A DNA stretch of 37,530 nt from Flavobacteriaceae bacterium. GTDB lineage: Bacteria > Bacteroidota > Bacteroidia > Flavobacteriales > Flavobacteriaceae. A program made the translations under genes and the position numbers. The DNA lies in contig JAMONB010000224.1 in assembly GCA_027066745.1 (NCBI GenBank), positions 1 through 37,530 on the forward strand, in the 5' to 3' direction. The notes under the pieces were generated by a model. The model searched no databases. It saw only the letters and a program-made list of their open reading frames with translations, and was not told the DNA's origin. Shown here piece by piece: positions 1-37,530 of the stretch (positions within the stretch are counted from its first letter, which is position 1; each line of letters opens with the position of its first letter).

Positions 1-130
1 GTTTGTATAAGATTTGTGAGACCTAAAATCCGAAGGATTTTCGGTTTAAGCAAATCGGTTTGTTAGTATGTTTATCGTTTTGTTTCAAATCAAATTTAAG
101 CATAAATTTTATACGGTGTTGGCATTAGTT
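1..130. repeat. Partial attC-like intergenic hairpin (cassette spacer 1)
   Basis: Non-coding DNA rich in short hairpins, for example AAAATCC-GAA-GGATTTT near 25-42. It ends in GTTGGCATTAGT (118-129), just before the stop codon of the next minus-strand gene. The inverse core TGCCAAC lies on the other side of that gene pair at 1255-1261. The layout (core, hairpin, core) resembles integron attC spacers, but this core does not strictly fit GTTRRRY. The element is cut off by the window start. Confidence 0.45.
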
Positions 131-132
131 TA

Positions 133-877
133 TTATTCTTTAAATAAACTTAAAAAAGATATGGTGTTTTCAATTTTAAGTTGAACACTTGGATTATCTA
201 TTGATTTATTGTCAAGTTTAAATGTATCAATAATACCTTGTGAAGCATTTTCGAAAGCTTTGGAATTTAATAATTTTTCACTTAATTTAAATACATATTC
301 CTCTTCTTTTATATTTGTTTTATATGGAACTTTATATTTAATAGCATATTTTAATAGAAAATTTAAATTTTTATCATTTTTAATTAAATCATTAATAATT
401 GAATTATCTATAACAGAACCAGCCCAATTTTGATTTTCAGCTTTATTGTGAGCATCTATGATTCCTCTACCATAAAGGCATCTAACAGAATAAGAACCTC
501 CTTTTTTATTCTCACTATTTCCATTTACAAATCGTATTTTTCCTTTTATTATAGAACCTCTGACAGGGAAATTATAAGAGACTTGTTTTCTGTTGAATTC
601 ATAAGAGACTTTTATTAGTTCTTTGAGTGCTTCTATACTACATTCATTAGTCCAAAATACAATTGTATCAGAAATATTTATGCAATTTAATGTTGAATTT
701 GAAACATCTGCCAATATTAGCCCAGACATTGGTTTTTCATAGTTACCTAAACTTAATGAAAATTCTATATCTCGAAAAACATGCCCCATTCTTCTAAATT
801 AGTATTTCGTCTTCATTGTTTAAAATGAACTCCTTAAAACCTAAAAGGTCGAAATATGCCAAATAAACTTCTTTCAT
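133..877 (-). pseudogene. Class III nucleotidyl cyclase-like protein, broken by a frameshift
   Basis: An ATG at 877 opens a 27-codon reading frame (MKEVYLAYFDLLGFKEF...) that stops at TAG 796-794. The coding sense continues in another frame as a 218-residue ORF from 789 to 133. Removing one T from the ATTT run at about 797-800 joins them as ...EILI-RRMGHVF..., giving about 247 residues. The joined protein has both class III cyclase metal-binding Asp motifs: FDLLGF in the first piece and ISDT in the second, followed by an RGSIIKG strand. Such cyclase-fold proteins include housekeeping and anti-phage (Pycsar) enzymes; which type this was cannot be told. The larger ORF alone lacks the first Asp and should be inactive. 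It sits in a host cassette outside the prophage. Confidence 0.7.
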
Positions 878-909
878 TTTTAGATTTTTAAAACCAGTGT
901 TAAACTTGT

Positions 910-1215
910 TTAATAAATGGAATCGTGAACAGGTAAAAGCATTGGTGCTCCATCCGTATCTTTGTAAAATGTGTCATAACCATTAATCTGACTTATGTTT
1001 ACATCAATAATTTGACCTGAATTTATTTTAACATTTATAGAACCGTCTTCATTTAGGGGAACTAAACCATAATTTTTATTCAATTCAAAACTGTCAATTA
1101 ATGGTTTTTCATTAGCGTATGTTTTTGGTATGAGTTCTAAATCTTTTAAAGTCATAAAAGTTAAATTAATTGCTATGATTGTTAAAACTCCTTTGGTGTA
1201 AGTGTCGATTTTCAT
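910..1215 (-). CDS. Small membrane-anchored protein, unknown function
   Basis: The product has 101 residues. Residues 9-24 are hydrophobic (GVLTIIAINLTFMTLK) and look like an uncleaved signal anchor; the rest is polar and probably periplasmic. I recognise no catalytic motif. The gene lies 32 bases upstream of the broken cyclase gene on the same strand and in the same hairpin-bounded cassette, so the two may be co-transcribed. The cassette core TGCCAAC lies about 40 bases before its start. Proteins of this shape are common orphan genes in Bacteroidetes. Confidence 0.6.
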   Translation of the reverse strand: MKIDTYTKGVLTIIAINLTFMTLKDLELIPKTYANEKPLIDSFELNKNYGLVPLNEDGSINVKINSGQIIDVNISQINGYDTFYKDTDGAPMLLPVHDSIY

Positions 1216-1254
1216 TTTTACTTATTTATAAAATTTATATTTTGTATTAATTAA

Positions 1255-1300
1255 TGCCAACGGTTTAGGCTAGGAAAAGTTGCGATTGGTAAATCGTACT
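1255..1300. repeat. Left half of attC-like hairpin (spacer 2), split by the prophage
   Basis: TGCCAACGG is followed by a hairpin arm (GGAAAAGT, then CGATT-GGTA-AATCG). Its closing arm ACTTTTCC lies 34.9 kb away at 36187-36194, beyond the prophage. Joining the halves gives a palindrome that matches the reverse complement of the intact spacer at 37421-37451 in 30 of 31 positions. Confidence 0.8.
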
Positions 1301-1301
1301 T
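1297..1301. repeat. Target-site duplication, left copy (TACT or TACTT)
   Basis: TACTT occurs at 1297-1301 and again at 36186-36190, flanking the element. The intact spacer copy shows that the empty site carried it once. If the ends are aligned so that both terminal transposase sites start 9 bases from the tip, the duplication is TACT and the element starts at T1301. If it is 5 bp, as in Mu, the element starts at 1302. Confidence 0.75.
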
Positions 1302-1309
1302 AAGGGGGT

Positions 1310-1405
1310 AAAAACAACATGTACTAATCCTTTATTATATTTTTGCCTGATATTTCCCATAGAATAAGGCTTTTAACAAATATAGACAAAAAACCACATG
1401 TCCTA
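1310..1405 (+). promoter_or_regulatory. Left-end transposase binding sites L1 and L2
   Basis: L1 (1310-1326) is AAAAACAACATGTACTA and L2 (1389-1405) is AAAAACCACATGTCCTA. Both match, in inverted orientation, the sites at the right end (36127-36143 and 36160-36176). In Mu, such end sites are bound by MuA to build the transpososome. L1-L2 spacing is 79 bp against 33 bp for R1-R2, an asymmetry like that of Mu attL and attR. Binding is inferred. Confidence 0.75.
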
Positions 1406-1410
1406 ATAGA

Positions 1411-1762
1411 TTGAATTACCTTAAATTTTGCTTAATTTATTTAAAGGATTGTTAAATGCCCTTTTAAAGTTTCTTTAATATTTTATTAAAAACTGTTTAA
1501 ACTACTATTAAATAAGTGCTTAAAGGTATTTTAATAGTATTGATACCTTTTTAAGATTCAGAGTTAAATGCTTAATTTTAAATAGCAAACAACCATTTTT
1601 TATTTAGGGTAAATGAATAAAATGCAGTAGTTGGGTGTAGTGTTGGGTGTAGTTTTTGGGTGTAGTTTTGCTAAATAATGGCTATTTTTAGCTTAGGGTG
1701 TTTGTATTTATACATTGTTTTAGCTGTAAAATATAGGTACTTGTATAAGGGGTAAATGTAAT
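1411..1762. other. Non-coding left-end region between L2 and the repressor
   Basis: No convincing gene is present. The region holds a hairpin (AAAGGTAT 1522-1529 with ATACCTTT 1543-1550, followed by TT), possibly a weak terminator, and the TTGGGTGTAG repeats described separately. In Mu the corresponding place between attL and the early genes carries regulatory DNA rather than genes. Confidence 0.5.
1631..1665. repeat. Three direct repeats of TTGGGTGTAG
   Basis: Perfect 10-base copies start at 1631, 1643 and 1656, with 12 and 13 bp between starts, so roughly one helical turn or slightly more. They lie about 330 bp inside the left end and 98 bp past the repressor stop codon. Such phasing suggests a protein-binding array, for instance a transpososome enhancer or an operator. 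No such function can be read directly from the sequence. Confidence 0.6.
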
Positions 1763-2452
1763 TTAACTCATTGAATTTATGCGAATAATTGCCTTTACTA
1801 AAGCTAATGCTTTTATTCTTGATTTAAGTATATGTCGTTCTTGGTGATTTTTGTTTTGCGAAACTAATTTAACCCACTCTTCTCCTTTGTCACTATGTTG
1901 TATATATTTAACGGTGATATACTCTTCATCATCAGTTTCTACTGATAATAAGTACATTTCACCCCAAAATATATCATTTCCGATATCGTGTATTTGCTTA
2001 TACATAATAATATCTCCACTTTTAAGCAAGGGGTACATGCTATCTCCAGTAACTTTTATAGCTCCATCGCACTTGGGTAAGTTGGGTATTGATATGTGAT
2101 CTATTGGGTTTTGTGCCGAAACATCTTTAAATAATGGAACCAAACCAGCAACAGCTTCAATATCATACAATGGTATAAGTTGATTTCCATTGTTAATACG
2201 ATCTGTTTTTAAAGTATAAACTCCTTGAGCTTCATTTACTTCTGTAATGTCTTTTATCATTTTTCCCTTACCAGTAAGAAGCCATTCAGCATTAATGTCA
2301 GGATAATACGCTAATATATTCGCATATTTATCAGTACTTATTTCTCTGCTTTTATCTAAAAAGCCATTAGATAAGCCTAAATCTTTATGAAACTTATATC
2401 GTGTAATACCTTTAAAATCAATATATTGTTTGATTCTATCTGTTATTTTCAT
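1763..2452 (-). CDS. Prophage repressor, HTH plus S24 (LexA/CI-like) peptidase domain
   Basis: The product has 229 residues starting at MKITDRIKQYIDFKG. A longer upstream reading frame encodes only a hydrophobic run through the operator region and is rejected. Residues 1-65 form a DNA-binding domain. The C-terminal half is a signal-peptidase-like S24 fold with Ser138 in TGDSMYPLL and Lys182 in ITVKYI. An Ala-Gly pair (A102-G103, in AVAGLV) is a candidate self-cleavage site, so induction by DNA damage through RecA is plausible. It is divergent from the early operon and should repress the promoter at 2495. Confidence 0.88.
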   Translation of the reverse strand: MKITDRIKQYIDFKGITRYKFHKDLGLSNGFLDKSREISTDKYANILAYYPDINAEWLLTGKGKMIKDITEVNEAQGVYTLKTDRINNGNQLIPLYDIEAVAGLVPLFKDVSAQNPIDHISIPNLPKCDGAIKVTGDSMYPLLKSGDIIMYKQIHDIGNDIFWGEMYLLSVETDDEEYITVKYIQHSDKGEEWVKLVSQNKNHQERHILKSRIKALALVKAIIRINSMS

Positions 2453-2458
2453 ACTAAA

Positions 2459-2502
2459 CTTAGAATATATTTGTATAATATTAGAATATATTAGTATATT
2501 TG
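2459..2502 (+). promoter_or_regulatory. Early promoter with candidate operator repeats
   Basis: The Bacteroidetes -7 element TATATTTG lies at 2495-2502 and a -33 TTTG at 2470-2473, 21 bp apart, reading toward the transposition genes. TTAGAATATAT is directly repeated at 2460-2470 and 2481-2491 and overlaps the promoter. The intergenic region lies between the divergent repressor and the HTH gene, the usual place for a lysis/lysogeny operator. Protein binding is inferred. Confidence 0.65.
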
Positions 2503-2522
2503 TACTGCAAAGAACAAAATAC

Positions 2523-2792
2523 ATGAGCGAAAATACAAAATTAAAAACAAGATGTCCTAAAAAAGACACTACAAGTACAAAAAAGGACATTTCATTATCT
2601 AAAAATTATATGTTTTCTGAAACTGAAGTTGCAAAACTAGCTAACTGTTCGGTTTCATACGTAAAGAAACTTAGATCAGGCGTAGTAGATACTAAAAGTA
2701 ATCTTGCTCAAAGAGTCTTAGCTATAGATGAGTTAGCTAATAATAGTAAATCTATCCTAATACAAGAAATAGAACGAATAGTAAAACTATAA
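2523..2792 (+). CDS. Small HTH DNA-binding protein (Ner/Cro-like position)
   Basis: The product has 89 residues, with the start set at the ATG 21 bases after the early promoter; the longer frame runs back through the promoter and is rejected. Residues 31-55 (FSETEVAKLANCSVSYVKKLRSG...) look like a helix-turn-helix; the first 27 residues are polar and lysine-rich. It is the first gene of the early operon, just before the transposase, where Mu has ner. A role in down-regulating early or repressor transcription is inferred from position. Confidence 0.6.
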   Translation: MSENTKLKTRCPKKDTTSTKKDISLSKNYMFSETEVAKLANCSVSYVKKLRSGVVDTKSNLAQRVLAIDELANNSKSILIQEIERIVKL

Positions 2793-2794
2793 GT

Positions 2795-4792
2795 ATGATT
2801 TACCTAGGAAGTACATTATGTTTAGAATACAGTGAACTTGTACCTGTTGTTATGAATAGAGATAATTTCTATCATCATAGGGGTAATGGTAATTTAACAG
2901 CTCATGGAGTGGGGGGTAACGGAAGAAAAGTATTGATTGAATATGAGTCAATGCCTAGTAAATACAAGGAAGCTACTAAAGAATACTATGGATGCCCTTA
3001 TATATATGCATCAAAACAACCAATTTTACAAAGTTTAGAGTTTGATACTAAAGCTCAGGACTTCTATCATAAATATACGCTTCCAAATGGTATTAAGTTA
3101 CCAAGTTCAAACTATAATTTAAATGGTAAGGCTCAAATTAACTATGTACAACGCTATACAGAGTGTGCTACTTGGTTAAATATGCTAATTAGATTGGTAA
3201 ATGATAAGGCCGCTTTAAAGCGTGAATTGAATATATCAATTGGTAAGTTTTGGGAAACAGCTTGCGATATGATTAAAACTAAGAAAGTAAGCTTACCAGC
3301 AACTCCTAAACGTTTAAAGATTAAGATTAAATACTATCAAATGGGCGGTTATGAAGCCCTTATAGAAAAACACAAGTTTGGTAACAGTTATAGTAAAAAG
3401 GTTGTTGGGGAAGTTGCTGAAGCTTTATTAAAAGAACTATTATCATTAAGAAATAAACACGCTGATACCACGATAGCTTCAGAATATAATAAATGGGCTA
3501 TTTCTGAGGGGTTAAAGCCCATAACCCCTGAAGCTGTTGGGTACTGGCGTAAAAAGTGGCATAACGAGCTTATTTTAGAGCGTGAAGGTATGGGTAAAAC
3601 ATATACTAAGCTATCTAAACAAGGTAAACGTAAACGCCCATCTGCACCGCTATTACTAATTAATTCAGATGACAATGTTTTGGATTTATACTTTAGAGCT
3701 AATGGCAATGATTGGCACAGGCCAGTATTGTATGTAGTTATTGATGCTTTCAATGATTATATTTTAGGTTACGCAATGGGAGCAAGTGTTACTAAGGAAT
3801 TAGTAAAAGAAGCTTATAGAAATGCCAATAGGCATGTAATGGAATTAACAGGAGATTCTTACTGCTGGCAACAATTACAAACCGATAGATGGGGTATTAG
3901 TGGTAAAAACACTACAGAACTTGAGCATTTTTATAACAGTATGGGAACATTTACGCCAGCTGGATTAAAAAACTCTCAAGCTAAATATGTTGAACGTTCT
4001 TTCGGTACAGTTTGGCATACAATGCTTAAAAAATTATTTCCAAATAACTATAGTGGCCATAACCTTACAGCAAAGCAAAAATTAAATCCTGACAACCTCA
4101 AACCAACTTATTTTCCTTCAATTGATGATGCTCCAGAGCAAGTAGATCTATTTATACAGGCTATGCGCCAAACAAAGCGTAAAAATTGCGAATTAACTCG
4201 CCAACAGGAGTGGGTAAAAGCATTTACTGAAAGCGAAAAATCACAAAGTAAACTGTTGTCTCCTGAAATGAGATTACAAATATTTGGTAAACGACACAGC
4301 TACACTAATAAAATTACATCATCAGGTGTAACGCCAATATTATTGGGTGAAAAGCGAATATATGAATTATCTCAAGATACCATTTTTGAGCATATAGACA
4401 GAAAAGTACAAGTAATTTATGATGATCATGATTTATCTACGGTTTTAATTACTGATGGTAAAGGTTTACGCTTCTTAGCTAATGAATATAAGTTATTGCC
4501 TAGTGCTATTGCAGATTATGAAGAAGGAGATAAAGCTAGAATTAATCATTTACTACAAGAAAAGAAAATAGTACTACCAAAAATACAACACTTAATAGAA
4601 AGCCGTAAAGAAGTACTTCAACGTGCTAAAATTGATGCGGAAAGTAGATTGAAAGCTGGAGTATTAGTAAAAGAAATTACTCATAAAGATCAAATGCTTA
4701 TTACAGCAGCTAATAATGGAGCTTCCATTGAAATTGAGCCTGAAAGTGATGAGGAGATAGATATTTATAAGTCAATATTAAATAGAAATTAA
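2795..4792 (+). CDS. MuA-like DDE transposase
   Basis: The product has 665 residues, close to MuA's 663. An RNase H-like catalytic core carries Asp317 (in VVIDAFNDY), Asp364 (in LQTDRWG) and Glu400 (in YVERSF), a D-D(35)-E spacing as in rve/retroviral integrases. MuA itself has a longer D-E spacing. The N-terminal 250 residues should hold the end-binding helices; the lysine/arginine-rich C-terminal region may contact the MuB-like partner. It catalyses strand transfer of the phage ends for integration and replicative transposition. Its likely substrates are the sites at 1310-1405 and 36127-36176. Confidence 0.93.
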   Translation: MIYLGSTLCLEYSELVPVVMNRDNFYHHRGNGNLTAHGVGGNGRKVLIEYESMPSKYKEATKEYYGCPYIYASKQPILQSLEFDTKAQDFYHKYTLPNGIKLPSSNYNLNGKAQINYVQRYTECATWLNMLIRLVNDKAALKRELNISIGKFWETACDMIKTKKVSLPATPKRLKIKIKYYQMGGYEALIEKHKFGNSYSKKVVGEVAEALLKELLSLRNKHADTTIASEYNKWAISEGLKPITPEAVGYWRKKWHNELILEREGMGKTYTKLSKQGKRKRPSAPLLLINSDDNVLDLYFRANGNDWHRPVLYVVIDAFNDYILGYAMGASVTKELVKEAYRNANRHVMELTGDSYCWQQLQTDRWGISGKNTTELEHFYNSMGTFTPAGLKNSQAKYVERSFGTVWHTMLKKLFPNNYSGHNLTAKQKLNPDNLKPTYFPSIDDAPEQVDLFIQAMRQTKRKNCELTRQQEWVKAFTESEKSQSKLLSPEMRLQIFGKRHSYTNKITSSGVTPILLGEKRIYELSQDTIFEHIDRKVQVIYDDHDLSTVLITDGKGLRFLANEYKLLPSAIADYEEGDKARINHLLQEKKIVLPKIQHLIESRKEVLQRAKIDAESRLKAGVLVKEITHKDQMLITAANNGASIEIEPESDEEIDIYKSILNRN

Positions 4793-4809
4793 TTAAAACA
4801 AGTAACAAA

Positions 4810-5673
4810 ATGAATGAAAATCAACAAATTTCAGATGCATTAAAAATGCAAATTACAAATGATTTAAGGCAGTATGTAGCTAATGTAGCTGGAGGTAGTG
4901 CCAATAAAGCAAGTAAGCTGTTAAAAAACATTAGTAACGGTTACATTAGTTTAGTATTAAATGAGAAATGGGAAAGCATAAGTGATGATGCTTGGCGTAA
5001 TTTACAAAAACAAGTTAGTAAAAAAGATGAGTGGGTTATTGTTGAAACTAGAGGTTATAAGTTTTTAAGCCAATTGTTTGTAGATGCTCGTTTACACTCA
5101 AATACGTTTGGTATTATAGGTAAAACTGGCTATGGTAAAACCGAGACGGCTAAACTAGTTTTAGAAGAAAATGTTTTTGTAGTAAAGGCAAATGAATATT
5201 TTACAAGTCGTGATTTCTTAGAAGAAATATTACGCTTAATGGGTAAAAATGGCGCTGGATATTCTATTGCAGGAATGATGAAGCAAATAATAACTAACCT
5301 ATTAAAACTTCAAAATCCATTAATAATAATTGATGAAGCAGATAAGTTGAACGATAAGGTGTTGTACTTCTTTATTTCATTGTACAATGCTTTAGAAGGA
5401 AAATGTGGCCTAATAATTATTGCAACTCCATATTTAAAGAAAAAAATTGATGATGGCTTAATGCGAAATAAGAAAGGCTATGCTGAAATATACTCTCGTA
5501 TTGGTAGAAACTTCCTAGAAGTTCCAAAACCTTCTAAAAACGATATAACTGCAATTGTACAGGCAAATGGTATCACTGATCCGCAAACTATAAATAGTAT
5601 TTACAACAGTTGTGGTGATGATTTACGTAGTGTTAAGCTTTTGGTACACGCTAACTTAAAAGCATCCGCATAA
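4810..5673 (+). CDS. MuB-like AAA+ ATPase, transposition target selector
   Basis: The product has 287 residues. An N-terminal helical region (about 1-60) probably binds DNA. The AAA ATPase domain has Walker A GKTGYGKT (104-111) and Walker B LIIIDEAD (171-178), with an arginine-containing SRIGRN segment further on. MuB binds target DNA as ATP-dependent filaments and stimulates MuA. It follows the transposase by 17 bases, the canonical A-B order, and its stop codon overlaps the next start (TAATG). The leader ACAAGTAACAAAATG resembles those of other early genes here. Confidence 0.9.
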   Translation: MNENQQISDALKMQITNDLRQYVANVAGGSANKASKLLKNISNGYISLVLNEKWESISDDAWRNLQKQVSKKDEWVIVETRGYKFLSQLFVDARLHSNTFGIIGKTGYGKTETAKLVLEENVFVVKANEYFTSRDFLEEILRLMGKNGAGYSIAGMMKQIITNLLKLQNPLIIIDEADKLNDKVLYFFISLYNALEGKCGLIIIATPYLKKKIDDGLMRNKKGYAEIYSRIGRNFLEVPKPSKNDITAIVQANGITDPQTINSIYNSCGDDLRSVKLLVHANLKASA

Positions 5674-6068
5674 TGCCAGTTTTAACACATATAGCCAAAG
5701 TAAAAAACGAAAACTTAACAGTAAAAAATAAAGTGCAAAATACACTTGGTTGGAGCAGTATAGAATATGCTGAGTTTCAAGAGAAAATGGGCTTAGACTA
5801 TTTAATGGAAGAGTTAGAAGGATGTTTAGACTATGTCAATTTAATAGCTAAAGAGAAACTATTTTGGAGCTGGTGGATTAACCATTGGGTGAAGCGTGAT
5901 ATTGCATTTTTAGCTGATGCTTATGGATTAAATGAACGTTGGTGTAGAAAGCTATATATAGCAAGAAACAACCCTAATTCAGCTTATTTTAACTTAAGTA
6001 TGAGCTTAATGAAACAAAGCTATGCTGTTATGATTGGAGAGCTTATAAAAGAAATCCATAATGATTGA
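5673..6068 (+). CDS. Unknown early protein, tryptophan-rich
   Basis: The product has 131 residues and I do not recognise the family. The start overlaps the MuB-like stop codon by one base and the next gene starts inside its last codons, so translation is probably coupled. A central aromatic stretch (KLFWSWWINHWVKRD) is followed by LADAYGLNERWCRKLY, which could be a helix-turn-helix-like element. No signal peptide or membrane span is convincing. Its place between the ATPase and a DnaA-like HTH gene suggests replication or transposition support. Confidence 0.7.
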   Translation: MPVLTHIAKVKNENLTVKNKVQNTLGWSSIEYAEFQEKMGLDYLMEELEGCLDYVNLIAKEKLFWSWWINHWVKRDIAFLADAYGLNERWCRKLYIARNNPNSAYFNLSMSLMKQSYAVMIGELIKEIHND

Positions 6069-6468
6069 AATTGTTACAACTTCAGTAGTAATAGCGTATG
6101 ATATAAGCTTGGATGATATAAGAGGTGAAAGTCGTAAAAAGCCGTTACCTGAAGCTCGTAGAATGATAGCTTTTTTATTATTTAAAAGCAGATTTAAACA
6201 AACAGAAATTGCAAATAAAATTAATTGCAGTAGATCATTAATTAGTAGAGCAGTTGAAAAACATTTATTTGAGCTTACTCATTATGAAGATGTTGCAAAA
6301 AAATACTTAAAAACAAAACGAATTATGAAAATCAATTTAGAGACAAGAATTAAACAATTAGAAAACTGGTTAACTGAAAATCCTGAAGCAGATTGGATTT
6401 TAAGACATGATAAAATTAAAGAGTTAGCAGATTTAAATGAAGAATTATCAGAATTATCAATTAATTAA
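6061..6468 (+). CDS. HTH protein resembling the DnaA C-terminal (domain IV) fold
   Basis: The product has 135 residues. Residues 20-75 (ESRKKPLPEARRMIAFLLF..., then TEIANKINCSRSLISRAVEKH) have the order of the DnaA DNA-binding domain: a basic SRK start, a helix with EAR, then a helix-turn-helix. The signature GRDHTTV loop is replaced by NCSRSLISRAV. There is no AAA domain, so it is not an initiator itself. The C-terminal 50 residues are charged and helical. It may bind DnaA-box-like or phage-end DNA, or simply be a regulator. It overlaps the preceding gene by 8 bases. Confidence 0.55.
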   Translation: MIEIVTTSVVIAYDISLDDIRGESRKKPLPEARRMIAFLLFKSRFKQTEIANKINCSRSLISRAVEKHLFELTHYEDVAKKYLKTKRIMKINLETRIKQLENWLTENPEADWILRHDKIKELADLNEELSELSIN

Positions 6469-6478
6469 AAATAAAAAT

Positions 6479-7105
6479 ATGAACGTAGTAAATTTTAAAG
6501 CAAAAGACCAAGTTTGGCAAGATGAATCAGGTACTAATATACCTTACAACCGAATTAACAAAGTAGAACGTTTAATGGAGCGTTCAAGTGCTAAAATACT
6601 AAGAGAAGCTTTAGCTATAAATGCGAAGTTAGTTGCTTTTAGAGATACCATTAGTGATTTATCAATGGAGGCTTACGATGCTTTTATGGCATCTAAAAAG
6701 TCGTCTAAAAAAACAAAAGGGAATTTCACATGGTTTAATTTTAATAGAACTATAAAAATTGAAGTAAGCATTAGTGAGCCTATTAAGTTTGATGATCTTA
6801 CAATTGAAGCTGCTAAGAGTAAGTTTTATGCCTTTTTAGAAAAGAATGTTACCAGTAGTAATGATTTTGTAAAACCAATGATACTTGATGCCTTTCAAAC
6901 ACAAAGAAATGCTAAGCTAGATACTAATAGAGTGCTTAGTTTGGTACGTCATGAAGCTAAAATAAACAGTCCGTTATTTAGTGAAGCTGTAAAGCTTATT
7001 CAGCAGGCTATCAGAAGACCTAAAAGTAAAACATACTACAGAGTTTGGGTAAAAGATGAAGCTGGCCAATACAAAAATATTGAGTTAAATCTTTCAAGCT
7101 TATAA
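6479..7105 (+). CDS. DUF3164 family protein of Mu-like phages
   Basis: The product has 209 residues, starting at ATG 6479 after an A-rich leader; a start at 6437 inside the previous gene is less likely. Features typical of DUF3164 are the early WQDESGTNIPYNRI segment, a long central helix and a C-terminal RRPKSKTYYRVWVKDEAGQY block. DUF3164 proteins occur in the early operon of Mu-like prophages and their biochemical role is not established. Here it follows the DnaA-like HTH gene and precedes a short charged protein. Confidence 0.75.
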   Translation: MNVVNFKAKDQVWQDESGTNIPYNRINKVERLMERSSAKILREALAINAKLVAFRDTISDLSMEAYDAFMASKKSSKKTKGNFTWFNFNRTIKIEVSISEPIKFDDLTIEAAKSKFYAFLEKNVTSSNDFVKPMILDAFQTQRNAKLDTNRVLSLVRHEAKINSPLFSEAVKLIQQAIRRPKSKTYYRVWVKDEAGQYKNIELNLSSL

Positions 7106-7109
7106 TAGA

Positions 7110-7304
7110 ATGAGTGTAGATATAAAAAAACTATCTGACGAGGAATTATCTGTAAATGGTAAGCGAGTATATAAAGATAGTAACGATAAGTGGGTAGGGC
7201 AAAACCTAAACAATATTGAGTCTAAGGCAGCCAATGAATATATAGCATCATTAGAACGCTATAATGATAAGAAAAATGAACTGAATGAAAGTACTAGGAG
7301 TTAA
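7110..7304 (+). CDS. Short charged protein, unknown
   Basis: The product has 64 residues and is rich in Lys, Glu, Asp and Asn. A WVGQNLNNIESKAANEYIASLERY stretch (about 28-51) is probably helical. There is no signal peptide, cysteine cluster or known motif. It begins 4 bases after the DUF3164 stop and its 3' end overlaps the following ATPase gene by 20 bases, so it belongs to the same operon. It may be a partner of that ATPase; this is guesswork from position. Confidence 0.55.
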   Translation: MSVDIKKLSDEELSVNGKRVYKDSNDKWVGQNLNNIESKAANEYIASLERYNDKKNELNESTRS

Positions 7305-8004
7305 ACAATTTCACCAAAAAACCTTTAAGCTTTTAGCACTAAAAGCAAGTAAGTTTAAAGGTATTTTAGGGAAAGTTCCTAAGTATTTTACAGCTGTAAT
7401 TTACGGCTTTAGCGGTAATGGCAAAACAGAGTTTAGCATTACACTGGCAAAAGAGCTATCCCAATTTGGGAAAGTATTATGGCTCTCCTACGAACAGCGA
7501 CACGGATATGATTTGCAAACAGCAACCAAAAGAAATGAAATGCAAGAAAACTCAGGTAAGTTTTTAGTAGCAGATCCTTTAGAGAATATTGAGGAAGGCA
7601 CAAGCTTAATAGCTGATTTAGATAACTATTTAAGTTCAAGAGGTAGTGCAGATTATGTGTTTATTGATAGCCTTGATTATACAGGTTTTACAATGGCAGA
7701 TTATAAATATTTGAAAAATAAATACTTTGGTAAAAAAGGCTTCATTTTCATAGCACACTCAACAAAAAATGGCATTCCAAATAAGGCAGTTACAAGAGAT
7801 ATCATTTTTGATGGTGGTATGGGCTTATTTGTAAAAGATTTTATTGCCTTTCCTGATAAAAATAGATTTGGAGGTTTTGAGCCGTATGTCGTATTTGAAG
7901 AGCAGGCAAAAGAACGAAACCCTTTGTTTTTTACGAAAAGGGTAGCAGCTAAAAAACCCAATAACAAACCAAAGGTAACTGTTAAAAGCACACCTGAAGA
8001 GTAG
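7285..8004 (+). CDS. P-loop ATPase, RecA/DnaB-like
   Basis: The product has 239 residues. Walker A is GFSGNGKT (41-48), and a Walker B-like strand YVFIDS lies at 124-129. A conserved strand ending in IFIAHSTKNG (about residues 152-161) recalls the sensor strand of RecA-fold proteins. The C-terminus is lysine-rich (KKPNNKPK). P-loop proteins of this type occur among replication and recombination genes of Bacteroidetes phages. It may serve replication or recombination of phage DNA; the exact role is unknown. The 20-base overlap with the previous gene suggests coupling. Confidence 0.7.
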   Translation: MKVLGVKQFHQKTFKLLALKASKFKGILGKVPKYFTAVIYGFSGNGKTEFSITLAKELSQFGKVLWLSYEQRHGYDLQTATKRNEMQENSGKFLVADPLENIEEGTSLIADLDNYLSSRGSADYVFIDSLDYTGFTMADYKYLKNKYFGKKGFIFIAHSTKNGIPNKAVTRDIIFDGGMGLFVKDFIAFPDKNRFGGFEPYVVFEEQAKERNPLFFTKRVAAKKPNNKPKVTVKSTPEE

Positions 8005-8091
8005 GGGTTATTTGCAATAAACTAGCTGAAAGTATAGGGGTAGCTGCAATAAAAACAAGTTAAAACACTAATAATAAACAAGTTAACAAAA

Positions 8092-8472
8092 ATGACACCA
8101 AAACAAGTAAAATATGTTAGACAAATTTTAACAAAGGAAGGCATTTCTTATATGGAAAATGACCTAGCACAAGAGTTTAGTAATAACAGAACTCGTGATA
8201 TTTCTAAATTAACACATCTTGAAACACAAAACTTAATTCACTCATTTGTAGATAAATCTCCAAAAGATAAAATGCAGGGTAAAATTATGAGTATGGCTCA
8301 TGAAATGCGCTGGGAACTTCCAAATGGTAAAATAGATTTAAAACGATTAGATGCTTGGTGTATAAAGCACACACCATTTCATAAGCCATTTGATAGGCTT
8401 ACAGTAAAGGAACTACCTAAAGTGGTTGGAATATTTGAAAAGGTGTATAAAAGTTATTTAAAAGCTATTTAA
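8092..8472 (+). CDS. GemA-like (DUF1018) early regulatory protein
   Basis: The product has 126 residues. It is small and basic, with the pattern LTHLETQNLIHSFVDK in the first half and KMQGKIMSMAHEMRWEL then KIDLKRLDAWCIKHTP in the second. This fits DUF1018/GemA, which in Mu affects host gene expression. It is preceded by an 87-base gap whose end (ACAAGTTAACAAAAATG) resembles the MuB-like gene's leader. The family call rests on pattern and on position in a Mu early operon. Confidence 0.55.
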   Translation: MTPKQVKYVRQILTKEGISYMENDLAQEFSNNRTRDISKLTHLETQNLIHSFVDKSPKDKMQGKIMSMAHEMRWELPNGKIDLKRLDAWCIKHTPFHKPFDRLTVKELPKVVGIFEKVYKSYLKAI

Positions 8473-8628
8473 ATGCCAATGGATGAATTTACAGGGCTGT
8501 GGTATCCTGCTACTAAAATTAAAACTTCAAATGCAGCGAAAAAATGCATGTGCAGCCATAAACACAATAGTATTGAAGTAAGTAGCAATAAATGTAATAA
8601 TTGTGATAAACCTTTAAATGAAAAATAA
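8473..8628 (+). CDS. 51-residue putative zinc-ribbon protein
   Basis: A short reading frame begins directly after the GemA-like stop (TAAATG) and ends overlapping the next start (TAATG). The product begins MPMDEFTGLWYPATK. It has CMC at residues 25-27 and CNNC at 41-44, a CxC...CxxC arrangement able to bind one zinc ion, and His29/His31 nearby. Gap-free placement between two genes supports it as real. Function is unknown; small zinc ribbons in phage early regions are often DNA- or RNA-polymerase-binding. Confidence 0.6.
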   Translation: MPMDEFTGLWYPATKIKTSNAAKKCMCSHKHNSIEVSSNKCNNCDKPLNEK

Positions 8629-9242
8629 TGAAAACTAAAAAACATCCAATACTAGATTTAATAGTTAATGAAAATGGCACTTTATTAATTTTCAAAGGTA
8701 AAGAGCTTTCTATTAAAACATATAAGCCTAGCCGATACAATTACATTATTAAGCAAGTAAATTTCGGCGGCAGAACACAAGGAGTTGCAAAACTTGTATG
8801 TGAAACTTGGAATGGTATGCGTGATGACTTTTCTCAATCTCTTCACAGAAAAGATAAAGATCCTTCTAATGATCACTACACCAATTTATATTGGGATATA
8901 AGAGGTAAAGTAAGAACGATACGAACAAAACGTAATAAGCTATCTCAAATTAAAAAATCAGAGCTACCAACAATTATTAAAAGAATAGTAGCTGGAGAAA
9001 CACTTAAAAATATTGCAAATAATTACAATACCAGCGATATGTCTATTTCTCGTATAAAAAAACGATTTGTAACTGATCCTAAAATGAAACTTAAAGAAGC
9101 TGTAATGGCTGCAAAAAATAAATACCAGCGTTCACAAGCTTATGCTAATTACTTAGGGTTTAAAACTCAATCTGAAGCCATTTCTAATTATGGGAAATAT
9201 AAGTTTCAATTACTAATAAATAAAATAGCAATAACATTATGA
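8628..9242 (+). CDS. HNH-like endonuclease with C-terminal helix-turn-helix
   Basis: The product has 204 residues. Residues 52-90 fit the HNH pattern of phage homing-type nucleases: VAKLVCETWNG, then LHRKDKDPSNDHYTNLYW with His73, Asn81 and NLYW 86-89. The usual His before LVAEAF is replaced (VAKLVCE). Residues 110-147 look like a resolvase-type HTH (IKRIVAGETLKNIANNYNTSDMSI...). Such proteins are free-standing homing nucleases or serve DNA processing. Activity is uncertain because the core is partly divergent. Confidence 0.6.
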   Translation: MKTKKHPILDLIVNENGTLLIFKGKELSIKTYKPSRYNYIIKQVNFGGRTQGVAKLVCETWNGMRDDFSQSLHRKDKDPSNDHYTNLYWDIRGKVRTIRTKRNKLSQIKKSELPTIIKRIVAGETLKNIANNYNTSDMSISRIKKRFVTDPKMKLKEAVMAAKNKYQRSQAYANYLGFKTQSEAISNYGKYKFQLLINKIAITL

Positions 9243-9406
9243 GACAAATAGCAGCACAGGCCTATTTAAGAGGTTTTATAGTTGGAGTATTATTAAGTGC
9301 AATATTAGGCGGAATGGTAATTATAATATTATTAATAAGTATATCAAACACTTTAGATGAAAAAACTAACATACATAGAATACAAGAAATTGAAACGAGC
9401 AAATAA
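9239..9406 (+). CDS. Small single-span membrane protein
   Basis: The product has 55 residues and starts with an ATGA overlap on the HNH-like gene. After a short basic N-terminus (MRQIAAQAYLRG), residues 13-36 form one strong membrane span (FIVGVLLSAILGGMVIIILL then ISIS), followed by a polar tail. Tight overlap with neighbours on both sides supports translation. Function is unknown. Together with the next small membrane protein it could affect the host envelope or superinfection. Confidence 0.5.
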   Translation: MRQIAAQAYLRGFIVGVLLSAILGGMVIIILLISISNTLDEKTNIHRIQEIETSK

Positions 9407-9479
9407 GATTATTAAAAATGCAAAAATACTACTAATAATCACCTTTTTTTTAATGTTAATAAAAGCTTTAAATGGATAA
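9357..9479 (+). CDS. 40-residue basic membrane peptide
   Basis: The frame starts inside the preceding gene and overlaps the next start by 8 bases. The product has a strongly basic N-terminal half (MKKLTYIEYKKLKRANKIIK) and a hydrophobic segment ILLIITFFLMLI ending in KALNG. The layout (basic helix, then a membrane span) is like that of small phage membrane peptides. It is short, so translation needs proof. Confidence 0.4.
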   Translation: MKKLTYIEYKKLKRANKIIKNAKILLIITFFLMLIKALNG

Positions 9480-9798
9480 GATAACACTCGTATTAAATAC
9501 CGATGAGCTTAAAGTAGTAAATGGCATTTGGCAATTAGTTACTAAACAAAATTTAAACACCCCTGAGTTAAAGTTAATGTACGATATAACTTCAAAATTA
9601 GCTGTAAAGTTTAAACAAAAATATATTGAAAAGGAGTTTGTTGATGGTAATTTTAAAATGAAGTTAACGTATGCAGAATCTTACTTTTTAAACAAAACAT
9701 TAAACTACTATGCACAAGGGATGGATTTTGAAGAAAACCCTTATAAATGGAATGTAATACTGAAACAAATAAACTTTTTAACTCAAAAATTAGTATGA
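9472..9798 (+). CDS. Unknown early protein
   Basis: The product has 108 residues, acidic to neutral, with alternating helical segments (LKVVNGIWQLV, LKLMYDITSKLAVKFKQKY, AESYFLNKTLNYYAQGM). No signal, cysteine cluster or catalytic motif is seen. It overlaps the basic membrane peptide upstream, and its stop overlaps the next start as ATGA, so it is firmly part of the early operon. I do not recognise the family. Confidence 0.65.
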   Translation: MDKITLVLNTDELKVVNGIWQLVTKQNLNTPELKLMYDITSKLAVKFKQKYIEKEFVDGNFKMKLTYAESYFLNKTLNYYAQGMDFEENPYKWNVILKQINFLTQKLV

Positions 9799-10214
9799 AT
9801 ACTTACTTAATAATATTTAAAACATCAGGTAAAAAGTTATTGTTTAAATACAATTTAAACGGCTTTTTAATAGCGTTTAAAACTGATTTGGTAATGACTA
9901 AAGAGGGAGTTGACTATTTATGTAAACACTTTCCTTTTGAATTGGATCAGTTACAATTTTTTAGAACACATAAAGAATTTAGAGTTGAAGAAGTAAAACA
10001 AGATCTCAGCTTTCAAACATTTTGGAATACCTATAAACATAAGGTTGGAAATAAACCAAGAGCTGAGAAGCTTTGGAATGCGCTTAGTGAAACCGATAAA
10101 GCAAAAGCAATTAGTTATATAGCTACCTATAACAATCATTTACTAAACAACCAGGGAATTCAAAAATTATATCCTGAAACATATCTAAACCAAAAAAGAT
10201 TTGATAATGAGTGA
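9795..10214 (+). CDS. Replication-protein-like C-terminal domain protein
   Basis: The product has 139 residues starting at the ATGA overlap (9795); an earlier start at 9747 lies inside the previous gene. The second half has the pattern FWNTYKHKVGNKPRAEKLWN, then AISYIATYNNHLLNN, then YPETYLNQKRFDNE. This recurs at the C-termini of phage and plasmid replication proteins, where it ends in a tLn..rw element. No helicase or primase motif is present. A helper role in replication is possible. Confidence 0.5.
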   Translation: MNTYLIIFKTSGKKLLFKYNLNGFLIAFKTDLVMTKEGVDYLCKHFPFELDQLQFFRTHKEFRVEEVKQDLSFQTFWNTYKHKVGNKPRAEKLWNALSETDKAKAISYIATYNNHLLNNQGIQKLYPETYLNQKRFDNE

Positions 10215-10398
10215 TATTAGTTCAGCAATTAAAACGATTGAAACTAAAATACACGGTTTAAAAATTGAACTAAAAATATGGAATGATCCTCGTAATTTTT
10301 CACAAAGAATAATAGATGAAGTTACTATTGAGATTAAGGAACATAAAACCGCTTTAAAAGTATTAAAAAATGACACACAAACTAAAAATAACACCTGA
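10207..10398 (+). CDS. Short helical protein, unknown
   Basis: The product has 63 residues (MSDISSAIKTIETKIHGLKI...), almost entirely helical and charged, likely a coiled coil over residues 5-55. It starts at ATG 10207 inside the last codons of the previous gene and its end overlaps the DUF3850 gene by 29 bases. Such dense overlaps are typical of this operon. No function can be proposed. Confidence 0.5.
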   Translation: MSDISSAIKTIETKIHGLKIELKIWNDPRNFSQRIIDEVTIEIKEHKTALKVLKNDTQTKNNT

Positions 10399-10651
10399 AT
10401 ACTTTATTCCAGCTGCTGCTGGTAACAAAGCATTTGAAGTACGTATAAATGATCGTAATTATCAATTAAATGACAAGCTTATACTTCAAGAGTGGAATGG
10501 AACTGATTATACTAAAAAGGAAATACACTGTTATATCACCTATATATTTTTAGGTGGTAAATATGGTTTAGAGGCAGGTTACTGCGTGTTAGGAACTAGA
10601 ATTATAAATGTAATTATACCAAAAAAACAACAATGGGAAATAACCAAATAA
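10370..10651 (+). CDS. DUF3850 (ASCH/PUA-like) protein
   Basis: The product has 93 residues. It has the DUF3850 signature: HKLKITPEYFIPAAAGNKAFEVRINDRNYQLNDKLILQEW. DUF3850 proteins share an ASCH/PUA-like beta-barrel, a fold used to bind RNA or modified nucleotides. They are frequent in phages and their task is unproven. The last 19 bases overlap the next small gene. Confidence 0.85.
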   Translation: MTHKLKITPEYFIPAAAGNKAFEVRINDRNYQLNDKLILQEWNGTDYTKKEIHCYITYIFLGGKYGLEAGYCVLGTRIINVIIPKKQQWEITK

Positions 10652-10779
10652 AACGATGTGCAAAAGGATTGCACCAGTATAAAGTACAAATACTAACTGA
10701 TTTAGGAGGCATTAAATATAAAGTATTTACTTGTGTTTTTTGTATGAAGCAAATTAAAAAACTAATAAAAAATGAATAA
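10633..10779 (+). CDS. 48-residue basic protein with a CxxC motif
   Basis: The frame starts inside the DUF3850 gene and ends 8 bases into the next one. The product begins MGNNQIKRCAKGLHQYK and has CVFC near residues 34-37. Together with Cys9 and His14 this could hold a zinc ion. The N- and C-termini are lysine-rich, fitting nucleic-acid binding. Placement in an otherwise empty 120-base gap supports it. Confidence 0.45.
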   Translation: MGNNQIKRCAKGLHQYKVQILTDLGGIKYKVFTCVFCMKQIKKLIKNE

Positions 10780-10990
10780 TCAACAGTTAGCAGATAAGTG
10801 GATTGCTGAAATGCAAGAGGCAGGATTATCTTATAATCAAATGGCTGATGTTATTCAGCTGGCACGACAAAAGTTTAACGTATTAAGAACTACTTGCGAA
10901 TGTGGGAACCAACATCCATTAGTAGCCGAATTTGGTAAGTGCGGTTCTTGCTATACTAAAATACTTGGAGAAGATCCAACGTATAGTTAA
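10772..10990 (+). CDS. 72-residue protein with CxC...CxxC zinc site
   Basis: An N-terminal helical part (MNNQQLADKWIAEMQEAGLS...) leads into CECGNQ (residues 42-47) and CGSC (57-60), a probable zinc ribbon. It is the last gene of the continuous early operon; after it the spacing becomes loose and attC-like hairpins begin. Function is unknown; by family shape it may be a small transcription-associated or DNA-binding protein. Confidence 0.6.
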   Translation: MNNQQLADKWIAEMQEAGLSYNQMADVIQLARQKFNVLRTTCECGNQHPLVAEFGKCGSCYTKILGEDPTYS

Positions 10991-11002
10991 CATTGTTTTT
11001 AA

Positions 11003-11090
11003 CGCACCGTATATGGCAATGTAAGCCAAACAAAAATCTTTAATTGGAATATAAACTTGACTGGCTTATTTGCTATATACATTGTTAGCA
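11003..11090. repeat. attC-like hairpin inside the prophage
   Basis: Arm 1 (11006-11028, ACCGTATATGGCAATGTAAGCCA spans 23 bases, key parts TATATGGCAA and TAAGCCA) pairs with arm 2 (11062-11083, TGGCTTATTTGCTATATACA minus bulges). The central spacer is 33 bases. The element ends in GTTAGCAA, and the inverse TTGCTAAC sits at 11341-11348 after the next gene. Layout and size match the host spacers around the prophage, although the sequence differs. The gene between the two cores looks like a captured cassette. Confidence 0.55.
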
Positions 11091-11116
11091 ATTGGGCGGT
11101 TTTAAAAACTGAAATT

Positions 11117-11335
11117 ATGAATGCAATACAAGTATTAGAAAAAACAACAGACTATGCTAAAAAGTACAGAATTGAAGCACAGCAATCTCTTGAAAGAAAT
11201 AAACATATGAACCAAATAGAAGGTGGTGAAAAAGTGCAACAAAGAATTATTGATGCTGTGCTGGTTGATTTTATAAACTACATTGGAATGAAATACGGTA
11301 TTGATTACGGAATTTATACAAAGGACTTGATGTAG
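11117..11335 (+). CDS. Cassette-like accessory protein, unknown
   Basis: The product has 72 residues starting at MNAIQVLEKTTDYAKKYR. A start at 11057 would run through the hairpin arm and is rejected. The protein is helical and charged, ending GMKYGIDYGIYTKDLM. It is bracketed by the inverted cores GTTAGCAA (11084-11091) and TTGCTAAC (11341-11348), unlike the overlapping genes upstream. The upstream GGGCGGTTTTAAAAACTGAAATTATG may be its own leader. It may be a moron gene gained by the phage; no function is recognised. Confidence 0.55.
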   Translation: MNAIQVLEKTTDYAKKYRIEAQQSLERNKHMNQIEGGEKVQQRIIDAVLVDFINYIGMKYGIDYGIYTKDLM

Positions 11336-11355
11336 CCTTGTTGCTAACTTAATAG

Positions 11356-11365
11356 TATAAAAGCT
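11356..11365. repeat. Left copy of inverted repeat TATAAAAGCT around the next gene
   Basis: TATAAAAGCT at 11356-11365 has a perfect inverse AGCTTTTATA at 11735-11744. The two bracket the gene at 11411-11731, so this gene too looks like an inserted cassette. Confidence 0.45.
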
Positions 11366-11410
11366 GTATGAATAAATATAAAAATAGTTTAATAATTAAA
11401 AACAAGTAAA

Positions 11411-11731
11411 ATGGAAAACAATAGTGTAGTATTAAAAATTGAAGATTACAATTACTTAAGGGATTTTGAAAAAAACATTGTAAATGGTAAGGTGTTTGTG
11501 TATTCTAGTTGTTTTGGTTGGGGTGGACATTCTGAAACTAAACAATATTATACAAAAAATAAAGTAGTTACCGAGTTAGCAAACAATAATAAAAGTTTAG
11601 AAAAAGAAATTGATAAATTAAAAGTAGAAATAATAGAACTTAAAAATAAAAAAGATTTACAACCAAAAACAACTATTGAAGACATAAAGGAAATGAGCCT
11701 AATACAATTTTTAAGATGGAGAAGAAGTTAA
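11411..11731 (+). CDS. Coiled-coil accessory protein, unknown
   Basis: The product has 106 residues. The N-terminal part (MENNSVVLKIEDYNYLRDFE...) is followed by an aromatic patch SSCFGWGGHSETKQYY. A coiled coil covers roughly residues 55-85 (LANNNKSLEKEIDKLKVEII). A short basic tail ends FLRWRRS. The leader AAAACAAGTAAAATG matches the early-gene style. It lies inside the inverted repeat at 11356/11735. No family is recognised. Confidence 0.6.
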   Translation: MENNSVVLKIEDYNYLRDFEKNIVNGKVFVYSSCFGWGGHSETKQYYTKNKVVTELANNNKSLEKEIDKLKVEIIELKNKKDLQPKTTIEDIKEMSLIQFLRWRRS

Positions 11732-12026
11732 TATAGCTTTTATACATAGTTGGTGTTTTGTTTTAGGACAATTTAATTGTTGACAGAAAATAAGACACTA
11801 ACTATAAGAAAACAACAGTTAGCATAAACTTTAACGGTAATACGCTAAAATAAACTGCAACTATCCAATTAAAAAATGGTGTAGCGTAGCGAAATCTTTT
11901 TTATTGGTGGTTGGCATTAGTATGACGCAGGTGGTAACACCGAGTAATATTAATTCACTAAACTTTCTTAAAATTGTTGTTGCTAATACCATTTAACCTG
12001 AATTATAAAACAATTTTTATACAAAT
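11732..12026. other. Non-coding accessory stretch with hairpins
   Basis: No gene longer than a few dozen codons is convincing. The region includes AGCTTTTATA (11735-11744), a hairpin CCAATTAAAAAA (11865-11876) with TTTTTTATTGG (11897-11907) around a GTAGCGTAGCGAAA loop, and GTTGGCATTAG at 11910-11920. The same GTTGGCATTAG core occurs at the host spacer 118-128. This resembles a degraded cassette spacer. Confidence 0.5.
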
Positions 12027-12043
12027 AAAAACAACATGTACCA
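12027..12043 (+). promoter_or_regulatory. Internal copy of the left-end transposase site
   Basis: AAAAACAACATGTACCA differs from L1 (1310-1326) at one base of 17, and TAAAAACAACATGTAC is identical over 16 bases in both. Orientation is that of the left end. It lies 18 bp upstream of the -7 element of the antirepressor promoter, so transposase binding there could regulate it or act like an internal enhancer. No fourth-site clusters were found around it. Confidence 0.65.
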
Positions 12044-12060
12044 AAATAAAAATTAATTTG

Positions 12061-12068
12061 TATATTTG
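12061..12068 (+). promoter_or_regulatory. Promoter (-7 TATATTTG) for the RNA and antirepressor
   Basis: TATATTTG lies three bases before the 5' arm of a long RNA helix, so transcription should start at or next to that arm. A clear -33 TTG at the usual distance is not seen; the internal transposase site occupies that region, which would fit activator or repressor control. Confidence 0.6.
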
Positions 12069-12070
12069 TC

Positions 12071-12180
12071 GTGACCAACCGTTTTTGGAGAAATCTGAAA
12101 ACAATTAATTACGATAAGAGTTCACCCAAGGTGAGCAGTTCCGAAAGGGCTGTACTTCCGTCCAAAAAACGGTTGGTCAC
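12071..12180 (+). ncRNA. Structured leader RNA of the antirepressor gene (c4-like candidate)
   Basis: The 5' arm (12071-12089, GTGACCAACCGTTTTTGGA) pairs with the 3' arm (12161-12180) over 19 bp with one bulged A. Inside are two hairpins: GTTCACC-CAA-GGTGAGC (12120-12136) and AGTTC/GGGCT with loop CGAAA (12137-12151). G-U pairs in these stems fit the plus strand only. The 3' arm segment TTGGTCA (12173-12179) can alternatively pair with TGACCAA (12217-12223), which covers the antirepressor start codon. Just after the helix CACC-TAAA-GGTG forms another hairpin. Phages P1 and P7 control an antirepressor by such an RNA (c4). No homology to c4 is claimed. Confidence 0.65.
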
Positions 12181-12215
12181 ACCTAAAGGTGGACTCGCAT
12201 ACAAAATTTTCAAAT

Positions 12216-12890
12216 ATGACCAATAAGAAAATGAGTACACAAATGGCGTTTAAATTTAACGCTACAAGTCAAGAGGTTCGCAGTCTAATAATAGACAGTG
12301 AGCCTTTTTTTGTTGCAAAAGATATTTGTGACATACTTGGTTTGTCAAATTCAAGAATTGCAACAGCTAATCTTGATTCTGATGAGAAAGCTGACGTAAG
12401 TTTAACTTACAGCAGCTCAAATGGAACTACACAAAATCGTAAAACTAAAGTAGTTAGTGAAAGTGGTTTATATGCCTTAATTCTTAAATCAAGAAAGCCA
12501 CAAGCTCGTGCTTTTAGAAAATGGGTAACCAGTGAAGTTTTACCAACTATTCGTAAAAAAGGGTATTATGGTATTATAAATAAACCTAGTAATTTTATAG
12601 ATATACGAGATGTGCCATTTACCAAACAGCAATTTAACGGTTTTAACATACGTGTAATAGAGTATAAAAACCAAAATTGGTATAGCTTGGTAGATATACA
12701 CCGTTGTATAGGTTCTCAAACCTGTATTACACAAGCTGCTAAAAAACTAAATACTAAAAAACCGTTGGCTAAAAAAATATGGTTGTTTGGTGCAACACAA
12801 CCAGCTTGGTACACTACAAAGTTAGGTTTTAAGCTTATAATTAGTGGTAGTAGAGTATTTGCAATTAGTAATCAATTAAAATTAAATTAA
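12216..12890 (+). CDS. Bro-N domain antirepressor-like protein
   Basis: The product has 224 residues, starting at ATG 12216; a GTG at 12189 lies in the RNA leader. The Bro-N domain (about residues 8-110) contains FFVAKDICDILGLSN, VVSESGLYALILKSRKPQAR and FRKWVTSEVLPTIRKKGYYG, the classic antirepressor pattern. The C-terminal part (WYSLVDIHRCIGSQ..., KKLNTKKPLAKKIWLFGATQ) could be a second DNA- or repressor-binding domain. Such proteins inactivate phage repressors. It is preceded by its own promoter and structured leader, separate from the early operon. Confidence 0.85.
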   Translation: MTNKKMSTQMAFKFNATSQEVRSLIIDSEPFFVAKDICDILGLSNSRIATANLDSDEKADVSLTYSSSNGTTQNRKTKVVSESGLYALILKSRKPQARAFRKWVTSEVLPTIRKKGYYGIINKPSNFIDIRDVPFTKQQFNGFNIRVIEYKNQNWYSLVDIHRCIGSQTCITQAAKKLNTKKPLAKKIWLFGATQPAWYTTKLGFKLIISGSRVFAISNQLKLN

Positions 12891-12893
12891 GCT

Positions 12894-13115
12894 ATGAGTA
12901 CTATTAAACAAACCGCAAAGCAAGTAGAAGTATTTTTTAACAATACTATTACTAAAGAAGAATTTTCACAGTATATGCGCCAATTTTTACATGTAGTTGT
13001 TTTAAACCAATTACAAGCAGAAGAAAACACTAATAATGCCACTATAGAAAGCGGTTACTATTGGTTAACCCAGTTTATAGAACAAATAGACCCAATGCTT
13101 CAAAAAGAAATTTAA
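12894..13115 (+). CDS. Unknown 73-residue protein
   Basis: It starts 4 bases after the antirepressor stop, so it is co-transcribed with it. The product is helical and mildly acidic (MSTIKQTAKQVEVFFNNTIT...), with an aromatic SGYYWLTQFIEQ segment near residues 53-64. No signal peptide or known motif was seen. It may be an accessory of the antirepressor, but this rests only on position. A perfect inverted repeat GTTAAAACA/TGTTTTAAC (about 13119-13149) follows it and could be a weak terminator or processing hairpin. Confidence 0.6.
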   Translation: MSTIKQTAKQVEVFFNNTITKEEFSQYMRQFLHVVVLNQLQAEENTNNATIESGYYWLTQFIEQIDPMLQKEI

Positions 13116-13175
13116 ACCCGTTAAAACAGCATTAATTAGTTTGTTTTAACTATTTTTAACTTAAAATTAAACATT

Positions 13176-13409
13176 ATGAAAAAAACAATTTTAACAATCG
13201 TATTAGTACTAATAACAATTATTTCGTGTAGTAAAGATTGTGATTATGTTAGGGATCACGAACTTATTAAAAGTTTAACAGATCAAATAGATGTGTTAGA
13301 AACTAAAATTAACAATACAACGCTTCAGACAGTTAAAGAAATTTACAGAAAGCAAATTGAAACTTTAAAAGAAGAGTTAGATGTTGCCGTTGTTGGTGAA
13401 TGTATTTAA
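13176..13409 (+). CDS. Small lipoprotein with coiled coil
   Basis: The product has 77 residues. The signal peptide MKKTILTIVLVLITIISC ends in a lipobox-like cysteine at 18; CSKDCDYVRD follows. Residues 26-70 form a coiled coil (SLTDQIDVLETKINNTTL...), and a last Cys precedes the C-terminus. It would be exported and lipid-anchored. In phages such proteins act in lysis (o-spanin) or superinfection exclusion. It stands alone before a terminator, away from the endolysin at 22787, so exclusion or conversion is at least as likely. Confidence 0.65.
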   Translation: MKKTILTIVLVLITIISCSKDCDYVRDHELIKSLTDQIDVLETKINNTTLQTVKEIYRKQIETLKEELDVAVVGECI

Positions 13410-13505
13410 AAGCAACCATAGTAATAAATGGCTCTAATATGGTATATACTAAAAATTAACTATATTTACACTTCTCAAGGTAATTAAATAAACCGAAGCC
13501 AACGT

Positions 13506-13532
13506 AAAAACCCTCTTTATTGAGGGTTTTTT
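13506..13532 (+). terminator. Intrinsic terminator after the lipoprotein gene
   Basis: AAAAACCCTC (13506-13515), loop TTTATT, then GAGGGTTTTTT (13522-13532): a 10-bp perfect stem followed by a T run. It closes the antirepressor/lipoprotein transcript. Confidence 0.9.
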
Positions 13533-13570
13533 GTTGCATAACTTTTTTTTAGTATTGGTATGGCATTTGT

Positions 13571-13578
13571 TAATTTTG
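13571..13578 (+). promoter_or_regulatory. Promoter -7 element TAATTTTG for the next gene
   Basis: TAATTTTG fits TAnnTTTG and lies 12 bases before the ATG at 13590, after the terminator. No -33 TTG with standard spacing was found. Confidence 0.4.
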
Positions 13579-13589
13579 TTTTTATCTAA

Positions 13590-13916
13590 ATGCAAAGAGG
13601 CAAACAAAAATTATACAATCCCATTGTACCCAAGTCGGTTACTGCAACTGGTGAAAAAGGCAAACGAAATAAAAGCATAGAGGCTCGTAGAGATGCAATG
13701 GCGCATCGTTATTATTTTCACGCTACCATTAACCGTTATAGATACGATGATTGTTTAGTAAATCTATCTACCGAGTTCTTTTTACAGCCTGATACTATTG
13801 TAAACGAATTGCAATTACGTTTAGACCTTATCAATAATTTAGCAACTAATCAAACTACCACTTCAGAGCTTCGTAAAAAATACCCTTTTTATAACTGGGT
13901 ATCTAAACTGCTGTAG
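13590..13916 (+). CDS. Small basic HTH-like protein, possible late regulator
   Basis: The product has 108 residues with a basic N-terminus (MQRGKQKLYNPIVPK, KGKRNKS). It then reads EARRDAMAHRYYFHATINRYRYDDCLVNLSTEFFLQPDTIVNEL, which has the look of a helix-turn-helix in which FLQPDTIVNEL would be the recognition part. It is monocistronic with its own promoter and terminator-separated from early genes. It lies between early and late regions, where Mu has mor and C. A role as middle/late activator is a guess from place and shape. Its 3' end overlaps the tail-completion gene on the other strand by 14 bases. Confidence 0.55.
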   Translation: MQRGKQKLYNPIVPKSVTATGEKGKRNKSIEARRDAMAHRYYFHATINRYRYDDCLVNLSTEFFLQPDTIVNELQLRLDLINNLATNQTTTSELRKKYPFYNWVSKLL

Positions 13917-14337
13917 CTTCGTGGTAAGCAGTTTTAAAACTTGTACTGTTTACTTTGTAGGCATCAGGGCGTTGCTCTTCCAAATTATTAATTCGTGCTA
14001 AAGGATTGAATTCAGCAGTTCGCCAACCTTGAAATTTTGAATATAACTTATCAACTGTATCTAAATATTCTAAACTTTTTAAACGGTCAGCTTCAGCAGT
14101 TATATTGCTTGTATTTCCTGTAAAATCAAAGCATAACTTAATTGTTACAATAGCATTAACCAATTGTAAAGTGTTGTTAATATTTTCAGATTGCGGCACC
14201 TGTATAGTAACCAATGCTGCTGGAAACACTACTGGCGGTCTGTCATAATTCATTTGTCCTTTATCCCAATCTACCCAAGGTATTTCAGGAAAATCAACCG
14301 CCATTTTTTTTACAATCTCATTAAATATATTTTTCAT
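13903..14337 (-). CDS. Phage neck/tail-completion-type protein
   Basis: The product has 144 residues. It begins MKNIFNEIVKKMAVDFPEIP, has a PPVVFPAALVTIQV strand and a strand-rich middle, and ends in a polar tail. It is the last gene of the minus-strand head operon, just after the gpG-like gene, where tail terminator or completion proteins lie. The length suits that role (130-160 residues). The fold call rests on context more than on motif. Confidence 0.5.
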   Translation of the reverse strand: MKNIFNEIVKKMAVDFPEIPWVDWDKGQMNYDRPPVVFPAALVTIQVPQSENINNTLQLVNAIVTIKLCFDFTGNTSNITAEADRLKSLEYLDTVDKLYSKFQGWRTAEFNPLARINNLEEQRPDAYKVNSTSFKTAYHEATAV

Positions 14338-14339
14338 AA

Positions 14340-14852
14340 TTACTCGGTGTTAAAATTTCGTGTTAAACGATCTATTAAAATGGCATTTAAAAATTTGCTA
14401 TGCCCCATATATTGCCTTTTTGGCATTCTATAATTTACATTCCTTGTGTGCGATTTTACTTTTACACTTCTACCAGTTCCCATAAAATTACTATTGGTAA
14501 ATGAGCGTACTTTAAATGCTCCCTTTACTTGCCCACCTGTGTTATGAATTTTCGCATACGGCACTTTAGTACTTCCAGCAGTTACGGTAACTAAAGATGG
14601 TTTAACTGTTGAAGGTCTAATAGAGCGCATTAAAATTCCTGCAGCTGTTAATATGCGCCCTTTACCTCTTGTTTTTTTAGCTGCATATTTAGGTTTTAAT
14701 GGTTTCCAAGGTTTTTTATCCCATTCTTGTGTTTTAAATCTATCCTGAAAAAATTCAACAGCAGTTTCAGCAACAATATTTGGCACAGCTACATCAAACT
14801 TATGATCAAACTTTTCAAACCAGTTATTAATATTTTGCTCGTTATTATTCAT
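14340..14852 (-). CDS. Mu gpG-like virion morphogenesis protein
   Basis: The product has 170 residues. The pattern WKPLKPKYAAKKTRGKGRILTAAGILMRSI followed by VPYAKIHNTGG is typical of the phage virion morphogenesis family (Mu gpG, phage_tail_S). The motif ...AAIHNTGG... is its best mark. In Mu this protein acts at the head-tail connector. It follows the portal-gpF fusion across a 147-base gap that carries a plus-strand RNA candidate. Confidence 0.85.
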   Translation of the reverse strand: MNNNEQNINNWFEKFDHKFDVAVPNIVAETAVEFFQDRFKTQEWDKKPWKPLKPKYAAKKTRGKGRILTAAGILMRSIRPSTVKPSLVTVTAGSTKVPYAKIHNTGGQVKGAFKVRSFTNSNFMGTGRSVKVKSHTRNVNYRMPKRQYMGHSKFLNAILIDRLTRNFNTE

Positions 14853-14867
14853 TTATTCTTTTTTAAC

Positions 14868-15008
14868 TATCTTTGTTTAAGTTATTTGAGTTAGTGAGGT
14901 TTGGCAAGCTCTAGCGGAGTAAGAGAGCTAAACTGTCTTTAAAGAGCGTTACTCATTTAATTAACTCCGCATTTAAACCCTGGTCTATTAGGCTAGGGTT
15001 TATTTTTT
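14868..15008 (+). ncRNA. Candidate small RNA with promoter, pseudoknot and terminator
   Basis: The -7 element TATCTTTG is at 14868-14875, so the RNA should start near 14881. TGAGT (14887-14891) pairs with ACTCA (14951-14955) around a stem GTTT/AAAC plus AGCTCT/AGAGCT (14899-14933). The 11-base loop of that stem contains GCGGAGT (14914-14920), perfectly complementary to ACTCCGC (14964-14970), a 7-bp pseudoknot. An 11-bp hairpin (14975-14985 with 14991-15001) and T6 end it. Two G-U pairs in this last stem make sense only on the plus strand. The RNA is antisense to the head-operon transcript; function is unknown. Confidence 0.6.
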
Positions 15009-17639
15009 ACTAAAAACCAACAATCCTCTTCTAAACTTTGTGATTACTTTTTTACTTTCTCTAAGTGTAAACCAAGTACTTAGTTTAAGTTTACCTTTAC
15101 TAATATCTCCAATAGTAATAACGGTTTTATCGTTGTAAATCTTAATGTAAACTATGTCTTCTAACTCCTTACCATTTAACCAAACTTCATCAGGTGTATT
15201 TAAAGCTTCTTGCATAGCAGCTAGTAATTTAATTCTATCTTTCTTTTTGCCAACAGTATGCCTGTTAAAGTTTTTTTGATCAACAATTAAAGGCCGTTTG
15301 TTATAATCTCTTACAACAGGGTTGCTATTAAACAGTTCTAATTTTTTATAAAAATCAGTTGCCAAAGTATTTGTAATAGGCATTTTTGCCGTTGCCGCAT
15401 TTTTAATGTTGCTGTATTGCAACAAATTAAAATCTGCTGCTCCTAGGCTATTTAATAAAGATGAGGCCATAGTAGGCAGTTTATGTATGTATTGCTGGTT
15501 GGCTGTAAATATTTGACCAATTGCTCCACGATTAACACCCCAACCTTGCGCTTTTTCTTTTGCAAATGCTGGACTTGCCAAATATGCATCTACTTTAGCT
15601 CTATCTGCTGCCAATTTAGAAGGGTTAAATTCGTGACGCAATCTTGGTACAATATAGCATCTACAGTTCCATCCGTTTGGTGGGAATAGTTTTGCCCAGC
15701 GTGGATCATTGGCTGGTAATATTACCCCTTCTAACAATTGATGTGATTGCCTAACGTGGCCATCACCAGCTGTAGTGTATTTCCAATACGGAAAAACATC
15801 AACTTGAGCCATTAAACGGTGATAGGTTGCTGCTGACTCTCCTGTTAATATTGCGGTATTATATTCAGTTAATAACCAATCTTTATTAAATATTTCAACT
15901 TGCGCTTTTGCCAATCTGTAAAACTCATCATAACTTTTGGATTTCCTAAATAACTCATTTAATAGCTGTGCTTCAGCTAAATTCTTAGCACCAGCAAATT
16001 TGAAAATGTTTTGCTCAAATGCTGTAAGCAACACAGGATCATCAATTCCATATTCAAAGCTTGGTGCATAGTTTAAGGCAATAAAATCTTTATCCCAACC
16101 CTTTTTAAAGCCTTTTAATAAGGTTTTAACAGTATAATTAAACAAGTCAAAGTCAAAATGAGCTTTCCCTTTCGCTTCATACATTCGCTTTATAAATAAG
16201 TCGTTATTAAAACTAGTATCTAAAGTTAGTTTAATTGTGTGGTGATTTCCACAAGTCGCCCCAATCGTCTCCGTTGGGGCGGATTGAAAAAGCTTTATAA
16301 ATTGTTTCCAGTATTTAGCAACTAATTTTACTTCTTTCTCTTCAATATCATCATTTTTCTTACTAGGCTTAGCTTCTTTTTTAGCAGCTTTTTTTTCGGA
16401 CTGTTTTTGCCCTGGTACTTCAAGTTCAGTTTCCGTTGTTTTAGAGGCTTCCAGCTTGGCATTCTTTAAAGCTTCGTAATTTTCAGGCTTTGGAACTCCA
16501 TAGGTTTCATACCAAAAATCATCATCAATAGGAAGGTTTAAATCAGTTACCATAGATTTGTGCAACTCAAAGCTTTCCTTCGTAGTTAGTTTCGTTTCTT
16601 CACCTTGAATAATGAAGCTTCCACCTTGCGTATTAAAACCGTGAGCTTCCAATATTTTAATAAAACGACTGTTTAATGTTTTACGAACAAAATTAATATC
16701 ACTTTCGTGCTTGTTATTATCTTGATCGCTGTGCGTTTGCGATTGTGAATAACCACTTGAGTCGCTACTTTCAACAGTTTCAGTAGTTCCTAGCAAGGCT
16801 TTACTTATCTCTTTGTTTAAGAACTTTAAAAAGTCAGGATGAATAGTTGTGTTTGCACCATTACTCTCCAGTATATTAACTGTAGTTCCATCAGGTCTAA
16901 TAATAACACCACCAGCACCAATATCTAAGGAGGTTTGCAATTTTACTCTTTGTGCTTCATCAAAACCATCCCAAGTAGCATCAATAATTGGTCTTCCAAA
17001 AACTTGTACAAACATAGCGTAATCACCAAGTCCACCACGTTTTAAAATAGCATATTGCGCTGCAGAAACTAACAAACCTAAATCTTTAATCTCGCCAACT
17101 TCCATTACTGTTTTAGCATAAATACCTTCTCTAATATTTACACCTTCATCCGTTGTATAGTCAAATGCCACAATGCCAGTTTCAGGCCTATAATTTAAGC
17201 GAGGTAATAAGTTTGCTGTTACTTCCCATTTTTCATTATGACCTTTAAAAAACTGTGGCTCTAATATAGAATATCCCCAAAACTTAGAATTTACAATTTC
17301 TTTTACAATGGTTTCAAATCCAATAGAATCAATTAACTCATTAATTTCATCAACAGCTTCACCATCTTTATTTATAAATTGCCAGTTTGCGGTGGTGGCA
17401 GCATCAATACGTTTGCCTGTAACAGCAATTACATGTCCATCTTGAACTACATCAGCATATAAATCATACAACAAACTTCTTCTTGGATGTCTAGCTTCCG
17501 CATTTTGCACAGCACTTCTCCAATTAGGAATATCTTGTGTTGTCCTGTTTACTGGTCTAACTTCAATTTTTTGTATTACAATACTGTTTGGCGCACCAGC
17601 AGGAGCTTTCACATTTTTACTATCTTTATTTTTTTTCAT
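15000..17639 (-). CDS. Fused DUF935 portal, gpF-like head protein and C-terminal nuclease-like domain
   Basis: The product has 879 residues. Residues 1 to about 405 match Mu gp29 portal (DUF935), with TGKRIDAATTANWQF early and a GADTLLG-like helical core. A lysine/glutamate-rich linker (about 410-440) follows. Residues about 480-690 are gpF-like (SPP1 gp7 type), with FPYWKYTTAGDGHVRQSHQL, PPNGWNCRC and the Cys pair near 660. Residues about 750-879 recall the phage barnase/EndoU/ColicinE5-RelE nuclease domains that often end gpF proteins: DEVWLNGK, TWFTLRESK and FRRGLLVFSKK. Most phages encode portal and gpF separately. The nuclease call is a pattern inference. Confidence 0.85.
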   Translation of the reverse strand: MKKNKDSKNVKAPAGAPNSIVIQKIEVRPVNRTTQDIPNWRSAVQNAEARHPRRSLLYDLYADVVQDGHVIAVTGKRIDAATTANWQFINKDGEAVDEINELIDSIGFETIVKEIVNSKFWGYSILEPQFFKGHNEKWEVTANLLPRLNYRPETGIVAFDYTTDEGVNIREGIYAKTVMEVGEIKDLGLLVSAAQYAILKRGGLGDYAMFVQVFGRPIIDATWDGFDEAQRVKLQTSLDIGAGGVIIRPDGTTVNILESNGANTTIHPDFLKFLNKEISKALLGTTETVESSDSSGYSQSQTHSDQDNNKHESDINFVRKTLNSRFIKILEAHGFNTQGGSFIIQGEETKLTTKESFELHKSMVTDLNLPIDDDFWYETYGVPKPENYEALKNAKLEASKTTETELEVPGQKQSEKKAAKKEAKPSKKNDDIEEKEVKLVAKYWKQFIKLFQSAPTETIGATCGNHHTIKLTLDTSFNNDLFIKRMYEAKGKAHFDFDLFNYTVKTLLKGFKKGWDKDFIALNYAPSFEYGIDDPVLLTAFEQNIFKFAGAKNLAEAQLLNELFRKSKSYDEFYRLAKAQVEIFNKDWLLTEYNTAILTGESAATYHRLMAQVDVFPYWKYTTAGDGHVRQSHQLLEGVILPANDPRWAKLFPPNGWNCRCYIVPRLRHEFNPSKLAADRAKVDAYLASPAFAKEKAQGWGVNRGAIGQIFTANQQYIHKLPTMASSLLNSLGAADFNLLQYSNIKNAATAKMPITNTLATDFYKKLELFNSNPVVRDYNKRPLIVDQKNFNRHTVGKKKDRIKLLAAMQEALNTPDEVWLNGKELEDIVYIKIYNDKTVITIGDISKGKLKLSTWFTLRESKKVITKFRRGLLVFSKK

Positions 17640-17660
17640 TAATAAGCTTTTAAAAGGTTT

Positions 17661-18068
17661 TTAATAAGATGTTTCTCTTTTCGCATCGCTTGAAACGTGA
17701 AATAAAGTATCTTTAGTTTCATCGGTATTTAATGGCCAACCATCAGGCACTATTTTACCATTTTGTATTTTGCCAAGATTTGCAATAGCTTGTTTGTAAC
17801 GGCTTTCTCTAAACTCCATATCCGCATTTGCATTTGCTAAGGTTATAAAATGCCACGTAGCCATATCCTTTAACCACATTAATAAAGTTTTATCTCTACT
17901 GCTACCTGTTTCTCCAAAAATAGTTGCAATATCGTATCGGCTTAAATAGCCTTTTGCTTCTCCTTCAGCAGCTGCAATAGCTTCTGCCATTAGTTCAGCA
18001 TCGCCTCGGCTAATAACAGTAATTTGTTCAGTATATAAATGTGTTTTTAAATCGGCTTCTAATAACAT
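17661..18068 (-). CDS. Mu gp36-like (DUF1320) head protein
   Basis: The product has 135 residues. It has the early pattern LLEADLKTHLYTEQI and AEAIAAAEGEAKGYLSRYDI, then a WLKDMATWHFITLANA helix, all typical of DUF1320/gp36. These are probably head-completion/adaptor proteins of Mu-type phages. It is placed between terminase and portal on the minus strand with a 21-base gap to the portal gene. Confidence 0.8.
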   Translation of the reverse strand: MLLEADLKTHLYTEQITVISRGDAELMAEAIAAAEGEAKGYLSRYDIATIFGETGSSRDKTLLMWLKDMATWHFITLANANADMEFRESRYKQAIANLGKIQNGKIVPDGWPLNTDETKDTLFHVSSDAKRETSY

Positions 18069-18070
18069 AA

Positions 18071-19573
18071 TTAATAGTATTTATTTGATTGGTTTCTATT
18101 TCCTTTGCGAGTTTCAATTTTACCAGCATCGGCACTTGTTTTACTATCGATAATCCACTTAGCACCCTCAACAGCATCAGGAGCATCATCATTGGCTTTA
18201 CTTTTAGGACTTAATGCTAAAAATTGTCCTTCCGTATTTACCATGTGATCTGTGTCTTTTATTTTTTCATTAAATATAAGTTTGCCCATACGGTTTAATG
18301 GCTCTAAGCTACTTTCGATTCTATGAAATTTATCAGGCTTTTTACGTTCATCAGCTTTTGGGTGAATTGATATTCCGTGGCGTTTATTAGCTGCTACTAT
18401 TTCTAATTTAATAGGATCATCAATCCAAGGCCATTCAATCATATAGTACACAGGCAATTTTTTACCAAACTCTTTCTCAATTTCATAATTCCAGTCGAGC
18501 ATTTCAGCTGTGGTAACTTGCCCACAATACATATTTAAAACGTGGTACTCATCTTTCCAACGTCCTAATAAGCAAGTAGCTTTGTAATCTCCTTTTTTCT
18601 TGTACGATGGATCTGTGTAAGCAACTAAAAATTTGTACTGGTTAATTGGTTTCATTTTACTGTACACCAATTTTTTAAATACTTTACCATTTACAATAGG
18701 TGTATTGAAATATTCTTTTTGTTGTGAAGCCCAACTAATTTTACTTAAAGCTCTGTCAATTAACTCTTCCGTGTTTTTTTGAGGCCAAGTACTTTCACCA
18801 TCTTTATTTCTAATGTTTACAATCTCGTATTTATCAGCCATTTTCATAGCGTTTTTAATACAACAATGTTCTGCTATAATGTTTCCACAAAATATAATTA
18901 ACATAGGCTTAGAGATGGAACGAGTTGCATAAACAGCTTGCTCAAACCATTCCCATTTCTGATCAACAATATCAGGGTTACGGCAATCAACATCTGTATC
19001 AAAATCATCCATTAAAACAACATCAGGCCGTACTTCCTCGTTCCTAGATCCCCTAGGTGATTGCCCAGCACCAATTGCAACAAAAGAGCATCCACCTTTA
19101 GTTATAAATGCTTTCTCTTCCCAATCGCCATAAGTAGCTTGTTTGCCATAGTCATTTATAATTCGCTGGTTACTTTCAAAGTTAATTTTATAAGGCTTTA
19201 GTAATTTAATAGCACTATCAGCATTGGCAGAAATTAATAGAACTGATCGCTTTTTTTTGGTTAAAGCTAGTTTTATAACTTCCATCATTGTACGAGCTGA
19301 CTTTGCCAGTTCCCTGCTCCAAGGTCTTACTTCGTACCATTCAGGATTATTCATAACTCTGTTAGTACTTCTAATATGAAAGGTAGCAGGATTTGAAGAG
19401 TAATAATTTGGAAAGTAATATTTAAACCACGCTTCGTGGTTGGCTTCTAAGCGTTTAATACGTTTTAATTTTGCTTCTTGAGTTTCTGCCAAATCAACAA
19501 CAGTAGAACGTTGTAAATCTTTAACGTACTTATCCCAAAATGCAACGGCTTTATTATCACTTGCTATGCTCAT
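18071..19573 (-). CDS. Large terminase subunit (Mu gp28-like)
   Basis: The product has 500 residues. The ATPase half has SRELAKSARTMM (a P-loop-position motif whose GKS is AKS), SVLLISANADSAIKLL and Walker B VVLMDDFDTD. The nuclease half has AYTDPSYKKKGDYKATCLLGRW and ends with DDAPDAVEGAKW, the acidic RNase H-type cluster. It packages phage DNA, in Mu starting in host DNA by headful filling. It is co-transcribed with the small subunit (overlapping at 19573). Confidence 0.9.
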   Translation of the reverse strand: MSIASDNKAVAFWDKYVKDLQRSTVVDLAETQEAKLKRIKRLEANHEAWFKYYFPNYYSSNPATFHIRSTNRVMNNPEWYEVRPWSRELAKSARTMMEVIKLALTKKKRSVLLISANADSAIKLLKPYKINFESNQRIINDYGKQATYGDWEEKAFITKGGCSFVAIGAGQSPRGSRNEEVRPDVVLMDDFDTDVDCRNPDIVDQKWEWFEQAVYATRSISKPMLIIFCGNIIAEHCCIKNAMKMADKYEIVNIRNKDGESTWPQKNTEELIDRALSKISWASQQKEYFNTPIVNGKVFKKLVYSKMKPINQYKFLVAYTDPSYKKKGDYKATCLLGRWKDEYHVLNMYCGQVTTAEMLDWNYEIEKEFGKKLPVYYMIEWPWIDDPIKLEIVAANKRHGISIHPKADERKKPDKFHRIESSLEPLNRMGKLIFNEKIKDTDHMVNTEGQFLALSPKSKANDDAPDAVEGAKWIIDSKTSADAGKIETRKGNRNQSNKYY

Positions 19574-20031
19574 TATAATTTACTTTTTACAAAACCATCA
19601 ACATAAACACTTAGTTCTTGCGCCTTTTTTAAATCTACTTTTCTAACAAAATCAAGTAGTCCTGAACAGGCTTGAATAATCTCAGGTACTGAAGCTTCCT
19701 TTTCTAGTGTATCAATGTCTTTTAATAATTTCCTGCGAGCATCCGCTTCTTTAGAATCTGCAAATCGTTTCCCAGCATCTCTACCTCTAATAACTTCATT
19801 TAAAGCTTCCAGCTCTTCATATAGATTTGCTAATTGTTCTTGCCTTGTTAGTAAAATATTTTTTTGGAGTTTATCCCATTTACCCTCAGCATTCCATTTA
19901 TTAATTGTAGTTGCTGAAATGCCTGTACGTATTGCGGCTTCTTTTTGTGTTAAGCCCTCTCTAGTTATTAGAATTTTAGCATAATCTTTTAGCTGTTCTA
20001 ATTCCTTTTTTGTTCTCTTTTTAGCTGCCAT
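19573..20031 (-). CDS. Small terminase subunit / HTH protein
   Basis: The product has 152 residues starting at the ATG 20031; a TTG 9 bases upstream is possible but less likely. Residues 25-55 contain LTQKEAAIRTGISATTINKW, a clear helix-turn-helix, followed by a long coiled-coil (QLANLYEELEALNEVI...) and a C-terminal helix. This fits phage small terminases. It opens the minus-strand head operon, divergent from the protease/scaffold gene. Confidence 0.8.
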   Translation of the reverse strand: MAAKKRTKKELEQLKDYAKILITREGLTQKEAAIRTGISATTINKWNAEGKWDKLQKNILLTRQEQLANLYEELEALNEVIRGRDAGKRFADSKEADARRKLLKDIDTLEKEASVPEIIQACSGLLDFVRKVDLKKAQELSVYVDGFVKSKL

Positions 20032-20040
20032 ATATAGCAA

Positions 20041-20174
20041 AATTGCACCTTATACTGCTAGCTTAAAAATTGAATTTTTGTAAGCATACATCTAGCTACA
20101 TACATAGCCTACACTAAGCGTATTACTTAATAATATCTAATTTTTTTTAGGGGTAAAAGCATCTTTAATTTGTT
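20041..20174. promoter_or_regulatory. Divergent late promoter region
   Basis: This non-coding gap separates the head operon (-) from the capsid/tail operon (+). No TAnnTTTG element was seen on either strand, unlike the early promoters. A 14-base inverted repeat GCTA-CATACA-TAGC lies at 20095-20108, near the middle. A second, longer one (GCTTAAAAATT/GAATTTTTGTAAGC) lies at about 20060-20084. Both are candidate activator or repressor sites for late transcription. Confidence 0.45.
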
Positions 20175-20219
20175 GTGAAGTTTGATGAAAATCATATTAA
20201 AAACCAAGTAAAATGTACT

Positions 20220-21236
20220 ATGAAAGTATCAAGTAAACGCTTTGTAATCTCAACAGAGACTAAAAATAAGAATGGCTTTAGAGTAAGAACTGAAGGGATT
20301 GGTTTAGAGGCTTTTAATTCTAATCCATTAATGCTATGGATGCATAAACGTCCTGAAGGTAAAAGTAAAGATGAAATATTGCCAATTGGGAATATAGTTG
20401 AAATTGAGCTTTCAGATGGCAAACTAACAGGAAAACTTGCTTTTGATGAAACTGATGCTTTTGCATTAAGCTTGTATGAAAAGGTTGAAAATGGCACACT
20501 TAGAATGGTAAGTGCTGGTTTATTGCCTTTAACGTGGAGTGAAGATATGAATGGCGAAATATGGTTAGAAACTTCCACACTATTTGAAGTTAGTTTAGTT
20601 GATATAGGCTCAAACGCTGAAGCCCTTGCCGTTACACTGTACCAAAAAGAAAAAGACAAATTTATTACCCTTTCCTATAACGAAATTTATAACACAAATT
20701 TAAAACCTGATAATACCATGAAATTAATTCAATTAAATGCACCTGAAGTATTGCCGTTATTAAAATTGGCAGATACAGCAACGCCAGCTGAAGTACAAGC
20801 AGCTATTAGCAAACTTGTAACATTAGCTGCAAAGGCAGAAACAGCTGAAGCCAGTGTTGTAACACTAACTGCTGAAAGAGATGACTTTAAAACAAAGTTT
20901 GAAGCTGAACAAGCGAAAGAACAAACCGCTAAAGTAATTGCGCTTGTCTCTAAAGCTGTTGAAGATCGTAAGATTGTTGAAGGTGAAAAAGAAAACTACA
21001 TAAAATTGGGAACTGCTGATTTTAAAAGTACAAAAGCCATTTTAGATGGTATGACTGGAAGCAAAAAAGTTACAGACCAGTTAACTGGTGATGAAAAACT
21101 TTCAGCAGATTTCACAAAACTAAGCTGGAGTGAACTAGAAGCAAAAAATATGCTTGTAACCTTAAAGGCGAAAGATATGCCACTGTTTAAGGAGAAGTTT
21201 AAAGCGGAATTTAACACCGAGTACAAAGAAAACTAG
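20220..21236 (+). CDS. Prohead protease fused to scaffold region
   Basis: The product has 338 residues with the start at ATG 20220; an upstream GTG at 20175 adds 15 residues and is less likely. The N-terminal half has HK97-type protease marks: LMLWMHKRPEG (candidate His), ILPIGNIVEIE, and GTLRMVSAGLLP (candidate Ser). Residues about 185-260 are alanine/glutamate-rich and coiled (scaffold-like), ending in a charged tail. Mu itself uses a different, separately named protease/scaffold (gpI/Z); the combination here is closer to HK97. It precedes the capsid gene by 64 bases. Confidence 0.8.
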   Translation: MKVSSKRFVISTETKNKNGFRVRTEGIGLEAFNSNPLMLWMHKRPEGKSKDEILPIGNIVEIELSDGKLTGKLAFDETDAFALSLYEKVENGTLRMVSAGLLPLTWSEDMNGEIWLETSTLFEVSLVDIGSNAEALAVTLYQKEKDKFITLSYNEIYNTNLKPDNTMKLIQLNAPEVLPLLKLADTATPAEVQAAISKLVTLAAKAETAEASVVTLTAERDDFKTKFEAEQAKEQTAKVIALVSKAVEDRKIVEGEKENYIKLGTADFKSTKAILDGMTGSKKVTDQLTGDEKLSADFTKLSWSELEAKNMLVTLKAKDMPLFKEKFKAEFNTEYKEN

Positions 21237-21300
21237 CAGCTACAAATAGATGCTTTATTAATAAAAAAGGAAACCTAAAAATTATTTAAAAAACCGAAAG

Positions 21301-22422
21301 ATGAAACACATGAAATTCAATTTAAAGAACTACTTATTTAACGTAGTAATGCTTTTATTTGTAGCCGCATTTTTTATGCCAATTACTCCAGCTGTAGCAG
21401 TTGGATCAGCAGCTACTGCATTTGTTACAGGAACAGTATTAAGTGCTGTACCTACAATTAACTTATCAATGATGGCCATTCAGGTCGAAATTTGGCAAAA
21501 TCATATAGAACAAGAATTGTTTAAAGATAATGGCTTTTTACGATTTAGTTGGAATGCAGATAATAACGTAATTAACTCTAAGGCCGTTCATATTCCACAG
21601 TCAGGTGGTAGCGGAAACGTAGTTAAAAATAGATCTACTTTACCAGCAACAATTCGCAAAAGAACAGATACAGATGTTATTTATTTGCTAGATGAATTTA
21701 CAACCGATCCTGTTGTGATTCCAAATGCAGATACACACGAATTAAGTTACGATAAACGTAACTCAGTATTAGGTGAAGACCGTGACAAATTAGTAGAGGC
21801 TGTGGCTGATGAAACTATTTACAACTGGTTAAGATCTCCTGTTTGGAATTCTTACGGTGCAACGGTATTACCAGCTGCAAGTATTTTACCAACAACTGGT
21901 GCAGCTGTTCCAGCAACAGCACCTGCTGCTACAGGAAACCGTAAAGCAGCCACCTTGAAAGATTTACAGACTGTTAAAACATTCTTGAAAAATCAAAAAA
22001 GATGGCACGAAGGTAAAATGTTTGGTATGTTAACGCCAAGTATGGAAGCTGAGTTATTCCCAGCTGACAGCGTTATTACAGCTACTTATATGCAATCTGT
22101 TACGGAAGCTGAGCGTAGAGAAGGTGTAATTTATAAAGTGCAAGGCTTTAAGTTAATGACTCGTAGCTCTGTTACAAGAATTCAAACGGATGGCACTATT
22201 ATTCCTATTGATGCAGTAGGAGCAACTACAGATGATGAAGCTTCATTATTTTGGTATAAAGATGCTGTAGAGTTTGCATTTGGTGGTGTAGAAGCATTTG
22301 AAGACTTAAAAAATCCTACTATGTACGGTGATGTTTATTCATTCTTAGCTCGTACAGGATCAAGAGCCAGACGAACAAACTATGAAGGTATTGCTCTTTT
22401 GAGACAAGTAGTATCTGTATAG
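21301..22422 (+). CDS. Major capsid protein with hydrophobic leader
   Basis: The product has 373 residues. The body (from about residue 55, MAIQVEIWQNHIEQELFKDNG) has an HK97-fold-type pattern: RFSWNADNNVINSK, TDVIYLLDEFTTDPVVIPNADTHELSYDKRNS, NYEGIALLRQVVSV at the end. The first 54 residues include one strong hydrophobic stretch (NVVMLLFVAAFFMPITPAVAV) preceded by lysines, which reads like a signal peptide. Removal by the upstream protease may produce a mature chain beginning near MAIQVE. This is an inference from gene order and the leader. Confidence 0.85.
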   Translation: MKHMKFNLKNYLFNVVMLLFVAAFFMPITPAVAVGSAATAFVTGTVLSAVPTINLSMMAIQVEIWQNHIEQELFKDNGFLRFSWNADNNVINSKAVHIPQSGGSGNVVKNRSTLPATIRKRTDTDVIYLLDEFTTDPVVIPNADTHELSYDKRNSVLGEDRDKLVEAVADETIYNWLRSPVWNSYGATVLPAASILPTTGAAVPATAPAATGNRKAATLKDLQTVKTFLKNQKRWHEGKMFGMLTPSMEAELFPADSVITATYMQSVTEAERREGVIYKVQGFKLMTRSSVTRIQTDGTIIPIDAVGATTDDEASLFWYKDAVEFAFGGVEAFEDLKNPTMYGDVYSFLARTGSRARRTNYEGIALLRQVVSV

Positions 22423-22423
22423 T

Positions 22424-22783
22424 ATGCTTGAACCAATCCTAATAGCCCTAGGAACATCCATAGCTACTGGTTTTGGTAGCTGGGTGTTCTTTATTAGAAA
22501 AAGAAAAGCTGAGGCGGTTGGCGTTGAAATTAAAAATGAAGGCTCTGAAAAGAGTAATGACCGCACAGAAATTGAAAATTACAAGTTAATAGCTCAAGAG
22601 TGGAGAGAGTCAGCTGAACGTTGGAAAGACCTAGCTGATGAATATCAAAAGGAATTGATTGAATCACGAAGAACACTTCCTAAAATGAGAGAAGAGCTTG
22701 ATGCAAATAAACGTGAAATTACAAATCTAAAAAGCCAGCTAACAAAAGCTAACAATAGATTAGCTGAATTAGAAAAGCACTAA
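22424..22783 (+). CDS. Membrane-anchored coiled-coil protein (holin/spanin-type candidate)
   Basis: The product has 119 residues. One N-terminal membrane span (MLEPILIALGTSIATGFGSW) is followed by a basic RKRKAEA segment and a long coiled coil (residues about 40-118). It lies directly before the endolysin and would be placed in the inner membrane with a cytoplasmic or periplasmic coil. It could be a holin or an i-spanin-like partner of the lipoprotein at 23218. Single-span holins with long tails are uncommon, so a spanin-like role is possible. Confidence 0.55.
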   Translation: MLEPILIALGTSIATGFGSWVFFIRKRKAEAVGVEIKNEGSEKSNDRTEIENYKLIAQEWRESAERWKDLADEYQKELIESRRTLPKMREELDANKREITNLKSQLTKANNRLAELEKH

Positions 22784-22786
22784 ACA

Positions 22787-23218
22787 ATGGTAACAAGTAT
22801 TCAATGTATTAATAAGTATGGAACTCCAACTATTCAAATGGAATTTAAGCATTTGATTTTATGGGATGTTCCTGAAAATATTAATCGTGCAATACCAGCC
22901 TTACCAAATAAAATTTATTGCAATAAAGATTTAATAGCTCCTTTATTAAAGGCTTTTCAAAATATAATTGATCGTGGTTTAACCAAGGAAGTAAAAACGT
23001 GGGATGGTTGTTTTAATATACGTAAAAAAAGAGGTGCAAAATCTTGGAGTACGCATAGCTGGGCAATTTCAATAGATATTAATGCCGCTTGGAATGCCTT
23101 TGGCAAACAGCCTCAAATGTCACCTGAATTGGTAAAATGTTTTACAGATGCTGGTTTTGATTGGGGTGGTACTTGGACAAAAAAAGATGGTATGCATTTT
23201 CAACTAAAAGCTATTTAA
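22787..23218 (+). CDS. Endolysin, M15-type D,D-carboxypeptidase family
   Basis: The product has 143 residues. Zinc ligands of the peptidase M15 family are visible: STHSWAISIDINAAWN (His and Asp) and DGMHFQL (second His). WGGTW between them is characteristic. It would cleave peptide cross-links in peptidoglycan to release virions. There is no signal peptide, so it needs a holin to cross the membrane. It is flanked by membrane proteins on both sides and its stop overlaps the next start. Confidence 0.88.
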   Translation: MVTSIQCINKYGTPTIQMEFKHLILWDVPENINRAIPALPNKIYCNKDLIAPLLKAFQNIIDRGLTKEVKTWDGCFNIRKKRGAKSWSTHSWAISIDINAAWNAFGKQPQMSPELVKCFTDAGFDWGGTWTKKDGMHFQLKAI

Positions 23219-23736
23219 TGAAATCTAAACTAAAAATATTATTATTCTTTTTCATTTGTTACTTGTATTTAAGTTGTAGCACTACTAAGCAAAAAAGTAG
23301 TGTTGCAACTAAAATAACTTATAAAGAAACAAAAACAGCAATAGTAAAAGAAAATTTGACAGTTAAAACAAAACAGTTTGGAGATACTTTAAAAGGTAGT
23401 ATGCCTTTGCCTAAGTTAGCTGACAAACCAGTAATATTGAGAGTTGAAAGTAGTGGTATTAGCTTAGATTTAGCACTTACAAAAACAACAGTTGCTTATA
23501 AGATAATTCCTAAAATAACTTCTACAACAACGATAAACAGCGTAAAGGAAACCGATACAAAAGCGGTGGCTGATGTTGTAAGGGTTAAAAAGGAAAAAGC
23601 AACACAAATTCAACAACCATGGAGACCACCTTGGTGGAGTTATTTATTAATTGTAGCAATTCTAATAGGTATTGTTACTTACTTTTCAAAACCTATTAAA
23701 AGCTTTTTATTACCCATTTTAAAACTATTTAAATAA
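23218..23736 (+). CDS. Lipoprotein with C-terminal membrane span, likely lysis-related
   Basis: The product has 172 residues. Lipobox signal MKSKLKILLFFFICYLYLSC (Cys20), then a threonine/lysine-rich linker, then WWSYLLIVAILIGIVTYFS near the C-terminus: both ends are membrane-linked. Its start overlaps the endolysin stop (TAATG). A spanin-like role, bridging outer and inner membranes, fits the layout (lipid anchor at one end, inner-membrane helix at the other). No family is recognised. Confidence 0.6.
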   Translation: MKSKLKILLFFFICYLYLSCSTTKQKSSVATKITYKETKTAIVKENLTVKTKQFGDTLKGSMPLPKLADKPVILRVESSGISLDLALTKTTVAYKIIPKITSTTTINSVKETDTKAVADVVRVKKEKATQIQQPWRPPWWSYLLIVAILIGIVTYFSKPIKSFLLPILKLFK

Positions 23737-24206
23737 TGAATAAAGAAAACACAAGAGAGAAGAAAATTGAACAAATGTTTGCTTTAAATCCTGAAATGGA
23801 TGAAGTATTTGTGACAAGCAATGATCTTGGTTTTACAGATGAAGTAAAGGCCAACAGCCACGCTCACGGTTTAAAAGACAAGAAAGTGAAAAAGTACACT
23901 CGTAAAGATGTACTTAAAAAACCACCAGCTAAAAGTAAAATTTTAGATCAAGGTGTAAAAAAATTAACTGCTGCTTTAGAAGAAGTAACAGATGTTGCTA
24001 TTTTAGAAGCTTTAAAAGCTGAAGAAGCTTCATTTGGAGATGAAGCTCGTAAAACAGCCATTGCAGCAATTGAAGATCGTATTAAGGCAATAACTGATGC
24101 TATTGATGTAGTTGTTGAAGGAGCTGGAAACGATGGAAATACTGAAGACAATTCAGATACTGGAGCAACTACAGATACTGAAGGTAATTCAGGTACTGAT
24201 AACTAA
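23736..24206 (+). CDS. Unknown late protein with acidic repetitive tail
   Basis: The product has 156 residues. The N-terminal part (EQMFALNPEMDEVFVTSNDLGF...) is followed by a basic KKVKKYTRKDVLK block, a helical middle, and a tail of Asp/Thr/Gly/Asn repeats (TEDNSDTGATTDTEGNSGTDN without catalytic residues). Similar proteins occur near capsid or connector genes of Mu-like phages. The low-complexity end suggests a flexible surface. It overlaps the previous stop codon. Confidence 0.55.
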   Translation: MNKENTREKKIEQMFALNPEMDEVFVTSNDLGFTDEVKANSHAHGLKDKKVKKYTRKDVLKKPPAKSKILDQGVKKLTAALEEVTDVAILEALKAEEASFGDEARKTAIAAIEDRIKAITDAIDVVVEGAGNDGNTEDNSDTGATTDTEGNSGTDN

Positions 24207-24238
24207 TAATAATTACAAACTATTTAAAATTATAGAAC

Positions 24239-24745
24239 ATGGCAAAATATAGTTATGGTATTGCAACCTTTTTATTTGGTGATATTGATCAAACCACTGG
24301 TTTACAAATAAACCCAGTTGAATTAAAAGAAGCTATTTATAGAGACTCTTTTAATATGACTGAAGAGGAGGGAACTACCACCGATCATTATTCAGAAATG
24401 GATACAACGCCAAAAGTTTCATTTACTGAAGTTGGTAAAGAAACGTTAACACTTCAAATTATGGAGTCTCAAGCAACAATGTTAGAACGTTTCCTTGGAG
24501 GAACAGTTGCAACATTGGATGGATCAAGTGCTTGGAGTAAACCTAGTGGAGCATCTAATATTGAGAAATTTTTAGATATTACTACGGTTGATGGAACACG
24601 TATTAGAATACCAAGAGCAAAAGTTACTGGTAGAAAAAATATGCAGTTTAGAAGAAATGGAATCTGGTTAATTGATGTAACAATTACACCATTAACACCA
24701 ATCTTAGGGACATTGGCAGCAATGGTTATTAATGATCCTGTATAG
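24239..24745 (+). CDS. Major tail tube protein
   Basis: The product has 168 residues, rich in beta strands (KYSYGIATFLFGDID, ...PKVSFTEVGKETLTLQIME). The size is typical of siphovirus tail tubes. It lies just before the chaperone pair and the tape measure, the conserved order tube-chaperones-tape measure. It ends one base before the next gene. The tube call relies mainly on gene order. Confidence 0.7.
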   Translation: MAKYSYGIATFLFGDIDQTTGLQINPVELKEAIYRDSFNMTEEEGTTTDHYSEMDTTPKVSFTEVGKETLTLQIMESQATMLERFLGGTVATLDGSSAWSKPSGASNIEKFLDITTVDGTRIRIPRAKVTGRKNMQFRRNGIWLIDVTITPLTPILGTLAAMVINDPV

Positions 24746-25231
24746 ATGAAAGAAGATCCGCAAGTTGAACAATTTGCAGCTGATACCATTTTACAAAGGG
24801 GCGTGAAGGTTAAAATCCCCGCCCCTTTGTTATTGAGGTTAGTTGGTAAAAAAACATTTAGTCTAACAGTTTCTAGTCCTTTTGAAGGCACAATGCATCG
24901 AGTGGCCAGTTACTATTTAAGTACAGGAATAACTACAGATAAATTGGAAGGCATAACAACTGAAGCAGCTTTAGAGTTAATGGCAAAACACGGTAAAGCA
25001 ATTAGCAAAGCTGTAGCCGTAGCAATTCTAAATGGGTATGTAAGTGGATGGTTGTTTACTAAAATGTTAGCAAAGTATTTGCGCTGGCATTTAACACCTA
25101 GCCAGTTCTATTCATTTACAACATTGTTAATAATTCACGGAGGAATTCAGGATTTTATAAATACTACCAAATCGGTAAGGACGATGACAATAACACAACC
25201 GAAAAAGGGTCACAAAGTTCAAGGGGGTTAA
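24746..25231 (+). CDS. Tail assembly chaperone (short form)
   Basis: The product has 161 residues, strand- and helix-rich, beginning MKEDPQVEQFAADTILQRGV. It sits between tail tube and tape measure, where chaperones gpG/gpGT lie. In its last 10 codons the run G-AAA-AAG (25201-25207) occurs, followed by a -1 reading frame open to 25446. The expected longer product would be about 233 residues. The start abuts the tube stop. Confidence 0.75.
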   Translation: MKEDPQVEQFAADTILQRGVKVKIPAPLLLRLVGKKTFSLTVSSPFEGTMHRVASYYLSTGITTDKLEGITTEAALELMAKHGKAISKAVAVAILNGYVSGWLFTKMLAKYLRWHLTPSQFYSFTTLLIIHGGIQDFINTTKSVRTMTITQPKKGHKVQGG

Positions 25232-25446
25232 AACAATTAGGTTTAAATAGCCCTTGGGGAATATTATATCAAATAATAAAAGAAACAGGCTGGAGCTTAC
25301 ATTATGTTTTGTGGAAAATTAACAGAGCTAACATTTTGTTAATGATTGCAGATCAAAGCAATGTGAAAAGCCTTAAGGAAGGAGAAGAAGAAGCAATACC
25401 GCAAAGTGGTAAAGATTTAGCAAAGCGATTTAACAGAAAAAAATAA
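25102..25446 (+). CDS. -1 frame extension of the tail assembly chaperone
   Basis: This frame is open from 25102 (after a stop in the same frame) to TAA 25444-25446. Past the slip site it encodes GSQSSRGLKQLGLNSPWGIL..., then KETGWSLHYVLWKINRANILLM and a charged end, which is typical of the T part of chaperone GT pairs. No start codon leads it. A -1 shift at 25201-25207 would add 79 residues to the 154 encoded before it. The tape measure starts at 25456. Confidence 0.7.
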   Translation, partial: PVLFIYNIVNNSRRNSGFYKYYQIGKDDDNNTTEKGSQSSRGLKQLGLNSPWGILYQIIKETGWSLHYVLWKINRANILLMIADQSNVKSLKEGEEEAIPQSGKDLAKRFNRKK

Positions 25447-25455
25447 CAGTAACTA

Positions 25456-28400
25456 ATGGAAAAGTTTGAGCCTGTAAATATTAATTTTGTAATTAACAAT
25501 GAAGAAGTAAAAGCTTCCTCCGATAAGGTAAAAAACGATATAAAGTCTGTTGGTCAAACTGCTGAACAAACAGCTGTAAAGGTTGACAATCAAATAAAAG
25601 GATCATTTAAAGGTGGTGCTGAAGGTGTAGCAGCTACTAATGCTGAACTATTAAAACAGCAACAGCTTTTAGCTCGTGCTAAACCACAATGGAATGGTTT
25701 AGGAAATTCTATAAATCAAATCACTAGGGAACTACCAGCTTTTTCATTAAGCGCACAAACAGGGTTTTTAGCTATTTCAAATAATATACCAATTTTAGCC
25801 GATGAAATAGGTCGGTTAAAAACAAGAAATGCCGCTTTAACAGCTTCAGGACAAAAAGCAGTTCCAGTATGGAGACAAGTAGTAAAAGGTATGTTAAGCT
25901 GGGGAACAGCCCTATCAGCAGGGGTTGTTTTATTAACAGTCTATGGTAAAGAAGTTGTACATTGGATAGGTGCAATTTTTAAAGGTAAAAATGCAATTGA
26001 TGCATTAAAAAAGAGTCAAGAATCTTTAAATAATGCTTTTAATAGTGGAAGTTATCAAAAAGCAATTAAAGATGTTATACAGCTAAAATCATACATTAAT
26101 TTAGCTAAAGAAGGTATAATTGATAAAGAAGCAGCTTTAAAGAAATACAATGATACTTTAGGTGACGTTTATAAAAAAACAAATGATTTAAGTGAAGCTG
26201 AGCGCATTGTTATTGAAAAAACTCCTGCCTATATAGAAGCAATGTTATACAAAGCAGCTGCAATGGCTGCAACAGCAGATGCTGCAAAACAATTAGTTGA
26301 AGACCAAAAGAAAATAAATAAATCTGAAGAAGAATTAGCCAAAGCAAAAGATAAAGCCTCTTTGTTTAGTGGTTTATCAGGTTTAGAAGGTATTACAAAT
26401 ACATCTTTTGGTACAACATCTACCAATCCAAAAGCAGCTGCAGATCAGGCTGTTTCAGGAATTAAAAAAACACTTGATAATATAAATAAAGATTCTAAGA
26501 AAAAGGTTGATACTTTTGCGAAGATAGTTGATCGTTTTAATACTAAAGCTGCTGAAATTGCAAAAGCCGCTGGTTTAGATATTTTTGGAGGAGCTGGAGG
26601 CGATAAAGGAAAAACTGTAAATCAATATCAAAATTTACTAGATAAATTAGCTGATTTAGACAAAGAATATTCTCGTAAATCTTTTACTAAAGATGAAGAA
26701 GAGCTGCAAGCATTAAAAGATAAGTTTGATAAAATTAGATTATTAGTACAACGATTTAATGCCGATCCTAAAAATAAAGCACAAATAATTGATTTGTCGA
26801 ATCTTAATAAGCTAGAGGAAAAAGCAACTGAAAGCTTAACCTACAGGCAAACTACAGAAAAGCTAAAAAATGAACTTACTGAGCAAAAAAAGTTGTTTGA
26901 TGAATTTGAAACGTATAAAAAACAATTTGGTATTGCAGCAGCTAAAGAAGAGTTTAAAGATAAAATAGGGGAAGCTCAAAGCTATTACGATTATTTAAAA
27001 CAGCAACAAAAAGAAAATGAAGCTGCTTATAAAGCAGTAGATAATGGCACAGCTACTGGTGGTCAAATAGAGCGAGTACAATTATTAAATAAGCAATTAA
27101 AAGCAGCTTCAGCTGAAGAAAAGAAATTGTTTAATGAACAGTTAGTAGCCTTACAAGATTATCAAACCAAGCGAAAACTACTTATTGAGAAATATGAGGC
27201 AGATAGAAAAAAATTAGAAGATGCAGGAAAAAAAGATGAAGTTGCAGAATTAGATCGTCAGCACAATGCAGAATTGGATAGTTTAGATGATGCCAATATT
27301 AAAAAATTGCAATCTTACAAGGAACTATTTAAAGGAATTGTTGGCTTAACAACTAAAGAGTCAAAAGTTGTTATAGAGCAGGCAAAGGCACTTATAGAAA
27401 CTTTAGAAATGAGTGCTGAGTTAAAAGCAGCTATTTTAAAGAAAATTGCAGAAGCTGAAAAGTTATTAGATGGTAATAAATTAGATAACATTTACAAATA
27501 TGCAAGTGCCATAACTGATTTAGGTGCAGCAGTTTCAAATTTAGGTGAGAGTTTAGGAAATAAAGGGTTAGCTGATGGAGGTGCATTATTAGCTGGTTTA
27601 GGTAGCAGTTTAGGAGAAGTACTAACTATTTTTGATAAAATGGATGGCAAAAGTTTTAGCGATTTGTCATCAGCTGGTAAAGCGGATGTTATTGCAGCTG
27701 GTATTTCAGGAGCAATTACACTGGTAGGTGTATTTGCTGGTGCTGCTCAAAAAAGAAAAGAAGCAGAAGAAGCATATTATCTAAGTGTTATTGGCTTTCA
27801 AAATCAGTATAATTTAAGCCTTCAAGAGCAAGTTCGTTTGCGTAGTATTTTAGATGAGAATGTATTTTTAAAAGACTATGAAGGCAGAATAACAGATGCG
27901 TTAAGCTCCTTGCATTTAGCGAATGAAGAATACCAAACAGCTTTAGATAACTTAATTAATAATGGCCAAGTAAAAGTTGGACAACGTAATGCAGTAGATT
28001 GGGGATCTGTTGGTGCAGCAGCAAGTGGTGGTGCAGCAGTAGGTGCAGCAGTAGGAAGTATTGTTCCTGTAATTGGAACGGCCATAGGAGCTTTAGTAGG
28101 AGGTTTGGCTGGAGCAATAGGAGGTTTATTCGGTGGAAAAAAGAAAAAGGATGTTTATACTAATATTTTTACTCAATGGCCTGAACTTATAGAAACTAGC
28201 GAAGATGGTTTAAGACGTATAAATGTTCAGTTAGCTGAAAGCTTATTAGCAAACGAACAAGTAAACGCTGAAACTGCTCAGATATTACAAAATATTTTAG
28301 ATTGGGATAAAGCATTAGAGGAAGCAAGAGCGCAAATTAAAGAAGTTATTTCTGAACTCTCAGGCTCATTAGGAACAGATTTAAAAGCAGTACTTGTTGA

Positions 28401-28995
28401 TGCTTTTGTTAGTGGTGAAAATGCAGCTATTAAAATGGGTGATACTGTTGAAAAGGTGCTAGAAAATATTTTAAGTAGTTTAATATTTAATGCTGTTTTT
28501 CAAAAGGCTTTTGATGATTTGGAACAGCAAATGGCTAATAGTTTTGACATTGGTGGTGATGGAAATTGGGTTGATGATTTTGCACGTTTCTTTGATGCTG
28601 CAAGCGGTTTAACAGATGAGTTTAATGCAGCAATGGCAGCTGCACAAGCTGAAGCTGCTAATTTTGGTTTTGATGTTTTTTCACCTGACAGTACCGAATC
28701 TCAGCAAGGTTTACAAGGTGCTATAAGAAGAGACCTTACTGAAGAAACAGGAAGTGAATTAACTGGCTTATTCAGAAATCAATACGATATTACAAAGCGA
28801 ATGTTTGAAATTACGGAAGCTTATTATGAAAAAGAGAAGTTACATCACAGCTCTATACTCAATTTAATAGCAATTAACACTAAAATTGAAAAAAATACAG
28901 CCAATACAGTTGGTCAGTTAGAACTAGCAGTTGTAGAGCTTAAAAGTATTGCTAAATACACACAAGAACATTATTATTTAGACTATAACGGATAA
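25456..28995 (+). CDS. Tail tape measure protein
   Basis: The product has 1179 residues, the largest in the window. The order is: basic N-terminus, long helical coiled regions, a membrane-like segment ...LSWGTALSAGVVLLTVYG..., alanine/lysine-rich coils (about 250-600), and a glycine/alanine-rich hydrophobic stretch AASGGAAVGAAVGSIVPVIG with GGLFGGKKKK (about 855-895), which is typical of tape measure proteins. It sets tail length, so a long tail is predicted. It follows the chaperone pair. Confidence 0.9.
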   Translation: MEKFEPVNINFVINNEEVKASSDKVKNDIKSVGQTAEQTAVKVDNQIKGSFKGGAEGVAATNAELLKQQQLLARAKPQWNGLGNSINQITRELPAFSLSAQTGFLAISNNIPILADEIGRLKTRNAALTASGQKAVPVWRQVVKGMLSWGTALSAGVVLLTVYGKEVVHWIGAIFKGKNAIDALKKSQESLNNAFNSGSYQKAIKDVIQLKSYINLAKEGIIDKEAALKKYNDTLGDVYKKTNDLSEAERIVIEKTPAYIEAMLYKAAAMAATADAAKQLVEDQKKINKSEEELAKAKDKASLFSGLSGLEGITNTSFGTTSTNPKAAADQAVSGIKKTLDNINKDSKKKVDTFAKIVDRFNTKAAEIAKAAGLDIFGGAGGDKGKTVNQYQNLLDKLADLDKEYSRKSFTKDEEELQALKDKFDKIRLLVQRFNADPKNKAQIIDLSNLNKLEEKATESLTYRQTTEKLKNELTEQKKLFDEFETYKKQFGIAAAKEEFKDKIGEAQSYYDYLKQQQKENEAAYKAVDNGTATGGQIERVQLLNKQLKAASAEEKKLFNEQLVALQDYQTKRKLLIEKYEADRKKLEDAGKKDEVAELDRQHNAELDSLDDANIKKLQSYKELFKGIVGLTTKESKVVIEQAKALIETLEMSAELKAAILKKIAEAEKLLDGNKLDNIYKYASAITDLGAAVSNLGESLGNKGLADGGALLAGLGSSLGEVLTIFDKMDGKSFSDLSSAGKADVIAAGISGAITLVGVFAGAAQKRKEAEEAYYLSVIGFQNQYNLSLQEQVRLRSILDENVFLKDYEGRITDALSSLHLANEEYQTALDNLINNGQVKVGQRNAVDWGSVGAAASGGAAVGAAVGSIVPVIGTAIGALVGGLAGAIGGLFGGKKKKDVYTNIFTQWPELIETSEDGLRRINVQLAESLLANEQVNAETAQILQNILDWDKALEEARAQIKEVISELSGSLGTDLKAVLVDAFVSGENAAIKMGDTVEKVLENILSSLIFNAVFQKAFDDLEQQMANSFDIGGDGNWVDDFARFFDAASGLTDEFNAAMAAAQAEAANFGFDVFSPDSTESQQGLQGAIRRDLTEETGSELTGLFRNQYDITKRMFEITEAYYEKEKLHHSSILNLIAINTKIEKNTANTVGQLELAVVELKSIAKYTQEHYYLDYNG

Positions 28996-30198
28996 ATGTA
29001 TAAAATTAATAACATAGCGTTAGATGATTTTGGAATTATACCAGGGCGAGTTTCAGGTGAAGGAATTGCTATAAAAGGTATGTTTGATTTACCTAAACGT
29101 ATTGGCGATACGTATAAAGATTGGGATGACTCTCAAAGTGTTGAGCCTTATGTTGATGCTGATGAGTTATTTTTTGCAGGGAGGACAATTTTGTTTGCTG
29201 GAATAATTTTAGGTACTAAAACAGAAGTTGAAAATAAGCTCACTATTTTTAAAACGGCCATTACTTCATTTACAGATGTTGTTCGTTTTGAAACTCCTTA
29301 TGGAACAGCGTGTGTTTGGATTAAAAAACTTACCCCAAAATTATACAGTGAAGGAGCAACTTTTATACTAGAATTAAGAGAGCCAGTTGTTGGCGCAACC
29401 TGTCCAATTTTATTTGAAAGTACCATTTATTATTCAGCTGAATATTCAGAAAGTACATTTAAAAATGATTGTGCTGCTGGTTATGATGGAAGTTCGGTAC
29501 AATTAACAGCTGTAGCTGGTAAATTCACTTCAACATATAGTCAAGCAGCTGCAGATCAGTTAGCAATAGATTGGGTAAAAGAAAATAAACAAGTGTACGC
29601 AAATACGCAAGGCACTTGTATTTTGCAACCACCTATATATTACAATGTTAAATTAGTAGGTGAACTTAAAAAGGATAATTGTGCCGTTGGATTTGAAGGG
29701 TCTATTGTTACATACGAAGTACCAGCTTTTAAATATAGTTCAACTGTTAGTCAGCTTGCTGTAGATACAATGGCACAAGCTGAATTAGATGCAACTTTAA
29801 CACAAGCGTATGCTAATGATAATGGATATTGTACAGAGTTGCCTGCTTTTTTCTTAGTAAAAGAAGAATTATGGTTTTGGCTTTGGGCTCCAGCTGGAAT
29901 TTATCAGTGGTTTGAGGTTGGCGAGAAAATAACAATAGGGCAAAATTATCATTTAATGTTGTTTGGTTTACAATTTTCGCATACAACTGTAGCTACTGAT
30001 ACGCCACAAAGTATTATAAATGATTTTGTAACGATAATTAATGCTACTTCATTTGAGGATTGGGATTTAATGAATCAAAGACCATCAACACTCGATGGTT
30101 GGAAAACTGTAGCAAGTTTAGAAGGAAACACTTTAAAATTACAAATACCAGGCGCATCTCAAGGAGGAGGAGCTACTACTTGGATAGATAACTCATAA
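28996..30198 (+). CDS. Distal tail protein with two DUF5977-like repeats
   Basis: The product has 400 residues. The first 130 residues (MYKINNIALDDFGIIPGRVS...) resemble distal tail proteins. Two copies of a cysteine-bearing repeat follow: FKNDCAAGYDGSSVQLTAVAG...YANTQGTC and KKDNCAVGFEGSIVTYEVPAF...YANDNGYC. These fit DUF5977, known from Bacteroidetes surface and tail proteins. The last 130 residues are aromatic-rich. It starts one base after the tape measure stop. Confidence 0.7.
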   Translation: MYKINNIALDDFGIIPGRVSGEGIAIKGMFDLPKRIGDTYKDWDDSQSVEPYVDADELFFAGRTILFAGIILGTKTEVENKLTIFKTAITSFTDVVRFETPYGTACVWIKKLTPKLYSEGATFILELREPVVGATCPILFESTIYYSAEYSESTFKNDCAAGYDGSSVQLTAVAGKFTSTYSQAAADQLAIDWVKENKQVYANTQGTCILQPPIYYNVKLVGELKKDNCAVGFEGSIVTYEVPAFKYSSTVSQLAVDTMAQAELDATLTQAYANDNGYCTELPAFFLVKEELWFWLWAPAGIYQWFEVGEKITIGQNYHLMLFGLQFSHTTVATDTPQSIINDFVTIINATSFEDWDLMNQRPSTLDGWKTVASLEGNTLKLQIPGASQGGGATTWIDNS

Positions 30199-30199
30199 T

Positions 30200-30565
30200 A
30201 TGTACACAATAGATAACATAGCGTTAGAAAATTACGGATTGTACATAAGTACACACCAAGGCCAAGCACATTTGCCTGAGCCTAAACAACAATTATTTAC
30301 TGTGTATGGAACTGAAGGGTATCAGATTACAAAGCGTAAAGCAAATGAGTTGGATTTAAGAGGGTTTATTATTGCAGATGATATAACTGATTTTATTGCC
30401 AAAACAACCAATTTAAGAACGTTATTTAATGCATCAGGCACAAGAGCTTTAGAATTAGATAATGGTATTATAACTTGTTTTTCAAAAGATGGTTTTAAAG
30501 TTGATAGTGTGAGAATAGTAGGGAATGTATATGCTAAATTTCAAATTAAATTAACTATTGTATGA
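30200..30565 (+). CDS. Second, short distal-tail-like protein
   Basis: The product has 121 residues. Its start MYTIDNIALENYGLYISTHQ is similar to that of the preceding protein (MYKINNIALDDFGIIPGRVS), so the two are probably paralogous through a tandem duplication or share one fold. It overlaps the next gene by 4 bases. It likely belongs to the tail tip; details are unknown. Confidence 0.6.
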   Translation: MYTIDNIALENYGLYISTHQGQAHLPEPKQQLFTVYGTEGYQITKRKANELDLRGFIIADDITDFIAKTTNLRTLFNASGTRALELDNGIITCFSKDGFKVDSVRIVGNVYAKFQIKLTIV

Positions 30566-32259
30566 TTTTAAATATTTTATATAAAGCAATAGTTGTAGCA
30601 TCTGTTGAAATAGATGAAAAAACCGTGTTAACTAAAAAGTTAATGAATGAAGATAGGGTTATTTCTGAATTTACAACCAAAGAGATTCTCCCACTTCGTA
30701 TAGGTTGTTATATAGTAGTTGAAGGATTAAATTATACAATACGTAAGCTTCCTACCATTGTAAAAGTAAATGATAATACATTTAATTATACGGTGCTTTT
30801 TGAGAGCGAATTAGATACTATTAAAGATAAGTTATTAATTAGTTCTGATGGCCTAACTGAGTTTTCGTATGTAGGAACAGCTGAAGAGTTATTAACTATG
30901 TTAATAGCCAGTATAAATGAAATTAAAATAGGTTGGCAAGTAGGAACTGTAGATGTAACAGACTCTAAAAAAATTGACTTTGCAAATGAGAATTGTTATA
31001 CAGCTTTATATAAAATAGCTAACGAATTTAAATTTGAGTTTATAGTAGCAAATAAAACAATTCATTTACAAGCCGCTGTTGGAACACTTAAGTCTGTGAC
31101 ATTTGAATACGGAAAAACAAAAGGCCTTTATAGTATTGAACGAAGATTAATTGCTAATAGCGAATTATATACTCGTGTGTATGGATTTGGCTCTGAAAAA
31201 AATATACCGTACACCTATAGAGATAATGCAAAAAGATTGATTTTTGAAGAAGAGTTTTTAGAAAAAGAAGTTGGAGCTTATGGTGTAAAAGAAGGATATT
31301 ATATTAATGAAGATATTTATCCACAGCGCACAGGAACATTAACAGATACTTCTATTCAATTTATTGCTGAAGCTTATAATGTAACTGAAAGCTATATTAC
31401 AGATGCTACTATTGATTTTAATATCAATGATTATTTAATTGAGGGTTTAACAGCAAAAATAGTATTTAAAAGTGGCGATTTAAGTGGTTATCAATTTGAG
31501 ATTTGGAAATTTGATTCTGCAAATAAACGTATCTATATTAATCCGTACAGTGAAGCAAACGGATTTAATTTACCTAATGAAAATAGTTTACCTAAAATAG
31601 GTGACTCTTATACTTTGATAGACATTGAAATGCCACCAAGCTATGTTATTGCAGCTGAAGCCGAGTTAAAAGCAGCTACACAAGTGTTTTTAGATGAAAA
31701 TTCAATTCCTAAAACAATGTATGTTGTTAAAATGGATCAGAAGTTTATAAAAACATTAACTGAAGTAATTTCTATTGGTGATTTGGTAGGTATAAAAGAC
31801 AACCAAATGGGAATTGATAGAGCTATTAGAATTGCTCAATTAAGTTACCCACTGGTAAATCCAAATAAAAAAGAAGCAATTATAGCCGATGAAATACCAT
31901 ACATACAACGCCAATTAACTGCAAAACAAGCAGCAGCAAGTGCAAAGGCTATTGCAGCAGTGTACACTAAAATAGTCCAAGAAATAAACAATAAAACAAT
32001 AATTAATAATGAAGTAACTAATGAAACTACCATAGTTAATGAGCCAAATACCGTGCTTATAAATGGTAAAAAATTTAGATATGTAAAAGGCTATGATAAT
32101 ACTACCAATTTAGAAGTTTTAGAAACAGGAGATTTTATAATTGATAATTATTGGGATAGATATACGTATGTAAAAAAATGGTTGTTTTTGGGCGGTATAA
32201 AAGAAAAATCTGACAACTGGGATAGAATAGAAACAATTGATTTAACGCCAGCAATATGA
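30562..32259 (+). CDS. Tail tip/baseplate hub-like protein
   Basis: The product has 565 residues. The N-terminal 350 residues consist of strand-rich domains of the kind found in gp27/gp44-like hubs (EGLNYTIRKLPTIVKVND, KIGWQVGTVDVTDSKKIDF). The C-terminal region has alanine-rich helices (TAKQAAASAKAIAAVYTKIV) and then a run of strands. It lies after the distal tail proteins and before the fibre, so it is likely the central tail-tip component that binds the fibre. There is no clear enzymatic motif. Confidence 0.6.
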   Translation: MILNILYKAIVVASVEIDEKTVLTKKLMNEDRVISEFTTKEILPLRIGCYIVVEGLNYTIRKLPTIVKVNDNTFNYTVLFESELDTIKDKLLISSDGLTEFSYVGTAEELLTMLIASINEIKIGWQVGTVDVTDSKKIDFANENCYTALYKIANEFKFEFIVANKTIHLQAAVGTLKSVTFEYGKTKGLYSIERRLIANSELYTRVYGFGSEKNIPYTYRDNAKRLIFEEEFLEKEVGAYGVKEGYYINEDIYPQRTGTLTDTSIQFIAEAYNVTESYITDATIDFNINDYLIEGLTAKIVFKSGDLSGYQFEIWKFDSANKRIYINPYSEANGFNLPNENSLPKIGDSYTLIDIEMPPSYVIAAEAELKAATQVFLDENSIPKTMYVVKMDQKFIKTLTEVISIGDLVGIKDNQMGIDRAIRIAQLSYPLVNPNKKEAIIADEIPYIQRQLTAKQAAASAKAIAAVYTKIVQEINNKTIINNEVTNETTIVNEPNTVLINGKKFRYVKGYDNTTNLEVLETGDFIIDNYWDRYTYVKKWLFLGGIKEKSDNWDRIETIDLTPAI

Positions 32260-33875
32260 TAAGTATATTTAAAAAAATATTAGTAGAATTATTAACGGAG
32301 GTTGTTACCCCTCCTCATGTTGTTTCAGTAGATGCAAACGGATTATTCACAAAGACTCCGTTTGAAGCAAATCCTGTTTATACTATTGACATTGTTGCTA
32401 ATCAATTAAAGTTGTATAAAAACGCTGTAGAAGTTAACAGTATGGATTTAAGTATTTATTTAGACGACACAAATTTAGCGAGATTAGTCAGTGGAGTATT
32501 GGATGAGTCAACAGGAATTGTAACTTTCACAAGAGATGATTCAACTACTTTCACAATTGACATGAGTAGTTTAATTGGAGTTGTAGGTGGTGTAGCAAAC
32601 AGGCATCTTGATATTGCAGCTTTGATTACAGATCAACCAAACCAAACCAATCGAGAAATACATTATGTTGACGATGCAAGTGGTGACTATAAACTAACTT
32701 CAGGTTATGGATACTACGAATATTTAGGCACTACAAATGGAGATATGACTGATTATGTATTAATATCTTCAGGAAGTGGAAGTTCTGAAGAACCTCCTGC
32801 TGTTATGAAATTATTTTTAACAGTTAATTCAACAGATGTAAATTGGGGGGTTATTTTATGGGATTCAGTCGGATTTAATTATCAAATAATTGATAATAAT
32901 GATGGTAGTATTATTGATAGTGGTTTTTATACAGGTCAATTTTTTGGATATGATTTATCTGCTACAAGTGGTGATGTATCTGTATATATAGATGATTTAG
33001 GAATTAATAGTACTGTTGATAGATTTTATGATAATCCAAGTTTATTAAAACCAACTTATATAGATTTTTCTCTTATACCAAATATTAATAACTTATTTTT
33101 ATCAAATGCAGTCTGTACTTGTATATCGTCAAGTTGGGATTTGTTAACATCATTAACATTTTATGGAGGTACGTGGACTGGTTTAGATTTTAGTTCATCA
33201 ACAAAATTAACTTTCTTAAATCTAAGATTTACAACAACGTTTATTACTCCATTAGACATAAGCAATAATCCTGACATTACATATCTTCGTTTTAGTCAGT
33301 ATCATCCAATAAATGTTTCAAACCATCGTAAATTACAGACATTATGGTTAAGCGCAGATCATTCCCCTTTAGACCCTAATATAAACACAACTTATTTACC
33401 CGATTTAAGAGTACTATATTTATGGGGACAAAATGAGGATTATGATTTAACAGTAAGAGATCTATCATTAATTACGTCTTTATACATTAATGCAACTACT
33501 TTAATCGGTCTAAATACGTTAGTCAATATAATTGATTTTCATGCAAGACTATATAGCGTAGTTGATTTATCTGTAATACCAAGCGTTCAAACAATTGAAT
33601 TAATAAATACTGTTAACGTTACAATTGATTTGAGATTACTTGTAAATTTAACATCCTTCAATATGAATTATTATTCTGCTCTTATGACTAATATTTATAT
33701 AGATAATGGACTTAATTCACAAATAACAAAGTTTCAAAGAATTTACGGGACTGATACGAATATCGTAGACGTAACAGTAGACAACCCGATAGATGCAAAT
33801 AATGAAGTTTCACCATATTTACCAACTGTATGGGTAAAAGATTATTTAACAACACAACGATTTAATTGGATATAA
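32256..33875 (+). CDS. Tail fibre with leucine-rich-repeat-like C-terminal half
   Basis: The product has 539 residues. The first 100 residues are strand-rich with SVDANGLFTKTPFEANPVYT. From about residue 290 on, a repeating pattern appears: LTFLNLRF...LDISNNPDITYLRFSQYHPINVSNHRKLQTLWLSADHS. It continues with VLYLWGQNEDYDL and IDLRLLVNLTSFNMNYYS. This fits irregular leucine-rich repeats (BspA-like). Such a surface could bind the receptor. Position (after the hub) supports fibre or receptor-binding protein. The start overlaps the preceding gene by 4 bases. Confidence 0.65.
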   Translation: MISIFKKILVELLTEVVTPPHVVSVDANGLFTKTPFEANPVYTIDIVANQLKLYKNAVEVNSMDLSIYLDDTNLARLVSGVLDESTGIVTFTRDDSTTFTIDMSSLIGVVGGVANRHLDIAALITDQPNQTNREIHYVDDASGDYKLTSGYGYYEYLGTTNGDMTDYVLISSGSGSSEEPPAVMKLFLTVNSTDVNWGVILWDSVGFNYQIIDNNDGSIIDSGFYTGQFFGYDLSATSGDVSVYIDDLGINSTVDRFYDNPSLLKPTYIDFSLIPNINNLFLSNAVCTCISSSWDLLTSLTFYGGTWTGLDFSSSTKLTFLNLRFTTTFITPLDISNNPDITYLRFSQYHPINVSNHRKLQTLWLSADHSPLDPNINTTYLPDLRVLYLWGQNEDYDLTVRDLSLITSLYINATTLIGLNTLVNIIDFHARLYSVVDLSVIPSVQTIELINTVNVTIDLRLLVNLTSFNMNYYSALMTNIYIDNGLNSQITKFQRIYGTDTNIVDVTVDNPIDANNEVSPYLPTVWVKDYLTTQRFNWI

Positions 33876-33878
33876 GAT

Positions 33879-34529
33879 ATGAAAGTAATTTTATTAAAAA
33901 ATAGACTTCAAATACTAAAAATTATTCCTGAAATATGGAAGGATCTGCCTAATTTTAATTTAATAAAAAAAGACATAAGACCAAATCAAAAATATGGAAA
34001 AGTAAATTTAAGTTGTATAGATAATATAAAAAAAACAGTAACAGTTCCTATAATAGATTTGTCAGATGAAGAGTATCAAGCTAAACTTCAAAATGAAGCA
34101 TTTGAAATAATAGAATCATTAAAAGATATTATTGCAACATTAGAGGTTGGAGCAAAAAAAATCGCAATAAATAAAGATGGATCAAGAGCTTACATTGAAA
34201 CTCAAGAGCGAATTTATGAGCGAAAATATAAAATGGCTAAAGGAGAATTGTTAGATGTTAATGATTTACTAAAAGATGAAGCGGTAGAATTTGGATACAG
34301 TTGGGATGACTATAAATTACTAATAATATCAAAATACGAAGCTGGAAGAGGTGCATTTGATTTATTTATGAGTATGATAGAACGATCCAGGAGCAAGGTG
34401 TTATTCTTTTTAGAAACAAATAAAAACTATAAAGCTATTGAAGTATTAGAATTAATGAAAAGCATTAAAACAACTACACCGATTTCAGAAATACTAGAAA
34501 CTATGAATCTAATATTAAAATATAAATAA
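33879..34529 (+). CDS. Unknown protein after the tail fibre
   Basis: The product has 216 residues, beginning MKVILLKNRLQILKIIPEIW. A helical middle (FEIIESLKDIIATLEVGAKK..., KYKMAKGELLDVNDLL) and charged tail are seen; no signal peptide or cysteines. Its place just after the fibre suggests a fibre-assembly chaperone or connector. The stop overlaps the next start (TAATGA). The family is not recognised. Confidence 0.55.
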   Translation: MKVILLKNRLQILKIIPEIWKDLPNFNLIKKDIRPNQKYGKVNLSCIDNIKKTVTVPIIDLSDEEYQAKLQNEAFEIIESLKDIIATLEVGAKKIAINKDGSRAYIETQERIYERKYKMAKGELLDVNDLLKDEAVEFGYSWDDYKLLIISKYEAGRGAFDLFMSMIERSRSKVLFFLETNKNYKAIEVLELMKSIKTTTPISEILETMNLILKYK

Positions 34530-35047
34530 TGAGTAACAAACTACAACGCCTTACAAAAAGATTAATGAAGCTTGAGCTTATTTTAAGTGCATTATTATTG
34601 GGTACTCCAGCAGTATTAATTTTAGTAAGTGGTGAGCTAAGGCCAAGTATTAGTAACTACCAATACTCAACTGCAATGCAACATTTTACATATTTATTAG
34701 GAGTTGCCTCTATAATGTTTGTTGTAAATGGCTCAATTTGGAATAAGCACTGGTATAACATTGTTTTAGGTGTTTCTTTAACTGGTGTAATATTTACACC
34801 CCATTTAGAGTTTCCAACGCTTCACAATGTATTTGCTGGCTTATTTTTTATAGGTAGTATATTTGTAATGATTTACTTCAGCTCTTCCAAACAACGCATT
34901 TATAAAGTTGCAGCAGGCTTATTTATAACAATAGGTTTACTTGGTCATTTTATAGCAAATTGGTACACATTATTTTTTGCAGAATGGATTGGGATATTGC
35001 CAATTACAGTTCACTTTATTGGTGAGAGTATAGGAAAGATAGATTAA
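34529..35047 (+). CDS. Multi-span membrane protein, possible superinfection or lysis function
   Basis: The product has 172 residues with about five membrane spans (LILSALLLGTPAVLILV; TYLLGVASIMFVV; IVLGVSLTGVIFT; FAGLFFIGSIFVMIYF; AAGLFITIGLLGHFIA). It is the last gene of the late plus-strand operon. Such a protein could be a superinfection exclusion factor or modify the host envelope. Function cannot be seen. Confidence 0.6.
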   Translation: MSNKLQRLTKRLMKLELILSALLLGTPAVLILVSGELRPSISNYQYSTAMQHFTYLLGVASIMFVVNGSIWNKHWYNIVLGVSLTGVIFTPHLEFPTLHNVFAGLFFIGSIFVMIYFSSSKQRIYKVAAGLFITIGLLGHFIANWYTLFFAEWIGILPITVHFIGESIGKID

Positions 35048-35080
35048 TTAAAACCTTTGGAAGGCAGGTTTTAAAAAAGC

Positions 35081-35193
35081 CCTCCAGCGTTAAAAAAAGC
35101 TTCTGACACCTTTTTAAACAACCGAGCCAACGGCTACTGGAGGACAAAGTCTTCTAGTTGTCGTTGGCTTTTATTGTTTTAGGGTGTCAGAAG
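35081..35193. ncRNA. Structured RNA region before the methylase, strand uncertain
   Basis: Outer stem CTTCTGACACC (35100-35110) pairs perfectly with GGTGTCAGAAG (35183-35193). Inside, AGCCAACG (35125-35132) pairs with CGTTGGCT (35162-35169) and continues for 13 more base pairs with one mismatch and three G-U pairs around an AAA loop. It is followed by TTTATTGTTTT on the plus strand. The segment CCTCCAGCGTT (35081-35091) can instead pair with AACG plus CTGGAGG (35129-35143), breaking that hairpin. On the minus strand, TATATTTG (35203-35196) precedes the outer stem, which ends in a T7 run. The G-U pairs favour the plus strand: a terminator/antiterminator for the methylase. The minus-strand signals fit a 102-base sRNA. 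Confidence 0.55.
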
Positions 35194-35233
35194 TGCAAAT
35201 ATAGAATAGATTAAATTAAAAATAATAAAAACA

Positions 35234-36070
35234 ATGAAAAATTACAGTACTGCGCCTTTACCGTTTGTAGGTCAAAAACGGAATTTCATAAAAGTATTTA
35301 AACAAGAATTAGTTAAAAAAGAAGCCCCAAAAATTTATATTGATTTGTTTGGTGGAAGCGGTTTATTAAGTCGTGTTGCTAAAGATGTACATCCAACATC
35401 AAAAGTAATTTATAACGATTATGATAATTATAGAGAACGCTTAAACTCAATTACTAAGACAAACGCAATATTAAATGATTTACGCCCTTTGGTGGCTCAT
35501 ATTCAACAGAAAACTAAAATTGATATATCTACTAAAGAAAAGATAATTAAGCGCATAGCTAAAGAGACAGGCTTTGTAGATTACATTACATTATCATCAT
35601 CTTTACTTTTTAGTATGAAATATGTTTTATCACTTGAGCAGTTAAAAAAAGAAACATTATATAATCGCATACGAAAATCACCTATTCCTTTGGCTGAAGA
35701 TTACTTAAAAGGATTAGAAGTGGTTAGTTTAGATTATAAGATGTTATTTGAACAATATAAAAATTACGATAGTGTAGTGTATTTAATAGATCCACCATAC
35801 TTAAGCACCGACTGTTCTACTTATGCTAGTGATAATTATTGGAAGTTAAAAGATTATTTAGATGTGCTTAAAGTGTTGCATAATCAAAATTACTTTTATT
35901 TCACTTCAAATAAGAGTAGCATTATTGAGTTATGCAAATGGATTGGTGATAACACAGGAGCTGTTAATCCATTTGATAAAGCTAAAATTAAAACACATTT
36001 TACAACAATGAATCAAACTTCTAGTTATACGGATATGATGTTATTTAAGTGGAATCAGACTACAACATAG
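35234..36070 (+). CDS. D12-class DNA adenine N6-methyltransferase
   Basis: The product has 278 residues. Motifs: FVGQK (11-15), IDLFGGSGLL (SAM-binding motif I, 36-45), NDYDNYRERL, and catalytic DPPYLST (186-192). It transfers a methyl group to adenine N6 in a short target that cannot be told from sequence. No matching endonuclease gene is nearby, so it is probably an orphan that protects or marks phage DNA, in the place where Mu has its DNA-modification gene mom near the right end. Structured RNA lies just upstream. Confidence 0.88.
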   Translation: MKNYSTAPLPFVGQKRNFIKVFKQELVKKEAPKIYIDLFGGSGLLSRVAKDVHPTSKVIYNDYDNYRERLNSITKTNAILNDLRPLVAHIQQKTKIDISTKEKIIKRIAKETGFVDYITLSSSLLFSMKYVLSLEQLKKETLYNRIRKSPIPLAEDYLKGLEVVSLDYKMLFEQYKNYDSVVYLIDPPYLSTDCSTYASDNYWKLKDYLDVLKVLHNQNYFYFTSNKSSIIELCKWIGDNTGAVNPFDKAKIKTHFTTMNQTSSYTDMMLFKWNQTTT

Positions 36071-36126
36071 TGTGTTTAAAAGGCTTTTAAAGCTATTTTA
36101 AAACCTTTTTAGTATGTTTATAAAAA

Positions 36127-36185
36127 TAGGACATGTGGTTTTTCAAACAGTTATAAAAATGGGACGTTTGGATTTTGCGATTTTA
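36127..36185 (-). promoter_or_regulatory. Right-end transposase sites R1 and R2
   Basis: Read inward on the minus strand, R1 (36176-36160) is AAAATCCAAACGTCCCA and R2 (36143-36127) is AAAAACCACATGTCCTA. R2 is identical to L2 (1389-1405) over all 17 bases. R1 starts 9 bases from the element tip, as L1 does if the left tip is 1301. They are the expected binding sites for the transposase. Confidence 0.75.
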
Positions 36186-36290
36186 TACTTTTCCGATGTT
36201 TATCGTTAGTTAGTAAAGTTAATCGTTTTTCTGTAATCAACATAATTTAGCAATTTTTTTAGCCATTGTTAGGCATAGTTTTTTAATTCC
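36186..36290. repeat. Right half of the interrupted attC-like spacer 2
   Basis: TACTT (36186-36190) is the duplicate of the target. ACTTTTCC (36187-36194) completes the hairpin begun at 1273. Further on, TTTAGCAATTTTTT and GTTAGGCATAG (36268-36278) match the end of spacer 4 at 37505-37530, confirming a shared repeat. GTTAGGC fits the integron core consensus GTTRRRY and overlaps the stop codon of the next minus-strand gene. Confidence 0.75.
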
Positions 36291-36958
36291 AAATTTGAGA
36301 TATTATACTCATTTTCAATTAAATCAAGAGATGTTTCTTTAATGTATTTCCATTTTTCTATATGCCTTGACACTAAAAATGCACTTGTAAAATCTGTAAA
36401 AAAGTGCAATCTATTTCTTTGTTGGTTAATTTTTTTTAGTTCAAATAATAATTGACTATCAAGATTTAGATATTTCTGATAATTTTCATTTAGAGTATGT
36501 GCATAATTTATTGTCGAACAGTTCTCATAAAAAGCTCCGTAAAACTCATTGTTGCGGTCAAATAAATTTACTGATTCAAGTTTGTTTTTAAAAAAATCTG
36601 ACATTTTTATTGGGATTCCGCTATTTTGTAGTTTACTGATTTTTTTGTTAAATTTTGGATTCACTTTATGTACAATTATTCCTTTTTTTAATAATTGGGC
36701 TTTATTAAAAGTTTCAAATGCAACCGATATTTTAATATAATCTATCAACTTTTCTCCATATGATGTTTCCCAATAAATTTTAAGTTTATCTTCTTTTTTG
36801 TCTGATTTTAATTGTTTACAATATTCTTTGAAATTTTTAAATATATAAACGTTTTTTATTGTTCTCAATGAGTTATGTAATAGTTCATTAATTAAAAATA
36901 AGCTATGAATTGATTTTGCTTGATAAGCTACTATATCTTTACTGTATTTTGGTCGCAT
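36269..36958 (-). CDS. Unknown cassette-borne protein, helical
   Basis: The product has 229 residues, basic and helical, with no signal peptide or membrane span. Features include KYSKDIVAYQAKSIHSLFLI at the start, a coiled middle, and QQRNRLHFFTDF near residues 184-195. This last is reminiscent of HEPN nuclease motifs but has the wrong spacing. The gene is bounded by GTTAGGC (stop side, 36268) and GCCTAAC (start side, 36969), a perfect inverse core, so it behaves as a single-gene cassette with no own-strand neighbour. Function is unknown. Confidence 0.6.
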   Translation of the reverse strand: MRPKYSKDIVAYQAKSIHSLFLINELLHNSLRTIKNVYIFKNFKEYCKQLKSDKKEDKLKIYWETSYGEKLIDYIKISVAFETFNKAQLLKKGIIVHKVNPKFNKKISKLQNSGIPIKMSDFFKNKLESVNLFDRNNEFYGAFYENCSTINYAHTLNENYQKYLNLDSQLLFELKKINQQRNRLHFFTDFTSAFLVSRHIEKWKYIKETSLDLIENEYNISNLELKNYA

Positions 36959-36965
36959 TTCGTCA

Positions 36966-37112
36966 AATTATGCCTAACGTCCGGTATATAATTTCGTTAC
37001 GGACAAATCCGATAGGATTTTTCCGTTTAGAAACCAAATATAGCAAATAAGTGTGAAATTCCGATAGGAATTTCAGCCGTAATGAATTATATACCTTGTT
37101 AACTGGCGTTAT
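36966..37112. repeat. attC-like spacer 3
   Basis: GCCTAAC (36969-36975) is followed by a stem: GGTATATAATTTCGTTACGG with CCGTAATGAATTATATACC (about 19 bp with small bulges). The spacer carries two internal hairpins of AATCCGATAGGATT type. It ends in GTTAACTGGC, the inverse of GCCAGTTAAC at 37399-37408. The layout is that of a recombination hairpin between cassettes. Confidence 0.6.
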
Positions 37113-37398
37113 TTATCTTGTTTCTGCTTGGTTCTTTTTCAGCTCGTAGCATACAAATTGGTTTAATTTTAAGATTTCAGATTAGGTTTTGTTCAAAAGC
37201 GTGCAAATCCGATGACTGAATTTCGCAAAATAGGAGAGGAGTCGCAATTAAAAAACCAATTTTCAAAAATAAATCTTTTTCACAAGCAATTAATTCCGAT
37301 TAAGGTTAGCGAGGGTCGGCATTCCGGATTAAATTTCAGTTTTTTTCGGGAGCGATTTATTCCGCCCTGTTTGCGTTAGATTTTCTCTGTTTTTTTAT
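37112..37398. other. Cassette without a recognisable gene
   Basis: This 287-base stretch lies between the inverted cores GTTAACTGGC (37099-37108) and GCCAGTTAAC (37399-37408). I find no frame longer than a few dozen codons with a convincing start on either strand. TTCCGGATTAA and repeated short GC-richer runs suggest a decayed gene or a non-coding cassette. Confidence 0.45.
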
Positions 37399-37530
37399 GC
37401 CAGTTAACGGTTTAGAGCATGAAAAGTACGATTTATCAATCGCAACTTTTCACTTGTTAAATTTAGTTATTTTATTTGTTAGAAACATTCTGTTTTCCTT
37501 GATTTAGCAATTTTTTATGCGCGTTGTTAG
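37399..37530. repeat. attC-like spacer 4, intact copy of the prophage target
   Basis: GCCAGTTAAC is followed by a hairpin core (37421-37451): GAAAAGT, CGATT, TATC loop, AATCG, ACTTTTC. Its reverse complement matches the junction-repaired spacer 2 in 30 of 31 bases. The last part (TTTAGCAATTTTTT and GTTGTTAG) matches 36246-36272. The window ends inside the closing core. Confidence 0.75.

Follow-up and report, generated by a model that had tools for sequence, protein, structure and literature searches.

Phages P1 and P7 provide the classic antisense lysogeny switch, the c4 RNA. According to PMC5320573, RNase P cleaves c4 at the 5' end of its P1 stem and the mature form is ~77 nt long; b' contacts the ribosome-binding site and a' confers specificity, a 4-nt change between P1 and P7 limits cross-reaction, and C4-like RNAs are abundant in Acinetobacter. 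PMC12197685 describes c4 as repressing ant around the ribosome-binding site and P1 and P7 as heteroimmune, and the P1 RNA is reported as processed and trans-acting (PMC5320573, PMC12197685). The P1 record holds, downstream of promoter P1c4, a putative a1 (48255-48261) and b1 (48269-48276), then c4 (48343-48419), a2 (48423-48429), b2 (48452-48459), icd (48470-48691) and ant1 (48688-49731). The sar RNA of phage P22 is also an antisense RNA repressing antirepressor translation; the available text of PMC12197685 does not, however, present it as folding like c4, with a1 and a2 sharing a transcript. Rfam also holds c4-2 (RF02944, clan CL00128), whose typical loci, in the genomes searched here, consist of a box, a1b1, the core and a2b2 just upstream of the ATG of a lone small gene of ~77 to 109 codons, which they control.

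We analysed a stretch of 37,530 nucleotides from a Flavobacteriaceae bacterium (hereafter the window), which is identical to an IMG/VR contig and in which a structured leader precedes a phage antirepressor gene (Table 1). This leader is very probably a divergent c4-type antisense RNA, a lysogeny/attack switch of an established type in a variant that targets the start codon. A literature search of partial coverage found no account of these phage leaders.

Table 1. Features of the antirepressor leader and operon in the window (labels a', b', a1, b1 and a2 by analogy with phage P1), and closely spaced c4-2 copies in three genomes
Feature	Position	Strand	Basis
Promoter box TATATTTG	12061-12068	+	Box read in window; TTTG-type box before a1 in homologous leaders
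a1(b1), putative decoy/target site; complements a' and the core's P4 loop	12071-12089	+	16+3 pairs with 12161-12180
Predicted c4-type RNA core; stem P1 = 12118-12126 with 12188-12196	12118-12196	+	Fold; model R2; Rfam c4-2 below cut-off
Stem P2 (12129-12133 with 12180-12184), enclosing P3, P4 and a'	12129-12184	+	Fold; matching stem of homologues covaries
Hairpin P3, GAAA loop	12135-12153	+	Fold; corresponds to GGAAAC hairpin of c4-2
Hairpin P4; loop = b' by analogy with P1, pairs with inner part of a1	12158-12172	+	Fold
a', junction strand TTGGTCA, putative antisense element	12173-12179	+	Complement of 12217-12223 and 12072-12078
a2, putative target TGACCAA, from T of start codon into codons 2-3	12217-12223	+	Complement of a'
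Antirepressor gene, Bro-N domain, 224 aa	12216-12890	+	PF02498; PHROG
73-aa small protein from the family under chromosomal c4-2 control	12894-13115	+	HMM E 4.8e-13
Paired c4-2 copies	G446:C11:350538 and 350898
Paired c4-2 copies	G364:C11:576468 and 576645
Paired c4-2 copies	G318:C4:20366 and 20487

The likeness to P1/P7 c4 (Rfam RF01695, immI), which the earlier note had proposed, extends to both the order of the elements and the position of a' within the fold. Promoter, a1b1, core, a2(b2) and antirepressor operon follow one another on one strand, and the controlled operon leads to the antirepressor. Both cores are closed and consist of a tetraloop hairpin and a second hairpin; b' occupies a hairpin loop, and a' sits in the junction that precedes the closing strand (the P1 fold being read by eye from its letters). 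The differences concern the target and the operon. P1 has a two-part target upstream of icd, with b2 at the ribosome-binding site and ending 11 nt before icd, whereas the putative target in the window is a2 alone, with the T of the start codon as its first base, no b2 partner having been found there. Further, icd comes first in P1, but the antirepressor gene comes first and the small gene second in the window, and P1 Icd gave no match to the HMM of the small protein.

The antirepressor is well above the cut-off for PF02498 (95.8 bits against 25.6, E 2.4e-27), and 12231-12890 matches the PHROG anti-repressor Ant at E 6.7e-44. An HMM of 23 small proteins linked to c4-2 picked out the 73-aa product among 140 ORFs of the window, the next best having an E-value of 0.15; its predicted structure of three helices (mean pLDDT 67.9) was too weak for a fold search. 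The earlier note had called the element a Mu-like phage, and 'Mu-like prophage' is a fair label, since it encodes a large terminase, an S24-type repressor, a phage transposase (phrog_310, E 3.2e-41) and an AAA ATPase whose C-terminal part matches the MuB type slightly under the cut-off. A short hairpin flanked by A- and T-runs lies at 13505-13532, was matched by the covariance model R2 (see below) on both strands, and is perhaps a bidirectional terminator downstream of the operon.

The coordinates and letters cited in the earlier note are correct. The box, which we take to be of the Bacteroidetes TAnnTTTG promoter type, is followed on the plus strand by GTGACCAACCGTTTTTGGA (12071-12089), and the 19-bp helix claimed for this place is present: 12071-12086 pairs with 12165-12180 in 16 contiguous pairs and, past a bulged A, 12087-12089 adds three more with 12161-12163. 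Folding of 12071-12230 gave -42.2 kcal/mol on the plus strand (z -3.51; as good in 0/200 shuffles) and -41.7 kcal/mol on the minus strand (z -2.18; 5/200). The preference for the plus strand, which the earlier note had ascribed to G-U pairs, is thus weak, because the minus strand folds nearly as well. This near symmetry also suits the view that the inverted repeat 12071-12089/12161-12180 is a DNA element, such as an operator or recombination site, and that its match to the start codon is due to chance, a view which we consider highly improbable on the evidence from homologues given below. The core region without the 5' arm (12118-12198) folds at -31.4 kcal/mol (z -3.78), a value as good being found in 1/200 shuffles. 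The CACC/GGTG elements, which had been read as hairpins that swap partners, are real in the letters and are also able to close as local hairpins, but are best read as the strands of the nested stems P1 and P2 of a c4 core.

The closing arm is, as had been claimed, exactly complementary to the sequence over the start codon, and the 5' arm holds the same TGACCAA (12072-12078). A triple match of at least 7 nt arose by chance in 109 of 20,000 shuffles; a 7-mer or longer common to a1 and the start region, that is, the match given a1, arose in 475 of 20,000, which is again in favour of a DNA element. Moreover, the a' region was matched equally well by 5 of 141 control starts, among which the window's own locus was not left out. 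Taken alone, the 7-nt match in the window is modest; it is significant because homologues retain it. The other Bro-N loci tested do not show it. With Bro-N as query nothing was confirmed over the genome contigs, and over the viral contigs the window and eight others were found, none of these eight having a c4 match in Rfam. Among the Bro-N loci besides the window (13 in the host family and 8 viral, L056 and L065 being without a testable start), neither the 12 testable host-family loci nor the 7 testable viral ones complement a' over 7 nt or more at the T of ATG.

The homologous leaders were reached through the second gene of the operon. The small-protein alignment as query detected one further viral contig (L087), a first bridge, where leader, antirepressor-like gene and small protein stand in the same order as in the window. 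The antirepressor of L087 has no detectable homology with the Bro-N protein of the window (hhalign probability 1%), and its own Bro-N match of 22.4 bits is under the cut-off of 25.6. Used as query it led to six further loci (L090-L095), and an alignment of antirepressors of this type to 77 viral and 33 genome loci, 29 of the latter bearing Bacteroidota titles. The window, L087 and L090-L094 all have a target that starts at the T of ATG (7/7 loci) and is 7 to 11 nt long, which backs 12216 as the start codon; 12231, also considered as the antirepressor start, was dropped on this homologue evidence. No start-codon match was found in L095. When partners were permuted among these seven nearest loci, the summed a2 match was reached by 2 of 5040 arrangements and the summed a1 match by 1 of 5040.

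The systematic set comprised 118 loci. Enough upstream sequence (190 nt) was available in 115, and removal of leaders at least 93% alike left 95, made up of the window and homologues of the second antirepressor family. In 42/95 leaders a complement of 7 nt or longer has the T of ATG as its exact start, with a' 41-59 nt upstream, against 8/854 control starts in the same loci, a comparison which somewhat favours the observed set, as antirepressors were scored at the best in-frame ATG and controls at the first ATG only; the other 53 leaders are without it. The signal was present in 13 of the 33 genome loci, and at least five named Bacteroidota genera are represented (Flavobacterium, Pedobacter, Winogradskyella, Maribacter and Epilithonimonas). 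Among the 42 leaders 29 distinct 7-mers occur. When each was represented by a single locus, the match summed to 272 against a best of 143 in 200,000 permutations, and only 1 of 812 swapped pairs reached 7 nt. These 29 loci were picked for an a2 match of at least 7 nt, so that pairing at positions 1-7 is given by construction, and the independent evidence lies in the swaps and in positions 8, 9 and 10, which are paired in 29, 23 and 19 of the 29 (two at position 8 being G-U). Pairing of a1 with the same strand summed to -676.3 kcal/mol in these representatives, whereas the best of 100,000 permutations reached -394.8. Immediately 5' of a1, 28 of them have a TTTG-type box.

Homologues carry a' in the same junction position, and in 42/42 leaders a predicted stem of five or more pairs encloses a', a count made without a control set. 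Covariation, whose absence the earlier note had named beforehand as refuting, is thus present for the pairing of a' with the start codon, for that with the 5' arm and for the enclosing stems. Both complementarities are kept with changed letters and in fixed register to the ATG, and the core stems covary, which speaks against a DNA element with a chance match and for a c4-type RNA. As a separate observation made by eye, a1 often lies in the loop of a short 5' hairpin of CCCCTG...CAGGGG type right after the box (L094, L116, L144, L170, L177 and others); the window leader is without it.

The relation of the core to other leaders was addressed with covariance models. MAFFT alignments (A1, A2) were rejected, since divergent cores were misaligned, and a model of 22 clean c4-2 rows (R1) was used for this reason. 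R1 proved too narrow: the window core scored 13.1 bits (E 0.44) and came second in the window, below a partial match at 35126. R1 was superseded by R2, which was derived from 18 leaders of the other antirepressor family; neither the window nor the c4-2 loci of the host-family and order scans entered this model. Its two outer stems, which match P1 and P2 of the window, covary: 13 of 15 pairs are changed on both sides with 90.2% of cells paired, and the covariation score was reached by 0/500 shuffles, a measure of pair types by 43/500. R2 detected 12116-12198 of the window at 37.8 bits (E 1.7e-8), the next match being 14.6 bits, and this was the sole match reported in its own 3.44-Mb assembly, 150 of 443 candidates having been scored. 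Two c4-2 loci were also detected, L029 at 46.9 bits and L015 at 34.6 bits. Over 24 sources, R2 found five leaders or cores (L029, L015, L094, L179 and L144) and one unrelated place in L090, and missed P1 c4 as well as the majority of the remaining leaders; the core sequences therefore diverge strongly. Judged by this independent model, the window core is homologous to the leaders of other phages and shares its descent with the c4-2 cores of L015 and L029. An independent origin, as suggested in the earlier note, looks unlikely, because one model built from other Bacteroidota phage leaders finds both the window and c4-2 loci.

Among 199 genomes of the family R2 matched two, the window's own and one other (G030). 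In the latter (L209, 1501-1691) the core precedes a lone gene of 86 aa whose a2, 8 nt long, lies at the T of ATG; this gene resembles, by eye, that of L014.

The Rfam c4-2 model aligns along its whole length with 12120-12196, scoring 23.0 bits (E 0.0095 in a search of 181 nt against all families), and the window is not filed as RF02944 under the Rfam rule because this lies below the gathering score of 41; cmscan retains only the best match of a clan, here c4-2 below its cut-off, so that no score for RF01695 is shown. Stem topology and the GGUG...GAAA...CACCUAA elements are alike, a1 and a2 take the same places and the small-protein family is held in common, but in the window the gene is an antirepressor and a2 lies on the ATG itself. 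Of 20 leader loci of the antirepressor set, one scored above the c4-2 cut-off and five more below it. Genome scans for c4-2 found 10 of 199 genomes in the host family at E 0.1 (5 over the cut-off), 15 of 395 in the order (14 over), 10 of 345 in the phylum at E 0.02 (9 over) and 1 of 17 in the host genus, at E 0.64 only.

Partner specificity is found in this family too. The test covered 36 c4-2 loci and the window; 7 of 43 (L003, L008-L011, L022 and L024) had been dropped, having no ORF in place or being presumed chance matches. Own a1 partners summed to -636.5 kcal/mol over the 37 loci, against a permutation mean of -378.5 and a best of -458.2 in 100,000; for own a2 partners the values were -548.1, -356.8 and -425.5. 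The window ranks first of 37 for both, its a1 pairing at -30.8 kcal/mol. Own partners are first often and not always, a2 of L007 being last of 37. The c4-2 core likewise covaries, with changes on both sides in 20 of 25 pairs and 97.4% of cells paired in 22 sequences.

Several features of the c4-2 loci may be recorded in their own right. One genus (g127; L015-L044 and further matches) carries stand-alone cassettes, up to six per genome, each with box, a1b1, c4-2, a2b2 and one 77-aa gene and without an adjoining antirepressor; the one cassette protein searched had no Pfam or PHROG match. Such cassettes might represent phage immunity modules that became domesticated, or a small effector under RNA control. 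Copies are paired ~120 to 360 bases apart in three genomes (Table 1). An ORF that we take to be ribosome-hibernation-factor-like lies beside c4-2 in L024, L025, L032 and L035. A match of 36 bits, below the cut-off, in another family of the phylum (L078, genome G807) has an AGTCA motif upstream and again at the next ATG, with a short downstream frame. Three viral contigs with the typical c4-2 motif looked like unrelated sequence and were set aside.

These observations fit the following scheme. The promoter at 12061 would give one transcript running from the a1 decoy and the c4-type core through a2, placed over the start codon, to the antirepressor and then the small gene. In the folded core a' would be exposed in the junction and could pair with the first codons of the antirepressor mRNA, from the U of AUG onward, which would stop translation and keep the prophage silent. 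If a1 captures a' in the same transcript, the core could not form, a2 would be free and the antirepressor would be made; a folded core, cut out or freed by another copy occupying a1, would block the start codon. In the cell the arms would compete and translation would be blocked; by the precedent of P1, the core would be processed and released as a small RNA and act mainly in trans as a translational repressor.

Folding of 12071-12260 as a single molecule bears on how a' is used. The fold with the a1 helix (-49.9 kcal/mol) beats that with a1 blocked (-33.9 kcal/mol); a' is fully paired when a1 is free and mostly opens when a1 is blocked. Since all three elements lie on one transcript, the leader might act in cis only, a' masking the start codon of its own transcript unless captured by the 5' arm, with no free antisense RNA. 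The energies above agree with such a reading, as does the window's want of a T-run after the core that could terminate a short RNA (by simple count a T-run follows P1 in 6 of the 42 leaders, the window not being among them). Yet the core is closed like P1 c4, which is reported as processed and trans-acting (PMC5320573, PMC12197685), and with the core folded a cis duplex of a' and a2 would have to span the closed P1/P2 stem. We therefore hold action in cis alone to be improbable, though less so than the DNA element, and prefer the c4-type antisense RNA. Against this preferred reading stand the low Rfam c4-2 and R1 scores, the short a2 with no b2, the 53 leaders without the signal, the negative Bro-N loci, and the failure of R2 to find P1 c4 and most of the leaders tried.

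A c4-type element is thus placed before the antirepressor genes of Bacteroidota phages and prophages, with its target fixed to the start codon, and few of these leaders are recognised by Rfam. The c4-2 RNAs, here largely multi-copy bacterial cassettes, become linked to phage antirepressor operons through both the RNA and the shared small protein. The lock on the start codon, together with the many compensatory changes, makes an immunity sequence code directly testable. As a tentative proposal, which we think possible rather than probable, temperate phages of Bacteroidota may be split into many RNA-defined immunity groups by a code of 7-13 nt in the first antirepressor codons, so that the c4-type RNA of a resident prophage would silence incoming phages of the same code and not others. 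The a1 decoy may make the switch self-reinforcing, as core RNA bound to a1 of a new transcript would free that transcript to fold more core RNA, and the 29 codes in 42 leaders, with almost no cross-match, may be traces of diversifying heteroimmunity, as between P1 and P7.
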